From assembly GCA_947480015.1 (NCBI GenBank), contig CANKBS010000003.1, positions 1 to 64,000 on the forward strand: a stretch of 64,000 nt of DNA, in the 5' to 3' direction. The stretch comes from Sphingobacteriaceae bacterium (GTDB taxonomy: Bacteria > Bacteroidota > Bacteroidia > B-17B0 > Aurantibacillaceae). The position numbers were made by a program, and so were the translations under genes. The notes beneath the pieces were generated by a model, which had not been told where the DNA came from, made no database searches, and worked only from the letters and a program-made list of their open reading frames with translations. Numbering within the stretch: position 1 is the stretch's first letter; each line of letters starts with the position of its first letter. Positions 1-64,000 of this stretch are shown here, piece after piece.

Positions 1-61
1 TCTTACGTTTAATATCCTTGATTAAACTCTGAGCTGTTTTCTTGTTTGGATTCGTTTCCAT
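1..61 (-). mobile_element. 5' end of a probable IS3-type transposase gene (partial, runs off left edge)
   Basis: An ATG at 59-61 on the minus strand opens a frame that stays open to the window edge and gives 20 residues starting METNPNKKTAQ and ending IKDIKRK. A short lysine-rich lead-in with a 'KDIKRK' stretch is how many IS3-family OrfA/transposase proteins of Bacteroidota begin before their 'RRKF(S/T)AEEK' helix. The call therefore rests on recall of that family and on only 20 codons. The gene points away from the broken beta-helix gene at 121-2334, which ends about 60 bases upstream of it. A candidate terminal sequence TGTACTGA lies at 121-128 on the minus strand, resembling IS150-like ends. 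The body and other end of the element are outside the window. Confidence 0.45.
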
Positions 62-120
62 TTTCTTATTGTTTTACATTGGTTAAACTTAAGAAAATGT
101 CTCTTTGTTTTTATATTAAA

Positions 121-1074
121 TCAGTACACTTTGGTTTGAAACGCTACAGTTCCTGTATTTATGATGTTACTAAATGTGCAATTACTCATGTTTAATGCAA
201 GTGTGGTTGCACCTGTATTTAATAAACAATTCAATGTGCCGGTGGTATTCATTGTATTGGAACACGACACAAACATATTATTACTCAAATCGCTTGTGGT
301 ATTGCTTTGTCCACTATTATAAATAAAGTAACGAGCACTGCTAGTCGAAATCCAACCCGAACTATTTATCGTGTTTCCGGACATACTTAATAGGTTTGAA
401 CTCACCCCACTATTATAAACACCTATAAATGGTCCGCCTGCATTGGCTGAAAAATTACAATTGCTTATAAGATTCGAATTAAACGACTGCGATAAATAGG
501 TATTTGTAATCACTCCGCGATTAAAAATAAGATGTAATGAACCTGAAGTGACTGCCGAGTTTATTCCTGTAAACGCGTTGTTATTTACAAGCAAGGTATT
601 GGTTGACCCGGCATTGTTATAAATTCCATAAAATGAACCCGAATTGACAAACGAAAAAGAAGAAGCTGAAATCAAATTATTAGTAAAAGAAATTGAATTG
701 CCAATTGACCGTGTGTTATACAATAAATGAACCGGTCCGTTAAAAGCAGTAACCACATGATTGGAAAAACTGTTTCCATTCATTGTTAAATTAGCGAATG
801 AAATACCATTATTATATAAAGCATAATAAGCGCCGGTTGATGAAATACTGTGCGTGCAATTTGATATAACATTATTGTTCATGCTCACAGTATTATCGGT
901 ATTACCGGCATTATAAATTAATTGGGTAGATCCTTGCGAGGCATTCGTGCTTATAGCATTAATAACATTTCCATTCGCACGATAGGCGGCCGTGCTTATA
1001 GCATTGTTATTAAGAACAAAATAAGAGCCGGTAGTGCTTGCCGTATTGCTACATGTCATGAAACTGTTAGTATT
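121..1074 (-). pseudogene. Downstream part of a broken beta-helix surface protein
   Basis: This stretch continues the reading frame of 1075-2334 after a single in-frame TAG (1075-1077), with no frameshift. It encodes about ten more Asn/Ser/Thr-rich beta-helix coils of roughly 35 residues, each built around a '(I/L)YN' step and an 'NNxF/I' step. An ATG at 1057-1059 could restart translation, but the product would have no signal peptide and would not be exported. The frame stops at 121-123 in mid-repeat (…GTVAFQTKVY), without the conserved C-terminal sorting domain expected on a T9SS cargo. The adjoining transposase start suggests that an insertion sequence cut the gene here. Probably non-functional remains of one long adhesin-like gene. 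Confidence 0.7.
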
Positions 1075-2334
1075 CTAATTTATGGCATTGGTAACAGCAC
1101 CAGTATTGTATATCAAATAGTTTGTTCCGGTGTTTGCCTTAGTACTTATATTACTAAAACTATTATTTTGTATACTAAGATATGAGGCGTTGGCAGAATT
1201 GTTATAAATCCCATAAAATGAACCGGTGGTGTTTAACAGGTTACTGCAATTATCAATATTGTTATCAGTGATCGTAATGGTATTATTAGCCGCCGTGGCA
1301 CCTGCAACATTTTCGATAGCGGCCACTTGTGCGCCTATGGCAGCTGAATTAAGGGTAATAAAATTATTCGTAATTGTCACATTGGCACTCGTAGCGGTAT
1401 TCATATATATACCGCGCAAGGCATTCACGTGGTTTGTACCGGAACCGGTATTATTATTTAATTGATTGTATGATACATTGCAATTGTACTGAGCAAGGGT
1501 TCGAATACCCGCCGCAGGATTGGTTGCTCCTAAAGCACCGCCAAAATTTAGTATTTTGTTGCCGGTTACGGCGGTCACGCCTCCTATGTCATTGCCGATG
1601 TCAGCTAGTGTAAAAGGACTGGTTGCTGCAAAACCAATCAAAGCAATACCTACGTTACAATTTATAATAGTATTAGCGTAAAATAAATTAGTTGAGTTTG
1701 TGCCATTACTGGAAGTTGGACTGAGTGCAGTGGTTTGAGCACTTGCCAATGCATTAACCACATTAATACCTCTCGATCCGTCTACAGCAGGACCAAGTCC
1801 GGTAGCATTATTAATAGTGTTTAGAGTAATGATACAATTTTGAATCGTATTGTTTTGACAGCCATCGGTTAAACTCGATTTAAAAAAACCATAACCGTAT
1901 TCCATGGTAGCAGGGTTTGTTGTATTAACATCCTTCAAATCGATTCCATTTATGGTCACATAATCGGAACCAATAAAACGCCAAATACCATCCTGCACTG
2001 CTGTACCCGGCGTTCCAAGGCCGCCAGCATAAGCATTTATGATTGGGTTGGGTCCTGGTCCAATTTTTTGAAAAGTAATTGGGTTTACGGAAGTTCCACT
2101 AGCCGTTAAAACCAAACCGCCGGCTGGCGACGTTTCTATTAATCCGGCCTGAATATTAATAATAACGGGGCCTGATATCCCTTGTAAATTGAGATCACTT
2201 ACCGCTGCTGAAATACTTGGGTAACTTCCCGGCACAAAATAATTTCCGGACAACTGCGAATGACCTTGTTGGCTAAAAACCAACACGACATATAAGATAA
2301 AAAGACGCCGAAACTTGAGTAAATTATATTGCAT
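1075..2334 (-). CDS. Secreted right-handed beta-helix repeat protein, N-terminal part (419 aa, ends at premature TAG)
   Basis: The first 26 residues form a signal peptide (basic MQYNLLKFRR, hydrophobic core, GHSQ). They are followed by 'GNYFVPGSYPSISAAVSDLN', the usual opening of Bacteroidota parallel beta-helix surface proteins. The rest is Asn/Thr/Ala-rich coils with repeated 'NN(x)I' and 'IYN' steps. The frame ends at TAG 1075-1077, yet the same frame continues the repeat pattern to 121. When neighbouring repeats are aligned, the stop falls at a hydrophobic position (I/L in sister copies), so TTG to TAG is the simplest change. If exported, the 419-residue piece would lack a C-terminal sorting domain. 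Role unknown; surface adhesion or glycan binding is only the family-level guess. Confidence 0.75.
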   Translation of the reverse strand: MQYNLLKFRRLFILYVVLVFSQQGHSQLSGNYFVPGSYPSISAAVSDLNLQGISGPVIINIQAGLIETSPAGGLVLTASGTSVNPITFQKIGPGPNPIINAYAGGLGTPGTAVQDGIWRFIGSDYVTINGIDLKDVNTTNPATMEYGYGFFKSSLTDGCQNNTIQNCIITLNTINNATGLGPAVDGSRGINVVNALASAQTTALSPTSSNGTNSTNLFYANTIINCNVGIALIGFAATSPFTLADIGNDIGGVTAVTGNKILNFGGALGATNPAAGIRTLAQYNCNVSYNQLNNNTGSGTNHVNALRGIYMNTATSANVTITNNFITLNSAAIGAQVAAIENVAGATAANNTITITDNNIDNCSNLLNTTGSFYGIYNNSANASYLSIQNNSFSNISTKANTGTNYLIYNTGAVTNAIN

Positions 2335-2445
2335 GGCTAATTAGCCAAATTTAATGCATTTTTGCTTATAGAAAATAGGCAAATCGTTAAATTTAACGAC
2401 AAAAGCATTGTTATTATCGACTAAAGCCTAAATATAGGCTGCGAA

Positions 2446-3837
2446 TTACTTATCCTGTTTGAATTTAATATAGGTGAGGTTAAATTTAGGTTTATATACT
2501 GGATCATTACTTCCAACTAAAACCACCCGTTCTATATAATTATCACGCCTTAGTAATAGTAAATTTTTTGAATTTAAATAATACAAGGGCGTAAACACCA
2601 CGTCGGCATTAGCTACAGACAAATAAAAACCATAGTTCTTTTTCTTACCACTCATAATGGCCTGTGCTTGGCGGGCAATATTAAACACATAACGGTTCTT
2701 GGTAGCATCATAGGTACCATCGTATCGTAGATAATCAGATGAATTTAATAAATCCAAATCATAGGTTTCTCGCCCGCTTGAATCGAGCGGAAGGACCACA
2801 AGTTTAGGAGGCAAAATGTATCGACCTACCCCTGTACCTAATTGTATTTTTGAATCCACATTAAAAATAATTTCTGCCCGATTAATCGCCTTAGGAATTG
2901 AATCAGGATTGTATTTCAAATAAGGAATCTCAAATTTTAATTTGGTAAGTCCCATCCCTCCTAAAAATAAATTAACACTACCTAATGCTGTGTCGCCATT
3001 AATTTGTTTTGCTAAAGTAGTACTCGGTGTGAATTTTACCGTGTTAATTTTAACGGCACTGGCACCTGTAAATACTAGTTTGTAATCAGTAACAGTGTCA
3101 GATGGGGTGATTCCAGTTTTGTAATGTAAATACAAGCCACTCACATCAGCACCTAAATCGGCTTTATAAATGACACCTTCTGTTCCGCTGGCAAAGGATG
3201 TCTTAATATAAAAACCCTTGTATTTCGCCAAAAAAACATCGTTATTAACCAAACTAGCAGTGTCCTTAAATAATTGACTTGCAAAATTAAAATCAAGTGG
3301 TATGCGTATTACCGGCACTCCGTAAGGCTTATCGGTGAAGGTGGTTGAATAACTATAGGTCATCGGAACCGGATTATGCAAACGGGTAATGGAAGTGAAA
3401 TACGTTTGTTTTACCGATAAACTCGAATCGAGGGGGTAAACTGAAAAGGTTAATGGCACTGTTGGATCGCCCATGTAGGCCACATTATCAACTGCCAACA
3501 CGATTTCTGCAGATAGTAGACTGGCAGTATTACCAAAGTTAATATTAGTGGTTGGCAAATTGGCATTTAAATATATGCCACATTCGGTGCTGCCAAAATA
3601 AGCATCTCTGTGACTGCCTAAATACTTGTATTGATCAGAAAAAGTTACAATAGAATCAAACTTGAGTGTGTGAGCTGTAACTGCTAGATCTCCTATAAAC
3701 TCAGCATTTAAAGCATCTTCAGCAGGCTGTACATCTACCCCTAATACATTATGATCTTTTTTACAAGCCAATACCAATGTGCTAACTATAATAATGAACA
3801 CAATTTTATGAAGGGAAGGAATCAGTTTTTTATTCAT
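2446..3837 (-). CDS. DUF4270 family lipoprotein
   Basis: The 463-residue protein begins MNKKLIPSLHK, then a hydrophobic stretch and the lipobox LVLA-C (Cys about 25), so it should be lipid-anchored, probably in the outer membrane. The body is beta-rich with the N-terminal pattern 'VLGVDVQPAEDALNAEF' and a C-terminal 'YLRYDGTYDATKNRYVFNIARQAQ' block that I recognise as DUF4270, a Bacteroidota-specific family of unknown function. I chose ATG 3835-3837; a TTG four codons upstream is less convincing because it only delays the lipoprotein signal. The gene lies 124 bases downstream of the GT5-like gene on the same strand, separated by a strong terminator, so it probably has its own promoter. The pairing with that gene is common in the phylum. 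Confidence 0.8.
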   Translation of the reverse strand: MNKKLIPSLHKIVFIIIVSTLVLACKKDHNVLGVDVQPAEDALNAEFIGDLAVTAHTLKFDSIVTFSDQYKYLGSHRDAYFGSTECGIYLNANLPTTNINFGNTASLLSAEIVLAVDNVAYMGDPTVPLTFSVYPLDSSLSVKQTYFTSITRLHNPVPMTYSYSTTFTDKPYGVPVIRIPLDFNFASQLFKDTASLVNNDVFLAKYKGFYIKTSFASGTEGVIYKADLGADVSGLYLHYKTGITPSDTVTDYKLVFTGASAVKINTVKFTPSTTLAKQINGDTALGSVNLFLGGMGLTKLKFEIPYLKYNPDSIPKAINRAEIIFNVDSKIQLGTGVGRYILPPKLVVLPLDSSGRETYDLDLLNSSDYLRYDGTYDATKNRYVFNIARQAQAIMSGKKKNYGFYLSVANADVVFTPLYYLNSKNLLLLRRDNYIERVVLVGSNDPVYKPKFNLTYIKFKQDK

Positions 3838-3912
3838 GTAATCCCGCAAAAATAAGTATTAAATGCCATCTATTTTGGATTTAGTTTTTTTTGGGAATAC
3901 TTTCGCGGGCAT

Positions 3913-3946
3913 AAAAAAACCCGTTTCAGTTACCTGAAACGGGTTT
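3913..3946 (-). terminator. Intrinsic terminator after the GT5-like gene
   Basis: A perfect 13-bp stem (3917-3929 with 3934-3946, core ACCCGTTTCAG) closes a four-base loop. On the minus strand it is followed by a run of seven T (3913-3919, partly in the stem). It lies 15 bases past the stop of 3962-4792 and upstream of the DUF4270 gene. Confidence 0.85.
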
Positions 3947-3961
3947 AAGATAGTTACTGTT

Positions 3962-4792
3962 TTAGCTCAACACTTTGGCTTCTTCAAGCATCTCATCGTA
4001 AAATTCATTAAATGCATCCATATATTCTAACTCGTTTTTATAAGATAAAAACGGCTTAGCGGATTTTTTAATAAACTTCTCGATTTCCGGATTCAGTTTT
4101 TCTGAACCTTGAATGATACCATCTGCAAATTCTATGGATTGTTTAATCATATTTATATGACTCGATTCTTCTGACAAAAGTTTTAGGTCCTTTTTATTAA
4201 AACCGTCAAAGGCAAGCTTTTCCATAAACTTTTTATTCAAAGTCTTAGGAAACTCATCATCATATAGAGAAACCACAATTTTGGTATCAGCAAAAAGTGG
4301 ATCTTCCGGATAGTATTTTTTAATGTATAATGGCATTAAAGAAGTAAACCAACCATGGCAGTGAATAATATCCGGCTGCCACCCTAATTTTTTTACCGTT
4401 TCTGCAACGCCGCGTACAAAAAACATGGCGCGTTCATCGTTATCATCAAAATACTTACCGCTCGTTTTGTCGGTTAACATGGCCTTACGACCAAAATATT
4501 CTTCATTATCGATAAAATATACCTGCATTCTGGCTGTTGGAATACTTGCCACCTTAATAATGAGCGGGTGATCCACGTCATTAATAACCATATTCATCCC
4601 CGAAAGGCGAATAACTTCATGTAATTGATGGCGACGTTCATTAATACTACCATATTTTGGCATAAAGGTACGGATCTCTTTTCCGCGCTCTTGAATACCT
4701 TGTGGAAGTCTTCTGCCTATCTTACCAACATATGTTTCATCTAAATACGGTGTAATGTCTTGAGAAACAAAAAGGACCTTGGCTTTCTTCAT
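3962..4792 (-). CDS. Glycogen/starch synthase-like protein, GT5 N-terminal domain only
   Basis: The 276 residues match the N-terminal Rossmann half of GT5 glycogen/starch synthases: 'KVLFVSQDITPYLDE' at the start, 'FMPKYGSINERRHQLHEV' near 45-60, 'YFIDNEEYFGR' near 90-100 and 'PDIIHCHGWFTSLMPLYIK' near 140-158. True GlgA is about 470 residues and has a second GT1 domain, absent here. The usual ADP-glucose-binding KxGGL motif is replaced by 'GKIGRRLP', so classical glycogen synthesis is doubtful. This short form recurs in Bacteroidota next to panC and DUF4270, as here. It is divergent from panC with 92 bases between starts. A role in polysaccharide metabolism is inferred from the fold only. 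Confidence 0.8.
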   Translation of the reverse strand: MKKAKVLFVSQDITPYLDETYVGKIGRRLPQGIQERGKEIRTFMPKYGSINERRHQLHEVIRLSGMNMVINDVDHPLIIKVASIPTARMQVYFIDNEEYFGRKAMLTDKTSGKYFDDNDERAMFFVRGVAETVKKLGWQPDIIHCHGWFTSLMPLYIKKYYPEDPLFADTKIVVSLYDDEFPKTLNKKFMEKLAFDGFNKKDLKLLSEESSHINMIKQSIEFADGIIQGSEKLNPEIEKFIKKSAKPFLSYKNELEYMDAFNEFYDEMLEEAKVLS

Positions 4793-4884
4793 ACGTTGAT
4801 TAACTCCTTTTAGATTATATTATACAAAATTACGAAAAAATAATCCAATTTTCAAAGTAAATTGTAGCTTTATGGCCTTATTTA

Positions 4885-5727
4885 ATGTTAATCTTCAACA
4901 AAATAACTGAATTAGAGGGCTTTTTAGAGGGCTTAAAGTCTAAAGGTCAAAGCATTGGCTTTGTCCCAACAATGGGCGCTTTGCATAAAGGCCATATTTC
5001 GCTTATAGAGGCCTCCAAAGCCACTTGCGACGTCACGGTTTGCAGTGTTTTTGTGAATCCCACCCAATTTAACGATACAGCCGACCTCGCCCATTACCCG
5101 CGCATGCCGGAAGCGGATACACTTTTATTGGAACAAGCCAATTGCGACGCCTTGTTTTTACCCACCGTATCAGAAATCTATCCTACCCGTGAAAAACAAA
5201 TTTTTGATTTTGGTGAACTCGACAAAATACTCGAAGGAAAATACCGTCCGGGTCATTTTAATGGGGTAGCGCAGGTCGTAAAACGTTTTTTTGAAATTGT
5301 ACAACCCAACAGAGCCTTTTTTGGAAGTAAAGATTTTCAACAGGTGAAAATTGTTGAAGCTTTGGCAAAACAAATGAAATCGGGCGCGGAAATCGTCTCC
5401 TGCGCCATTTTAAGAGAGCCTGACGGGCTTGCGATGAGCTCGCGAAACGCATTACTTTCCTCTAACGAACGCGTTCTAGCGAGCCTTATTCCGCGTTTAC
5501 TGACTAAGGCTAAAGAATTAGCCTTAAGTTCTGGTCTTCTAGCCGCAAAAGAATACCTATCAAAAGAAGTGGCTAAACAGCCACTAATGAAACTCGATTA
5601 TTTTGAGTTTTGTAATCCAACAAATCTAACAACCATCACCCAGCTTCAACCGAATGAAAAAGTAGTTGCACTTTTAGCCATTTTCGTTGGCAAAATCAGA
5701 TTAATTGATAATATAATTTTAAACTGA
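4885..5727 (+). CDS. panC: Pantothenate synthetase
   Basis: PanC joins pantoate and beta-alanine with ATP in the cytoplasm to make pantothenate, the precursor of coenzyme A. The 280-residue length is normal. Diagnostic motifs are in order: PTMGALHKGH at 28-37 (HxGH nucleotide-binding signature), 'SVFVNPTQF' near 54-62, 'FGSKDFQQ' at 146-153 and 'REPDGLAMSSRN' at 177-188 (KMSKS-like loop). ATG 4885 puts the first strand directly before the PTMG motif and leaves no room for a longer protein. panB and panD are not in the window. The divergent neighbour is the GT5-like gene; glyS follows but has its own promoter. Confidence 0.95.
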   Translation: MLIFNKITELEGFLEGLKSKGQSIGFVPTMGALHKGHISLIEASKATCDVTVCSVFVNPTQFNDTADLAHYPRMPEADTLLLEQANCDALFLPTVSEIYPTREKQIFDFGELDKILEGKYRPGHFNGVAQVVKRFFEIVQPNRAFFGSKDFQQVKIVEALAKQMKSGAEIVSCAILREPDGLAMSSRNALLSSNERVLASLIPRLLTKAKELALSSGLLAAKEYLSKEVAKQPLMKLDYFEFCNPTNLTTITQLQPNEKVVALLAIFVGKIRLIDNIILN

Positions 5728-5729
5728 TT

Positions 5730-5760
5730 TTTCTCTGCCGGATTTAAATTTCTATTTTTG
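5730..5760 (+). promoter_or_regulatory. Housekeeping promoter for glyS
   Basis: TTTC at 5730-5733, exactly 19 bases, then TATTTTTG at 5753-5760. This fits the Bacteroidota form TTTG-N19-TAnnTTTG except for a C at the end of the -33 box. It begins 3 bases after the panC stop and predicts a leader of roughly 15 bases. Confidence 0.55.
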
Positions 5761-5780
5761 CAGCCTAATAAAAATTCATT

Positions 5781-7322
5781 ATGTCGCAAAAACCGGAAGA
5801 TTTTTTTAAGCATGTTATCTCACACAGTAAGGAGTACGGTTATATTTTTCAAAGCAGCGAAATTTACGATGGCCTTAGTGCTGTATACGATTACGGACAA
5901 TTGGGTGTTGAATTAAAAAAGAATATTCGCGACTATTGGTGGAAGGCGATGGTTCAATTACACGAGAATATTGTAGGGCTTGACGCTGCTATTTTTATGC
6001 ACCCTACAACTTGGAAGGCCAGTGGACACGTGGATGCATTTAACGACCCCCTCATTGACAATAAGGACAGTAAAAAGCGATACCGCGCCGATGTACTCAT
6101 TGAAGAACATATAGCGAAAATTGAAGATAAAATAACTAAGGAAGTTGAAAAGGCTGCCAAACGATTCGAAAATTTTGATGCCGCTGTGTTTCTTTCTACA
6201 AATGCAAGAGTAAAAGAATATCAAGATAAAATTGATGCCATTAATGCTCGTTTTAAAACTGCACTTAACGATAATAATTTAGAAGATGTTAAACAAATTA
6301 TTATTGACCTGGAAATTGTTTGCCCTATCAGTGGCAGCCGCAACTGGACCGATGTACGTCAATTCAATTTGATGTTTAGCACTTCAATGGGTTCTGTTTC
6401 TGAGGATGCAAACACCATTTATTTAAGACCCGAAACCGCACAAGGTATTTTTGTAAATTATTTGAATGTTCAAAAAACTGGACGTATGAAAATTCCTTTT
6501 GGTATTGCGCAAACCGGTAAAGCTTTTAGAAATGAAATTGTAGCCCGTCAGTTTATTTTCCGCATGCGTGAATTTGAGCAAATGGAAATGCAATTTTTTG
6601 TAAAACCGGGCACGGAAATGGAATGGTACGAGTACTGGAAAAAAGCCCGTCTTAACTGGCATTTATCATTAGATTTAGGTGCTGATAAATACCGATTCCA
6701 CGATCATCTCAAATTAGCGCATTATGCCAATGCTGCTTGCGACATTGAGCACAATTTCCCTTTTGGGTTTAAAGAATTAGAAGGTATTCACTCACGCACC
6801 GACTTTGATCTTAAACAACATGAACAATTTTCGGGAAAAAAATTACAGTATTTCGATCCCGAATTAAATCAAAATTATGTTCCCTATGTGGTTGAAACTT
6901 CGGTTGGCCTAGATCGTTTGTTTTTATCCATTCTGTCGTCTGCCTTAAAAGAAGAAACCTTGGAGGGTGGCGATACCCGCACAGTGCTGAATCTTCCGCC
7001 GGCATTAGCACCTTATAAGGCCGCTGTTTTTCCATTGGTGAAGAAAGATGGCCTGCCCGAACTGGCCGAGAGCATTGTAAAGGATTTGAAATTTGATTTT
7101 AATATTGCTTACGATGAAAAGGATACGGTTGGAAAACGTTACCGTCGCCAAGATGCCTATGGCACACCGTTTTGCATCACAGTTGATCATCAAAGTTTAG
7201 AGGACAAAACAGTTACTGTGCGCCACCGTGACACCATGATTCAAGAAAGAATCGCAATTGATAAACTTTCTACTTTTTTAGAAGAGCGCGTAAGTTTGAA
7301 GAGTTTGCTTAAAACCTTATAG
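5781..7322 (+). CDS. glyS: Glycyl-tRNA synthetase (single-chain class II)
   Basis: This alpha2-type glycyl-tRNA synthetase charges tRNA-Gly. Class II signatures are visible: the N-terminal 'QSSEIYDGLSAVYDYGQLGVELK' typical of this form, motif 2 'FRNEIVARQFIFRMREFEQMEMQ' near residues 250-275, and motif 3 'VETSVGLDRLFLSIL' near 372-386. The C-terminal anticodon-binding domain (about 415-513) includes 'GKRYRRQDAYGTPFCITVD'. The 513-residue length is usual for Bacteroidota. A convincing promoter lies just upstream. The gene runs convergently into the HIT gene with only three bases between the two stop codons and no hairpin between them. Confidence 0.95.
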   Translation: MSQKPEDFFKHVISHSKEYGYIFQSSEIYDGLSAVYDYGQLGVELKKNIRDYWWKAMVQLHENIVGLDAAIFMHPTTWKASGHVDAFNDPLIDNKDSKKRYRADVLIEEHIAKIEDKITKEVEKAAKRFENFDAAVFLSTNARVKEYQDKIDAINARFKTALNDNNLEDVKQIIIDLEIVCPISGSRNWTDVRQFNLMFSTSMGSVSEDANTIYLRPETAQGIFVNYLNVQKTGRMKIPFGIAQTGKAFRNEIVARQFIFRMREFEQMEMQFFVKPGTEMEWYEYWKKARLNWHLSLDLGADKYRFHDHLKLAHYANAACDIEHNFPFGFKELEGIHSRTDFDLKQHEQFSGKKLQYFDPELNQNYVPYVVETSVGLDRLFLSILSSALKEETLEGGDTRTVLNLPPALAPYKAAVFPLVKKDGLPELAESIVKDLKFDFNIAYDEKDTVGKRYRRQDAYGTPFCITVDHQSLEDKTVTVRHRDTMIQERIAIDKLSTFLEERVSLKSLLKTL

Positions 7323-7325
7323 CAA

Positions 7326-7721
7326 TTATTTAAAGTTTGAAGCAATGAGTTGTGCCGTTGCATCAAACACTTCCTTTGAAAATTTTAATTTTTCATGCGT
7401 GAAGTCACAATCACTGGTTTTATTAATCGGAATTAAATGAATATGGGCATGAGGCACCTCTAATCCGACAACCTGCATCGATATACGTTTGCAGGGTATT
7501 GAAATCTTAATAGCATCGGCCACACGTTTGGTAAATTCCATAAGACCTGCGTAAGATACATCATCTAAATCAAACAAATAGTCGACTTCTTTTTTAGGAA
7601 TAACTAAACTGTGTCCACGTTTTAAAGGGAAAACATCGAGAAAGGCAAGATACTGATCGTTTTCTGCGATTTTATAATAAGGTATTTCACCGGCAACTAT
7701 TTTGGAGAAAACACTAGGCAT
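7326..7721 (-). CDS. HIT family nucleotide-binding protein
   Basis: A 131-residue histidine-triad protein, normal for the Hint/PKCI branch. It shows 'SVFSKIVAGEIPYYKIAEND' at the N-terminus, 'GHSLVIPKKEVDYLFDL' near 36-52, and the catalytic triad HAHIHLIPI at 91-99 (H91, H93, H95). Such enzymes hydrolyse nucleoside phosphoramidates or adenylated substrates in the cytoplasm; the natural substrate here cannot be read. It starts 5 bases after the greA stop, so it is almost certainly co-transcribed with greA, a common Bacteroidota pairing. Confidence 0.92.
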   Translation of the reverse strand: MPSVFSKIVAGEIPYYKIAENDQYLAFLDVFPLKRGHSLVIPKKEVDYLFDLDDVSYAGLMEFTKRVADAIKISIPCKRISMQVVGLEVPHAHIHLIPINKTSDCDFTHEKLKFSKEVFDATAQLIASNFK

Positions 7722-7726
7722 GTCAA

Positions 7727-8203
7727 TTAAATGGATATTTCTGAGACTTCAAAAGTTACTTTGCCGGCCGGAACCATCACATCTACCTTTTCGCCTACTT
7801 TTTTACCAAGGAGGGCGCGACCAATTGGGGAGTCAACAGAAATTTTACCAATCTTTAGATCAGCTTCGTTTTCGGCTACCAGCGTATATTTCATAGACGC
7901 GCCATTATTTAGATTCTTGATTTTTACCGTTGTTAATATACTAACCTTTCTCAAATCAATTTTACTTTCGTCAACAATGCGGGCATTAGCAATAATATCT
8001 TCAAGTTTACTAATTCTGAATTCCAACATTGCTTGAGCTTCTCTAGCAGCGTCGTATTCGGCATTTTCACTTAAATCGCCTTTATCTCTTGCGTCCACAA
8101 TTGCCTGAGTAGCCGTTTTGCGCTCTACTGTTCGCAACTGATGCAACTCATCTTTCAACTTTCGTAAGCCTTCTTCTGTATAATATCCTATTTGCTGTGC
8201 CAT
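7727..8203 (-). CDS. greA: Transcription elongation factor GreA
   Basis: GreA binds backtracked RNA polymerase and stimulates cleavage of the extruded RNA 3' end. The 158-residue protein has the two-part layout: an N-terminal antiparallel coiled coil (about 1-75) with the tip signature 'ARDKGDLSENAEYDAAREAQ' carrying the acidic Asp/Glu residues that enter the polymerase channel, and a C-terminal FKBP-like domain (about 80-158) with 'DSPIGRALLGKKVGE'. It is the first gene of a greA-HIT operon. A -7-like box at 8259-8266 and a terminator-like hairpin at 8230-8246 both lie upstream of its ATG, so the hairpin may sit in the greA leader. Confidence 0.95.
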   Translation of the reverse strand: MAQQIGYYTEEGLRKLKDELHQLRTVERKTATQAIVDARDKGDLSENAEYDAAREAQAMLEFRISKLEDIIANARIVDESKIDLRKVSILTTVKIKNLNNGASMKYTLVAENEADLKIGKISVDSPIGRALLGKKVGEKVDVMVPAGKVTFEVSEISI

Positions 8204-8229
8204 TACCTCTGGTTTTTAAAAACAAAGAA

Positions 8230-8246
8230 TCCCGAAATTATCGGGA
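8230..8246 (-). terminator. Hairpin with U-rich tail between the PorV-like gene and greA
   Basis: A 6-bp stem TCCCGA/TCGGGA (8230-8235 with 8241-8246) is followed on the minus strand by TTCTTTGTTTTT. It can terminate the envelope operon that ends at 8275. Because a possible greA promoter box lies before it (8259-8266), it could also act inside the greA leader. Confidence 0.6.
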
Positions 8247-8258
8247 CTCTCATTATAA

Positions 8259-8266
8259 CAAATGTA
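8259..8266 (-). promoter_or_regulatory. Possible -7 element of a greA promoter
   Basis: The minus strand reads TACATTTG, a full match to TAnnTTTG. The upstream half is weak: only CTTG, 17 bases away, so this is tentative. It would start RNA near 8252, placing the hairpin at 8230-8246 in the leader. Confidence 0.35.
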
Positions 8267-8274
8267 CTAAATTT

Positions 8275-9342
8275 TTATAAGTTCAAGCGTAATCCGAAGG
8301 TGTGAGTTCCACCAAAAGGATTCGAAACACGGTAAGAATAATCAATACCAAAGGTGGATTTTTTCTCATTAAATGGTATTTCAAAGGTTACACCTGCAGC
8401 AGGACCTGTATAAGCATTACGACGGGTGTCCTTGTACATTTCCTTCTCGATCACATAACCGGCTCTAAACATTAACATTTCTTTCCAGGCATACTCTAAC
8501 CCTACTAAACCATTATCATAGGTATAAGAATTGGAAGTAAACGTTGTATTTAATGTTAATCGGTGTTTTTTAGAAACACCAGAACTATCTTTTGTTAAGA
8601 AGAAATCATATGACCCACCTATGTTTACCAAAGTAGGAAGTTCGTAGGCAGCGGATCGGTTACTAACCGTAAGTTCATATGAACCGTTAAATGATGTAAC
8701 GGCAGCTTGTTTACTTAAACCATCACCCACGTAACGCATTTTCGGTCCCCAGTTTTTTAAGGCAATCCCAAAATGTATTTGATCGTATTTACCGGAATGG
8801 TATTGGATACCCGCATCTATTGCCATTCCGCGTGCAGAAGCATTTGGAATTTGCTCAGAGATGATTTTAAAGTTAATACCGCCGTAAATATTATCAGAGA
8901 ACATTTTAGCATAAGACATGCTGATGTTATAGAACGTTGGATTATAAGTCCCTAAACCTCCTTCCGGATGTTCTTCAGTCGTGATGTCGATTTTACCGGC
9001 GTTAATAGCCACCACACCAAAACCAATAGTACCTGTTTCACCAACACCTTGGGTTAAACCAAAACTATTAATAAAAATATCGGTACCCTGTAACCAAGTA
9101 GAGCGATTAAACATCACTTCGGTTTTACGTGTAAAGGCTGTACCGGCAATATTCATAAATTGAGCTTCTAAACCATGTGCTTTTGCCGAATTAGAGCCAA
9201 CCATCCCCGAATTTCGAGCATATGGATTAATTAGTAACTGACTTGCTCCGGCCTGCCCCATACGTTCAGGATTACCGGCATTACCTGCAAGAGCAAGTAG
9301 TAAGCCGCTAGAAAACGCAATATATTTTAAATTTATCATCAT
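8275..9342 (-). CDS. PorV/PorQ family outer-membrane protein
   Basis: The 355-residue protein opens with a signal peptide and continues 'ERMGQAGASQLLINPYARNSGMVGSNSAKAHGLEAQFMNIAG', the typical start of PorV/PorQ (FadL-like) barrels, in which a short N-terminal segment precedes a 14-strand barrel. It ends in beta-strands with 'GGTHTFGLRLNL'. PorV escorts T9SS cargo from the SprA translocon to the attachment complex. This copy may be PorV itself or a paralogue dedicated to the large secreted protein encoded just before it. It is the last gene of a three-gene operon, 21 bases after the previous stop. Two ATGs are adjacent (MMINLK), so the start is certain to within one codon. Confidence 0.8.
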   Translation of the reverse strand: MMINLKYIAFSSGLLLALAGNAGNPERMGQAGASQLLINPYARNSGMVGSNSAKAHGLEAQFMNIAGTAFTRKTEVMFNRSTWLQGTDIFINSFGLTQGVGETGTIGFGVVAINAGKIDITTEEHPEGGLGTYNPTFYNISMSYAKMFSDNIYGGINFKIISEQIPNASARGMAIDAGIQYHSGKYDQIHFGIALKNWGPKMRYVGDGLSKQAAVTSFNGSYELTVSNRSAAYELPTLVNIGGSYDFFLTKDSSGVSKKHRLTLNTTFTSNSYTYDNGLVGLEYAWKEMLMFRAGYVIEKEMYKDTRRNAYTGPAAGVTFEIPFNEKKSTFGIDYSYRVSNPFGGTHTFGLRLNL

Positions 9343-9363
9343 AATCGTTCTTCTTTTTTTTGA

Positions 9364-12300
9364 TTAGTAGCTCTGTACATCTAATGGGCGCATAACACCG
9401 AACCACTTAACTATTTTTTCTCCAATTCCCGGCGCATCAATATGGAATATATATAAACCACTTGCTACAGAAATATTGTTTTGATTCTTCAAATCCCATT
9501 CGATGTATGAAATTCGTTTAGAACGTTTAATATCATCGCCACTACCAGCTAAAGTACCTAAGTATAAATCTTCTTGATCGGTTACATCACGCTTGATGGT
9601 TCTTACTAAAGTGCCATTCATGGTAAAGATTTTAATTGTACACTTATTTGGCAGGTTGGTAATTCTAACCCTGTTATCTGCCCTACCGGTTTCGTAAGTA
9701 GATGAACCGTAGTAAGGATTAGGCACCACGCGAATCAAATCCATTGAATTCTTAGAGACTATTTCTTGTTGGTATAAAGTAGCAATGTCGTTTGTATTAA
9801 AAGTATACATCGGAAAATTGTTGTTTTGTGGTGATGAACTAACATGCGTGGTTAACAAAGAAGGCGAATTAACACTCAGTAATTTGTTAAGCGCCGTATA
9901 AGCCGGAGCAGGGTTTGCCGAAGTGAGATTCGCAATACCTGACCAACCATAACGATATGGCTTAGACACATTAATTTGGATACGCACATCGGAAGGCATT
10001 TGATCGGGATGAGCAAATTCCATTCCAAATTGAGGCATTGGAATTGAAACCCACATGATGTCACGCTCAATGGCATTAATTGGAGCCAAGCCATTTCCAG
10101 TCATTTTACTTGGAACTGAAAACACGGTGCTGGTATAGAAATTATTAAAAATATCCATCATACGTTTAGCCGCATCATAACGACCAACGCCATATGTCTT
10201 ACCTAGCATATCGGTTTCCCAAACACTTGGTGAAATGCTGGATGCATAAAATTGACCGCTTATATTATTTCCGTTAAACACATATACAAAGTGTTTACCA
10301 CCCATGGCATATTGATATGGTGAATTAAGATTAGCAGTTGGGTTAAAGAGCATGTCGTCACCATTATTTTCTTTTTGGTAGCTATCTTCACCAAATGCCA
10401 TATTTAAACGCTCACCTGTTTCAATATTAATTGCATAACCAGGGAACCAACCCATTCCCGTTTCGGAGATGTAATTGGCATCTGAACTTGCCGTGCTAGA
10501 TCCGCTTCCAACTGCACATGGCTTACCATCTTTATCTACCGACTGGTGAGCTCTTGGCGAGAAGAAAACCGCATTACCTTCACTTAACCGTGCACGTTCC
10601 TGCATTTCAAGTACCGGACAACGGGTCCATTTTGAGCGATCACGTGTAAATACAATTAAGGCGCTACTTGTTTTTCTTAAATCGGTATTTCCTTCACTCG
10701 GAGAACTTGTAGTTGGAGGAGCTTTACCGAATTTGGTTTTTAAATACTCATCCTGATTCCAAGCGTTTCCGCTAAAGCCAGGACCACAGAAGATTCTAGC
10801 AGTACCTGGGTCGCCGGCACCTACCGGATAGAATGAAGCTACTAAAGGATATGGTGCCCAAGTTCCACCTAAAATTTTTCCGTATTGTTTTGCTGGATCA
10901 TAAAAGGCTTGTATTTTTCCGTCTTTTGAATTTATTTTTAAAGCCGCGTCAGATCCGCCTTCAGCTTTACTGCTTCCAGATAAAATCCAGTTGCGCGGCG
11001 TTACACCGTCATTATCCTCAACTGAATTTAACCAATTACTTGTACCATTAACATATTGAATACTGGCACCAATTAATGAGCCTGCTTTCGGTCCGCCATA
11101 AGCCGAATCAATGGTAAGCGCAGAAAAATCAGTATAGCGATTAATTGACTCGCCTGGATCGGACACTTGCTGCACATTAATAGAGAATCCTAAATCAGGG
11201 AAATAAAATTCGTTACCCACGCGAATACTTTGATATAAAGTATCGGCCGCAAGAAGTCCTTTAATTTCGTTTGAATGATATGTTTTTCCGCCCGAAGCAA
11301 GATCTTTTAATTCCCAACTTGTATTATCGATGTTAACAGTAGCTATTGTTCCGGTGTAGCTGTTAGCCGAAGCTGTTGATGTAGTTGGAGGAATCATCGC
11401 GTTTTGACCAGCAACCGGCAAAGTAGCTTTAACACGGTGATTAATAAACTTGAAACTAAACTCTGAACTTTTTACGTTTAAAGGATCAACCACTTTAATG
11501 TTTAATGGGCCGCGTGCATTTTCGTATATGATTTCAGCTTGAAAATTATTAGCAACAATGGCGTCTTCAGATTCTTTGGTTAAGGTTAATAAATTACCAC
11601 CATTACCTTGACCTTCGATACGTTTAATTTTCGGACCAAAGCCATAAGCAGATTGGCTAATCGTTCCACCCTTTTCTGTATCTATATTATGTGGCGTACC
11701 TGCTGCACGTTTTAACTTACGGCCTTCCAGATAAGGGCGTTTTTGACCCAAGGAGTTTGCACCCGCACTTTGTTGAGGTGATATATCAGGAGCGTAAGGA
11801 AGGTATTCGTTATAAGCATAAGCAATGGTAATAAAGAAATATTGTTTATTGTTTATGAATTTTCTGTTATCAGATGTAGAGAAGGCATCATCGGTTAAAC
11901 GGAACGTCGTTCTTATACCTTTGTCTGCACCATCCACTTTAATTTTAGGTACATAAGTTCCAATGTTGTTATCTGCTTCATAATTCACTAAACGTCCCTT
12001 GCCATTTGCTACGTCGCATTGAAAAACAGGAATTGCTTTGGTACGGTCACTTAAATCGGTTGAAGAAACTTGTCCATCTCTCACCTGATAAACAATATAC
12101 CCTTCGAATCGGTAGAATTTATCCGGATTTTTAATTGCAGGGATGTTTGAAGATGGATCAGAAAGAATAGAGATATCTTCTTCAGCGTAATCATTATTAA
12201 ATATTTTGTAATTGTTTGATTTACCTTTATCGTTAGTTAAATAAAAGATCATTTCATTACTCAATTCCTGAATGGTCATATTTGGCGCTTCAGGACCATC

Positions 12301-13869
12301 TAATAATTTAAAACAATTATCAAATAAAGCCTGGGCTTTATCATCGGCACTGAATAACAGTTCGAGTGATTGCAAGTTACCGCCTTTACTTGGACTTTGT
12401 GCCCACGGCATACCAAACGTAATAACATTTACAGCACCCGGTTTTAAGGTGAATGGTCCGGCTGATTGTAAAAAACGTCTGTCACCTGCTAAGTTACCAG
12501 AACCTTTTTCAGTCCAGCCCGTACCTGCCACAGGATTCCCATCATATACAAAAGTTGCCGGTGTTGTTCCACCGTAAGCGTTACCACCAACAGTGAACGG
12601 TGAACCATCTTTCCAGAAGCCAGTCATATAATGGTAATAGTGAATTGCAATATCAGGATTTGTGGTTTGAGGAGGAAACGCACCAATATTGTTATTGTAA
12701 TAAGTAAATCGGCTCATCTGGATAGTTTCACCCACTTCGTCGGTGATTCCATTTTGATTGTTATCGATGCCATCACCAACACCTGTAGCGGCATTGTAAT
12801 CGGCTAATGGCCCTCTAAAGAAGTCACAACCTAAGGCCGGAGGGTAATCCAAATAACCATTGGTACCAGCATTGGTTTCATCATAAGAATCAGAGTTGTA
12901 AATATAACCCAAACCTCTTTTCACATCACAACCCACATAATCATCTAAATAATACCCTAAATCGGCATCATTCCAAATGGTGAAATACGTTTGATTTAAT
13001 TGAAAAGATGAACGGTTAAATACTTCATAGTTGTAAAAGGTCATGTTATTGATTTCGTCATTTGTTTTAAAAGCAAAAGCTTGCGCTCTTACTTCAACTC
13101 CAATAGACACACCCTGTGTTTCGGTGTGAGGGCCACCATTATCGTTAAATACCCAAAATAAAGTTTGATCACCAAACAATTTCGTTTTACAAAACCCTAA
13201 GTTGTCTTTTTCAGCTTTATTGTCAACGTCATAAGCAGGGTAATCGGCACCGGCACTAACACCGCCACCAACAGTTGGGTCATAAAAACCATCACCATTT
13301 TGATCTATAAAAGGAGCTAAACGACGCCCTTGGCTCTTGGTAACATCGCCATTACCTGGCCAATTTAAAATATTGGGCGTTGCAGGACCACCGGCGTAAA
13401 AATTATCTACATCCGATCGTGAGAGGCTGTAAATTTGGTCATACTTAATACATTCAGCAGGATCGGCAGAAGCGTTTACAGTATCTAAAGGTCCAGGCCA
13501 AAAATCGATACCGTTTTGACGATAGGTCATAGCAGCTACTTTTAATTGACCACCCGCATCTAAACCGCCTAACCAGATTGAACCGGCAAAAGCAGAAGAA
13601 ACGCCCACATTTCTATTTTGAACTGCGGGAATATAATAATAGGCTTGCGTGTTTCCATCTCTATCCCACCACATATCCCCTCCGGTAAATATAATGGTAC
13701 GAACGTTATTTAACCAAAATTCGCGACTGGCTTTTGGCGAAGCACAATTGGCCATCACCCTTTGTGCCATTCCGCCAGAATTAGAAGACTCGCGTTCGGC
13801 CTGTGCTTTTTCTCTTCCAAAAAGACTAACATTTGTTAGTGCTAATAATACTATGATTACTTTTTTCAT
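9364..13869 (-). CDS. Large secreted protein with C-terminal FlgD/T9SS-like domain (1501 aa)
   Basis: A cleavable signal peptide (MKKVIIVLLALTNVSLFG…) is followed by a long beta-rich, Gly/Asp/Asn-rich region with calcium-loop-like pieces such as 'PFIDQNGDGFYDP' and 'GDGIDNNQNGITDEVGE'. The C-terminal 120 residues look like a FlgD/T9SS sorting fold: 'VVPNPYYGSS…VRITNLPNKCTIKIFTMNGTLVRTI…VASGLYIFHIDAPG'. Unlike standard type A signals, which stop at the last strand, the chain runs on for about 15 residues (…VKWFGVMRPLDVQSY). No enzyme motif is recognised. It sits between a TonB receptor and a PorV-like barrel with gaps of about 20 bases, so a shared export or surface complex is likely. Function unknown. 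Confidence 0.75.
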   Translation of the reverse strand: MKKVIIVLLALTNVSLFGREKAQAERESSNSGGMAQRVMANCASPKASREFWLNNVRTIIFTGGDMWWDRDGNTQAYYYIPAVQNRNVGVSSAFAGSIWLGGLDAGGQLKVAAMTYRQNGIDFWPGPLDTVNASADPAECIKYDQIYSLSRSDVDNFYAGGPATPNILNWPGNGDVTKSQGRRLAPFIDQNGDGFYDPTVGGGVSAGADYPAYDVDNKAEKDNLGFCKTKLFGDQTLFWVFNDNGGPHTETQGVSIGVEVRAQAFAFKTNDEINNMTFYNYEVFNRSSFQLNQTYFTIWNDADLGYYLDDYVGCDVKRGLGYIYNSDSYDETNAGTNGYLDYPPALGCDFFRGPLADYNAATGVGDGIDNNQNGITDEVGETIQMSRFTYYNNNIGAFPPQTTNPDIAIHYYHYMTGFWKDGSPFTVGGNAYGGTTPATFVYDGNPVAGTGWTEKGSGNLAGDRRFLQSAGPFTLKPGAVNVITFGMPWAQSPSKGGNLQSLELLFSADDKAQALFDNCFKLLDGPEAPNMTIQELSNEMIFYLTNDKGKSNNYKIFNNDYAEEDISILSDPSSNIPAIKNPDKFYRFEGYIVYQVRDGQVSSTDLSDRTKAIPVFQCDVANGKGRLVNYEADNNIGTYVPKIKVDGADKGIRTTFRLTDDAFSTSDNRKFINNKQYFFITIAYAYNEYLPYAPDISPQQSAGANSLGQKRPYLEGRKLKRAAGTPHNIDTEKGGTISQSAYGFGPKIKRIEGQGNGGNLLTLTKESEDAIVANNFQAEIIYENARGPLNIKVVDPLNVKSSEFSFKFINHRVKATLPVAGQNAMIPPTTSTASANSYTGTIATVNIDNTSWELKDLASGGKTYHSNEIKGLLAADTLYQSIRVGNEFYFPDLGFSINVQQVSDPGESINRYTDFSALTIDSAYGGPKAGSLIGASIQYVNGTSNWLNSVEDNDGVTPRNWILSGSSKAEGGSDAALKINSKDGKIQAFYDPAKQYGKILGGTWAPYPLVASFYPVGAGDPGTARIFCGPGFSGNAWNQDEYLKTKFGKAPPTTSSPSEGNTDLRKTSSALIVFTRDRSKWTRCPVLEMQERARLSEGNAVFFSPRAHQSVDKDGKPCAVGSGSSTASSDANYISETGMGWFPGYAINIETGERLNMAFGEDSYQKENNGDDMLFNPTANLNSPYQYAMGGKHFVYVFNGNNISGQFYASSISPSVWETDMLGKTYGVGRYDAAKRMMDIFNNFYTSTVFSVPSKMTGNGLAPINAIERDIMWVSIPMPQFGMEFAHPDQMPSDVRIQINVSKPYRYGWSGIANLTSANPAPAYTALNKLLSVNSPSLLTTHVSSSPQNNNFPMYTFNTNDIATLYQQEIVSKNSMDLIRVVPNPYYGSSTYETGRADNRVRITNLPNKCTIKIFTMNGTLVRTIKRDVTDQEDLYLGTLAGSGDDIKRSKRISYIEWDLKNQNNISVASGLYIFHIDAPGIGEKIVKWFGVMRPLDVQSY

Positions 13870-13888
13870 GTTAAATTCCTCTTAAAAA

Positions 13889-16800
13889 TTAAAACTCAAA
13901 TAATAAGCCAATGCGTATTTGACGCGGTGAATTATAATTTGAAGGGTTGTTCATTTTGATGCTATACATGTTTGAATAAGCAACCGCACTGTTTGCGATG
14001 GCCAAAGCTGATTGCGCTTGAGACGATGATAAGTATCCGTCATCATCAGCTACACCAGTAAAGTTATATACACCTAAAATGTTTTTATTATTAAATAAAT
14101 TCAGAACCTGCACGTAAACATTGAGGTTGGCATTTTTTTTGTTTTCTGAATCATCTTTACCCCATGTTAAAGGAATGTTTTTATCAAGTCTTAAATTTGT
14201 GCGGAAACTCCAAGGTTTTGAAGAGCCATTGATTTGACCATTAATACTTGAGCGTCCGTTACCCCCTTGGGTAGGAACCGGTGTATTCCAGCGGGTATAA
14301 GGCGTACCTGAACCTAATAGGAAGGTTAAGTTTAAACCAATATCTTCAAAAATTTGGATGGTTTTATCTTTTTTAGTTTTGAAGGTAGGGCCTTTGTAAT
14401 CTTTTTTACTTCCAAAACGATAATCGTATTGCATCACAAAATTATGACGTCTGTCGTAATCGAGTGGTTGTAATACGCGTAAGTTTGGTTGACCTGTAGA
14501 AGCCAAGTTAGCCCCGGCATTAGCATTCGAACCTGAACCATCAGCAAACTGTAAGGTGTAGTTTAAGTTGATACGTGAACCACCGGTGCGACGGAAGTCA
14601 AATACAAATGATAAACCTTTTACCGTTGCAAAGTCAATATTATCATATTGAATATAGTTTTTAGGATAAGCCCCTACCACTACTTTTTGATTAATGTAAT
14701 TACGCATTTCCTTATAGAAAGAAGTAATGGTTAAGGAAGCGTTTTTACGTTCGTTTAATACCTGTTGGAATCCTAATTCATAATCGATGGATTGCTGCGG
14801 TTTTAAATTTGGATTAGTGATGAAAGGTAACTGCGTAGAAGCATTCATGTAGTAAAAATCCATTGGGCTTAATTGATTACCGGCAGGACGTTGAATCAGT
14901 ACGTCGTAGTGCGCAAAGAAGTTAGCCACATCGGAAATAGGGAAAGAGAAAGCCAAACGAGGCTGTGGGTTGATGGCTGCCACATAATTGGTAAATGCCG
15001 AAGTTGATATTTTTTTGTCGTAATTAGCAATATCTTTATAATAAGGAATTGGACGTCCATCAGATGAAGCAATTAAGTTTGGGTCGGAAATCTCATTTCC
15101 TTGCGAATCGAACCATTTATCACCTTCGCGGAAACCTTTGATTGAAAGTGGTGATTTGCCACCACCCGGATTTTGAGCCACATAAACCGCGGCATCTTTT
15201 GAAATGCTAGATGGAATATTGTCGGTAAAACCAGCCGGAAGGTTTTCGAGAGAACCCAAATCACTTACTTTTGCAAGCTCATGTAAGGAATATTTATCTT
15301 TTAATACTTGCTGATTGGCATCGTATCTATCCACACGTAAACCCACTAAAAATTTAATATCCTTAAAGTCAAACTTATCCATTACGTAAACAGATGTATA
15401 AATAGGCTTAAATGACCCTACTGTAAACAGGTTTCTTCCTTTATCATCTTTACTATCAAGGAACGTTGCGATATCTGTTTTACCAGACAATCTTTTACCA
15501 TCATGGCTAAAACCGCTGTACGAAACTAAATTATCGGCACTTTGTGTACCTAACAAGTCAACTGCACTGAACATACTGATATTAAAGATTGATGGATCGA
15601 GAGCGTCGATATTCACAAAGCCAGTATAATTTTGAGGTAAGCCTAATTTCTCTAATAGCTTTTCTGAGAATTGCGTTTGTTTATCAGATTGATACAAATA
15701 ATCATAGTAATAATAAGGAATTAAACCTGAAAGTTCGGTGTTTAGAATTGGATGCGTTCTGTCAAGTTGTGTATTTGCATTTTGTTCTAATAGTCTCATA
15801 CGGGTCCAAAGAGAAGAGGCTCCAACGGAATAATAACTATTTACACGTTGGTCAAATTCCATACCGACTGTTACCGCATGTGATTTAATATCGGTGTTAA
15901 AACTAGCTGTTGCTCTATATTGTTGGCGAATTTGCTGGGTGTATGAACCAGGGTATGCACCAAAGTTGTTATAAAGACTATAAATACTTTGCGGACCATC
16001 CCCATTTCTTAAGCCGTTGTTTGCAGCAATATAATCCATACTTAAAAAACCAGGATTAGTTTGTGAGGCCAAATAACTTGTATAAATAGCAGCATCCGGG
16101 TTTAAGGTGCCTGGAGTAAAGACTACCGGTAACTCAGAACGACCGCGGTAGGTATAGGTATTAATGGCTTGTCCGTTTAAATCATATTTCTCAACAAAAT
16201 CATAATTATAAGCCCAATCTTTTTCGCGGAAAGTTCTATCAAATTTTCCAACATAACCATAATCAAAAAACTTGTCTTTATGCAATGCGCTTTGGTTCGT
16301 GGTTTTAATGTTTTCGTAACTCACCAAGAATTTGAAGAAAGAATTTGAGAGTAAGGATTGGGATTTGTTCTTGTCGCTGTTTGAGTTTCCAAATTTTTGT
16401 GTGATAGCTAGGTTGTAACGCTGGCTGTTAGTCGAATTTACCGAATTATTAACAGAGTTAAAAATCTGATTAGCGCCTGAACCACCGCGATGATCATCGC
16501 TATGTTCATAAAATGCACCGAATGAAATGTTTGTATTAGGTGTTGGAGCAAAATCGATTTTTCCGTTAATAGATAATAAGCGAGAAGAATTATTTGGACG
16601 AATCTTTTGTGCGGTCATATCATCTTTTGTCACAAACTCAGAAGACCTTACAAAACCGATACCTGAGCGCGAAGGCAATAATGGTTTGTCTTTAATTTCC
16701 TGTAATTTACTATCATTCAAAACATAAATAGGAACAAAAGAAGGATCTGATTCTTTAAGGTAATTTCCTTGTCCGGAAATAAAGAAACCTAAGATGGTAC

Positions 16801-17605
16801 GGCGCGTTGAATCACGTTTCTTGAAAAGTGGCCCACCCACGCTAAAACCGATTGAATTGTAACCAAATTTATCGGTTAACTGAGAACTGATTAACTCAAC
16901 CCCTCCAAAATATTTTGATTGCGGTCCACGTGTAGAAATTGAAACTGCGCCGGAAGTTAAATCGCCATAATTGGCAGGTACCCCGCCTGTAATCACGTTT
17001 AATTGTTCGATGGATTGTTGTGGTAAATTAGGTTTACCAAAAACCTTCACACCATCAACGAAATAGGTAGTACTGGTTTCGCGCCCGCCACGAACGTTAA
17101 TGGCTTTACCTTCATCTGATTGGTAAACACCTGCGGTGGTAGCAGCAACGGAGTTAACATCTTTAGTAGCTAAATTCTGATAATCTTCGCGGGTTACGGT
17201 AGCGCCTGATTTGGTATCCGGATCAATGAGTGGCACCTGATACGTCAATACTTCTACCTCGTCGAGTTTAACACCTTCGCCATTGGAGAGAGAGATGGTC
17301 ACATAGGCTGTCTTTCCTTCCCCTACTACCACATCCTTAATTTCTGCAGCTTGGTAACCCACATACACACCTTTCACCATGTATTTACCTGGCGAAAGTG
17401 GCTTTATAAAAGCCTCCCCATCCATGTTGGTTGTTGCTACACCTACCTGAACCCCATCCTTATAAGCCACGACATTGGCGAAAGGAATGGCCTCTTTGGT
17501 AGATTTGTCCTGCAAGACAACCTTAATCGCCCCGTTGTCATTCTGTGCCAGAGCAGAGAGGCTAACAAAAATGACCAATACAACTGCTAAATAAATTTTC
17601 TTCAT
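13889..17605 (-). CDS. TonB-dependent outer-membrane receptor with CarboxypepD_reg-like domain (1238 aa)
   Basis: Layout: signal peptide 1-20, CarboxypepD_reg-like beta-sandwich about 25-105 ('PFANVVAYKDGVQVG…SPGKYMVKGVYVGYQ'), plug domain about 120-240 ('INVRGGRETSTTYFVDGVKVFG', 'GGVPANYGDLTSGAVSISTRG'), then a long barrel ending in the terminal aromatic 'RIGLLFEF'. Such receptors import large ligands with TonB energy; no ligand can be read and no SusD-like partner follows. It is first in an operon with the 1501-residue protein (19-base gap) and the PorV-like protein. The repeated 'GGVPANYGDL' motif is close to that in the plug-only protein at 58233-59018. Confidence 0.9.
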   Translation of the reverse strand: MKKIYLAVVLVIFVSLSALAQNDNGAIKVVLQDKSTKEAIPFANVVAYKDGVQVGVATTNMDGEAFIKPLSPGKYMVKGVYVGYQAAEIKDVVVGEGKTAYVTISLSNGEGVKLDEVEVLTYQVPLIDPDTKSGATVTREDYQNLATKDVNSVAATTAGVYQSDEGKAINVRGGRETSTTYFVDGVKVFGKPNLPQQSIEQLNVITGGVPANYGDLTSGAVSISTRGPQSKYFGGVELISSQLTDKFGYNSIGFSVGGPLFKKRDSTRRTILGFFISGQGNYLKESDPSFVPIYVLNDSKLQEIKDKPLLPSRSGIGFVRSSEFVTKDDMTAQKIRPNNSSRLLSINGKIDFAPTPNTNISFGAFYEHSDDHRGGSGANQIFNSVNNSVNSTNSQRYNLAITQKFGNSNSDKNKSQSLLSNSFFKFLVSYENIKTTNQSALHKDKFFDYGYVGKFDRTFREKDWAYNYDFVEKYDLNGQAINTYTYRGRSELPVVFTPGTLNPDAAIYTSYLASQTNPGFLSMDYIAANNGLRNGDGPQSIYSLYNNFGAYPGSYTQQIRQQYRATASFNTDIKSHAVTVGMEFDQRVNSYYSVGASSLWTRMRLLEQNANTQLDRTHPILNTELSGLIPYYYYDYLYQSDKQTQFSEKLLEKLGLPQNYTGFVNIDALDPSIFNISMFSAVDLLGTQSADNLVSYSGFSHDGKRLSGKTDIATFLDSKDDKGRNLFTVGSFKPIYTSVYVMDKFDFKDIKFLVGLRVDRYDANQQVLKDKYSLHELAKVSDLGSLENLPAGFTDNIPSSISKDAAVYVAQNPGGGKSPLSIKGFREGDKWFDSQGNEISDPNLIASSDGRPIPYYKDIANYDKKISTSAFTNYVAAINPQPRLAFSFPISDVANFFAHYDVLIQRPAGNQLSPMDFYYMNASTQLPFITNPNLKPQQSIDYELGFQQVLNERKNASLTITSFYKEMRNYINQKVVVGAYPKNYIQYDNIDFATVKGLSFVFDFRRTGGSRINLNYTLQFADGSGSNANAGANLASTGQPNLRVLQPLDYDRRHNFVMQYDYRFGSKKDYKGPTFKTKKDKTIQIFEDIGLNLTFLLGSGTPYTRWNTPVPTQGGNGRSSINGQINGSSKPWSFRTNLRLDKNIPLTWGKDDSENKKNANLNVYVQVLNLFNNKNILGVYNFTGVADDDGYLSSSQAQSALAIANSAVAYSNMYSIKMNNPSNYNSPRQIRIGLLFEF

Positions 17606-17854
17606 ATAGTGTTAAATTACCTTAATATCTGTATTTGTAAAGCCTTAAATTTAGAAAGCCTACCGTTATATAACAAAAAAAAATCCTCTATTTTTATTAA
17701 ATTCATGGTAGTCAAGCGGTTAAACTTCCCTTTGTTTATTAACATTATTTTAATCTGGGCTAAAGTTACACCCCTAGTTTTAAATAAAATTAACACCTTA
17801 TAATGTGGTAAAATGAAATTGATAAGTGGTTCAAAAGGGGGGGGTAAATGGCGA

Positions 17855-18187
17855 TCACTTTTTTTTGTGGACGCGTTTCTTTTTGATGAACCAGCGTTTC
17901 ATGAAGAAGTCGCGTTTATTATCATTATATCGAACTGCCGCATTTTTGCTGGCCTTCATGCGTTTTCTTACTTTTTTTGTTTGAAGCCTTTTGTGATAAT
18001 TTTTGATCGCTTTTTTTTCGGCGCGCTCTTTTTTGCGACGTTCACGGCTTTCGAACCGAAGTTGTTTATTGGATTTGAGTTCCGTTTTAAAGGTTTTGTC
18101 CTTTGGGCCGGTGCCATGTTCTTGGGCAGGCAATGCATAGATTTGAATAAGAAGAAAAAAGGACGTGAGTATTTTTGAGATTCCCAT
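17855..18187 (-). CDS. Small secreted, extremely basic protein (110 aa), function unknown
   Basis: A hydrophobic signal peptide (MGISKILTSFFLLIQIYALPAQ) is followed by about 88 residues of which some 36 are Lys or Arg. The middle 'ESRERRKKERAEKKAIKN' looks helical and the end is 'IKKKRVHKKK'. It starts 4 bases after the dCMP deaminase stop on the same strand, which, with the signal peptide, favours this frame over an overlapping plus-strand frame of similar length. I recognise no family. A periplasmic or surface polycation that binds nucleic acid or anionic polysaccharide is conceivable but unsupported. Confidence 0.7.
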   Translation of the reverse strand: MGISKILTSFFLLIQIYALPAQEHGTGPKDKTFKTELKSNKQLRFESRERRKKERAEKKAIKNYHKRLQTKKVRKRMKASKNAAVRYNDNKRDFFMKRWFIKKKRVHKKK

Positions 18188-18191
18188 TTAA

Positions 18192-18650
18192 TTATTCACC
18201 ATATTGAATCACTTCCACGCCAAAACGTTTTAAAAAATCCACTCCTTCATCGGTATCCAAACCTTTAAATTTGGCATAACTATCCTTAAAAAAAACCTTT
18301 TTTATACCGGTTGTGAATATTACTCTGGCACATGAAATACAAGGTGAAAGGGTTACATACAGTGTAGCATCTTGCATGCTTACATTATTTTTAGTCGCGT
18401 ATAAAATGGCATTTTGTTCGGCATGCAGAGCCAGTGAACAACTTCCTTTACTGTCGCGGGCGCAACCCGTTTCGGGCCATTCCTGATCGCAGTTATGCGT
18501 GCCGGCAGGAGGGCCATTGTAGCCCAAAGAAACAATGCGTGTGTCTTTCGTTAACACAGCTCCCACTTGAGCCTTTACACAGTGAGAGCGGGTGGCTAAT
18601 TTTTGAGCCAGATCCATATAAATTTCGTCGAAAGAGGGTTTTATTTTCAT
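18192..18650 (-). CDS. dCMP deaminase (ComEB-like)
   Basis: A zinc deaminase of 152 residues converting dCMP to dUMP for thymidylate synthesis. The zinc and catalytic site is complete: HAEQNAI at 76-82 (His ligand and proton-shuttle Glu) and SPCISCARV at 102-110 (the two Cys ligands 104 and 107). 'SLGYNGPPAGTHNCDQEW' near 41-58 is characteristic of dCMP rather than cytidine deaminases. Same strand as the basic secreted protein downstream and the Nfu gene upstream (36-base gap). Confidence 0.92.
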   Translation of the reverse strand: MKIKPSFDEIYMDLAQKLATRSHCVKAQVGAVLTKDTRIVSLGYNGPPAGTHNCDQEWPETGCARDSKGSCSLALHAEQNAILYATKNNVSMQDATLYVTLSPCISCARVIFTTGIKKVFFKDSYAKFKGLDTDEGVDFLKRFGVEVIQYGE

Positions 18651-18686
18651 AGTTGAGTTGAAGCATTAAATAAGTTAAAATTTGGG

Positions 18687-19310
18687 TTAAAGCGCCTCGC
18701 TCACCACTTCTTTTACATCATTGGGCAGCAGTCGTTTTAATAATGCTTCAATGCCGGCTTTTAAGGTAAGGGTGCTACTTGGGCAGCCACTGCAACTCCC
18801 ACGCATTTGAACCGTTACCACGCCATCTTTTAATTCTTTAAAGGTAATGAGGCCTCCATCCTGCTCTACAGCCGGGCGAATGTACTGTTCAAGTACTTCA
18901 ATGATCTTATTTTCTACATCGTTACCCGGAGCAACGTGTTGGGTGTTGATTGAAACGGTTTCTTTAAAGGAAGAATCTTTAGCAACAACTTGTTCAGGTA
19001 ATTTGTTAATGATGGCATTTCCTTTGTTAAGATAATCGGTTATGAATACGCGCAATTCGTCGCGAATTTCTTCCCAAATAACCGAATCAACTTTAGTAAT
19101 TGTTATATAGTTAGAAGATACAAAGAGTCGCTGTACAAATGGAAACTGAAATAATTTTTGTGCAATGGGTGCATCTTTAGCCTCAGCAGCTGACTGATAT
19201 TCGGCTGTAGCGCCACTTACGAGCAATAATTTATTTGCTACAAATTTGATGCTGGAAGGATTTGGTGTTTCTTCCGCGTAAATGATATAGGGAATGTCTT
19301 GTAAATTCAT
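18687..19310 (-). CDS. NifU-like iron-sulfur scaffold (Nfu)
   Basis: The 207 residues hold the two Nfu domains. An N-terminal Nfu_N domain starts 'IIYAEETPNPSSIKFVANK' (about 9-95), and a C-terminal NifU domain (about 133-205) carries the cluster-binding GSCSGCPSS motif with C173 and C176 inside 'RPAVEQDGGLITFKEL…MRGSCSGCPSSTLTLK'. Nfu proteins carry 4Fe-4S clusters to target enzymes in the cytoplasm. The domain order matches mitochondrial and Bacteroidota Nfu. suf genes are not in the window. Confidence 0.92.
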   Translation of the reverse strand: MNLQDIPYIIYAEETPNPSSIKFVANKLLLVSGATAEYQSAAEAKDAPIAQKLFQFPFVQRLFVSSNYITITKVDSVIWEEIRDELRVFITDYLNKGNAIINKLPEQVVAKDSSFKETVSINTQHVAPGNDVENKIIEVLEQYIRPAVEQDGGLITFKELKDGVVTVQMRGSCSGCPSSTLTLKAGIEALLKRLLPNDVKEVVSEAL

Positions 19311-19391
19311 GATTTAAAAAAATCAAAGATACAAACTTATCGCTGAGATTAGCCGCCTTGTTTTACGATGCTTGGAAAGAAGGATGTTAAA

Positions 19392-21902
19392 TTATGCTTC
19401 GCTGTGTTTGAGGCGGTGCGCCATTACATAACGAATGTCGGCAAAGCTTATTTCGGGCGGCAAATTCCCTTTAATTGGATTTAAACCTTCTTCGTAGTTA
19501 AACATTTCGAGCGCTTTACGAATTAATTCTTGATGTTGTTTTGAAACTAATTCGCTGATATCAATCTCCCCACTTGCTATGTATGGAATTAAATGTGTTT
19601 GAATGGTGCTAATTGTATATCCCCGTTGTTTAGCAATCTCCTCTAATTTCAAACCTTGTTTAAATAAGATAAAGCTTTGCTCTTTGGTGTTTATTTTTTT
19701 TGTCTTAGCGTTGTCGCCCTCAGCCTTTTCCTTTTTTGTTTTTTTTACTTTTTTTGGTTTTAGAGCATCCATATTGCTTTGTAAATCATGCGCGAGCATG
19801 TAGGTTTTAATAAGGTCCAAAAACAGATGACCAAAGGCGGCGACTTTAGCTTCACCAAAACCTGTGATCTTTAAAAGTGCTTCCGGTGAAGTGGGTAAAA
19901 AGTTGCTGAGTTCTATCAAGGTTGCATTGGCGGCCACCATGTATATTGGCTTGTGCTCGTCATTGCAAATTTCATCACGTTGCAAAAGTAACTGTCGGTA
20001 TAATTGCGGATGTATAACCTCAGCCGACACTTTGGTGTTTTTTGCATTGGCGTATACATTGATTTTGAACTCGGGATAGACCAAATTGAGTTTTTGTTTT
20101 ACAAAATCAGAAAAAATAAATCCTTTACTGAATGATTGCATGAGCATTTGTTTCTGAAAAAAAGCATCAAACATGATTTGCAGGATGATATTAAATTCAG
20201 TGGCAGCTTCTTTGCTTTCGCTTACAAGCCTACAGGCTTTTAATTCCTGATTACATTTGTTGATTTCTGTTTCGAAATAAACCGAGGCAAGTTTGAGTCT
20301 TTCTTGTAAATCAACATCCTGCTCCAAATTACCAGCCTTATCCATCAGGTTGGTTAATTGATTTTTGAAACGTTGTGATACAGCAGTAATGGAATCGAAA
20401 CGTTTAAAAAAGGACTCTAACCAAGAAATGCCCTCGGGTTTAAGGCGTGATTTATATAATTGTAAGAGTCCACCCAAATCGGATCGGTTTTGATCTAATT
20501 CAGAAAAATCAAAAAGTCCAATTAAAACGGTTTTGATGTAATTACGTTGGGATGAATAATAGATGGCACTGATTTGGTCGTCTGCCTGTCGGGTGCCGGC
20601 AAAGTTAACAATGTGATTGTCGTTAAGTAAACTGCTAGAGCTAATTTTAGAACTAAGGGTGAGTCCTTTTAAGCTTCGACATCTGCTTAAGGCAACGTAT
20701 ACTTGACCGGCGCTAAAGGATTCGGCAGCATCAATTATTAATTTATCGAAGGTGAGTCCTTGACTTTTGTGAATGGTGATAGCCCAAGCCAAACGCAGTG
20801 GGTATTGGTTGTAGGTGCCTAAAACTTCCTCGTCAATGTGTTTGGTGCTTTTATCTAGTTTATAGGCAACGTTCGTCCATGTTTCGCGACCTACTTCTAT
20901 TTCGTGACTATCTTCATCGCATTTCACTTTTATTTTTTCAGCATCCACATAAGTAACAAAACCAATTTTACCGTTGTAGTAATTTTTCTCCTGATTGTTT
21001 TTAAGGAACATAACCCGGGTTCCTTTTTTAAGAATTAGCTCGTCATCGGCCGGGAAATTTTTTTCAGAAAAACTACCCTCTACTTTGCTTTTGAATTTAA
21101 ATTCTCGTCCACTTAAAGCATTTATGTTTTTAGTGTTGATTTCATCTGCCTTGCGGTTATGGGTAGTAAGCGTGATGTTGTTTTGGTAATCCTCTTGCGT
21201 AATTGGAGATTTGTAATGCGCGTTGAGTAAAGCCAGGCTTTGGGGGTCAAGTTGATTGTTTCTGACTTTATTAAGTAATTCAATAAACGTTTGTTCACTT
21301 TGGCGATAAATTTTATCGAGTTCGATGTATACCGGTGGGTTATTACGGATAACCATACTTTCGAAAAAATAAGGACTCTGATAAAGTTGACTGAGCAATT
21401 CCCATTCTTCGCGTTGCACAACCGGTGGGAGTTGATACATATCGCCAATGAGCAGAACTTGCACCCCACCGAAAGGCAGATGCCATTTTTTACGGGTATG
21501 TTTGAGGGTCACATCTATTTGATCCAGCATATCGGCCCGCACCATACTAATTTCGTCTATTACCAGTAATTCAAGATTTCTAAAAATAGCAAGGCGTTGG
21601 GCATTGTATTTAAGAACAGACGTGTTTCTACTCATGTCCATTTCACCAGTTGATTTGAAAATCGGCAGAAAGGGCGTAAAGGGGAATTGAAAAAAGGAAT
21701 GGATGGTTGATCCACCCGCATTAATGGCTGCAACTCCTGTAGGCGCAACAACAGAGATTTGCTTGAAGGTATTTTGACGAATGTATTTTAAGAGCGTGGT
21801 TTTGCCGGTACCAGCTTTTCCAGTTAGGAAGATAAGTTGGTTTGTTCGGTTCACGAAATTTAAGGTTTGTTCGAACTTAGAATTGATATCGAGGCTTTGC
21901 AT
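19392..21902 (-). CDS. Pif1-type superfamily 1 helicase with HRDC and HTH tail
   Basis: I start at ATG 21900-21902 (MQSLDINSKFEQ), 38 codons inside the longest open frame, because the extra upstream part is not protein-like and family members begin here. Residues 28-36 are Walker A (GKAGTGKTT), 113-119 Walker B (LVIDEIS), and 'LAWAITIHKSQGLTFDKLIID' near 365-385 is the UvrD-C2/Pif1 motif. The tail adds an HRDC domain (about 630-700, 'LPTSPEALLKITGFGEAKVAAFG') and a helix-turn-helix (about 735-830, 'LKLEEIAKQRGYTISTIQTHL'). A 5'-3' DNA helicase acting on structured or stalled DNA is likely. The HRDC-HTH tail is borrowed from the RecQ layout. Confidence 0.85.
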   Translation of the reverse strand: MQSLDINSKFEQTLNFVNRTNQLIFLTGKAGTGKTTLLKYIRQNTFKQISVVAPTGVAAINAGGSTIHSFFQFPFTPFLPIFKSTGEMDMSRNTSVLKYNAQRLAIFRNLELLVIDEISMVRADMLDQIDVTLKHTRKKWHLPFGGVQVLLIGDMYQLPPVVQREEWELLSQLYQSPYFFESMVIRNNPPVYIELDKIYRQSEQTFIELLNKVRNNQLDPQSLALLNAHYKSPITQEDYQNNITLTTHNRKADEINTKNINALSGREFKFKSKVEGSFSEKNFPADDELILKKGTRVMFLKNNQEKNYYNGKIGFVTYVDAEKIKVKCDEDSHEIEVGRETWTNVAYKLDKSTKHIDEEVLGTYNQYPLRLAWAITIHKSQGLTFDKLIIDAAESFSAGQVYVALSRCRSLKGLTLSSKISSSSLLNDNHIVNFAGTRQADDQISAIYYSSQRNYIKTVLIGLFDFSELDQNRSDLGGLLQLYKSRLKPEGISWLESFFKRFDSITAVSQRFKNQLTNLMDKAGNLEQDVDLQERLKLASVYFETEINKCNQELKACRLVSESKEAATEFNIILQIMFDAFFQKQMLMQSFSKGFIFSDFVKQKLNLVYPEFKINVYANAKNTKVSAEVIHPQLYRQLLLQRDEICNDEHKPIYMVAANATLIELSNFLPTSPEALLKITGFGEAKVAAFGHLFLDLIKTYMLAHDLQSNMDALKPKKVKKTKKEKAEGDNAKTKKINTKEQSFILFKQGLKLEEIAKQRGYTISTIQTHLIPYIASGEIDISELVSKQHQELIRKALEMFNYEEGLNPIKGNLPPEISFADIRYVMAHRLKHSEA

Positions 21903-22174
21903 TGGGGCACCAAGGTAAAACAAAAATAAGTGAAGCCTCGATACTGTTAGTAAAAATTTGTCACAAATAAGGTTTGAATTTAAAGGCCTGTTGGTTTTAG
22001 AAGCACGTCGAACCAAACGGGTTTATGAAAGTTATACGATTTGTTTTGTTTTTGGAAAAAAAAACGCGTGTGCTGATTGAATTGGATTTTTAGTTAAAAT
22101 TATTGGAATGATAGTGGAATTTACTATTTTTATGTATACTATTTTTTACTCCGTTAAACCAAAAATTATCGACC

Positions 22175-24991
22175 ATGAGAAAAATTTACACCAGATTTTC
22201 GTTATTGATCAGCGCGTTACTTATGCAGCATTTATTTGCGGCACAGTGCGCCACACTTACTCCGCTTGGCACATCGAGTAATTTACTTACACATATTCGA
22301 AATTCCACCAACCCGGTGGCGGCCGATAAATTATTAAATACCGTGGTATTTATTCATAGAAATAATGCAACAGCGTTTGGCGGTAGTTCGGGCATGTTAC
22401 GTTACGATGTTTCAACCAATAATGGAAGCAGTTGGGCATCGAATCAAGGTGTATTGAATCCTATAACCACAAGTTTAGGAAGGTACCCAAATGTGACCAT
22501 TTATAATCCTGCTGCCAATACCAATACAGCAAATGCATATGTGGGTTATTTGGCTGCCACTATCAACTCCATCTCTTCGGCATGGAATGGTGTGGTAAGC
22601 GGCGTGAGGAATTTAAACGGCACCGGGAATACTGAAAATTACAATCAACCAATTATCAATCCTCAATTGATTGCCCATTCGGTAGTAAAAGGCGCGCCCG
22701 GTGTTTTTTGGGCCATTGATGCGCTATTTAACGGCACTAATATTACCGGTTTAACCATTTATAAAGGCGTTTGGAATAGTTTAAGTTCAGACATCGTTTG
22801 GTCGAATAATTTTTCGGTGACACCGCCATTTAATACTGCCTATAGCGGCATTCCACAAATAGGAGATTACAACATTGCTTTCGATCCAACCGGAAACATA
22901 GGTTGGTTTAGTTTTTTAAGTCACGTATCGCCCGGAGCAACGGCATATGCCTATTACCCGGTATTTTATAAAACCACTAACGGTGGCGCTACATGGACCG
23001 GCCCCATTCAAGTTGACCTGAGTCAATTTAGTTGTATGACGAGTAATGTGCTATCACCGAATGTTCCCTCTACAAATTTTGAACACGATTTGACTGTTGA
23101 TGTGAATGGTGTGCCTCACTTATTGACGACCATTTGCAACGGTACCAATGCCTATTCAGTTATCTACACGCAATGGCATCATATGTTTGACATCACACAA
23201 AAAAATGGTTTATGGGTAGCGAATGATTTAGCGAATGTTTTAGCGGGACGTGCAACTTGGGGACTCACGCCAAATGCAGTGTCACAGGACATGGCACCGC
23301 AAGCAACACGAAGTGCAGATGGCACAAAATTATTTTTTACATGGACCGATAATAGCGCCTACACCTTAGGTGCAGCAAATACGAGTCCGAATTTATATGG
23401 AAAGGCTTATAATGTTACAACCAATACTTGGACGCAGATAAAGGAATTCACATCCTGCAATATTGGTACTGCAGGCAAAATGATTTTTCCGCATGTGGCT
23501 CCAGAAGTGCTAGAGCCAAGTTTAAACGTATATAAACTTGCGCCGGTTTACGGAGAATTTTCGGTACCGACTGATCCCGTACAAATTGCAAATTTTAATT
23601 TTCTGGATAACATCACTTTTTCTGCTTCTGAATTTACCGTTGCCTCGCCGGTAGCTACCATAAACATTGTGCCCGGACCAACGGTTTTATTTTGTCCGAA
23701 TAGCACTGTGAATATTAGTGTAGGCGGCGCACCGGGTCAGCTTATTTGGAGTACAGGCTCTACAGTTAGTCCACTTCCAATTACAACCGGAAGTATAAGC
23801 ACCTATTCGGTAATTGCTCAGGTAGGCTGTAACATAGGCACCGCCAGTGTTACCGTAAATACAGTGAGTGTTAATGCAAGCTCAAGTAGTTCGAGTATTT
23901 GTGTTGGTGGCTCCTTAACACTTAGCGCCAGTGGTTCGGCAACAGGTTATACGTGGACGCCAGCCAATTTAACCGGCACCAGTGTTACCGTATATCCTAC
24001 ACTTAATACCCTTACTTTAAGTGGAGGCGGCAGTGGAGGTTGCACGGTAACACAAACTTTGGGCATTGTGATTATGCCATTACCAACCTTAACTTTAGTA
24101 GGTACTAATACGATTTGTGCAGGAACTAGTTTAACCCAAACTGTAAGTGGTGCTTTGAGCTATACTTGGAATACCGGGGCCACAGGTGCAACATTTACCG
24201 ACACACCAATGATTAACACAGGCTATACCGTTACGGGAAGTGATGTGAATCAATGTTTAAACACTGGCACTATAATGGTTACAGTAAAACAATCTCCCAC
24301 AGTAACGATTATTAGTACGCAAACAGCGGTTTGTGCTGGGCAATCGTTAACGCTTACGGCAACGGGTGCCAGCACGTATTCATGGAATGGCACCGCCGGT
24401 CTAGCCACAACATCCTTTACCCCTTCAACTAATACCACATACACCTTAATTGGTGTTGCTACTAATCTTTGCCAAAACAGCAAAACACTGGCGGTTGTGG
24501 TTTATTCCTTGCCGGTAATTACTGTTGTGCCAACTAAAACAGTATTTTGTAAAGGAGAAAAAACAAAATTAACAGCTGTTGGGGCCCTTAGTTATACCTG
24601 GGTTGCCGAAGGAGCGTTATCGCCAAATGTCAGTGTTTCACCAACCATCACCTCAACTTATACCGTATTGGCAATGAGCAGCGATGGTTGCAGTAACTCA
24701 ACTGTTTATACCCTGCAGGTTTCAGCTTGTTTAGGTATCGACCATAATTCTATAAATGAAAAAGGTGTTTTGATTTATCCGAATCCCAGTGATGGGGTGT
24801 TTATCATAAAAGCCAACAAGGCCATGAAAATTAGCATCATCAATGAACTAGGACAAACTGTAAGAAATCTTGATTTAAATGAAGATAATAATTATGAGCA
24901 AAGCGTTATGGATTTACCTGCAGGAATTTATTTCACAAGTTGTTCGGATGAATTAAACAGTTTTGTGCGAAAAATCATTATTACAAAATAA
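22175..24991 (+). CDS. T9SS type A sorting-domain protein with five Ig-like repeats (938 aa)
   Basis: Signal peptide about 1-23 (…LISALLMQHLFAAQ). Residues about 25-490 resemble a sialidase/BNR-like propeller ('NNGSSWASNQG', 'TTNGGATWTGPIQVD' Asp-box-like pieces), without catalytic residues I can assign. About 500-860 are five PKD/Ig-like repeats, each opening with a Cys (FCPNS, ICVGG, ICAGT, VCAGQ, FCKGE) and closing with another (GCNIG, GCTVT, QCLNT, LCQNS, GCSNS). The last 70 residues are a canonical type A signal ('IYPNPSDGVFIIKA…GIYFTS…RKIIITK'). It should be exported through T9SS and displayed or released. It is monocistronic, ended by a strong terminator. Confidence 0.88.
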   Translation: MRKIYTRFSLLISALLMQHLFAAQCATLTPLGTSSNLLTHIRNSTNPVAADKLLNTVVFIHRNNATAFGGSSGMLRYDVSTNNGSSWASNQGVLNPITTSLGRYPNVTIYNPAANTNTANAYVGYLAATINSISSAWNGVVSGVRNLNGTGNTENYNQPIINPQLIAHSVVKGAPGVFWAIDALFNGTNITGLTIYKGVWNSLSSDIVWSNNFSVTPPFNTAYSGIPQIGDYNIAFDPTGNIGWFSFLSHVSPGATAYAYYPVFYKTTNGGATWTGPIQVDLSQFSCMTSNVLSPNVPSTNFEHDLTVDVNGVPHLLTTICNGTNAYSVIYTQWHHMFDITQKNGLWVANDLANVLAGRATWGLTPNAVSQDMAPQATRSADGTKLFFTWTDNSAYTLGAANTSPNLYGKAYNVTTNTWTQIKEFTSCNIGTAGKMIFPHVAPEVLEPSLNVYKLAPVYGEFSVPTDPVQIANFNFLDNITFSASEFTVASPVATINIVPGPTVLFCPNSTVNISVGGAPGQLIWSTGSTVSPLPITTGSISTYSVIAQVGCNIGTASVTVNTVSVNASSSSSSICVGGSLTLSASGSATGYTWTPANLTGTSVTVYPTLNTLTLSGGGSGGCTVTQTLGIVIMPLPTLTLVGTNTICAGTSLTQTVSGALSYTWNTGATGATFTDTPMINTGYTVTGSDVNQCLNTGTIMVTVKQSPTVTIISTQTAVCAGQSLTLTATGASTYSWNGTAGLATTSFTPSTNTTYTLIGVATNLCQNSKTLAVVVYSLPVITVVPTKTVFCKGEKTKLTAVGALSYTWVAEGALSPNVSVSPTITSTYTVLAMSSDGCSNSTVYTLQVSACLGIDHNSINEKGVLIYPNPSDGVFIIKANKAMKISIINELGQTVRNLDLNEDNNYEQSVMDLPAGIYFTSCSDELNSFVRKIIITK

Positions 24992-25014
24992 TGCAGTGTT
25001 TTCAATACTTAGAA

Positions 25015-25048
25015 AGAGGGTTTCTATTCAGAATCCCTCTTTTTTTTT
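25015..25048 (+). terminator. Intrinsic terminator after the T9SS-substrate gene
   Basis: Stem AGAGGG (25015-25020) pairs with CCCTCT (25035-25040), extended inward by TTCT/AGAA around one T-T mismatch, and is followed by eight T (25041-25048). It lies 23 bases after the stop codon. Confidence 0.9.
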
Positions 25049-25066
25049 AAATACTTGTTTAATAAA

Positions 25067-25097
25067 TTTCACTAAAATGATTAAAAATTTATCTTTG
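25067..25097 (+). promoter_or_regulatory. Housekeeping promoter for yebC-recJ
   Basis: TTTC (25067-25070), exactly 19 bases, TATCTTTG (25090-25097): a close match to TTTG-N19-TAnnTTTG, 25 bases before the yebC ATG and just past the terminator of the preceding gene. Confidence 0.65.
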
Positions 25098-25122
25098 TAT
25101 ACTTAATTGAACAGAAAAAGAG

Positions 25123-25836
25123 ATGGGACGTATATTTCAAACACGCAAAGCAACCATGTTTAAACGCTACGCCAAAATGGCAAAAGCGTTCACAAAAATA
25201 GGCCGTGAAATTGTTATTGCCGTAAAGGCAGGAGGACCTCACCCGGAAGGAAATCCTCGTTTAAGAATGATTATGCAAAATGCCAAGGCAATTAATATGC
25301 CTAAGGTAAATGTTGAATCGGCCATTAAACGTGCGAGTGAAAAAGACTCCGGAAGTTATGAAGAAGTTATTTATGAAGGCTACGCGCCACACGGTGTGCC
25401 GGTTTTGGTAGAATGTACCAGTAATAATCCAACCCGAACTGTTGCCAGTGTGCGTTTATATTTTAATCGCGCTAATGGTGCATTGGGTACTAACGGTTCG
25501 GTGAGTTTTATGTTTGACCATGTGGTGTTATTTAAAATTGATGCGGCAGGCTTAAACAAGGATGACATGGAACTTGAATTGATTGATTTTGGTTTGGAAG
25601 ATATTAATCATGATGAAGAGCATAATCAATTTATCATTCAAACGCAATTCACCGATTTTGGAAAGATGCAATCGGCCCTAGAAGAACGTAAAATAAACGT
25701 TTTAGAAACCAGTAAAATATATGTCCCTACGACTACCAAAGAGCTCAGTCCCGAACACGAAGCCGAGGTAATGGCCATGATTGAAAAAATGGAAGAGGAC
25801 GATGATATTGAAGCCGTTTACCACAACATTGCTTAA
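25123..25836 (+). CDS. YebC/PmpR family regulator / translation factor
   Basis: The 237-residue length and layout are those of the YebC/PmpR/TACO1 family: 'FKRYAKMAKAFTKIGREIVIAVKAGG' in the first helical domain, 'NVESAIKRASEK' near 65-76, and 'EVIYEGYAPHGVPVLVECTSNNPTRTVASVR' near 85-115, followed by the acidic C-terminal domains. Members are cytoplasmic; they were described as DNA-binding regulators, and some act on ribosomes at proline-rich stretches. The family opening normally reads 'KWANIK'; here it is 'RIFQTRKATMFKRYAKM', as in other Bacteroidota. recJ starts 6 bases after its stop, so the two are co-transcribed. Confidence 0.93.
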   Translation: MGRIFQTRKATMFKRYAKMAKAFTKIGREIVIAVKAGGPHPEGNPRLRMIMQNAKAINMPKVNVESAIKRASEKDSGSYEEVIYEGYAPHGVPVLVECTSNNPTRTVASVRLYFNRANGALGTNGSVSFMFDHVVLFKIDAAGLNKDDMELELIDFGLEDINHDEEHNQFIIQTQFTDFGKMQSALEERKINVLETSKIYVPTTTKELSPEHEAEVMAMIEKMEEDDDIEAVYHNIA

Positions 25837-25842
25837 GTCAAT

Positions 25843-27558
25843 TTGGAAAAGCAATGGAGGATAATTGAACCTGGAGGTTCTGCGATTTCGAAAGAATTAC
25901 AGGAACAGTTACATGTTGATCGTATAGTTGCACGCTTATTAAAGCACCGACAAATTCTGGATTACGATGCCGCTAAAAAATTTTTCCGACCGGAATTAAA
26001 TCAATTACATGATCCTTTTTTAATGAAGGGTATGCGTGTTGCCATTGATCGTATAAATACCGCCATTACTAAAAATGAGAAGGTACTGATTTTTGGTGAT
26101 TACGATGTTGACGGTACTACAGCAGTTAGTTTAGTTTACAGTTTTTTTAAAGATCACATTCAAAATATCGATTACTACATTCCAGACCGTTATTTAGAAG
26201 GTTATGGCATTTCATTTAAGGGCATTGATTTTGCAACGGAGAATAATTTTGCATTAATTATTGCTTTGGATTGTGGCATTAAAGCCATTGATAAAATTGA
26301 TTACGCTAATCAAAAAAATGTCGATTTTATTATTTGTGATCATCACTTGCCGGGAAGCGATTTGCCAAAGGCTGTGGCAATATTAGATCAGAAACAAGAA
26401 GACTGCCCCTACCCTTATAAAGAATTGAGCGGTGCCGGCATTGGCTTTAAATTAATTCAGGCTTTTTCACTTGATAAAAATTTAGCTTTAGAAAACTGTT
26501 ACAATTATTTGGATTTGGTTGTTGTAAGTATTGCGGCCGATATTGTACCCATAACAGGCGAAAACCGGGTAATGGCTCATTATGGCTTAGAACAAATCAA
26601 TGCTAATCCTCGTCCGGGAATAAAAGCACTGCTAAATATTAACCAACAAAAAAATCCGGCTAATATCAGTACGTTGGTGTTTACTTTAGGTCCGCGCATT
26701 AACGCTGCCGGCCGCATTGAACACGGCAGCAAGGCTGTTGAGTTATTAAGTTGTGAAGATGATGCCCTGGCTACAGAATTTGCTAGTGCCATTAACGATA
26801 CCAATACTCAACGAAAAGATCTTGATATGGGTACGACTACTGAAGCGCTTTCGATATTAGACAATGATATTTTAACTGCCACAAAAAAAACAACGGTTTT
26901 ATTTAATGAGAACTGGCACAAAGGTGTGATTGGCATTGTGGCCTCACGCTTAATTGAAAAATATTACAGGCCAACTATTATCTTAACCGAGAGTGATGGT
27001 AAAGTGAGTGGCAGTGCGCGGAGTGTGCGTGAATACGATATTTACAGTGCCATTGAAAAATGCGCTGATTTGTTGGAACAGTTTGGGGGACATAAATTTG
27101 CAGCCGGGTTAACACTTAAAAAAGAAAATGTAAAAGCCTTTCAGGATAAATTTGAATCGGTGGTTGCTGAATCCATTACCTCCGATCAGTTAACACCTAA
27201 AATTGAAATAGATGTTGAAATTGAATTGCATGAAATAAGCGATAAGCTTTTACGGATTCTTAAACAATTTGCGCCACATGGCCCTGAGAATATGAGTCCG
27301 GTTTTTTGTGCCAGAGCCTTGTTTGACATGGGTTGGGGACAGGTGTTTGGCAACAATCATTTGAAATTAGAATTATTTCAAAAATCAAATCCCAACATTC
27401 GATTTCAAGCCATTGCTTTTGACAAAGGCGATTATATTACTTTTTTTCAAAGAAAAACACCCATGGATATTATTTTCAAAATTCAAGAAAATGAATTCAA
27501 GGGAGTAAGCACCATTCAATTGGTGATAGAAGATTTCAGGATCAGCGAAAAAAATTAA
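25843..27558 (+). CDS. recJ: Single-stranded-DNA-specific exonuclease RecJ
   Basis: RecJ degrades single-stranded DNA 5' to 3' in recombination and repair. Its DHH-family motifs are intact: FGDYDVDGTTA at 84-94, 'ALDCGIKAID' at 141-150, CDHHLPG at 165-171, 'SIAADIVPITGENR' further on, and the DHHA1 signature 'SGSARSVREYD…QFGGHKFAAGLTLK'. The 571-residue length is usual. The only plausible start is TTG 25843-25845, because the next in-frame ATGs lie at the DHH domain edge. It follows yebC by 6 bases. Its stop overlaps the stop of the convergent MATE gene through a shared TTAA. Confidence 0.94.
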   Translation: MEKQWRIIEPGGSAISKELQEQLHVDRIVARLLKHRQILDYDAAKKFFRPELNQLHDPFLMKGMRVAIDRINTAITKNEKVLIFGDYDVDGTTAVSLVYSFFKDHIQNIDYYIPDRYLEGYGISFKGIDFATENNFALIIALDCGIKAIDKIDYANQKNVDFIICDHHLPGSDLPKAVAILDQKQEDCPYPYKELSGAGIGFKLIQAFSLDKNLALENCYNYLDLVVVSIAADIVPITGENRVMAHYGLEQINANPRPGIKALLNINQQKNPANISTLVFTLGPRINAAGRIEHGSKAVELLSCEDDALATEFASAINDTNTQRKDLDMGTTTEALSILDNDILTATKKTTVLFNENWHKGVIGIVASRLIEKYYRPTIILTESDGKVSGSARSVREYDIYSAIEKCADLLEQFGGHKFAAGLTLKKENVKAFQDKFESVVAESITSDQLTPKIEIDVEIELHEISDKLLRILKQFAPHGPENMSPVFCARALFDMGWGQVFGNNHLKLELFQKSNPNIRFQAIAFDKGDYITFFQRKTPMDIIFKIQENEFKGVSTIQLVIEDFRISEKN

Positions 27559-28919
27559 ACTTCAGGTTGAGCAATAACACAAATGTGTTTCTTTATCAGA
27601 TAATTTAAGCGGAGCATTAATGCCAGGGCCACTAGGACAAGAGCTACCAAGAGGGCAATCCAGATACCAATCGTTTCCATTTTTAAGGTAAAGGCTAAGA
27701 AGTAAGCCAAGGGCAGAGCAATTAACCAATAGCCAACCAAGGCAATAATAGTTGGCACATTCACGTCTTCGAGTCCACGCAATATACCGATGATGGTTAC
27801 CTGCATGCCATCAAACAACTGAAACATGGCTGCAATGATAAGCAGAGTGGCCGCTAATTCGATTATTTGAACATCGGCGCTAAATGCAATGGGCAAATAA
27901 TTATGAAGAATGAGGAATAAAACACCAAATGAGCCCATGACCAATAACACGAGTTTAATAGCCGCTATTGAAGCGTTTTTAATTTCGAGCCAGTTATTTT
28001 TAGCCCGATAAATGCCCACACGAATGGTTGCAGCAGAACTTATTCCGGAACCGAACATATAGGTGAAGGCTGCAATATTAAGGGCTATACCATGTGAATC
28101 GATCTGTTCTTTGCCAAAACTTCCGGCCATTAAACCGGCTATGACAAACGCAGCGACTTCAAAAGTAAATTGCATAGCAGAGTTAAAACCAATGCGCCAA
28201 AGTTCATAAAGTTCTTTCCAGTTAACTTTGACTTGTTTGTATACACTATTAATTTCCCGGGTTATGGGGGATTTAAAAACGAGAAACATAAATGAAACAC
28301 CCATAAAGGCTCTTGCGCAAAAAGACGCCCAAGCCGAACCCAGGTAACCCAATTCAGGCAAACCAAAGGCTCCGTAGATAAGTGCATAATTTAAAACAAT
28401 GTTTATGAGATTACCTGCAACACTTATCACCAGTGCCATACGCGTGTTACTGAGTCCCTCGCAATATTGTTTACAAGCAAAAAACAAGGAAACCGGAATC
28501 ATTGAGAAGATGAGCACATCAAAAAAAGGCACGGCCAATTCAGCCACTTCGGGTGGCTGTTGCATGTGCTTTAAAAGATCGGAAGCGAAAAACAAAATCA
28601 CAAAACACACAATAGCCACGGATAAATTTAAAACAATGGAATTTTTAAATAAAGATGCTTTCTTCACCAGATCGTTGTTCTGATGGGCGGCTGTAACCAA
28701 AGGTGTGGTTGCATAACTTACCCCAATGGCAAAAACCAAAAGCAACACATATAAATTATTGGATAAAATTCCGGCAGCCTGTTCGGTTGGACCAATTCTT
28801 CCCAAAAATATATTATCCACCATGCCCGTAATGATATGTCCTACCTGCGTTATAACCAGGGGCCATGCCAAAGAAAGCGTGTCTTTTGTGTGATAATTAG
28901 AGAAATAATTTTTGATCAT
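27555..28919 (-). CDS. MATE family multidrug/cation efflux transporter
   Basis: The 454 residues form about twelve hydrophobic segments arranged as two MatE halves. Characteristic pieces are 'LAWPLVITQVGHIITGMVDNIFLGRIGP' at the start of the first half and 'FNSAMQFTFEVAAFVIAGLMAGSFGKEQIDSHGIALNIAAF' opening the second. MATE proteins expel cationic drugs or metabolites using Na+ or H+ gradients; the substrate is not readable. It is NorM/DinF-like and most like the Bacteroidota NorM branch. A near-consensus promoter sits right before the ATG, giving an almost leaderless mRNA. Confidence 0.92.
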   Translation of the reverse strand: MIKNYFSNYHTKDTLSLAWPLVITQVGHIITGMVDNIFLGRIGPTEQAAGILSNNLYVLLLVFAIGVSYATTPLVTAAHQNNDLVKKASLFKNSIVLNLSVAIVCFVILFFASDLLKHMQQPPEVAELAVPFFDVLIFSMIPVSLFFACKQYCEGLSNTRMALVISVAGNLINIVLNYALIYGAFGLPELGYLGSAWASFCARAFMGVSFMFLVFKSPITREINSVYKQVKVNWKELYELWRIGFNSAMQFTFEVAAFVIAGLMAGSFGKEQIDSHGIALNIAAFTYMFGSGISSAATIRVGIYRAKNNWLEIKNASIAAIKLVLLVMGSFGVLFLILHNYLPIAFSADVQIIELAATLLIIAAMFQLFDGMQVTIIGILRGLEDVNVPTIIALVGYWLIALPLAYFLAFTLKMETIGIWIALLVALVLVALALMLRLNYLIKKHICVIAQPEV

Positions 28920-28927
28920 ATGGAGTG

Positions 28928-28958
28928 CAAAGATAGGTGAAATAAGGATTTGGAGAAA
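28928..28958 (-). promoter_or_regulatory. Housekeeping promoter for the MATE gene
   Basis: On the minus strand TTTC (28958-28955), exactly 19 bases, then TATCTTTG (28935-28928). This uses the same boxes as the yebC promoter. Transcription would start within a few bases of the ATG at 28919. Confidence 0.65.
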
Positions 28959-28982
28959 TTGAAAAAACCTAGAAGGCCATTT

Positions 28983-29735
28983 TTATTTCTTAGCCTCTTC
29001 CTTTTTCTCAGGCGGGTTTATGGCTTTGATGAGCCAGGCTTTGAGGTCGTTTAACTCCTGACCATTGATAGCGTGAGGCATTTCGTATTTTTTGAAATTG
29101 AGGTCTGACACTTTTTTAAGATTAAGAAATTCGCTGGCCTTTTCAGACTCGTCCACTTTTATCACATTGTCGGAATAACCATGAGCAATAAAAAATTTCA
29201 CTTTGCTTAATTGCAGTGGATCGGGCTTGAGTAATTTTGACTCCTCCATTAATCGTCCACTTAACGCTATAACCCCTTTTATTTTTGAAGGTTTAAAAAG
29301 CGCCAGGTCGTAAGACATAATCGCGCCCTGACTAAAACCCATCAGAAAAACCTGTGTGCTATCGAGGTGATAAGCTTTGCAGGCATTTGAAATAAAGGAA
29401 AGTATTTTAGCTCGACTTATTTTTGCCTGATCATAATTGTATTTGAATTGCTGATTGGGCAAAAACTCCAGATCATACCAGCAAAAGCCGCCTTCCTTGG
29501 TGGTGTTTGGTGCGCGTAAAGAAAAAGTGGTAAAGCGCGGATCAAAGGATTTAGAAATATCAAACAAATCTTCTTCGTTACTGCCATAACCATGTAGAAT
29601 AATAACAACAGGCGCTTTGGCCACCTTTTTTAATGCCGGGTTTACCAGATAAGTGAGCTCGGTTTTTATCGTTTGAGCGTTTAACTTAAGGACAAGTACA
29701 AAAAATAAAACACTCAGAATTTTAAAGCGGATCAT
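28983..29735 (-). CDS. Secreted alpha/beta-hydrolase (phospholipase/carboxylesterase family)
   Basis: The 250-residue protein has a signal peptide (…LSVLFFVLVLKLNAQ). The alpha/beta-hydrolase core includes 'VVIILHGYGSNEEDLFDI' at 43-60 (oxyanion loop), the nucleophile elbow GFSQGA at 133-138 with S135, 'FFIAHGYSDNVIKVDES' for the acid, and 'YEMPHAIN' for the catalytic His. This matches the YpfH/Abhydrolase_2 carboxylesterase group. The substrate is unknown and the site of action probably periplasmic. Its ATG overlaps the rnr stop (ATGA), so it is translationally coupled to RNase R. A Lys/Glu-rich tail (PEKKEEAKK) ends the chain. Confidence 0.88.
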   Translation of the reverse strand: MIRFKILSVLFFVLVLKLNAQTIKTELTYLVNPALKKVAKAPVVIILHGYGSNEEDLFDISKSFDPRFTTFSLRAPNTTKEGGFCWYDLEFLPNQQFKYNYDQAKISRAKILSFISNACKAYHLDSTQVFLMGFSQGAIMSYDLALFKPSKIKGVIALSGRLMEESKLLKPDPLQLSKVKFFIAHGYSDNVIKVDESEKASEFLNLKKVSDLNFKKYEMPHAINGQELNDLKAWLIKAINPPEKKEEAKK

Positions 29736-31972
29736 CTGCCTCGGCGTTTTTTATGATCAATAAATTTTGTCTTCTTTTCTTCAAATGAAACCGAGCGTTT
29801 GCCCTCCATATCAGCAAAGCCATAACTCAATTGTTTTTTAACCAGATCGGCTTCTTTTACAATAATTTTTACGTTATCGCCTAAACCATAAATTTTATTA
29901 GAGTTGCGGCCAATGTAACGGTAATTATCTCCATCAAAAATAAACTGATCACCTTTTAAATCACGACTACGGATCATACCCTCACAGCGGTTTTCAACAA
30001 TCTCCACATAAATGCCCCATTCAGTCACACCACTAATCACACCATCAAAAGTTTCACCAATGCGGTCTTTCATAAATTCCACCTGTTTGTATTTTACCGA
30101 GGCCCGTTCAGCCTCTGCAGCGGTGCGTTCCATGTCGCTGCTGTGTTTACATAAAAACTCCAATTCATCTTCGTTGGAATAAATTTTATGAGCCAGTTTG
30201 GCTTCTAAAAGTCGGTGCACCAACACATCCGGGTAGCGACGAATGGGAGAAGTAAAATGCGTATAAAAATCAAAACCTAAACCATAGTGGCCAACATTTT
30301 TAGTGGTGTAAATGGCTTTAGGCATGCTACGAACAGCAAGCAATTCAATCATGCTTTGTTCTTTTTTATTTTTCACATCGATTAATAATTTATTAATGGA
30401 TTGAGCTATATTTTGTTTGTTTCCAATATTCATCTGATACCCAAAACGCGCTGCGAAACCGCTGAGTTCCTGCATTTTTTCGTCGCTTGGCACATCGTGA
30501 ACACGGTAAACGCACACATTTTTAGGATCTTGTTTTTTATTATTCTTGGCGTTGTTTTTATTTTGTTGTTCCCCTGCTTTTCCGCCACCCACAAATTCAG
30601 CCACTTTTCTGTTAGCCAGTAACATAAAATCTTCAATTAGTTTATGCGCATCTTTTTGTGTTTTAAAGAACACAGAAACCGGATTACCTTCTTCATCCAA
30701 ATGAAACTTCACTTCTGCTTTATCAAAAAAGATGGAGCCTTTTTTGGTGCGTTCATCGCGTAATTTTTTAGCGAGTTTATCGAGTACCAGAATCTCATTT
30801 AAATAATCCCCTGCTTTGGTTTCAATGATGGTTTGCACCTCTTCATAGGTAAAACGACGATCGCTGTTGATAATGGTTTTACCAAACCACTCGTTATGGA
30901 TCTGACCTTCTTCATCTAACTGAAAAACGGCGCTAAAACATAATTTTTCTTCATTGGGACGAAGTGAACAAACAAAATTACTGAGTACTTCGGGTAACAT
31001 GGGAATTACACGATCAACTAGATACACAGAGGTTGCACGGTCAACAGCCTCTTTATCGAGAATGGTGCCTGTTTTTAAATAATGGGTCACATCGGCAATG
31101 TGCACTCCAATTTCCCAAAGTCCGGTATTTAATTTTTCAATAGAAAGTGCGTCATCAAAATCTTTAGCATCCACCGGATCGATGGTGAAGGTAGTGATGC
31201 GACGGAAATCGCGGCGTTTAGAAATTTCAGATTCGGTGATCTGAACCAGGATTTTTTTCGCTTCATATTCCACAGCATCGGGAAAATGCTCAGGCAGTCC
31301 GTATTCGGCCATGATGGCGTTCATTTCGGTTTTATGCTGACCCGGGAATCCGAATACTTCAACAACGGCGCCTGTTGGATTTTGTTCACCGGCTTTCCAT
31401 TCTTTTAATTTGATCAAAACTTTTTGCCCATCCAATGCTCCTTTTATATCACTGCTCCGGATAAAAAAATCGACATGGATTTTATGACTATCGGGAATTA
31501 CAAATGCGAATTTTGGTGTGATCTTGATGGTTCCCACAAAATCGGTTTTGGCACGTTTGATTACTTCAACCACTTCACCTTCTTTGCGGCGACCACTGCT
31601 GCGTTTCGGGAAAAGAAATACTTTAACCAGATCGCCCTGCAAAGCATCTTTAGAACGTTTGGCAGGAATAAAAATATCATCTTCAGTTTCGCTGAATACA
31701 ACAAATGCGGTGGCTTGTGTTGTAAAATCGATCGTGCCGGTAACGTATTGTTTCGATTCTTTAATTTGGTATTTACCGGTTTCTTTTTCGATGACGAAAC
31801 CTTGTTTTTTAAGGGCCTCGAGGGCTTCAATGAGTTGTAGGCGTTCACCATCGTTGTTGATTTCCATGGCAGCGCCCAGTTGCTTGTAATTAAATGCTTT
31901 GGAGTCGTTATGTTTTAAGAAGTCAAGAACTTCTTCGAAGAGGTAGCGTTGTGGTTTTTTATTTTTTGACAT
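29732..31972 (-). CDS. rnr: Ribonuclease R
   Basis: RNase R is a 3'-5' exoribonuclease able to digest structured RNA. The 746 residues contain N-terminal OB/cold-shock domains (about 65-225, 'GTIDFTTQATAFVVFSETEDDIFIPAKR'), the catalytic RNB domain (about 260-590) with the metal-binding Asp cluster in 'TIDPVDAKDFDDALSIEKL', 'TSPIRRYPDVLVHRLLEA' near its end, and an S1 domain (about 640-725, 'GVISGVTEWGIYVEIVENRCEGMIRSRDL'). An Asn/Lys-rich insert ('GKAGEQQNKNNAKNNKKQ') interrupts the RNB domain. The basic C-terminus (…KFIDHKKRRGR) is typical. The downstream esterase overlaps by 4 bases. Confidence 0.94.
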   Translation of the reverse strand: MSKNKKPQRYLFEEVLDFLKHNDSKAFNYKQLGAAMEINNDGERLQLIEALEALKKQGFVIEKETGKYQIKESKQYVTGTIDFTTQATAFVVFSETEDDIFIPAKRSKDALQGDLVKVFLFPKRSSGRRKEGEVVEVIKRAKTDFVGTIKITPKFAFVIPDSHKIHVDFFIRSSDIKGALDGQKVLIKLKEWKAGEQNPTGAVVEVFGFPGQHKTEMNAIMAEYGLPEHFPDAVEYEAKKILVQITESEISKRRDFRRITTFTIDPVDAKDFDDALSIEKLNTGLWEIGVHIADVTHYLKTGTILDKEAVDRATSVYLVDRVIPMLPEVLSNFVCSLRPNEEKLCFSAVFQLDEEGQIHNEWFGKTIINSDRRFTYEEVQTIIETKAGDYLNEILVLDKLAKKLRDERTKKGSIFFDKAEVKFHLDEEGNPVSVFFKTQKDAHKLIEDFMLLANRKVAEFVGGGKAGEQQNKNNAKNNKKQDPKNVCVYRVHDVPSDEKMQELSGFAARFGYQMNIGNKQNIAQSINKLLIDVKNKKEQSMIELLAVRSMPKAIYTTKNVGHYGLGFDFYTHFTSPIRRYPDVLVHRLLEAKLAHKIYSNEDELEFLCKHSSDMERTAAEAERASVKYKQVEFMKDRIGETFDGVISGVTEWGIYVEIVENRCEGMIRSRDLKGDQFIFDGDNYRYIGRNSNKIYGLGDNVKIIVKEADLVKKQLSYGFADMEGKRSVSFEEKKTKFIDHKKRRGR

Positions 31973-32100
31973 ATATCGAGATATAGTTAAAGATAGGGAG
32001 CTTTTAACTGCTATGACAGCCAGACTATAAGTGTTTATTAACAGTTAGCACTAGCCGAACAAGCGATTCATTTCATGAGATTACAAAGCAGGTATAAAAT

Positions 32101-32128
32101 AAAAAACCCCGACTAAGGCCGGGGTTTT
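32101..32128 (-). terminator. Intrinsic terminator after icd
   Basis: Stem AAAACCCCG (32103-32111) with CGGGGTTTT (32120-32128), 8-base loop, followed on the minus strand by a T run (32101-32106 region). It lies 18 bases beyond the icd stop. Confidence 0.9.
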
Positions 32129-32146
32129 AGAAGTACTCATTATGAA

Positions 32147-33376
32147 TTATTTCCCTAAGGCCTGTTTTAAATTGCCATTTAAAGCTTCTAAAAATTCTTC
32201 GGTATATAAATAATGTTCGCCATGTTTTACTTTATTTCCAAAAGCACACACCGCTAAATCCTTAGTCATTTTACCGCTTTCAACGGTTTCCACACACACT
32301 TTTTCTAAAGTCTGGCAAAAATTAACCAATTCAGCATTCCCATCTAATTTACCACGGAATTCCAAACCACGGGTCCATGCAAAAATAGATGCAATTGGAT
32401 TAGTTGAAGTTGGTTTACCGGCCTGGTGATCGCGGTAGTGACGAGTAACTGTACCATGCGCAGCTTCTGCTTCCATTGTTTTACCGTCCGGCGTAATTAA
32501 CACCGAAGTCATTAAACCCAATGAACCAAAGCCTTGAGCAACGGTATCAGACTGTACGTCTCCATCGTAATTTTTACAAGCCCAAACAAAGTTACCATTC
32601 CATTTAAGCGCTGAAGCTACCATGTCGTCGATAAGGCGGTGTTCGTAAACGATTCCGGCTGCTTCGAATTTCGATTTATAATCAGCTTGATACACTTCTT
32701 CAAAAATATCTTTAAAACGACCATCGTATTTTTTAAGGATGGTATTTTTAGTAGATAAGTATAATGGCCATTTTTTAGTCAGAGCCATGTTAAAACACGA
32801 TTGCGCAAAACCACGAATAGATTCATCTACATTGTACATGCCCATGGCAACGCCTGGTCCATTAAATTTGTAAACTTCATGCTCGATGATTTTTCCATCT
32901 TCACCTTCAAATTTCATGGTGAGTTTTCCTTTACCCGGCACTACAAAATCAGTAGCCTTATACTGATCGCCAAACGCGTGACGTCCAACAATGATAGGGG
33001 CTGTCCAGTTGGTAACCAGACGAGGCACATTGCTGCAAACAATTGGTTCACGAAAAACAGTACCATCTAAAATATTGCGAATGGTTCCGTTTGGTGATTT
33101 CCACATTTGTTTAAGATTAAATTCTTTCACACGCGCTTCGTCAGGCGTGATGGTAGCGCATTTAATACCTACCTGATATTTTTTAATGGCTTCGGCCGAA
33201 TCAACAGTCACCTGATCATTAGTAGCGTCGCGATGTTCGATACCCAGATCGTAATATTTAATATCCAGATCGAGGTAAGGAAGAATTAATTTGTCTTTAA
33301 TGAATTTCCAGATAATACGGGTCATTTCATCACCGTCTAATTCGACAACGGGATTGGCTACTTTAATTTTGCTCAT
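32147..33376 (-). CDS. icd: NADP-dependent isocitrate dehydrogenase (eukaryotic-type dimeric form)
   Basis: This TCA-cycle enzyme converts isocitrate to 2-oxoglutarate with NADP+. The sequence follows the IDH1/2-like branch instead of the E. coli type: '[29 protein letters not shown]' at the N-terminus, '[37 protein letters not shown]' near 77-112 (substrate-binding Ser/Asn/Arg), '[28 protein letters not shown]' near 250-277 (metal-binding Asp), and '[31 protein letters not shown]' for NADP. The 409-residue length fits. It stands alone, with its own promoter and terminator. Confidence 0.95.
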
Positions 33377-33410
33377 TGTTAAGGCTTTTTAATTTTTTAA
33401 AATTCGAGCA

Positions 33411-33441
33411 CAAATTTAGGAAAGCTGTGCCAATCACCAAG
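33411..33441 (-). promoter_or_regulatory. Housekeeping promoter for icd
   Basis: On the minus strand CTTG (33441-33438), 19 bases, then TAAATTTG (33418-33411), a full match to the TAnnTTTG box with a one-mismatch -33 box. The leader would be about 30 bases. Confidence 0.5.
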
Positions 33442-33516
33442 TATTTAGGGCTAATTTTTATCAGTTTTAACGAAGTGTGGCGATACATCTTAGGAAAAAA
33501 ATGCTAAATAAATAAG

Positions 33517-33547
33517 GTTTAAAGTTTATGCAATTCTGTTATATTTG
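33517..33547 (+). promoter_or_regulatory. Probable promoter for psd
   Basis: TATATTTG at 33540-33547 matches TAnnTTTG, 17 bases before the psd ATG. The -33 position holds only GTTT (33517-33520), so this box is weak. Confidence 0.45.
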
Positions 33548-33564
33548 AACAAATTATTTAAAAC

Positions 33565-34221
33565 ATGAAATTTCACAAAGAAGGTTGGCCAAGTTTGATA
33601 CTTGTACTTGTTTTTAGCGCCATCATTATATTTATTGCCCGCCACTTTTTCCCTGATCAGGCCATTGCCCATTGGTTTGCCTATGTGTTAAGTGCGTTTT
33701 TAACCATAGTGATTGTTCAATTTTTCAGGGACCCTACCCGCACTTTTACCACCGGCGAAAATTTAATTATTGCGCCGGCCGATGGCAAAGTTGTAGTTAT
33801 TGAAGAAACCACCGAAAACGAGTATTTTAAGGATAAACGTTTACAGGTGAGCATTTTTATGAGTCCGATTAATGTGCACATTAACCGTTACCCCATTGCT
33901 GGAACAGTAAGTTTTTTCAAATATCATCCCGGAAAATTTTTAGCCGCCTGGGAACCTAAGAGCAGCACCGATAATGAACGAACTACAGTAGTAGTGAAAC
34001 ATAAAAAAGGAACCGAAATTTTATTCAGACAAATTGCCGGAGCTTTGGCACGCCGCATTGTGTGGTATTGCAAAGAAGGCGATGTTGCTGAGCAATGCGG
34101 ACAAATGGGTTTTATTAAGTTTGGTTCTCGCGTGGATCTTTTTTTACCAATTGGAACAAAACTAAATGTGAAGATTGGTGATGTAGTAAAAGGCTCACAA
34201 ACGGTGTTGGGGGAGATTTAA
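33565..34221 (+). CDS. psd: Phosphatidylserine decarboxylase (short, membrane-anchored type)
   Basis: Makes phosphatidylethanolamine from phosphatidylserine at the inner membrane. The 218-residue proenzyme has two N-terminal membrane segments (about 10-52), the catalytic region with 'APADGKVVVIEE' at 70-81 and 'FMSPINVHINRYPIAG' at 98-113 (active His), and the self-cleavage site FGSRVDLFLP at 186-195. Cutting between G187 and S188 should generate the pyruvoyl cofactor. 'GSR' instead of 'GST' is usual for this short bacterial class. It is a single gene, divergent from icd. No pssA or cdsA gene is nearby. Confidence 0.92.
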   Translation: MKFHKEGWPSLILVLVFSAIIIFIARHFFPDQAIAHWFAYVLSAFLTIVIVQFFRDPTRTFTTGENLIIAPADGKVVVIEETTENEYFKDKRLQVSIFMSPINVHINRYPIAGTVSFFKYHPGKFLAAWEPKSSTDNERTTVVVKHKKGTEILFRQIAGALARRIVWYCKEGDVAEQCGQMGFIKFGSRVDLFLPIGTKLNVKIGDVVKGSQTVLGEI

Positions 34222-34688
34222 TTTTCCTCAGTCCTCATTGAGCAGTTGTAGTTACTTAGTCGAGCTTTGAATTTTCTGAATGTCTCATTTCACTTTCCTT
34301 CCGTTGATGAATGGGTGTTTTTTAATGCTTAGAAAACACAAACCGTTTGAAAATCCGGCATTTATTTCTGATACTTTTGACGCGCAAAAGTATCCAAAAC
34401 GCTTTTGACCTTTTGTAGGAGATTTTTCTTTCGCGAGGAAGATGCCGCGAAAGAAAACCAAGCCTGGCCAGGCCATTTTTCTAAACGCTCAAACCCATTG
34501 ATGTGGGCCTGTCCAGCAGCTATCTCTGCAAAAGGTCAAAAAGGCAGCGCCCGTCAAACTGAACACCTTAAAAAAACTCTGGACATATAGCTGAATTTCA
34601 ATCCGACTTTTTGAGGCACGACTGCTTAGTGCCCCTCAGTGATCTTAGTGTTCGATAGCAATCGGACTCAGTGGTTAAAGTACCATTT
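34222..34688 (+). other. Non-coding stretch between psd and the 1173-residue protein gene
   Basis: These 467 bases hold no convincing gene. Open frames on both strands are short, lack start-region support and run across inverted repeats. The middle (34370-34541) is a nested inverted-repeat element described separately. The flanks (34222-34369, 34542-34688) show nothing I recognise. Confidence 0.6.
34370..34541. repeat. Nested inverted-repeat element (REP/MITE-like)
   Basis: Four inverted repeats lie within 172 bases. GATACTTTTG/CAAAAGTATC is at 34370-34379 and 34385-34394 with a 5-base spacer. TTTCTTTCGCG/CGCGAAAGAAA is at 34425-34435 and 34446-34456. There is a 12-bp palindrome GCCTGGCCAGGC at 34462-34473. 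The outer pair TTTTGACCTTTTG (34403-34415) and CAAAAGGTCAAAA (34529-34541) encloses the last two. Similar 'acttttg-gcgc-caaaagta' intergenic blocks are familiar to me from other Bacteroidota genomes, but copy number cannot be judged from one window. There is no transposase and no clear target duplication. Confidence 0.65.
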
Positions 34689-37600
34689 CTAGAAGAAAGC
34701 CCTGATCTGTGCTCCACCTAAATGCACGGTAGTTGAGTTAGGTGTTTTCCTGCCATTATAATTAATGCTGATTTGAATATTACTATTCAGATTTCGCTGG
34801 TAGTTAAGTTCCCATGTAAAGTTATCCCCGGCGCTTAATCCGTTCAACATTTCATAGGAGATGCTGGAGCTTTCGGGATCGTTATATGAAATACGAATAA
34901 GGTCCAAGCGTCCTGTTAAACTTCCTTTTTCGGTTTGATTGTATTTTAATTCGATGGCTACATTTTTTAAGATGGCCGCCTGTGAAGCCCCCGGCGCAAT
35001 GTTGCGCTTATCGGTATATTTGGCAATACCCGAAATACGAAATACAGTATTCGGTTGGTAAATAAGTTTTTGTTCGGTTTCATAAGCCTTGATGTGAAAA
35101 TTTTTAATCGGAAAAAATTTAGAATTATTTCCTTTTTCGCTCATGGTATTATCGCTATTAATAGACCAGGCTTTGAAAAAATTAAAACGCCATTTTACTT
35201 CCTGCGATTTTAAAGTTCTTTCTTCAATACCATAGGTAAGTAGTTGTTTGGATTGATTTTGGATGAAGGTATAATCGGCTCCAAACACAGCGGAAGTCTG
35301 ATTAAAAAAGACACTTTGTCGAAGATTTGTATTGCTTGCTAATAGTGAACTATCGGCAACCTGGACAAATGGATTGTAGTTGGCAGTTTTTACTGTTTGA
35401 TTACTGATTTTATGATCAAAACGTGAGGCTGTTTGCAGCACCCAGCGGTTCAGGAATTTTTCCCATGTGTGTTTCGGACTTTTTAATAAAGAAGAAGGAC
35501 GGATGTTGAGTGAAACACTGAGTTGATTTTGTAAAACTTTTACATATTGATTGGTTGGTGTATAAATGGGAATATAGCGCGCCTGATCACTGAATTGTGA
35601 CACCACAAATTCGTTGAGCTCTTTTAATCCATTGCCGTTAAAATCAAGCCAGGCGTATTGTCCTTGTCCCGGCGCCACTTCCAGATAGTAGAACTCACGT
35701 TTGTTTTCCAAACCATAACCGGTTTCATAAAAAATACTTGAGCTGATCAGTCCTTTAAAATAACGCGGATTGTACTCCAAACGATTTAATAAAGTATTAT
35801 CAGGCTTTAGCGAAGAACCCACCACGTTTCTTAATTCTAATTTACGGTAAGTCACTAACAAAGTAATGGGATTGTTTTTAATGGAATACACGGAGGCCTG
35901 GAGACCAATGTTGGTGGCGAAAGTACTGTCGCGGAGTGATAAAATGCCGGGTGTAGAAACATTCTTATAAGCTAATTTATCTCGCCGTTCGCGGTAAAAT
36001 ACTTTGACTTTATTTTTGGAGCTATCGGCATTTGAAATACTTCCCTCCCATTCCCAGAACTGATAAGCCTTTGGAAGGAGATCGTTTTTCAGTGCATTTC
36101 TAAACTGATTATTTTCAAACACGTCTGAATAAGAAAATTTTAAATTATCAACGCGTTTGGTCAGCAAAGTTTTATGTCGATAGAATCCGGTATTCTGACT
36201 CGTTAACTGATCATTGGTAGTAAGGTAAGCGCCATTGTAAGAAGCTTCCACCATTTTCGTTTTGTAAATACCATTTACATTGTGTCGGATTCCTTGATAA
36301 TCATTGCCTTCATTAAAGGAATTGAGCACATATCCTAATCCATAATTTGCGCCTTTGCTAATGCCTATTTCAGCGCTGGCAATATGCTGATCATTCAATA
36401 AAACGCTGGTCAGTGGTCGGTTCCAGTCGCGGTCAAACTCTATGCTTCTGAAACGTTCTACCTGATTGAAGTTTTTTTGTACAAATTCATAATTGACATT
36501 GTACTGTAATTTTGTTTCACGTTTTAAGGAATCGGTTTTGATTACCTTTTGGTTTCTGCTGATAAACTTTACACCACTCCCCTCATCATTCCCTTTATCT
36601 TTGGAACTAAAGGCATTCAAATTATTTTTTGTATAAACGCCTTCTACTGCAATGGAATTGTTTTCAGTTAAAGAATGGGTAAAACCTGCAGTAAGCATTT
36701 GGTTTTGTTTGGGGGTTACCAAAGGCACTACCGGCTCATAGCTTCCTTGCAAAGTGTCTCCTTTTGGTGCAACCCAAACAAATACTTTGCCATTTGCATC
36801 GGTACTCACCTGATTATAATTTCCTTTACCTGGTCCAACTATACTAAACTTCAAACCCCATTTGGCCAAATTCGGATTAGTAGAATACACATAAACATCC
36901 TTATACAAATACGGAGCAACAACGGTATCGCGCTTTAAATAAAACACATCATTTCCATTAAAAGGCTTTGTTGAATCGGCACCTGAATACACAGCCTTAG
37001 TGACGTCATCACCAGCATCTATAAGCACATTTTTTTGTGGTTGAGAAAGGGTTTGTTGCAAGGAGCGATTTTTATTGTCCTGTTCGCTATAAAAATTCAA
37101 ATAAAATTTCGATTTTTTTGTACTCGCTTCTTCCCCAAAGAAAAATAATGAGCGGGCGTAATTTCTTTCGGCGTATTGGAACTCTGCAACAATCCGCTTG
37201 TCTTTAGTAATGAGCTGCCGCGCAGTGAATGTAATTTCACCGGTATTGTAATCGATGATGTAATCGTTTTCTTGTCCCCTCTGCAATAATTTTCCATCAA
37301 TATAAATTTTTTCGGTACCACTTAAAATAATAATAAAGGGCTCATTATTAGCGCCCTTCAAACGGTATGGTCCCTGATTGCTTTCAACACCGAAAAAAAC
37401 TTGACGTGAAAATTTACCCCTTGACACGGCACCGGAAACTGATGTTTTAAATGTGATTGGCTTTTTTGCTGAACTATCATGGTAACTGTTCTCCAGATAA
37501 AGTCCTTGCGCCCTTTTGTAAAAATTCATGAAGTAGGAATTTTGCGGACGAGACAATTGGTAATCACCAACAACCATTTTTGTGCTAGCATTGCTTAGTT

Positions 37601-38210
37601 GAATAAACACCTTATCAAACTCTTGTAATTGTGCTGTTGTGCCATCGGCTTGAAAGGGAATGTTATTATCGGTGGCAGCCATCACCATGTCTATTTCAGG
37701 AGTAAGTTTACCGTTGACCTGTAAATTTAAATTAGAATTCACCACCACGTCCTGATTATTTCCGAAAGAGATTCCACGGCTAATATTTCCGTTTTTAGTG
37801 AGACCATCATTTTGAAACAGATCTTCTTTGTTGCGATCGTTGTAATTAATAGTGAAAGGATTTTTGCGTCGTGTAATATCGGTATACAAATCGTTGGGGT
37901 CTTTGTGAAAGTAGTTTCTTTCGAAGTTAAAAGGAAAGCGTTGGTACTTTACCTGAATACTATCGGGCCTTTTGCCTTTAAAAATAAGAGCGTGGCGTTT
38001 ATAGTCGATTAATGGTTGGTTTGCGGAATCACTTTCAGGAAATAGTTTATAGTGAATGCTACCTTCAACCAGACTCAGACTATCTAGATGAATGGTATCG
38101 CCTATCGTTTTGAAAACCTTGATTTGGTTTGGGTTCATGCGCTGGCCACTCACTTTTATGATCATAAAAGATAGAATACACAGAAGTGCTACATGCCGCA
38201 AATACACCAT
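34689..38210 (-). CDS. Very large putative outer-membrane beta-barrel protein (1173 aa), function unknown
   Basis: Signal peptide about 1-22 (…[15 protein letters not shown]). The N-terminal third is soluble-looking and includes a conserved-type block: '[48 protein letters not shown]', then '[28 protein letters not shown]' and '[45 protein letters not shown]'. The rest is alternating amphipathic strands ending in a terminal Phe (GGAQIRAFF), typical of a barrel inserted by BAM. It reminds me of conserved hypothetical outer-membrane proteins of Bacteroidota and Ignavibacteria, but I know no function. It stands alone, upstream of the non-coding repeat block and downstream of the M20 gene's strand-mates. 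Confidence 0.7.
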   Translation of the reverse strand: [1173 protein letters not shown]

Positions 38211-38331
38211 ACAATAACGATTTTAAAGATAGTAAATTGTGTTGGAAATGCGCTTCAGTGAGGCATACGGATATGCATTTTTGTTCTTCGTAACGTAAAC
38301 ATTAACGAGAAAATGTGGAAGAATAAATGAA

Positions 38332-39540
38332 TCAGGTGTTGAGCTCCGTGATTGTGAGATAAGCCAAAATACCGGCACCTATTTCAAGTGCTCTTTCGTC
38401 GATATCAAAGGTTGGGGTATGCACGCCTGAACCAATGCCTTGTGCTATATTACCGGTTCCTAATCTAAAAAAGCAGCTGGGTACTTTTTGTGAGATGAAT
38501 GCAAAGTCTTCGGCGGTCATGCGTAAGGGTAAGTCTTCTACCTGCTGTTCGCCTAAATAATTTTTAGCGGCCTTTGTACACGATTCAGTAAAGGCTTCAT
38601 CGTTTACTAAAAACGGATAACCTTTTTCAATTCTGATGACTGAAGCTATGCCGTATTTGTCGGAAATTTCTTCTACCAATTGCTGTAAAAGACTATGTGC
38701 TTTGCTTCGCCAAGCTTCATCCATGGTGCGGAAGGTGCCGGCAATTTCTACGACATCGGGAATGACGTTGGTAGCGCCTTTGCCTTCAATTTTACCAAAG
38801 GCCACCACCGTGGGAATTCCTTCGGCTCCTTGTTGTTTTAGAAAGTCTGGGTTATTGAATTGGGAATTTATTTTCAGGAGAATTTCAGCAGCAATAATTA
38901 ATGGATTAACATAATCGGCCGGCATGGCAGCGTGACCGCCTTTACCGTGTACGCTAAGATACAATTCGTCGGTGCTGGCCATGTACATGCCCGATCTAAA
39001 ACCGAGTTTGCCCATTTCCATACTTGGAAAAACGTGAAGTGCAATAGCCTTTTCCACTTTTGGATTTTCGAGTACGCCATCTTCAATCATTAAGCTGGCA
39101 CCACCTGGCAATACTTCTTCGCCCGGTTGAAACATGATTTTCACCGTTCCTTCAAAATCATTTTTAAGATCGTTTAAAATAAAAGCTGCTCCTAGTGCGC
39201 AGGAGCTGTGTGCATCGTGACCGCAGGCATGCATGACGCCCTTATTTTGGGAACGATAACTCGTTTCGTTTTTTTCTTCAATGGGCAAAGCATCCATATC
39301 GGCACGAAGAAGAATTATTTTTTTATCCGGATTTTTTCCTTTGATCAAAGCCACAATACCTGTTTTTACATGCCCATTTGTAAAAGGAATCCCTGCCTCC
39401 GCTAATTTTTTCTGAATAAATTCGGATGTTTTATATTCTTCAAAAGAAAGCTCGGGATGTTGGTGTAAATGCCTTCTGATACTGCGCAAGTAAGCATCAT
39501 AATGCGCGGCACGTTCTTTTATTTTTTTAATGAGTGGCAT
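38332..39540 (-). CDS. M20 family metallopeptidase / N-acyl-amino-acid amidohydrolase
   Basis: The 402-residue protein is a cytoplasmic M20D-type amidohydrolase. 'RRHLHQHPELSFEEYKTSEFI' at 22-42 and 'LLRADMDALPIEEKNETSYRS' near 77-97 precede the metal site 'VMHACGHDAHSS' at 102-113. 'QPGEEVLPGGASLMIEDG' carries the catalytic Glu pair, and 'HVFPSMEMGKLGFRSG' and 'MTAEDFAFISQKVPSCFFRLGTG' supply the remaining ligands. It probably removes acyl groups from amino acids or small conjugates such as hippurate. Its ATG touches the stop of the TauE/SafE gene (TAATG), so the two are coupled. Confidence 0.93.
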   Translation of the reverse strand: MPLIKKIKERAAHYDAYLRSIRRHLHQHPELSFEEYKTSEFIQKKLAEAGIPFTNGHVKTGIVALIKGKNPDKKIILLRADMDALPIEEKNETSYRSQNKGVMHACGHDAHSSCALGAAFILNDLKNDFEGTVKIMFQPGEEVLPGGASLMIEDGVLENPKVEKAIALHVFPSMEMGKLGFRSGMYMASTDELYLSVHGKGGHAAMPADYVNPLIIAAEILLKINSQFNNPDFLKQQGAEGIPTVVAFGKIEGKGATNVIPDVVEIAGTFRTMDEAWRSKAHSLLQQLVEEISDKYGIASVIRIEKGYPFLVNDEAFTESCTKAAKNYLGEQQVEDLPLRMTAEDFAFISQKVPSCFFRLGTGNIAQGIGSGVHTPTFDIDERALEIGAGILAYLTITELNT

Positions 39541-39908
39541 TATTTTCCGAAAAACATTTTAATTCCAATGAGTATGATGGCTACAGCGAAAATTTGTTTC
39601 ACCACTTTGGTATCGAGATTAATGGCGGCACTACTGCCGTAATAACTCCCAATCATAAAGGTAATGGCCATGATTGCTGCAGTTTTAAAATCAACATGAC
39701 CTGCTTTGTGATAATTAAACACGCCCAAAATGCCAATGGGTAATAAGAACATAAACAAGGTGGTGCCTTGGGCGGTTTTTTGATTCATGGCAAAAAAATA
39801 AACCAGCACGGGCACAATAACGATACCGCCGCCAATACCAATTAAACCGCTTAAAAAGCCGGCAAATAAACCAATGCCAAGCAGTATGAGAATCTCGATA
39901 AATGTCAT
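39540..39908 (-). CDS. Half-size TauE/SafE family membrane permease
   Basis: 122 residues with about four membrane segments. 'LLGIGLFAGFLSGLIGIGGGIVIVPVLVYFF' at 9-39 is the TauE/SafE signature with its Gly-rich loop, and 'MAITFMIGSYYGSSAAINLDTKVVKQIFAVAIILIGIKMFF' forms the end. Typical family members are about 250 residues with two such repeats, so this single-repeat protein probably works as a dimer. Proposed cargo in the family is sulfite, sulfoacetate or other organosulfur anions; nothing here specifies it. It ends overlapping the M20 start and follows the 1098-residue gene by one base, so the three probably form an operon. Confidence 0.85.
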   Translation of the reverse strand: MTFIEILILLGIGLFAGFLSGLIGIGGGIVIVPVLVYFFAMNQKTAQGTTLFMFLLPIGILGVFNYHKAGHVDFKTAAIMAITFMIGSYYGSSAAINLDTKVVKQIFAVAIILIGIKMFFGK

Positions 39909-39909
39909 A

Positions 39910-42900
39910 TTAAAAATCTGTTGTGAGTGATAAACCTACGACCTTTTTTTGAACTACCCAATTATCGATGCCCCAACCAAAATCGAGACGGACAAAATAA
40001 CCCAGCATGCGTGTACGGAAACCAAATCCCATGGCACCAACGAGCGGGTTTTTATTATCAATAACGGTAATTACAACCCCTGTGCCTCCTGTACCCAACT
40101 GCGGATCGTTTAGTAAAAATGTTTTTACATTCTCGGTGTTATTAGAACTTAATGGATTAGGACCATACCAAGCCATGCCCACATCGGTAAAACCTATGAC
40201 TTGTAAATTATTCATAAAATCAGACTTGGCAGGATGGTCTAAAAAGTAACGGACAATGGGAATTCTTAATTCGGAATTAAATAACACAAAATTATTTCCA
40301 TTACGAATGTTTTGTGAAAAGCCACGCATATTGGTAGCTAAGGTTTGAAAGCCATACTGATCGGGATTAACAATGTTTACATTGTTATTAAACTTCGGAT
40401 TCAACCAATTGTCTACACCTCCCATATAAAACAACAAACGATCACTCCCTAATGAATTGCCGCCAGCCAAACGGTTACACCAGGTAATTTGACGGTGTAC
40501 TTTTTGATAATGACGAAGGTCAAACCCGGATGTAAATAAATTTCTTTGCTTATTATCGGTATACTGCCAATATTCTGTCCACACCTTTGCTCTAAAGCCA
40601 TTGAGAATATTAAGCATAACCTTGCGGGTATTATCAAAAACATACTCAAAACGTACACCGCCTAAATTTTGATAAGCCGGTTTTGTAATCAAAGGCAGGT
40701 CGCCATTTGAAAGCATTGTGTAACGATCGTTTCGGTACAAAAAGGAAAGTCGAACTGAAGCAACCGGACTAAACGGATATTTGATGGCATACTTTACGGT
40801 GCTTGTAGTTACTTTCGCAAAAAGATTATAAACCAAATCAGGCTGCACCGGCACATTGGCAAAGGTTTGGCGATCGGCAATAATTTGATGGTCAAACAAA
40901 CGTTTACGTTGTTCCCATGCCAGCATAAACTCATTATCAAGTGAAGGATTAATTCTGAAACCGCCTGTGATTCGTTGATCTTCAAACAAATCACTCACCG
41001 AAACTTTGGTTAGAAAATTAAAGCCGGGATTTAAGTAAATTGGTGATCCGCCACCCGAAAACACCTGATAATTATTAGCAAGAAAGGAATTGTCAAATTG
41101 GGTAACCACATTATCGGTATAAAACGAGGTGTAATAATTGCGTTGAATTGGGAATTTAAACTGATTGGAATTCGACTTTTTTATACTATCTCGGTTTTCC
41201 GCAGCCGTTTTTTCAACCGCTTTGGTTTTATTTTTTTCATTCTCAAAGGTGTAATTTTCAAAATCAATGCCTTTGTTTGAATTCGATTGAAGTTCCGTTT
41301 TTTGAGGCGTACCATTCTCTAATGATTTAGCGTCCTTATACGTTGAAGGATCAATAACCGCCGGACTGATGTAAGTGCGGGTCCACGTATTACGTGGCGT
41401 TGCTAAATTCACTTCATTTAATTTCGGTAAAGGTGTAACCAATAACATATCGTTGGCATTGGCATAAATAACTTCAGCTACATGACTGGCAGTTGGATTA
41501 ATGTTGTGTTCTAAAATATTACGATCGTAATTAGACACCGGTTTGGATTTAAAAAAATAACGGAAATGTTCGGTGGTATCTACAAAAGAAATGGCACTAT
41601 CGAATTCGGCAATAAAACGGTTGTAAATGCCATTGTAATCACTGAGATAAGTTATAAAATCTGTGGTGTATGCCTGTGGCTGCATTTCATTAACGTCGGG
41701 GGTTTTATTAACACGCACCAAAACCTTAGAGGTAAAAGGATAGGGAGCTATAAACAAATCACAATTCCGGTTTATTTTCTGAAAATAACTTGCGTCATCA
41801 CCTGCACGAATCGTGTCACTTAAGCGGTTACTTCCAAATACAATTTGTTTTGAATTGCGTATAAACACCGGATCTTTATCGTCCCAAATATCGTTGGTTA
41901 ATTGTTCGATGGCACTTGAATTTAAACTAAATACAAAAATATCGCTCTGCCCTTTTCCTCTTTTAACTGCACTCATGGCGATTTTTTTACCGTCATTATT
42001 AAAGGAAAAACTAGTCACTTTTTCAAAACTTGGTAAATTACGTTTTACAACTTCATTGTTTTCGAGATTAAGTGTGTGAAGCACCAGCTGATCTTTTTGC
42101 ATGTAAATCATGGCTATGATCTTACCACTCGGATGCCAAGCTAATAAAGGATAATTAAAATCGTCAAGCTGCTCAACTTTTGGCCCAAGTTTTAAAATCC
42201 TCCGTTCTTTATTGCCATCACGTGTTTTTAAATACACGCGTAACTGACCCAATTGAGTGCGGGCGTATACCACTTGTTTGGCATCGGGACTAATTTTTAA
42301 TTGATAATACCGACGCGTGGATTTGTATTTTGAAAGCACCGAATTATTGTTGATTGGAGAAACACGCGAAGAATCGCGGAGCATATACAATTGGCGGTGA
42401 TATTGCTCGGTTAGGTCGTAAATAAGATTTGGTAAGGTTACGCCCAGTGTGTAAATAAATGCATTCTCAGGACTTCGTGAAACCTTAGTCATATAAAGTA
42501 AGGTTGGGATCATGTTTTCACCAAACGTAGACGTGATGTAATACCAAATGGCGTGTCCGGCCTGATCTGCCTGCCTGCCTGTTAAGCGATTAAACGAACT
42601 GAAATTATCATTCTTAAGATCATCATACATACAGTTATCGTTATAACTGGTCCAGCCTTCAGATAAATATTTGATTAAACCTTGGGTATACCATTCGGGC
42701 AAATTAAGTAAGGTTGAGTTTCTTACCATTTCACGCGCATTGCCACCATACAAGTATTTGTTTATCATTAATTCAGCTAAAGCTGCGCGAATTTGTTGAT
42801 CGAGTTCGGCATGAGAACCATTAAAAAATAAATTCACTTTATCATTAATAATGTGGGTAACACCGCCAATGTTGGTTTGTTCGTCGCTACTCAAACCCAA

Positions 42901-43206
42901 ATTACTTTGCTTAAAATCACTTTGGTTATTATACACCAAAATATTGACCTTATCTTCCATCTGAAAATCGAGGCGTTTTTCGAGTATGGCTAATTGTTTT
43001 TGAACGGTTACCGAAACGTATTTGGCTATTTCATTTCCGCCTTGATAAGAGTATACACGAAAACGTTCGTAATCAAAATAGGTCCAAACAAAATCTTTGT
43101 ATTGGATTCGGTTTTTACCAAAATCCATTTGATGTCCATAATTAAACTGAGCCTTTGCAAGGACCGTTATCAAAAAGAAAAAATATAAACTGATTCGTTT
43201 AAACAC
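39910..43206 (-). CDS. Secreted gluzincin-like / TolB-like propeller / beta-barrel fusion (1098 aa)
   Basis: The start is GTG 43204-43206, which gives a clean signal peptide (MFKRISLYFFFLITVLAKAQ). Residues about 35-285 resemble a peptidase-MA/gluzincin domain, but the zinc site is lost: 'LAELMINKYL' stands where HExxH is expected and 'LPEWYTQGLIKYL' (169-181) where family members have EGLA. About 300-560 is a TolB/PD40-like propeller ('SPDAKQVVYART', 'AWHPSGKIIAMIY', 'FNNDGKKIAMSA'). About 730-1098 is a BamA-like surface-antigen barrel ending in Phe (GLSLTTDF). Homologues in the phylum are annotated TolB-like or hypothetical. Its role may be outer-membrane assembly or binding, not proteolysis. 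Confidence 0.75.
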   Translation of the reverse strand: MFKRISLYFFFLITVLAKAQFNYGHQMDFGKNRIQYKDFVWTYFDYERFRVYSYQGGNEIAKYVSVTVQKQLAILEKRLDFQMEDKVNILVYNNQSDFKQSNLGLSSDEQTNIGGVTHIINDKVNLFFNGSHAELDQQIRAALAELMINKYLYGGNAREMVRNSTLLNLPEWYTQGLIKYLSEGWTSYNDNCMYDDLKNDNFSSFNRLTGRQADQAGHAIWYYITSTFGENMIPTLLYMTKVSRSPENAFIYTLGVTLPNLIYDLTEQYHRQLYMLRDSSRVSPINNNSVLSKYKSTRRYYQLKISPDAKQVVYARTQLGQLRVYLKTRDGNKERRILKLGPKVEQLDDFNYPLLAWHPSGKIIAMIYMQKDQLVLHTLNLENNEVVKRNLPSFEKVTSFSFNNDGKKIAMSAVKRGKGQSDIFVFSLNSSAIEQLTNDIWDDKDPVFIRNSKQIVFGSNRLSDTIRAGDDASYFQKINRNCDLFIAPYPFTSKVLVRVNKTPDVNEMQPQAYTTDFITYLSDYNGIYNRFIAEFDSAISFVDTTEHFRYFFKSKPVSNYDRNILEHNINPTASHVAEVIYANANDMLLVTPLPKLNEVNLATPRNTWTRTYISPAVIDPSTYKDAKSLENGTPQKTELQSNSNKGIDFENYTFENEKNKTKAVEKTAAENRDSIKKSNSNQFKFPIQRNYYTSFYTDNVVTQFDNSFLANNYQVFSGGGSPIYLNPGFNFLTKVSVSDLFEDQRITGGFRINPSLDNEFMLAWEQRKRLFDHQIIADRQTFANVPVQPDLVYNLFAKVTTSTVKYAIKYPFSPVASVRLSFLYRNDRYTMLSNGDLPLITKPAYQNLGGVRFEYVFDNTRKVMLNILNGFRAKVWTEYWQYTDNKQRNLFTSGFDLRHYQKVHRQITWCNRLAGGNSLGSDRLLFYMGGVDNWLNPKFNNNVNIVNPDQYGFQTLATNMRGFSQNIRNGNNFVLFNSELRIPIVRYFLDHPAKSDFMNNLQVIGFTDVGMAWYGPNPLSSNNTENVKTFLLNDPQLGTGGTGVVITVIDNKNPLVGAMGFGFRTRMLGYFVRLDFGWGIDNWVVQKKVVGLSLTTDF

Positions 43207-43285
43207 AGGGGCAGGTCAAGGACACTAAATGTACGTATTTTGTTTCAAATTAGTAAGGGGGATGTTTCCTAAAAAAAGAAAAAAC

Positions 43286-44506
43286 TTATTCCAGTATTTT
43301 AAGGTCCCCAACCGCATTACCGGCAATACCTTTAATAGAGCCGTAAAACTGGGTGGTATTGAGGAGCACCTTATCCAGTTGTTTTTCACGTTCCTTCCAA
43401 ATCTTCTCCATTTGAAGTTTTTCGCGGGTAATACCTGTTTTCAAATCCAAAAAGCCTTCCATAACCGCCTCAATATTTTGTCGGAACTCATTACCGGTTA
43501 AGTAATTGTAAAGCATTTGCATTTTATCACCTTTGTTTTCTTGACTAACGAGGGCCGTGTTTATTTTGATGAGCGAGTCGCGTAATATAAAAGCCAGTGC
43601 TTTCACGTCTGAAAAGCGGCAAATCCACACGCCATCCTTAGAACCAAAAGCTTCCATGTCTTTAGGCAACACTTCGCTAACAATTACAGCAATATCGGCA
43701 TTTTGAGCCCTCATATCGGTTTTTAGTTTTTCGATCCATTCGTTGGTAAAGGCTTTGGTACGTTTACTTTCATAAATAATTTTACCACAATCTTGCCCTA
43801 AACTGTTTTTAACATGTTGCACACAATCGGCACCCTTAGTCCCTTTGGCCACTTCCACAATGGCATCAAATGGAAACTGGGCTCTTAATAACTCTTCCAA
43901 AGCCAGTTCCATCACTTCACCCTGCAATTGCATACTACCTTGCTCGGCTTTGCGGCGCATGGTTTCGGCCAATTCAACCTGATCGGCGAGCTTTTTCTCC
44001 AATTCCTTTATTTTAAGATCCGAGCGTTCACTTTCCATCTTTTTAACCCGATCCTCAATTTCTTTTTGTCGTTCGAGCATTTGTTTCTCCATATCCAGCT
44101 TTAAACTTTCCTCACGTTCTTTAATTTGTTTTTCCTTCTGCATGAGTTCCAGTTCTTTAAGCTGACTTTCTTTTAATTTCTGAGATTTGTCAGTTAATTC
44201 CTTGTTAAGCATATCCATTTGACTTTGCATTTCCACGGCGGCATTTTTAATCGCATCTTCCTGCAATTGACTTTTAGCAAGGCGTAATTTATCGGCCAGA
44301 ATTTTTTCCTGATTCTCTGCCTGTAACTTCAATTGCTCCGAATCCTTTGCCAGTTGAGTTTTCTCGGCCTCTAAACGTAATTTATCTTCGTTGTAGCGTT
44401 TCAGATATTTCCCCCTGATGTCATCTTCAATCTTTTGTGAGAGGGCATTTTCGATAGGAAATTCATGTTTACAATTTGGGCATTGAATTGTTGAATTATT
44501 ACTCAT
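43286..44506 (-). CDS. DUF2130 family protein with zinc ribbon and coiled coil
   Basis: The 406 residues start with a half zinc-ribbon (CPNCKHEFP at 9-17), continue as a long charged coiled coil (about 20-200, rich in Lys, Glu, Gln and Leu), and end in the DUF2130 domain with 'GEVMELALEELLRAQFPFDAIVEVAKGTKGADCVQHVKN', 'GKIIYESKRTKAFTNEWIEKLKTDMR' and 'DIAVIVSEVLPKDME'. That domain has a restriction-endonuclease-like (PD-(D/E)xK) feel, with 'ADCVQHV…IIYESKRTK' as the putative site. A nuclease role is an inference and the family is uncharacterised. It is divergent from the sixA operon (134 bases between starts). Confidence 0.88.
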   Translation of the reverse strand: MSNNSTIQCPNCKHEFPIENALSQKIEDDIRGKYLKRYNEDKLRLEAEKTQLAKDSEQLKLQAENQEKILADKLRLAKSQLQEDAIKNAAVEMQSQMDMLNKELTDKSQKLKESQLKELELMQKEKQIKEREESLKLDMEKQMLERQKEIEDRVKKMESERSDLKIKELEKKLADQVELAETMRRKAEQGSMQLQGEVMELALEELLRAQFPFDAIVEVAKGTKGADCVQHVKNSLGQDCGKIIYESKRTKAFTNEWIEKLKTDMRAQNADIAVIVSEVLPKDMEAFGSKDGVWICRFSDVKALAFILRDSLIKINTALVSQENKGDKMQMLYNYLTGNEFRQNIEAVMEGFLDLKTGITREKLQMEKIWKEREKQLDKVLLNTTQFYGSIKGIAGNAVGDLKILE

Positions 44507-44563
44507 AATAACTAGTTGTTTTGTGTAAATTTATCACTTAAAGTAGTTTAATTTGAATTGTTT

Positions 44564-44594
44564 TTTTAACCGTTTATCACGTTCACCAAATTTG
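44564..44594 (+). promoter_or_regulatory. Possible promoter for the sixA-ppk1-ppx-cdaA operon
   Basis: TTTT (44564-44567), 19 bases, CAAATTTG (44587-44594). Each box differs from TTTG / TAnnTTTG by one base. It is 46 bases before the sixA-like ATG, in the divergent region shared with the DUF2130 gene. Confidence 0.35.
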
Positions 44595-44640
44595 TAAAAA
44601 TAAACTCACTATTTCAGGAAAAGAAAAACAAGTAGTATTA

Positions 44641-45147
44641 ATGAAAGAACTTATTTTACTAAGACATGCCAAGAGTGATTGGGGCGGTGAATTCCTAAAA
44701 GACATTGATCGTCCATTAAATGATAGAGGATACCTTGATGCCTATGTATTAAGTGAATGGTATAAAAACACCAAAGCCCTGCCAGACCTTATTTTATCGA
44801 GTACCGCAACCAGGGCAATGAATACAGCCCTCATTTTTTTAAGAACACTGGAGTTGAATCAAACAAGCTTTCAATTAGAGGAAAGTATTTATGAGAGCTC
44901 TGTAAAAAATCTGATTTCAGTTATTCAACAACAAAACAATAAAGTACAAACACTGCTTTTAGCCGGTCATAATCCAGGTATTACCGAGCTTACGAATAAT
45001 TTAACACCCGATCTTTTTTTTGATAATGTGCCAACTTGTGCACTTATTTCAATAACGTTTGATGCCAAAAAATGGGTTGACCTTGAGCCGGGAAAAGGAA
45101 AATTAAATTATTACCAGTACCCTAAAAATTACAAAAATCCGAATTAA
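44641..45147 (+). CDS. SixA-like histidine phosphatase
   Basis: 168 residues of the histidine-phosphatase (phosphoglycerate-mutase-like) superfamily. The nucleophile motif is L-R-H-A-K at 7-11 (H9), with 'DRPLNDRGYLDAYVLSEW' at 23-40, 'SSTATRAMNTA' at 53-63 (Arg) and the second histidine in AGHNPGI at 108-114 (H110). The SixA-type reading (RHAK, short length) suggests dephosphorylation of phosphohistidine proteins, but the substrate is unproven. Gene order is informative: ppk1, whose catalytic cycle includes a phosphohistidine, begins 18 bases downstream. Confidence 0.88.
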   Translation: MKELILLRHAKSDWGGEFLKDIDRPLNDRGYLDAYVLSEWYKNTKALPDLILSSTATRAMNTALIFLRTLELNQTSFQLEESIYESSVKNLISVIQQQNNKVQTLLLAGHNPGITELTNNLTPDLFFDNVPTCALISITFDAKKWVDLEPGKGKLNYYQYPKNYKNPN

Positions 45148-45165
45148 ATTTTCTTGAATTAAAAA

Positions 45166-47274
45166 ATGAAAAGCAAAGAATTCCCCTATATAAACCGTGA
45201 AATAAGTTGGTTATCCTTTAACGAACGTGTGTTGCAAGAGGCCTCTGATAAAACAACCCCATTAATTGAACGCTTAAAATTTTTAGGAATTTTTAGCAAC
45301 AACCGTGATGAGTTTTATCGTGTACGTGTGGCAACCGTGAAGCGTTTAGCTAAATTAGGTAAAAAAGCTTTGGCCGTTTATGGCGAAGACCCAAAAGATT
45401 TACTGGTGCGTTTGCAGCGTAAAGTTATTGAGCAGCAAAATAAATTTGAATCCATTTATCAGGAATTACTTTTAGAATTGGCTGCAAAAAATGTATTCAT
45501 CATCAACGAAAAACAATTAACACCAACACAACGTATTTATGTGACCGAATATTTTGGAAACGAGCTCGTATCGAATCTTTTTCCGGTGATGATTGATGAT
45601 AGTAAACCTTTTCCTTATATGAAGGATAAGGTGAGTTACATGTATTTGCGTTTGGAATCCATTATTCAGAATAAAAAAAGCAAATACGCCCTTATTGAAA
45701 TTCCTTCACGATCCATTTCACGTTTTGTGGTTTTGCCTCAACACGGGCGCAAACATTATATCATGTTGGTGGATGATGTTATTCGATTTAACACCGATCG
45801 TATTTTTGAAGTTTTTGGTTACCGAACAGTTGAATGTTATAACATTAAACTAACCCGTGATGCGGAGTTAGAGATGGATAATGATGTGAGTAAAAGTTTA
45901 ATTGAAAAAATTTCCAAAAGCGTGAAGGCCCGTAAACAGGGTCTACCTGTGCGTTTTGTGTACGATGCAGCCATGTCGGAAGATATGCTCAAATACATAA
46001 TGAAGAAATTGGGCATGGCTAAAAAAGACAATGCCATTCCGGGTGGGCGTTATCACAACTTTAAAAACTTTATCGATTTTCCTGATTTGGGCGAAAAAGA
46101 ACTCACTTACAATCACCCTGTACCCTTGCTTCACAAGGACTTGGCAAACAACCCGTTTACCACTTTAAAAGCCATTAAACAAAAAGATATTTTATTACAC
46201 TATCCGTATCATACCTATAATCATATTATCGATTTGTTGCGTGAGGCTTCATTAGATCCACTAGTTGAGAGTATAAAGATTACACTTTATCGCATGGCCG
46301 ATTCGTCTAAAATTGCCAATGCTTTAATTAATGCTGTTAAAAACGGCAAGAAGGTAACGGTTCTGGTAGAGCTGCAGGCGCGATTTGATGAAGAGAATAA
46401 TATATACTGGGCCAATAAAATGCAAGAAGAAGGCGCCCGTGTGATTTTTGGCGTGCCCGGATTAAAAGTGCATTCAAAACTTTTTGTGGTAACTACCCGT
46501 GAGAATGGCAAAGAAGTGCATTACGCCCACATTGGTACCGGAAACTTTAACGAAAAGACCTCAAAGATTTATACAGATTTTTCCTTACTCACGGCAAACA
46601 AAGAAATTGCTGCCGACCTCAACAAGATTTTTGAATTTTACGAAAACAATTTTAAAGTTCAGAGTTTCAAACATCTGCTCGTAGCGCCATTCTTTATGCG
46701 TAAGGATTTTATAGGCCTAATCAATAAAGAAATTCAATTTGCTAAAAAGAAAAAACACGCCGAGATAACCTTAAAAATGAACAGTTTGGTTGATAAGGAA
46801 ATGATTGGCAAATTATATGAAGCAAGCAGAGCAGGTGTTAAGATCACACTCATTGTGAGAGGGGCTTGTTCGCTGGTAACAGAAATGGAGGGCTGGAGCG
46901 ACAACATTACTGCTTACAGTATTGTAGATAAATATTTGGAACATACCCGTGTATTTATTTTCCATAACGACGGTGATGAAAAAATTTATATTTCTTCGGC
47001 CGACTGGATGAGCCGAAACCTTGATAACCGTAGCGAAGTAGCGGTTCCTATTTACAGCGAGGATATTCGCAAACAACTCAAAGACTTTATAAACATACAA
47101 CTTTCAGGAAACACCAAGGTGCGTATTATAGATCGCAAGCAGGAAAATTTTTATAAAAAAGCGAAACCGGGTGAGAAAAAAGTACGTGTTCAGGATGAGA
47201 TTTATAATTACATTAAAAATGAGAATGAAGCTTTTTTAAGTTCACCAAAAACAAAACATTTAATTCATAGCTAA
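45166..47274 (+). CDS. ppk1: Polyphosphate kinase 1
   Basis: PPK1 makes inorganic polyphosphate from ATP, reversibly. The 702-residue chain has the N domain ('REISWLSFNERVLQEASD' at 11-28, 'FLGIFSNNRDEFYRVRV'), the head domain, and two phospholipase-D-like catalytic domains. The autophosphorylated histidine should be H436 in 'LKVHSKLFVV', and the second, H600, lies in 'RVFIFHNDGDEKIYISSADWM'. Arg/Lys-rich ATP-binding pieces such as 'IKITLYRMADSSKIANAL' are present. Its stop overlaps the ppx ATG (TAATG), which ensures coupled synthesis of the polymer's maker and breaker. Confidence 0.96.
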   Translation: MKSKEFPYINREISWLSFNERVLQEASDKTTPLIERLKFLGIFSNNRDEFYRVRVATVKRLAKLGKKALAVYGEDPKDLLVRLQRKVIEQQNKFESIYQELLLELAAKNVFIINEKQLTPTQRIYVTEYFGNELVSNLFPVMIDDSKPFPYMKDKVSYMYLRLESIIQNKKSKYALIEIPSRSISRFVVLPQHGRKHYIMLVDDVIRFNTDRIFEVFGYRTVECYNIKLTRDAELEMDNDVSKSLIEKISKSVKARKQGLPVRFVYDAAMSEDMLKYIMKKLGMAKKDNAIPGGRYHNFKNFIDFPDLGEKELTYNHPVPLLHKDLANNPFTTLKAIKQKDILLHYPYHTYNHIIDLLREASLDPLVESIKITLYRMADSSKIANALINAVKNGKKVTVLVELQARFDEENNIYWANKMQEEGARVIFGVPGLKVHSKLFVVTTRENGKEVHYAHIGTGNFNEKTSKIYTDFSLLTANKEIAADLNKIFEFYENNFKVQSFKHLLVAPFFMRKDFIGLINKEIQFAKKKKHAEITLKMNSLVDKEMIGKLYEASRAGVKITLIVRGACSLVTEMEGWSDNITAYSIVDKYLEHTRVFIFHNDGDEKIYISSADWMSRNLDNRSEVAVPIYSEDIRKQLKDFINIQLSGNTKVRIIDRKQENFYKKAKPGEKKVRVQDEIYNYIKNENEAFLSSPKTKHLIHS

Positions 47275-48173
47275 TGGTTTTTGCAGCAATTGATATAGGA
47301 AGTAATGCCATGCGTTTACTCTTTTGCAGGGTTTACATGGTTGATGGGAAACCACATTTCAGCAAAGAAGAATTAATTCGGATGCCAATACGTTTAGGGG
47401 AAGATGTTTTTTTGCATGGTAAGATTTCTGATCAAAAAGCCACACGTTTAATTACGGCCTTAAAAGGATTTGCGGAACTTATAAAAGCCTATGGCGTGGA
47501 AGGTCACCGTGCGGTTGCTACCAGCGCCATGCGGGATGCCAGTAACGGACTACAGATTATTGAACGCATTAACGCCGAAGCCGGTATAACTGTAGAAATT
47601 ATTGACGGAAAAAATGAAGCGGCACTTGTATTTTCGAATCACATTGAAGAATTGCTGAATCCAAAATACGCTTATTTATACATAGACGTGGGCGGAGGCA
47701 GTACAGAACTTACTTTGTATTACGACAACAAAGTGATTGCTGCCAAATCATTTAATGTTGGAACGGTAAGGATGTTATTAGATAAGATTGATAAGGATGA
47801 ATGGGAAGAAATGAAAGCTTGGCTGAAACGCAATACAGTTGGCATTCACCCCCTTTCGGCTATTGGATCAGGCGGTAATATTAATAAGATCTTTAAAATG
47901 AGTGGTAAAAAAGAAACCAAACATTTGAGTTACGAGAAATTAAAAGGTATTTATGAAATGTTGTGCTCATATACATATAAAGAACGTATCGAACGTTTGG
48001 ATTTAAAGCCTGATCGTGCCGATGTAATTATTCCCGCTGCTAAAATATTTTTGAGTGTGATGAAAAATGCCGCCATCGAAAAAGTATTTGTACCGCAGGT
48101 AGGATTATCGGATGGCTTGGTTCATCAAATGCATGAGGCACACATGAACAAACAAAAAACCGAAACTATTTAA
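47274..48173 (+). CDS. Exopolyphosphatase of the Ppx/GppA family (short form)
   Basis: 299 residues with the ASKHA fold: phosphate-1 loop 'AAIDIGSNAMRLLFC' at 4-18, 'ATSAMRDASNG' near 81-91, phosphate-2 loop 'YIDVGGGSTELTLYY' near 139-153, and 'IGSGGNINKIFKM' near 197-209. It lacks the C-terminal HD-like domain of long E. coli Ppx, so it is the short form that degrades polyphosphate from the ends or removes phosphate from pppGpp. Which activity dominates cannot be read. Both its start (with ppk1) and its stop (with cdaA) are TAATG overlaps. Confidence 0.9.
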   Translation: MVFAAIDIGSNAMRLLFCRVYMVDGKPHFSKEELIRMPIRLGEDVFLHGKISDQKATRLITALKGFAELIKAYGVEGHRAVATSAMRDASNGLQIIERINAEAGITVEIIDGKNEAALVFSNHIEELLNPKYAYLYIDVGGGSTELTLYYDNKVIAAKSFNVGTVRMLLDKIDKDEWEEMKAWLKRNTVGIHPLSAIGSGGNINKIFKMSGKKETKHLSYEKLKGIYEMLCSYTYKERIERLDLKPDRADVIIPAAKIFLSVMKNAAIEKVFVPQVGLSDGLVHQMHEAHMNKQKTETI

Positions 48174-48979
48174 TGTTTTTAAACTTTATAAATTTTTTAT
48201 CCTTTCGCATTACCGATGCCATCGATATTTTGTTGGTGGCTATTATCCTTTATCTTGCTTATAACCTTGTTAAGGGGACCTCAGCCATTAACATTTTTAT
48301 TGGCCTTGCCCTTATTTACTTTGTTTACATTGTTATTAAGGCCTTCGATCTGCAATTACTGAGTTCTATTATTGGCAAGTTTGTGAATGTGGGGGTAATT
48401 GCCATCATGATTGTGTTTCAGCAAGAAATCAGAAAATTTTTACTTTACATAGGTTCCAACGAATTTATTAGAAATAAAAACTGGAAGAACATTTTTAAAT
48501 TCAATGCTTCGGTTTCAGAACCTTCACGCATCATTCTCGATCTGGAAGCTGTTACAGACGCTTGTTTTAATATGAGTTTAACAAAAACAGGAGCCCTTAT
48601 TATTGTTGCACGAAAATCAGACCTTAAGTTTTTTATCGATACCGGCGAAATGATTGATTCGGGATTAAGTGCAAGGATGTTAGAGAATATTTTTTACAAA
48701 AACTCGCCCTTACATGATGGGGCGGTGATTATTCATGATAATCGGATTGTAGCGGCTCGATGTATATTACCGGTAACTGAAAAAGAGAATTTTCCGGCTC
48801 ACTATGGCATGCGTCACCGTGCTGCGGTTGGCATTACCGAAAACACCGATGCCATTGCCATTACCGTGAGCGAGCAAACCGGGGCTGTTTCCTTTACCAG
48901 TCACGGTGAAATAAAGTCTGATTTGAGTCGGGAAAAACTTCTTTATTTGTTGGAAAAAAATACCAAACAGTTAAATTAA
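48173..48979 (+). CDS. cdaA: Diadenylate cyclase CdaA (c-di-AMP synthase)
   Basis: The 268-residue protein has three N-terminal membrane segments (about 17-31, 38-57 and 72-90) and a DAC (DisA_N) domain. The catalytic motifs are intact: 'NSPLHDGAVIIHDNRIVAARCILPV' with D182-G-A and 'HYGMRHRAAVGITE' with RHR at 214-216. It joins two ATP into c-di-AMP at the inner membrane. In Firmicutes cdaA goes with cdaR and glmM. Here there is no cdaR-like gene; instead it is translationally coupled to ppx, so c-di-AMP and polyphosphate enzymes would be co-expressed. Confidence 0.93.
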   Translation: MFLNFINFLSFRITDAIDILLVAIILYLAYNLVKGTSAINIFIGLALIYFVYIVIKAFDLQLLSSIIGKFVNVGVIAIMIVFQQEIRKFLLYIGSNEFIRNKNWKNIFKFNASVSEPSRIILDLEAVTDACFNMSLTKTGALIIVARKSDLKFFIDTGEMIDSGLSARMLENIFYKNSPLHDGAVIIHDNRIVAARCILPVTEKENFPAHYGMRHRAAVGITENTDAIAITVSEQTGAVSFTSHGEIKSDLSREKLLYLLEKNTKQLN

Positions 48980-49008
48980 AATAATTACTTTCAAAAAAAA
49001 ATTAAAAC

Positions 49009-49524
49009 ATGACAATTTCAGAAGACAAAGCGGTTTCTGTTAATTACTACTTAACTGCAAGCAAAAATAATGCACCCGAAGAATTAATTGAAGAAACCAC
49101 TACAGAACATCCATTTGTGTTTTTATTTGGTTATGGAAGTGTACTTCCGGATTTTGAAACGAGCTTAAGCGGCAAACAAAAAGGCGATAAGTTCGATTTT
49201 AAAATCAGCTCAAAAAATGGTTATGGCGATTTTGAAAAAGAATACGTCGTTAAAATAGACCGTGCTGCTTTTGATGTAGATGGGAAATTTGACGAGGCTC
49301 GTGTAAAAATTGGTCAAGATCTTGAAATGACCGACGCTGAAGGAAATCCTTTGGTTGGTCGTGTTATAAACATTTCTGATAATGATGTGGAAATGGATTT
49401 TAATCACCCATTGGCCGGTTACGAATTACATTTTATTGGTGAAGTACTTGACGTTCGTCAGGCTACGCAAGAAGAACTAGACCACGGTCACGTGCACGGT
49501 CCGGGTGGTCACCACCATCACTAA
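49009..49524 (+). CDS. slyD: SlyD-type FKBP peptidyl-prolyl isomerase
   Basis: 171 residues: FKBP half-domain ('KAVSVNYYLTASKNNAPEELIEETT', 'FLFGYGSVLPDFETSLSGKQKGDKFDF'), an inserted flap (about 70-130), then the return of the FKBP fold with 'DFNHPLAGYELHFIGEVLDVRQATQEE', the SlyD hallmark. The C-terminus is a short metal-binding tail (HGHVHGPGGHHHH). SlyD is a cytoplasmic prolyl isomerase and chaperone that also buffers nickel in some bacteria. It starts 29 bases after cdaA and may be the last gene of that operon. Confidence 0.92.
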   Translation: MTISEDKAVSVNYYLTASKNNAPEELIEETTTEHPFVFLFGYGSVLPDFETSLSGKQKGDKFDFKISSKNGYGDFEKEYVVKIDRAAFDVDGKFDEARVKIGQDLEMTDAEGNPLVGRVINISDNDVEMDFNHPLAGYELHFIGEVLDVRQATQEELDHGHVHGPGGHHHH

Positions 49525-49576
49525 TTTTTTATTGTCGGGAATTCACCCTGCAATACTTATTGCCTGAAATAGTTGA

Positions 49577-50701
49577 ATGGCTAAAGATTTATTAAACAGT
49601 AAACGAATCGAAACTCTTGACGGGTTTCGATTTGTTGCTATTATTCTGGTAGTGCTTTACCATTATTACACACGCTGGACCCCACCGCGCTATACAAGCA
49701 ATTTATATCCTTATGGTAATTCGGTTTATTTTTTTAACTACGGTTATTTAGGGGTACAGTTGTTTTTTGTGATCTCGGGTTTTGTGATTGCCTTCACCTT
49801 ACAAAACACCTTTAGGTTTGGCGAATTCTGGAAAAAGCGCTTCATCAGGCTTTTCCCGGCCATGTTCATTTGTTCGGTCATTACATTTAGCCTCGTATCG
49901 CTGCTCGATACCACCAACTTATTTGCACGAACCCACGAATTCAAAAACTTTTTGGTGAGTTTGTCCTTCATTCATCCCGAGGTGTTTAACACCCTCTTTC
50001 GTCGTTATGACCTTCAACTCACCTACATCAACGGTAGCTACTGGTCGCTGTGGCCCGAAATTCAGTTTTATGTATTAGCCAGTGTTATCTACTTTATCAA
50101 CCCTCGAAAATTCTTCACGCGTTTTTTTGTCATTACTTTTTTACTGTATCTGCTCCATAAGTTTATTCATAACATTGCCGGGCCCAATCACTTTGATCTT
50201 CCGGCAAATGGTTTTTTTGTAGTGAATTTCGTGAAACTCTCGGCCATCTTTTCGTATAGCCAATTTAGTTTGTGGTTTTTACTGGGGGTGTTATTTTTTC
50301 AAAATTTCAGCGATCAACATAAAAAATGGACCAATTGGGCCATTGCATTAATTATGGGCTGTTTACTTCACGATGCCCATGAATGGAAAGTACGATTGAT
50401 ATTAGTCATGATCTTTATGGCTTTTGTGCTTCTGCTCTTTTGGCCTAAAGCCTTATCGTTTCTGAATCACCGGTTTATGACCAGCATTGGCGTGGCCTCC
50501 TATTCGCTTTATCTTATTCATGAATATGTTGGCATGGTGTTTATTACCAGATATGCAGCATATTTCGGAAGCTACTCCGCCTTTTTTCCACTTCTGGTAA
50601 TAGGCGTTTTAATAAGTTTTAGTTTGATGCTCTATAAATTTGTGGAAAAACCTTTGGGAAAATTTCTTAAAAAAAAGGCCCTAAAAAAAGAATTGGTTTA
50701 A
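49577..50701 (+). CDS. Membrane acyltransferase (acyltransferase family 3, OafA/YrhL-like)
   Basis: 374 residues with about ten membrane segments. The family-3 opening 'RIETLDGFRFVAIILVVLYHYY' (11-32) contains the conserved His, followed by 'GVQLFFVISGFVIAFTLQNT' near 60-78, 'FWKKRFIRLFPAMFICSVI' near 83-101 and 'IGVASYSLYLIHEYVG' near 309-324. Such proteins move acyl groups onto sugars of LPS, exopolysaccharide or other surface glycans. No glycan cluster is nearby, so the target is unknown. Its stop overlaps the stop of the convergent secreted-protein gene through TTAA. Confidence 0.88.
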   Translation: MAKDLLNSKRIETLDGFRFVAIILVVLYHYYTRWTPPRYTSNLYPYGNSVYFFNYGYLGVQLFFVISGFVIAFTLQNTFRFGEFWKKRFIRLFPAMFICSVITFSLVSLLDTTNLFARTHEFKNFLVSLSFIHPEVFNTLFRRYDLQLTYINGSYWSLWPEIQFYVLASVIYFINPRKFFTRFFVITFLLYLLHKFIHNIAGPNHFDLPANGFFVVNFVKLSAIFSYSQFSLWFLLGVLFFQNFSDQHKKWTNWAIALIMGCLLHDAHEWKVRLILVMIFMAFVLLLFWPKALSFLNHRFMTSIGVASYSLYLIHEYVGMVFITRYAAYFGSYSAFFPLLVIGVLISFSLMLYKFVEKPLGKFLKKKALKKELV

Positions 50702-51672
50702 TTGCTACGCTTACTTAGCAAACCCTGATCGTAGCGGAGTTTTATTATTCTCAAACTTTTATTTATCGGATCACGCACCACCATTGAACTTAACAGACTA
50801 TCGGCTTTATTGGTCACGTAACTGATCTCTTTCAGCAAGACCTCGTTCTTATATTGTTTTTCGGAATACAATTCATTCATGGCATCATATTCGTAGGTGT
50901 TTTTAATTTGCACTGTATTGTTGGCATTACCCGTAAACTGAGCCATGATCAGATGTTTGCCGGCATATTCAAATTTCGCTTCCTGCATGATCCAGGAAGC
51001 AGCTGTATAATTTTCATTCACTGTTTTTTCTCTACCTAAACTATCTATATTCGTAATGCGTTCTTTATATGGACGATTTTCATTGTTTAAAAACACGCAT
51101 TTTATTTGCCCCGATTTATATTTCCGATATTGAAAACTATCTTCACTTAAAAGTACCTGATTACCCAGAATAAATACAGAGCGGTCTAAACTGTTATTTG
51201 TTTCCTTGTAGCGGAGTTCTTTAGTAAGATTTCCATCCTTATCATAGCGGTAGTAGCGGCTTTCGTAGTAACCTAAACCATCATGATACCGTTTCAAAAT
51301 AACATTGTTACCCGCATAAAAATAACTGGTGCTTATGGTGTCGTATACATATTCGGTAACAGAGGTATAACTTGTTTTTCCTTTTCCTGACTTTACTAAG
51401 CGGTCCTGCGCTCTCATAATGGAGGTATAATAGTAACGGGTTAAATTTCCGTCGACATTAAATTCGTAGATTTCGGTAAGACTTTTATCAACGGCCACTT
51501 CAAAATCTTTTTTATCCAAAATTTCAAGGTTTATTTTTTTAATGCTTTTTGCTTTAATGAATGCAGGATTAAAATTATGCTGTGGTTCAAAGGCTGTTTT
51601 TGGCGTAGGCAGAAGAACCTGAGCAGTGAGCGCACCAGGTAAGATCAAAAAAAACAATACAAATAATTTAAT
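50698..51672 (-). CDS. Secreted protein of unknown function with YD-like repeats
   Basis: The longest open frame begins at 51762 but overlaps 95 bases of the DUF255 gene and carries an unconvincing N-terminus. If translation starts at ATT 51670-51672, which overlaps the DUF255 stop in CATTAA, the product begins (M)[17 protein letters not shown], a textbook signal peptide. Later ATGs would remove the signal. I therefore give the ATT start, with ATG 51736-51738 (MSAKIIP) as alternative. The roughly 320-residue body has repeated 'YxYDxxGNLTxExRY' and '[26 protein letters not shown]' units, like RHS/YD or MORN-type strands. No enzyme motif. It is coupled to the DUF255 gene. Confidence 0.65.
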
Positions 51673-53698
51673 GCAGGTAGGCCATTGCTTCCTCAGCAGA
51701 AGTAACAGGAAGTTGACAGGTATTATTTTCGCAGACATAAATTTTAGTTTCATTGGCAACAAAACGATCTTTTACCAAAGGTAATTCCGATGGTTTTACT
51801 GCTACAGCGAAAATCGTGTTTGTTCGTCCATGTTGATAGAGCTTACCCAAAATTTCATCAACATTGTTACCAACAATAACCACTTCCTTCATTGGAAATG
51901 TTAAATTGAGTGCCAGACAAGCCCAATTACTGTAACCGGCCCCGTAATTTTTCATTTCCTCGGTTATTTTGCTCAACATGCGCTCAGCGCGGCTGGTCCA
52001 GCTCGTATCATCAAAATATCGACCAAGTTGAAATAAATTCAAAGCCATTTGTGAATTGGATGCCGGTACCACATTGTCACTTGTTTCCGTTGTGCGGGCT
52101 ATAAGGACCGAAGCATGTTTAGCCGTATAATACAATAAATCACTTTCTTCGTTGTGAAACAAATCAAGACTGAGTTCACACAATTCCTTTGCCCGAATTA
52201 AATAGGCTTCATCTTGACTGATCAGATAAACTGCCATTAAAGCTTCAATCACAAAAGCATAATCTTCCAGAAAGCCATCAATTTTTGATTTTCCGTTTTT
52301 AAAAGTACGGTAAAGTTTTCCGTCTTTTTGTGAAAGTTCACGCAGCATAAAAGCCATCGAATTTAAGGCAATGGTTTTATGCTTTTTATTTCCCATGGCC
52401 AGATAGGCCTTGGCATAAGCAGTGCACATCATCGCATTCCACGAGGTAATGGTTTTATCGTCGAGTCCGGGTTTTAAACGCGATTTCGATTCCTGAATTA
52501 AGACCGCCTTGCATGCCTTTATTTTGGAAGTTAATTCTACTTTCGTCAGTCCTAATTCCGTTAGTAGGTTACTAGAATTCTCACTTCGCATTAAAATATA
52601 ATTACCATGTTCCCAATAGCCTTTGGCGTTTATTTCGTAATATTTACTAAATAGCTCAAAATCATCTCCCAGTAGGTCTTTCAGGTCATTCTCGGTCCAC
52701 ACATAATACTTTCCTTCTTCCCCGTCGCTATCGGCATCATAAGCCGAGTAAAAATAGCCGTCAGCATGGTACCACTCGGCTTCCACAAAATCAAGAATAC
52801 TATTGGCAACTTCTCGGTACAAATCGTTTTTAGTGAGTAAAAAGGCTTCTGTATACAAGGAGGCTAATTGCGAATTATCGTACAACATTTTTTCAAAATG
52901 CGGCACCTTCCAGATCATATCCGTGCTGTAGCGCGAAAAACCACCATGCAACTGATCATTAATGCCACCAAAAGCCATTTTGGTAAGCGTGGTATTCACT
53001 TGCTCCAGTAAAAACGAATCTTCTTCCAGCATGGCATAACGCAACAAAAACTGATAATTAGAAGGAAGCGGGAATTTCGGAGAGCGGTTCGGTCCGCCTT
53101 CTTCATTATCCATGCGTTCTTTCCATTTGGAAACTGAATTCCGAAGTAAGGAGCGGTCGACAGACGTTTCACCTGTGTTTCTTGTGGTAATCAATTCGGC
53201 CTTCTTAATACCGTTAGTAAGCTGAGTGGCATACTCCATTACCTTTTCAGGATCTTTTTCATAAACATCAGCCAAATTTTGAAGTATACTCATCCACTGC
53301 TCTTTTCTAAAATACGTGCCGCCATAAAAGGGACGACCATCGGGCAAAACAAAACAATTTAATGGCCAACCTCCTTGTCCGGTCATCATTTGAACAGCCT
53401 GCATGTAAAGCATGTCCACGTCGCTGCGTTCTTCTCTGTCTACCTTAATGTTAATAAATGATTGGTTCATCAAGTCGGCCACAGCCTGATCTTCAAAACT
53501 TTCATGCTCCATCACATGACACCAATGACAGGCGCTGTAACCTATGCTAATCAACACAGGTTTGTTTTCTTTGCGAGCCTGTTCAAATGCCTTGTCAGTA
53601 AATGGCAGCCAGTTTACCGGATTGTAGGCATGTTGCAATAAATAAGGCGAACTTTCATGGATTAAACTGTTTGGGCTCTTATTTGTATTTAAAGTCAT
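51668..53698 (-). CDS. DUF255 thioredoxin-like / glycosidase-like protein (YyaL/SPATA20 family)
   Basis: 676 residues: an N-terminal thioredoxin-fold domain opening '[23 protein letters not shown]' and containing the CxxC in [14 protein letters not shown] (C57, C60), followed by '[44 protein letters not shown]'. The remaining 480 residues are an (alpha/alpha)6-toroid like N-acylglucosamine 2-epimerases and glycoside hydrolases ('[28 protein letters not shown]'). The family is universal but its function is unresolved; a redox-linked role is the usual suggestion. It has no signal peptide, so it is cytoplasmic. A secreted protein gene follows with overlapping ends. Confidence 0.92.
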
Positions 53699-53969
53699 AA
53701 ATTATTTTATAAGTGGTAAGAATCATATTCTAATTAGTCAAAAATACGCATGGTTTTGGGCAATTACATTTTTTATTGGCTAAATTTGGGTTAAATTATT
53801 TTTAATTCGGCATTAGATGGATTGAGCTGGTTTTTAACATAACGAAACAAGTCAAACAAATCTATCCGGCAAAAAAAAAGCAAATGAAATAGTTATGTTT
53901 CCAACTCCTAACACGGATGATATAATATGACTATACCCTATGACCTTTAAAAAACACTATTAGCTATAT

Positions 53970-55319
53970 ATGAAAAGAATTTATTGGATTATAATTATTG
54001 GCAGCCTGCTTATTGGGTCGTTAATCGCTGTTCAGGTTTTGAAAGGAAATAAACCTGCCGAAATATACACCGAAAAAGCAGAGATCAGGACCATTATTGA
54101 AGTAGTATCGGCTACCGGTAAAATTCAACCGGAAACGGAATTAAAAATAAGCAGCGATGTGAGTGGTGAAATTACCGAAATGATGGTAAAGGAAGGCGAT
54201 CAGGTTAAAAAAGGCGCTTTACTTTGTCGTATCCGTCCCGACCTTTACGTGAGTGCTTTTGAGCGGGTAAATGCATCCGTTAATACAACGAAAGCAAACT
54301 TAAAAACCGCTCAGGCCCAGTTAGATCAGGCAAAGGCCAATTTACAAAACGCCGAAGCCATTTATAATCGTAATAAGAAATTACTTGATCAAAATGCTAT
54401 TTCCCCGCAAGAATTTGACGCGGCGAAAGCGCAGTACATGAGTTCCAAAGCTAATGTAAACGCGCTTGAATCGGGTGTTAACGCGGGTTTATATAACATT
54501 CAAAGCAGCGAAGCTTCATTAAAAGAAGCCAATACCAATCTCGAAAAAACCTATATCTATTCACCGGTAGAGGCAACGGTTTCTAAATTAAGTGTTGAAA
54601 AAGGCGAACGTGTGGTGGGTGTAAGTGGCATGGCCGGCACCGAGATTATGCGTTTGGCTAACCTCAACGAAATGGAAGTAAGTGTGGAAGTGAACGAAAA
54701 CGATATTATTAAAGTGCATAAAAACGATACGGCCCTCATTGAGGTGGATGCCTACATGGATAAGAAATTTAAAGGCATTGTGACTGAAATAGCCAATTCA
54801 TCTAACGCGGTTGGCATTTCGGTCGATCAGGTAACAAATTTTGTGGTGAAGATCCGGATGTTACGTGAAAGCTATGACTATCTGGTAAGTGATAAAAACC
54901 AAATCCCGTTTCGTCCCGGAATGAGCGCCAGTGTTGACATTCAAACCAAACGGGTGGTGAAGGTGATTTCTATCCCCATTCAGGCTGTTACCACGCGTCA
55001 TAAAGATTCGTTAGACACAAAAAATGAAAATCCTGAGGAAGATCGTCGGATTACGGTGAAAAATGACAACGAAGATAAGGCGATAAAAAAAGTGGAAGAA
55101 AAGGTGAAACAATATGTATTTACCCTTGATAAGGATAAGGTGAAACAGGTTGAGGTTGAAACCGGCATTCAAGACAATGATTATATCGAAATCACCAAAG
55201 GAGTCAGCGATAACGAGGTGATTGTTTGCGGACCCTACTCGGCTGTTTCAAAAAGTCTGAAAGATGGTAATAAGGTAAAGGTGGTAAAAAAAGGAGATCT
55301 GTATAAAAACGAAAAATAA
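53970..55319 (+). CDS. Membrane-fusion / periplasmic adaptor subunit (HlyD/MacA-like)
   Basis: 449 residues: N-terminal membrane anchor (4-24), lipoyl half-motif 'VVSATGKIQPETELKISSDVSGEITEMMVKEGDQVKKGALLCRI' near 36-80, long alpha-hairpin (about 100-180, 'TAQAQLDQAKANLQNAEAIYNRNKKLLDQNAISPQEFDAAKAQY'), second lipoyl half 'TYIYSPVEATVSKLSVEKGERV', beta-barrel and membrane-proximal domains. A charged insert with many Lys/Glu (about 345-385) is unusual. Adaptors bridge an inner-membrane pump (MacB or RND) to TolC, but neither partner gene is adjacent; tsaB follows instead. A -7-like TAAATTTG lies at 53781-53788, far upstream. Confidence 0.9.
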   Translation: MKRIYWIIIIGSLLIGSLIAVQVLKGNKPAEIYTEKAEIRTIIEVVSATGKIQPETELKISSDVSGEITEMMVKEGDQVKKGALLCRIRPDLYVSAFERVNASVNTTKANLKTAQAQLDQAKANLQNAEAIYNRNKKLLDQNAISPQEFDAAKAQYMSSKANVNALESGVNAGLYNIQSSEASLKEANTNLEKTYIYSPVEATVSKLSVEKGERVVGVSGMAGTEIMRLANLNEMEVSVEVNENDIIKVHKNDTALIEVDAYMDKKFKGIVTEIANSSNAVGISVDQVTNFVVKIRMLRESYDYLVSDKNQIPFRPGMSASVDIQTKRVVKVISIPIQAVTTRHKDSLDTKNENPEEDRRITVKNDNEDKAIKKVEEKVKQYVFTLDKDKVKQVEVETGIQDNDYIEITKGVSDNEVIVCGPYSAVSKSLKDGNKVKVVKKGDLYKNEK

Positions 55320-55385
55320 TTCTATTTTCTTTTACTTTTGCAATGGGTTTAAGCAAGTAAATTGTTTTCCCGAATTGAATTATTT

Positions 55386-56081
55386 ATGAGTTATATTTTA
55401 AACATTGAAACTTCAGGCACACGTTGTTCGGTGTGTATTTCGCACAACGAGGAAATAATGGCCTTCCGTGAGATTGACGATGGCTATACGCATGCTGAGA
55501 ATTTGCACCTTTTTATTGATGACGTATTAAATCTGGCGAATGTTCAATCGCATCAAATTAGTGCCGTGGCCGTGAGTAAAGGTCCTGGTTCGTATACCGG
55601 ACTAAGAATAGGGGTTAGTGCGGCTAAGGGTTTGGCGTATTCCTTAAACATTCCGCTTATTGGTATAGACACACTTCACATTATAGCTCTGAGTGCGAAA
55701 GCAAAAAATCCCAGCCTAGCCTTTTATTGCCCCATGATTGATGCCCGCCGTATGGAAGTTTATACAGCTGTATACGACAATGATCTCAAACTGAAAATGC
55801 CGGTTGAACCTTTAATTATGAATGAAACTTCCATTTTAAAATTTGCCGACTATTCAAACATGGCTTTTTTCGGCGACGGAATGCCGAAAGGTCAAGCTTT
55901 ACTATCAACACTTAAGGGGCACAGTTTTATTAACGACATACAGGCCAGCGCCATAGTCATGCCAATGATCTCTTTTAAAAAATTCAGAGCCAAACAATTT
56001 GAGAATCATGCCTACTTTGAACCCTTTTACTTAAAAGATTTTATGATTCTTCATAAAAAATCGCGAATACAGCCCGCGTGA
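55386..56081 (+). CDS. tsaB: tRNA threonylcarbamoyladenosine biosynthesis protein TsaB
   Basis: TsaB pairs with TsaD and TsaE in making t6A37 on ANN-decoding tRNAs. I use ATG 55386 (MSYILNIETSGTRC); the frame extends 8 codons upstream but family members begin here. The ASKHA signatures are 'ILNIETSGTRCSVCIS' at 4-19 and 'VAVSKGPGSYTGLRIGVSAAKGLAYSLNIPLIGIDTLHIIA' near 64-104, the TsaB hallmark. Only 231 residues, normal for TsaB and without the TsaD metal site. TACTTTTG at 55333-55340 could be a -7 box of its own promoter. Confidence 0.93.
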   Translation: MSYILNIETSGTRCSVCISHNEEIMAFREIDDGYTHAENLHLFIDDVLNLANVQSHQISAVAVSKGPGSYTGLRIGVSAAKGLAYSLNIPLIGIDTLHIIALSAKAKNPSLAFYCPMIDARRMEVYTAVYDNDLKLKMPVEPLIMNETSILKFADYSNMAFFGDGMPKGQALLSTLKGHSFINDIQASAIVMPMISFKKFRAKQFENHAYFEPFYLKDFMILHKKSRIQPA

Positions 56082-56474
56082 TTTTTAAAACATGTTTCAT
56101 TTTTACAAATAACAAACCTGCATTCCTTTATGCTTGAATTCTAAGGAAAGCCAAACAGTGTTTTCATAAACTCAACTGCCGCTTTCACAAAACGTCTAAA
56201 ATAAGTTCAGACTTCTTTCATACTTTTGATTTAGAACGAACGATCTAACCTTACTTCACCGAGAAAAAATTAAAAAGCCCCAATTAGGGTGCTTTTATTT
56301 TGGCTCTATGTTGATTATCGTCGAAAACCAACCACTTATGAGAAAATACAAACGACTTGCACATAGGAGGTAGTGATGATTGCACGTTTACATATATTTG
56401 TTAAGGTTAGGAAGATTAGGCATTTTACTCAAAACACTAAGGCGTGGCAAAATGACGCGTCTTTTTTCTATGCC
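56082..56474 (+). other. Intergenic stretch between tsaB and the TPR gene, with a terminator and two tiny ORFs
   Basis: These 393 bases contain no confident gene. There is a hairpin at 56273-56296. A 21-codon plus-strand frame (56309-56374, MLIIVENQPLMRKYKRLAH…) ends in AGGAGGTAG, directly before ATGATG at 56373-56378. From there a 69-codon frame runs into the antisense of the TPR gene. The clear AGGAGG is unusual here, where genes generally lack Shine-Dalgarno sites. I see nothing in 56082-56260 beyond a lone TACTTTTG at 56221-56228. Confidence 0.45.
56273..56296 (+). terminator. Hairpin between tsaB and the sigma-factor operon
   Basis: AAAAGC+CCC (56273-56281) pairs with GGG+GCTTTT (56287-56296) around a 5-base loop with one bulged T, then TATTTTGG. 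It is roughly symmetric (A-rich and T-rich arms) and lies about 190 bases past tsaB, so it may act in either direction. Confidence 0.55.
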
Positions 56475-57464
56475 TTATTTCCTGAGATAGTTTTCAGCTT
56501 TTTGAGCATAAAACTCTCCATCCTCCACTATTTGTTTAAAAATGCTTCCGGCCTTTTCACGCTCACCCATTTCATAAAGTGAAAGTGCTTTATAGTAATC
56601 GGCTTCCTGTAAAAATGAATTATTTGGTTTGCCGATACATTTTTCAAGAAATTCAAGGGCCACCGCATAATTCTTCTTATAGTAATAACACATACCCCGA
56701 TAAAAATCGCAATTAATATCTTCGTTATTATAGCCTGCAATCAGATTGAGTGTGACCAAACAATCGTCGTATTTTCCTTTCTTAAAAAGCAACATAGCTT
56801 TTGCTATTTCATCATGCAAGTAATAAACAGCTGCATCTTTAAGATGATTTTGTTGCTGATTATAGTCCCTATTGGTTGTATTATCGGCCCCTATTCCACT
56901 TAGAGGAACATACCTATTTTTCTTAAAATATAGTAGCATGTAATTACTGATTTTCAAATCATGTAAATAAAATACAGGTGAATTGATGATGAAACGAATC
57001 TTTTGCTGTTCCCATTCTGATCTGTTAAGCGTACTTAAGTCAATTTGTTTTGGTAACAATTCGTCAATCGAATCTATAAGCACTGAACTTGAAGGTGTGG
57101 CTGTTTTTATAGCGATTTTAGCGTTTACTTTTATAAAGTTCTCCTTGGTGATACTTACCGTATCTAAGCCTAAAACAAGCTCCGCAGCAATTTGTTCCGG
57201 CTTAGGAAGTTCCAGTTCATTTTCCTTAACACTCGTTACCTTTTCAGGTGCCGGAGTGTCAATCACAAAAAACAAATTTAATCCCAAAAAAACGCCTACA
57301 AGCAAACACATCAGGTAAAAATAACCCTTAGCTTTGGTGGCTTGTGTGCGCATTCGAATCTGATTTTTAAGCAGATGTGTATCTTCAGGCTTAAAGCCAA
57401 GCTTCGCAAAACCTTGTTGCGACAGATAATCCAAATCATTCAGCGCTTCGTGTTCAGTCTTCAT
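56475..57464 (-). CDS. Membrane-anchored TPR protein, probable anti-sigma partner of the ECF factor
   Basis: 329 residues. A 46-residue cytoplasmic N-terminus (…QQGFAKLGFKPEDTHLLKNQIRMRTQATKAK) is followed by one membrane helix (about 47-68, FYLMCLLVGVFLGLNLFFVI). The periplasmic part has a linker (about 70-180) and TPR-like helical pairs (about 205-325: 'LKDAAVYYLHDEIAKAMLLFKKGKYDDCLVTLNLIAG', 'DINCDFYRGMCYYYKKNYAVALEFLEKCI', 'LQEADYYKALSLYEMGEREKAGSIFKQIV'). It overlaps the sigma gene's 3' end by 11 bases. This position and topology are those of an anti-sigma factor, but it has neither a FecR nor a zinc anti-sigma motif, so the role is inferred. The short cytoplasmic segment would have to hold the sigma. 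Confidence 0.75.
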   Translation of the reverse strand: MKTEHEALNDLDYLSQQGFAKLGFKPEDTHLLKNQIRMRTQATKAKGYFYLMCLLVGVFLGLNLFFVIDTPAPEKVTSVKENELELPKPEQIAAELVLGLDTVSITKENFIKVNAKIAIKTATPSSSVLIDSIDELLPKQIDLSTLNRSEWEQQKIRFIINSPVFYLHDLKISNYMLLYFKKNRYVPLSGIGADNTTNRDYNQQQNHLKDAAVYYLHDEIAKAMLLFKKGKYDDCLVTLNLIAGYNNEDINCDFYRGMCYYYKKNYAVALEFLEKCIGKPNNSFLQEADYYKALSLYEMGEREKAGSIFKQIVEDGEFYAQKAENYLRK

Positions 57465-58050
57465 GATGCTTATTTTTAATTTTTTTTGCTATCAGCAACT
57501 TTAAATTTCTTTTTCCGTTTTGGATATAACTTTTTATCTCGTTTATCGAAAAGTTTGTGTGTTCAGCTATTTCCTGATAAGACCGTCCATTCAAATAAAA
57601 CAATTCAAGGCATTGCCTTTGTTTTTCATCAATAGTAGGCAATCCCTCTTTCATATACTTGAGCATCAGGTCATCTTTCACGGCTGCAATCTCTTCTTCT
57701 TCTTCAAAGCTAGTTTCTCTTATCTCAAAATCAAGGTAAGATTCAGGTAAAAAGTATTTCCCCTTTTTCTTCCTCAACTCACCAATACAATGGTTTCTGA
57801 CAACAAAACTTAGCCAAGCCTTAAAACTTTTTATTTTCGTTTTTCGAAGTTCCGTAATTAGCTTTTCAAAGATCTGCATCACGGCATCTTTGGCTAAATT
57901 CTGATCCCTGAAATAAAACAAACAAACCCCATACACCGTGGTAACATGTTTCTCGAACAAATCACCTAACATGCTCATATTTCCAGAATTAAAATAATTC
58001 AGTGCAAGGTCCTCGTCGTTTAAACTATCTTTTTTCTTAAACAGCCACAT
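57454..58050 (-). CDS. ECF-type RNA polymerase sigma factor
   Basis: 198 residues with sigma-70 regions 2 and 4 only. Region 2 (about 25-95) contains 'FEKHVTTVYGVCLFYFRDQNLAKDAVMQIFEKLITELRKTKIKSFKAWLSFVVRNHCIGELRKKK'. An acidic linker ('EEEEEIAAVKDD') follows, and region 4 (about 138-190) has 'IDEKQRQCLELFYLNGRSYQEIAEHTNFSINEIKSYIQNGKRNLKLLI', the recognition helix at 'SINEIKSYIQNGKRN'. It is co-transcribed with the TPR membrane protein (11-base overlap). Its own upstream region carries a GGAAT…CGTCTTAA element, also present before the divergent plug-only gene, which implies autoregulation. Confidence 0.9.
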   Translation of the reverse strand: MWLFKKKDSLNDEDLALNYFNSGNMSMLGDLFEKHVTTVYGVCLFYFRDQNLAKDAVMQIFEKLITELRKTKIKSFKAWLSFVVRNHCIGELRKKKGKYFLPESYLDFEIRETSFEEEEEIAAVKDDLMLKYMKEGLPTIDEKQRQCLELFYLNGRSYQEIAEHTNFSINEIKSYIQNGKRNLKLLIAKKIKNKHHED

Positions 58051-58059
58051 ACCTGTTAT

Positions 58060-58075
58060 GTCTTATACTTAAGAC
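58060..58075. promoter_or_regulatory. Inverted repeat over the -10 region of the sigma-gene promoter
   Basis: GTCTTA (58060-58065), 4 bases, TAAGAC (58070-58075): a perfect 6-bp inverted repeat. One arm coincides with the predicted -10 and the other with the start-site region, 10 bases before the sigma ATG. It could be an operator or simply fall out of the -10 sequence. Confidence 0.4.
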
Positions 58076-58099
58076 GCGTAATTGAATAAATTCCATAAA
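58069..58099 (-). promoter_or_regulatory. ECF-type promoter of the sigma-factor operon
   Basis: On the minus strand TTTATGGAAT (58099-58090), 15 bases, TCTTAA (58074-58069), preceded by CG so that the -10 reads CGTCTTAA. GGAA at -35 and CGTC at -10 are the classic ECF pattern. The same two words with the same spacing occur on the plus strand at 58159-58189. The predicted start site is about 10-12 bases from the sigma ATG. Confidence 0.75.
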
Positions 58100-58158
58100 A
58101 ATAATGTAGCGTTCTAAAAAAATCATGTATGCCGTTAACAAAAGATAAAAGTAATTTA

Positions 58159-58189
58159 TTTATGGAATAAATCCCTGTATTCGTCTTAA
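58159..58189 (+). promoter_or_regulatory. ECF-type promoter of the plug-only gene
   Basis: TTTATGGAAT (58159-58168), 15 bases, TCTTAA (58184-58189), again with CG directly before (CGTCTTAA at 58182-58189). It is identical in both boxes and spacing to the element facing the sigma gene. No TAnnTTTG housekeeping box is seen here. The leader would be about 35-40 bases. Confidence 0.75.
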
Positions 58190-58232
58190 TAGCAAAACCG
58201 GTTCTAAGTACTAACCTTTAAAAACCAAAATC

Positions 58233-59018
58233 ATGAAAACTCAAACTAAATTACACGTATCCTTGGCCATTCTCTTTCAGTTAATCGCCTTCGGACTAAT
58301 GGCTCAATCGTATGGTGAAATTCGTGGCGTCATTAAAAACACAGAATCTCAAGCGGTACCCTTTGCTACCATAAAAATATTGCAAGGTAGGTTATTGGTA
58401 GGCGGCGCTCTAACGAATGAAGAGGGTATTTATAGCTGCAAACCCTTAAATCCGGGTACATACGAGATGGTAATTTTACAAACCGAATACAAAACACAAC
58501 TGGTACAGAATATTACTGTTAAGCCCAATGAAGCTACCTATTTTAATTGTATGTTATCGGTTAATTCGTTAACTACCATAGAAGTTTTCGCAGAGCCCAT
58601 CTTGTATACTCCGGTAGGGGTTGAAGCCACCATGTTTCACCAGGTGTCCATAAGTGGCACCGAGCTTAATCAAACAGCCGGCTATAACCGTGGTGATGTG
58701 AGTGGTGCTTTAGAATTTATCACAGCCGATGTGGTTGCCGACAAGGATGGCGGCATTCATTTCAGAGGTTCACGTGACGGCGCCAGTGGTTTTTTTGTAG
58801 ACGGTGTTAGAACCATGAATGCTGCAAATGTTCCGGGCTTGAGCATTGAAAACTTGAGTGTGTTTAGTGGGGGCGTGCCGGCTATGTACGGCGACCTCTC
58901 CGGTGGTGTGGTAATAATTACTACCAAAAGCTACTTCAGTGGGATTCGTGAAAAAAACATTCGGGTAGCTGCTATGAAAGAAAGAAGGGCTGCAGAAAAA
59001 GCAGAACAAGAGAAATAA
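58233..59018 (+). CDS. Secreted CarboxypepD_reg plus TonB-plug protein without a beta-barrel (261 aa)
   Basis: Signal peptide 1-25 (…LIAFGLMAQ), a CarboxypepD_reg-like beta-sandwich about 28-112 ('GEIRGVIKNTESQAVPFATIKILQG', 'NPGTYEMVILQTEYKTQLV'), then a TonB-receptor plug about 125-233 ('GGIHFRGSRDGASGFFVDGVRT', 'FSGGVPAMYGDLSGGVVIITTKS'). It then stops with a charged tail (about 238-261, rich in Lys, Arg and Glu) where a receptor would start its 600-plus-residue barrel. The ending is a normal TAA with no barrel remnants downstream, so this is a genuine short protein and not a truncated gene. An ECF-type promoter precedes it, shared with the divergent sigma gene. Function unknown; a periplasmic signalling or gating partner is inferred. 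Confidence 0.85.
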   Translation: MKTQTKLHVSLAILFQLIAFGLMAQSYGEIRGVIKNTESQAVPFATIKILQGRLLVGGALTNEEGIYSCKPLNPGTYEMVILQTEYKTQLVQNITVKPNEATYFNCMLSVNSLTTIEVFAEPILYTPVGVEATMFHQVSISGTELNQTAGYNRGDVSGALEFITADVVADKDGGIHFRGSRDGASGFFVDGVRTMNAANVPGLSIENLSVFSGGVPAMYGDLSGGVVIITTKSYFSGIREKNIRVAAMKERRAAEKAEQEK

Positions 59019-59046
59019 GCTTTCGAGAATAAAATTTACTTTAAAA

Positions 59047-59661
59047 TTAGATATGTGAGGAATTAAATTTAATTAGTTCCTCATATACTTTTTTTACAGG
59101 GAGCCCCATCACATTATAAAAACTACCTTCTATTTTATCAATACCAATATAACCGATCCAATCCTGCACGCCATAACCCCCTGCTTTATCGTAAGGTTGG
59201 TATTTGGTCAAATAATAGGCTATTTCCTCATCACTAAATTCTTTAAAATAGACTTTACTGGTATCGTAAAAACTGATTTGTTTGGTAGCACTTTTAAAAC
59301 AAACTGCCGTAAAGACTTCATGCATCTTTCCACCCAAGGCGCGCAACATAGTCATACCTTGTTCATAATTTTCGGGTTTGTTGTACACTTTACCTTCACA
59401 CCATACAATCGTATCGGCCGTTATCAATAGTTCCTGTTTGCCTAATAACTTGGTGTAGGCATTGGCCTTAACTTCTGCCAGATACAAGGGGATTTCCTGT
59501 GCCTTTAAGTGTTCCGGAAAATTTTCATCGGCATGCGTTGGACAGAGTTTGTATTTAAAACCCAAACTCCCAAGAAGCTCTTGACGACGCGGTGAAGCCG
59601 ATCCTAAAATAAGCTCGAAAGGAAAATCCAATAAAAGATCTTGTAAATTACTTTTAGACAT
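59047..59661 (-). CDS. maf: Maf family nucleoside triphosphate pyrophosphatase
   Basis: 204 residues. 'ELILGSASPRRQELLGSLGFKY' at 16-37 is the Maf signature with its phosphate-binding Ser/Arg. 'LITADTIVWCEGKVYNKPEN' carries the catalytic Asp, and 'YDKAGGYGVQDWIGYIGIDKIEGSFYNVMGLPV' the C-terminal Gln/Asp and specificity loop. The family hydrolyses dTTP/UTP (YhdE-type) or m7GTP and pseudo-UTP (YceF-type). The residues fit YhdE-type, which is uncertain without alignment. It directly abuts the prenyltransferase gene in a tight four-gene run (DUF2520, kdsC-like, ubiA-type, maf). Confidence 0.92.
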   Translation of the reverse strand: MSKSNLQDLLLDFPFELILGSASPRRQELLGSLGFKYKLCPTHADENFPEHLKAQEIPLYLAEVKANAYTKLLGKQELLITADTIVWCEGKVYNKPENYEQGMTMLRALGGKMHEVFTAVCFKSATKQISFYDTSKVYFKEFSDEEIAYYLTKYQPYDKAGGYGVQDWIGYIGIDKIEGSFYNVMGLPVKKVYEELIKFNSSHI

Positions 59662-60636
59662 TTAACAGTAGTAAAAGATAAAACTATAACACAAGCCTAA
59701 AAACATCACAAACTTTAAAAGAATACTGGCTCTTTTAAATTGTTTGCTATGAGAGGCTTTGAGTACAAACAAGGCAATACTAATGAGTGGTGTAATAAGT
59801 CCGACTAAAATGTAAATATTATTAATTGATAAAAAAATATGTTGTGCCTTAATGGTATTATACACAACAAAAAGTAAAAGCAAACTGGTAATACTGAGTA
59901 GAAAAAATGCGTTTAATTGACTGGCCCGTATCCCCCAAACAATTGGCATGGTAAGTCCACCTGTTGCTTTATCACCTTTGTAATCTTCTATATCCTTAAT
60001 TATTTCGCGGGCCATGCTGGTAATAAAAGCAAACAGTGAGAACAACAAGGTTATTTTTAATGAATAAAGAATGGTTAAACGATGTGTTGAGATAAAATCG
60101 GGATGAACCTTTTGCATGATCCCCATTTCATAAACCACCGGCATAAAGGCCACTGATGCGGTTAATAAGGATACAACCACATTTCCAATGAGCAATTGTT
60201 TTTTTAAGTGCGTGCTATAAATCCAAAGTAAAAAAGCGGCCGAAAAATGAAATATGGCTAAGCGCAGGTAACCAATTTTTAGAGCTGCATACATCCCTAA
60301 CACAACACCGGCAAAAGTAAAACTGATATGCAACATGATGGCCCATCGTCGTTTTATAATTCGATCCACTACTACGGTATCGGGATGGTTTATTAAGTCG
60401 GTCTTCACATCAAAATAATCATTGATGATATAACCGGCAGCCGCAATTAAAACTGTGCTTAACACCACTAAATAAAACAAACTATTATTCAATTCAGAGG
60501 CAGCGCCGGTTTCACTCATGATCTTTTGTATCACAAAAGTTCTCAGTAAAATTTGAGTAAGTGCAATCATGATTAGATTTTCTAAACGCACCAGTTTCAA
60601 AAAGGCCAATACTTTATTTGAAAGTAACTTATCCAA
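59662..60636 (-). CDS. UbiA-family prenyltransferase (GGGP-synthase-like)
   Basis: 324 residues with about nine membrane helices and both Asp-rich UbiA motifs: 'YIINDYFDVKTDLINHPDTVVVDRIIKRR' near 65-93 and 'IIKDIEDYKGDKATGGLTMPIVWG' near 213-236. Bacteroidota homologues are usually annotated (geranylgeranyl)glycerol-phosphate geranylgeranyltransferase, the second step of archaeal ether-lipid synthesis. The real substrate in these bacteria is unclear and this name should be treated as family-level. It is followed without a gap by maf and preceded by the kdsC-like gene, a common order in the phylum. Confidence 0.87.
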   Translation of the reverse strand: MDKLLSNKVLAFLKLVRLENLIMIALTQILLRTFVIQKIMSETGAASELNNSLFYLVVLSTVLIAAAGYIINDYFDVKTDLINHPDTVVVDRIIKRRWAIMLHISFTFAGVVLGMYAALKIGYLRLAIFHFSAAFLLWIYSTHLKKQLLIGNVVVSLLTASVAFMPVVYEMGIMQKVHPDFISTHRLTILYSLKITLLFSLFAFITSMAREIIKDIEDYKGDKATGGLTMPIVWGIRASQLNAFFLLSITSLLLLFVVYNTIKAQHIFLSINNIYILVGLITPLISIALFVLKASHSKQFKRASILLKFVMFLGLCYSFIFYYC

Positions 60637-60651
60637 TGCTCTTTAGTTTAA

Positions 60652-61164
60652 TTACCATTTTGTGATTTCCCAATTTCCTTGAACACGCAAAACTTGTTCT
60701 ATCACATCTCTTACACAAGCTTCACCACCTTTATGGGGTGAAATATACTGACATATTTCTTTAATTTCAACTGCAGCATCAGCCGGACAAACCGCACAAC
60801 CTACCCTACTCATCACTTCATGATCCGGCAAATCATCTCCCATAAAAAGCACTTCCTCATCTTTCAGATTATGTAATTTAAGGTAGTCCAAATAACAAGC
60901 TAATTTATCGTGTTGCTTTATAAACACATCGGTAAGTCCGTTTCGTTCTAAAGCGTTTTTAACGGCTTCATTATTACCTCCACTTATCACCACAAGTCTG
61001 TACCCCTTTTTTACTGCCAAATTGATCGCATAGCCATCCTTTGAATTCATGTTACGCACCATGTCGCCATTGTCCATTACCAGAACTTTTCCGTCGGTCA
61101 TCACACCATCCACGTCAAACATGAGGGTGCTTATTTTTGTTAATCGTTGTTTAAAATTAAGCAT
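60652..61164 (-). CDS. KdsC-like HAD phosphatase
   Basis: 170 residues, a C0-type HAD with no cap. Nucleophile motif 'LMFDVDGVMTDGKV' at 14-27 (D17, D19), 'VVISGGNNEAV' at 58-68 (Ser/Thr motif II region), Lys in 'VFIKQHDKL' and the acid pair in 'VLFMGDDLPDHEVM' (motif IV, GDDLPD, typical of KDO-8-phosphate phosphatase). KdsC releases phosphate from KDO-8-P during LPS core synthesis; a sialic-acid-type phosphatase is the alternative. kdsA/kdsB are not in the window. Its 5' end overlaps the DUF2520 gene by 8 bases. Confidence 0.87.
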   Translation of the reverse strand: MLNFKQRLTKISTLMFDVDGVMTDGKVLVMDNGDMVRNMNSKDGYAINLAVKKGYRLVVISGGNNEAVKNALERNGLTDVFIKQHDKLACYLDYLKLHNLKDEEVLFMGDDLPDHEVMSRVGCAVCPADAAVEIKEICQYISPHKGGEACVRDVIEQVLRVQGNWEITKW

Positions 61165-61972
61165 GGTATCTTTTTTGTTGCTTTACAATTAATTTACTCA
61201 ATTGTTTATAAAGCTTTGCCAATTCGTCGTTTTCCTTTAATAATTGTAAGTGTTTTTTTAAAACGGCTTCATCACTTCTTTTAGCAGGTCCGGTTTGCGC
61301 CGCTCGCGGATCCATCTTACCTATCTTTAAAACACTTTGCTGTATTAAGGGTAATAATAAATTGAAATTTAACACCTGTTTATTCGAGTCCTGATTTATA
61401 AGTTCGAGTGCCGACACATACATGGCATTGGTGAAATTATTCACCATAACCGCCGCCAAGTGTAATTTTAATCGTTCGCGATAATCGATGCTAATAACGG
61501 TTCTACTAATTTGATAGGCCAGTTCATGTAATTTAATATCAGCTTCTTTGGAGGAGGCTTCTATCAAAACAGGAATGCTTTTCCAATCTACCTCATCACC
61601 TTTTGAAAAAGTTTGCAAGGGGTAAAAAACGCCGGTGCTATGAACCCTATTGCCTAGATCTTCTATTTTAGAACTACCGGAGCAATGAAACAATAAGGCA
61701 TTCGGGTTTTTAATAGTAATATGCGCGGCCACTTCTTTTATTAAACGATCGGGTATACAAATTGCATAATACGCTGCTTGTTGTTCTATTTCTAAATATG
61801 AATCGTAAGTCTTGCAGTTCAACTTTGATTCAAATTCCTTTAAAGAAGCGTTAGCTTGGTGGTTATACACACTTATCTGGTATTTTTTAAGTGTTTGAAA
61901 TTGTTTTGCCAAATGCCAGGCAACATTGCCGCAACCCAATATTACGATATGTTGCTTGGTCTGCTTTTTCAT
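61157..61972 (-). CDS. Rossmann-fold plus DUF2520 domain protein
   Basis: 271 residues. An N-terminal NAD(P)-binding fold opens 'IVILGCGNVAWHLAKQFQ' at 9-26 (GxGNVA), then 'ISVYNHQANASLKEF' and 'AAYYAICIPDRLIKEVAAH', followed by an all-helical C-terminal DUF2520 domain from about 130 ('LHLAAVMVNNFTNAMYVSALELINQ', 'QTGPAKRSDEAVLKKHLQLL'). The fold resembles pyrroline-5-carboxylate reductase and ketopantoate reductase, but no reaction has been settled for the family. It overlaps the kdsC-like gene by 8 bases and lies 4 bases from the CcsA-type gene, so it belongs to one long operon. Confidence 0.87.
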   Translation of the reverse strand: MKKQTKQHIVILGCGNVAWHLAKQFQTLKKYQISVYNHQANASLKEFESKLNCKTYDSYLEIEQQAAYYAICIPDRLIKEVAAHITIKNPNALLFHCSGSSKIEDLGNRVHSTGVFYPLQTFSKGDEVDWKSIPVLIEASSKEADIKLHELAYQISRTVISIDYRERLKLHLAAVMVNNFTNAMYVSALELINQDSNKQVLNFNLLLPLIQQSVLKIGKMDPRAAQTGPAKRSDEAVLKKHLQLLKENDELAKLYKQLSKLIVKQQKRYHA

Positions 61973-61976
61973 CTCA

Positions 61977-64000
61977 CTATGCGCTAAGCGTTTTGTTTGC
62001 TCTTAAACGTTCCAATATGGCAATAAAGGTACCAATGGCCATTATAATTATTCCTAGCCACAACACATTAATATAAGGAAACACATAGGCCTCCATCACA
62101 ATAAAATCTTTAGTATTTGAAAGACGTTCACTCATGGTGATTTCTATGCTGCCTGCTTCAGGATTGATTTTCCAGAAAACAAGTTTTAATCCGAGATCAT
62201 CTACAATGTCAGGCACGGGAATAATCATGTTATTTTTTATAACATATCGGGGATAAGCCATATGTATTTTCGACCTCACATCCACACATCGTAATACCGC
62301 TGTTACTTCCAACATGGTGTCAATTTTTTCATACTGGGTTTTACTAATATTGGTTCGCAACGAATCAATAATAATAATCGCATTACTCGAAAATATAGTA
62401 TCACCTACATGCCCCACGTAATTTTTTGCCGGATTGTAAGCGTCTTTACTTAATGCTAGGGTGTCGGTATTTAAATCGGCGTAAGTAACATGGGTATAAA
62501 TATCGCGGGTTAAATAATGTTTGGTGTCGGGTTCGGGCGATTTACCCATACGAGGATTATCCTGAACATGTGGTGTTAAGGAAAAATCGTACTCTGCTTT
62601 ATTATCCTTGTTTAATTTTAAATAATCAACCTTAAAATAAACATTTATGCCTTCACGTTTTTTTCCCGTGTAAGTAACCAGGTACGGACCCATTGGTAAG
62701 GTATCACCCACTGTGAGCAGTATACTTTTTTTCTCATCAAACTCTGCTCCCAAGCCCGATACTTTTCTATCGGAAGTGTTTTTTGAGAGGACAACTTTTT
62801 TCGAAGTAGAAATAAGAGCGCCCAGAATTAATAAAGCAAAACCAAAATGTGCAATGGCTGCACCACTTTTTTTAATCTTGCCATTAAGTACAGTTAAAAA
62901 ATAATCGGCATTGGCTAAGGCTGCGAATAATGCGGTGATAAGCAATAAGGCATAACTTATCAGATTCCATTTTTCAGCACCGTCTGCTGCGCTAAAATCA
63001 CTTAAAAAATAAAGAGGTACGGCGCCAACTAAACCAAAAATAAGCGATAATATAAACGTATAAGAAATACGTTTGAGGAATTTTTTACCCTCTGTTTTTT
63101 TGTACTTTAAAAACTGAGCGGCTGCGATAAGAACCATTAAGGCAATAGTGAATGGGATCATCCACACATTGTAAACCGGTATTTTGGGTGGAGCATATTC
63201 GGTGCCAAATAATTTATTAATAACCGGAATGGAGGTGAAATAAGTTATAATCAAGGCGCCTAAAATTAACACCAAGGCCCCTAAAAACATCCAGAATTCG
63301 CGTGAATACAAATCCTCCTCTTCTTTTTCTTTTGGAAAATACTTAAAATAACAAAATAAGGTTATCACAGCCGATGATACCATCCAGAACATGAGGAGAA
63401 ATTTCGAATAACCATAAATCATTGAAAAGAAAAGAATCATAAATGAAATTACGATGTAAGTTGTTTGAAATAACTTATCGCGAATTAATAAAGCCACACT
63501 AATAAAAATGAAAGCCAGAACATATAAAACCAACTGACCGGTCATACCCAAATCGGTAAAGGCATGTACAGAAGCATTACCCAGTACACCACTGCGTGTT
63601 AAAAAAGTCGAATAAAGAACCAATAAAAAAGAACCAATAGTTAAAAAATGTGTCGTAAATAAAGAACCGCCTTTGTTTTTATTAATGATCATGGTATGCC
63701 CTGCCGCCACTAACACCAACCAAGGCACCAGTGAGGCATTTTCAACTGGATCCCATGCCCAGAAACCACCAAAACTCAATGCTTCATAAGCCCAAGCACC
63801 GCCCATTAAAATACCTACACCTAAAACTAAAATTCCAAAATACGTCCATGGCAAAGCTATGCCTTGCCACTCGGTATATTTTTTATTCCAAAGGGCAGCT
63901 ATCGAAAACGCGAAAGGTACAAGCGTGCTGGCAAAACCTAAAAATAAAGTAGGCGGATGAATGGTCATCCAGTAATTCATTAATAAAGGATTTAATCCAC
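61977..64000 (-). CDS. CcmF/CcsA-type cytochrome c haem lyase (N-terminus beyond right edge)
   Basis: The frame is open from the window edge (…GLNPLL before MNYW), so the ATG at 63978-63980 is internal and the true start lies outside. The haem-handling WWD-type loop reads 'WAYEALSFGGFWAWDPVENASLVPWL' just after 'IHPPTLFLGFASTLVPFAFSIAALW'. About a dozen membrane helices follow, then a periplasmic region (about 400-630 of the visible part) and a final helix ('VLWLGIIIMAIGTFIAILE'). It matches the CcmF-like subunit that attaches haem to apocytochrome c in the periplasm. Upstream ccmE/ccsB partners would be outside the window. Confidence 0.92.
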   Translation of the reverse strand, partial: GLNPLLMNYWMTIHPPTLFLGFASTLVPFAFSIAALWNKKYTEWQGIALPWTYFGILVLGVGILMGGAWAYEALSFGGFWAWDPVENASLVPWLVLVAAGHTMIINKNKGGSLFTTHFLTIGSFLLVLYSTFLTRSGVLGNASVHAFTDLGMTGQLVLYVLAFIFISVALLIRDKLFQTTYIVISFMILFFSMIYGYSKFLLMFWMVSSAVITLFCYFKYFPKEKEEEDLYSREFWMFLGALVLILGALIITYFTSIPVINKLFGTEYAPPKIPVYNVWMIPFTIALMVLIAAAQFLKYKKTEGKKFLKRISYTFILSLIFGLVGAVPLYFLSDFSAADGAEKWNLISYALLLITALFAALANADYFLTVLNGKIKKSGAAIAHFGFALLILGALISTSKKVVLSKNTSDRKVSGLGAEFDEKKSILLTVGDTLPMGPYLVTYTGKKREGINVYFKVDYLKLNKDNKAEYDFSLTPHVQDNPRMGKSPEPDTKHYLTRDIYTHVTYADLNTDTLALSKDAYNPAKNYVGHVGDTIFSSNAIIIIDSLRTNISKTQYEKIDTMLEVTAVLRCVDVRSKIHMAYPRYVIKNNMIIPVPDIVDDLGLKLVFWKINPEAGSIEITMSERLSNTKDFIVMEAYVFPYINVLWLGIIIMAIGTFIAILERLRANKTLSA

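Follow-up and report, generated by a model that had tools for sequence, protein, structure and literature searches.

An ECF sigma gene and the gene of a TonB-receptor plug protein that lacks a beta-barrel diverge in the window (the whole 64,000-nucleotide stretch of Sphingobacteriaceae DNA analysed here), and two identical sites, facing outward, lie in the 182-bp gap (58051-58232) between them. This arrangement raises the questions of whether the sites are promoters, which sigma factor reads them, and which other genes carry them. Comparing related genomes, we consider it highly likely that the sites are genuine promoters read by the adjacent ECF sigma factor, which would drive a sigma-TPR operon on one side and the plug-only gene on the other.

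The sigma factor and its membrane-protein neighbour

The sigma protein matches Sigma70_r2 (2.4e-9) and Sigma70_r4_2 (2.9e-11) of Pfam and the sigma70-ECF family TIGR02937 (2.7e-21). It carries the sigma2 and sigma4 regions only, which is one of the hallmarks of ECF systems, together with AAC/CGT promoter boxes, a co-transcribed anti-sigma factor and autoregulation (PMC8103513).

The first 11 bp of the downstream gene overlap the end of the sigma gene, and in the other pairs checked its orthologue likewise follows sigma directly. Its product has a conserved N-terminus of ~45 aa, one transmembrane (TM) segment and a C-terminal TPR part. Judged by position and topology, this membrane protein is likely the anti-sigma factor. 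It might instead be another target or an accessory protein, with sigma controlled mainly by its own transcription; the absence of any Pfam or NCBIfam anti-sigma domain and the short stretch of only ~45 aa before the TM segment speak for such a role. However, the gene order is fixed in the pairs checked, the N-terminus is conserved, and a short cytoplasmic N-terminus followed by a TM segment and a periplasmic domain is also the layout of FecR-type and class I anti-sigma factors. We therefore regard the alternative as somewhat unlikely; it concerns one step and is compatible with the promoter reading. Our literature searches found no directly relevant paper on TPR anti-sigma factors or barrel-less plugs of Bacteroidota.

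Paired sites in the intergenic gap and in relatives

A sequence-only reading of this DNA had described two identical divergent sites at 58099-58069 (minus) and 58159-58189 (plus), and we find both exactly there. The sigma-side site reads TTTATGGAAT TTATTCAATTACG CGTCTTAA and ends 18 nt before the ATG; the plug-side site reads TTTATGGAAT AAATCCCTGTATT CGTCTTAA and ends 43 nt before the ATG. Their spacers are unrelated in sequence, as had been claimed against a simple duplication. The exact pattern TTTATGGAAT-N15-TCTTAA occurs twice in the window, against 0.00 expected from dinucleotide shuffles of the window (13-17 nt spacer). Allowing the same spacers, the whole 3.77-Mb genome holds three exact matches and no match to the reversed control pattern.

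Table 1. Features of the locus, with strand and the details that define them.
Feature	Coordinates	Strand	Details
Candidate anti-sigma factor, 329 aa	56475..57464	-	ORF, TPR hits, orthologue position, alignment
ECF sigma factor, 198 aa	57454..58050	-	region 2 (res. 31-96) and region 4 (res. 140-183) only
Putative sigma-TPR operon promoter, ECF-type	58069..58099	-	-35 TTTATGGAAT 58099-58090, N13, -10 CGTCTTAA 58076-58069
Putative plug-only gene promoter, ECF-type	58159..58189	+	-35 TTTATGGAAT 58159-58168, N13, -10 CGTCTTAA 58182-58189
Operator-like palindrome AACCGGTT	58196..58203		near predicted start of plug transcript
Plug-only protein, 261 aa	58233..59018	+	signal peptide, CarboxypepD_reg (res. 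30-106), TonB-receptor plug (res. 140-225)

The full element is TTTATGGAAW-N13-CGTCTTAW. Its boxes, GGAA at -35 and CGTC at -10, are both of ECF type (cf. PMC8103513), in line with the pattern named by the earlier reading. The -35 box reads GGAAT or GGAAA and not GGAAC, and thus agrees with the AAC type in its GGAA part only; the CGT of ECF target promoters is present as CGTC in the conserved core. The alignment of 39 promoters from orthologous pairs with a 13-nt spacer gave this core as TTTATGGAA[T/A]-N13-CGTCTTA[A/T], in which TGGAA and the G of CGTC are invariant. Two earlier descriptions needed refinement here. The CG noted before each TCTTAA is present, but it is not separate and belongs to the -10 box. 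The motif TTTATGGAAT-N15-TCTTAA is an exact match in the window, but neither the last T of TTTATGGAAT nor the last A of TCTTAA is fixed among relatives.

Sigma-factor orthologues with 48-68% identity and plug-only orthologues with 45-57% identity stand side by side and divergent in 19 further genus genomes, and G061 is another genome with this arrangement. Each of the 20 intergenic regions scored (one genus, this genome included) has one motif facing each gene, and the spacer is nearly always 13 nt; all genomes are drafts from uncultured bacteria, and since many orthologues come from close relatives these counts are not independent events. The two-way score exceeded all 300 dinucleotide shuffles in 19 of the 20 regions. 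The exception is G027, whose plug promoter has a 14-nt spacer and is under-scored by the one-spacer scan. Two more distant loci (L212 and L213, 40-41% plug identity) also keep both motifs. The earlier reading had named loss of the paired motif between orthologous genes as a refutation; the pair is kept in 20/20 regions and at both distant loci. Its prediction of autoregulation likewise gains comparative support from the motif before the sigma gene in 20/20 pairs, and its proposal of the plug-only gene as a direct target gains it from the retained pair and from exact sites that occur only together with the locus.

The -35 boxes are separated by 59 bp here (58100-58158), and by 7-18 bp, mostly 9, in all 19 other pairs of the genus. 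The back-to-back promoter arrangement of the relatives is thus relaxed in this genome.

Just behind the plug promoter lies a short palindrome (Table 1); in relatives the corresponding position holds AAGCGCTT, CAGCGCTG or GAACGTTC. The CpG stays at the centre and the outer letters change symmetrically, which suggests a putative binding site for a dimeric regulator. A palindrome of half-length at least 3 is found in 17 of the 20 plug leaders (shuffles: mean 5.2, maximum 14), 15 of these 17 with the CpG centre at the shared place, and in only 4/20 leaders on the sigma side. LacI-family operators often have a central CpG.

The motif across genomes and the choice of sigma factor

A genome scan for the motif had been proposed as a way to list the regulon, and of the three exact matches the third (G000:C18:45884-45914) is separated by 7 nt from the ATG of the gene for a 440-aa secreted protein with a CarboxypepD_reg_2 domain. 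The gene usually lies downstream of aroE. It is found in every locus-bearing genome of the genus but G017, and no close relative was found in the genus genomes without the locus; its absence from G017 counts against our preferred explanation. At least 19 genomes of the genus have a recognisable motif upstream of the gene, on its coding strand and with the same spacer (in G014 a 186-aa gene intervenes). The motif usually stands 5-8 nt from the ATG, which starts a signal peptide, as seen at G000:C18:45884-45922 (L136) and its orthologues. If transcription begins at the normal ECF position, this short distance would make the mRNA probably leaderless or nearly so, and conserved as such. In Flavobacterium psychrophilum leaderless mRNAs amount to ~5.5% (PMC9723704). 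The structure model of the 440-aa protein (pLDDT 72, pTM 0.47) matches many beta-propellers at low TM-scores, and we tentatively liken it to a beta-propeller.

Rarer sites, in L145 (G010:C53) and L150 (G030), precede a ~283-aa Cys-rich protein that is apparently membrane-bound. Its cysteines are in the N-terminus, it has an apparent membrane segment and seemingly a CarboxypepD_reg-like region; G010 has two tandem copies of the gene. Since the plug-only, 440-aa and ~283-aa proteins carry CarboxypepD_reg or a like region, the predicted regulon has CarboxypepD_reg envelope proteins as its theme. The variant TATGGAAW-N13-CATCTTA was counted 11 times in 7 genomes of the genus, each of which has this sigma factor, against one hit for the reversed control (loci L302-L312; G014, G034, G025, G021, G008, G026, G061). 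Copies stand in front of genes for Cys-rich single-TM proteins and within or ahead of ExbB/ExbD/TonB-like operons, and one is beside another sigma gene; the variant could mark a sub-class of this regulon or be the promoter of a paralogue. Loosening the pattern in this genome to three mismatches gave 18 sites against 13 for the reversed control, that is, hardly more. A two-mismatch site at C11:60348 points into antisense ORFs and was therefore taken as chance. We also considered control of type IX secretion (T9SS), and no T9SS gene has any of the three exact sites in front of it.

Does the adjacent sigma factor read the motif? Among 40 genomes of the genus, 24 have the locus, 21 of them complete; the fragments in G010, G025 and G062 were taken as assembly gaps because the pieces sit at contig ends. 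At least one exact TTATGGAAW-N13-CGTCTTA is present in 22 of the 24 and in none of the 16 genomes without the locus (Fisher p = 2.4e-9), a test that counts the paired sites themselves. The more independent part is the exact sites outside the pair, and these too occur only in locus-bearing genomes. In G054 and G056, from other families, the spacer of the best matches at the corresponding genes is 14 nt long, the weaker ones not being individually significant; this shift fits sites that co-evolve with one sigma factor.

A paralogous ECF sigma factor of the same genome could read the elements in place of the adjacent one. The genome yields 12 sigma matches to this query, and ECF regulons can overlap (PMC9723704). 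However, the exact sites are gone from all 16 genus genomes that lack this sigma factor, although these still encode other ECF sigmas, several including the nearest paralogue (36-40%). The persisting sigmas are therefore unlikely readers of the motif. Adjacency and two-way conservation also point to self-control, and we consider a paralogous reader quite improbable.

The repeated element might instead be an operator for a DNA-binding regulator and not a promoter. The TTTATGGAA boxes of relatives face away from each other at 7-18 bp and so form one large inverted repeat. On the other hand, both halves keep the fixed 13-nt spacer and the ECF letters at -35 and -10, the single copies at the third target always face their gene, most of them stopping 5-8 nt short of the ATG, and the halves stand 59 bp apart here, so the close inverted arrangement is dispensable. 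An operator is accordingly very improbable. Chance, or recent copying of one promoter, could yield two identical 10-mers in one gap but is already contradicted by the unrelated spacers and by conservation in 20 pairs at 45-68% protein identity, with scores never matched by shuffles in 19/20, and we give it practically no weight. Reading by the adjacent sigma factor thus remains our explanation: comparative evidence supports the paired promoters, the third target and a link with this sigma factor, and from these we infer direct control of the targets.

The plug-only protein and the proposed circuit

The plug-only protein matches CarboxypepD_reg (5.5e-11) and Plug (0.0018, below Pfam's cut-off), ends in a charged C-terminal helix and has no beta-barrel, so the plug-then-barrel order of a TonB-dependent receptor is absent from it. 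Orthologues of the same genus with a complete end have 250-286 aa and all stop soon after the plug, so that the missing barrel is a family trait and not an assembly error. The nearest full-length relatives are receptors of ~1240 aa, such as the 1238-aa TonB-dependent receptor at 13889-17605 (minus strand), which shares the order CarboxypepD_reg then Plug and is ~30% identical to the plug-only protein over its N-terminal 230 residues. The receptor continues into a barrel, whereas the complete plug-only orthologues do not. Relatives of the receptor's length were seen in most genomes searched. The orthologue alignment has the consensus NTLxTVxVTA between the CarboxypepD_reg and plug domains, which we take to resemble a Ton box. 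The AlphaFold2 model (pLDDT 76, pTM 0.41) retrieved mainly CarboxypepD/transthyretin-like domains in Foldseek, a result that at this pTM is uninformative on the plug part.

A surplus of the free FecA signalling domain inhibits fec induction (PMC9249621), which suggests that the plug-only protein could feed back on its system. It might even be a dedicated periplasmic regulator that resets or tunes sigma by acting on TonB, on a barrel or on the TPR domain of the candidate anti-sigma factor, but we think this unlikely.

Very probably, the locus forms a gene circuit that activates itself and controls a small and defined set of targets. In the following model we infer that a signal exists, where transcription starts, and what the TPR protein (as anti-sigma factor) and the plug-only protein do. 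At rest the TPR protein would hold sigma, with its short N-terminus in the cytoplasm and its TPR domain in the periplasm. An envelope signal acting on the periplasmic TPR part would free sigma, and freed sigma with RNA polymerase would transcribe its own operon (sigma and TPR), giving positive autoregulation. The same holoenzyme would transcribe the plug-only gene and the distant gene for the secreted ~440-aa CarboxypepD_reg protein. The products would be surface or periplasmic proteins built on the CarboxypepD_reg domain.

The circuit resembles systems of the RpoE-RseA and SigW-RsiW type in its sigma2+sigma4 protein, AAC-type -35 and CGT-containing -10 (PMC8103513), in the predicted positive autoregulation and in the membrane protein gene directly downstream. 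It differs in an anti-sigma candidate that has TPRs and no known anti-sigma domain, and in its targets, which are envelope proteins with CarboxypepD_reg and include a barrel-less plug protein. With FecI-FecR-FecA it shares an ECF sigma, a single-TM protein and a TonB-receptor-related target adjoining the sigma gene. Autoregulation of sigma is predicted here, whereas fecIR is transcribed by sigma70 (PMC9249621). Pfam and NCBIfam matched no FecR domain in the membrane protein, which gave TPR-type matches instead, and neither an STN domain nor a barrel was matched in the plug-only protein, which has CarboxypepD_reg and Plug. Among Bacteroidota, F. psychrophilum has a CGT -10 box in the promoters that were assigned to ECF sigmas, and its SM6 genes include an ECF/anti-sigma operon (PMC9723704). 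The sites thus resemble the SM6 promoters (ECF, T9SS genes) and those of the PorXY-SigP system of P. gingivalis in being Bacteroidota ECF promoters with a CGT -10, but both those regulons hold T9SS components and the three exact sites here do not precede T9SS genes.

The type of circuit is ordinary; what is new is the regulon, with a stand-alone CarboxypepD_reg-plug protein as a core target. The sequence-only reading was without the third target, the candidate TPR anti-sigma factor, the correct core and the conserved palindrome. To our knowledge, few ECF regulons are known in uncultured Bacteroidota, and for one uncharacterised ECF system of this group the present analysis defines the promoter sequence, names the sigma gene and provides a small set of targets. 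The stand-alone CarboxypepD_reg-plug gene is a conserved gene and not a broken receptor, and this makes the function of barrel-less plugs testable.
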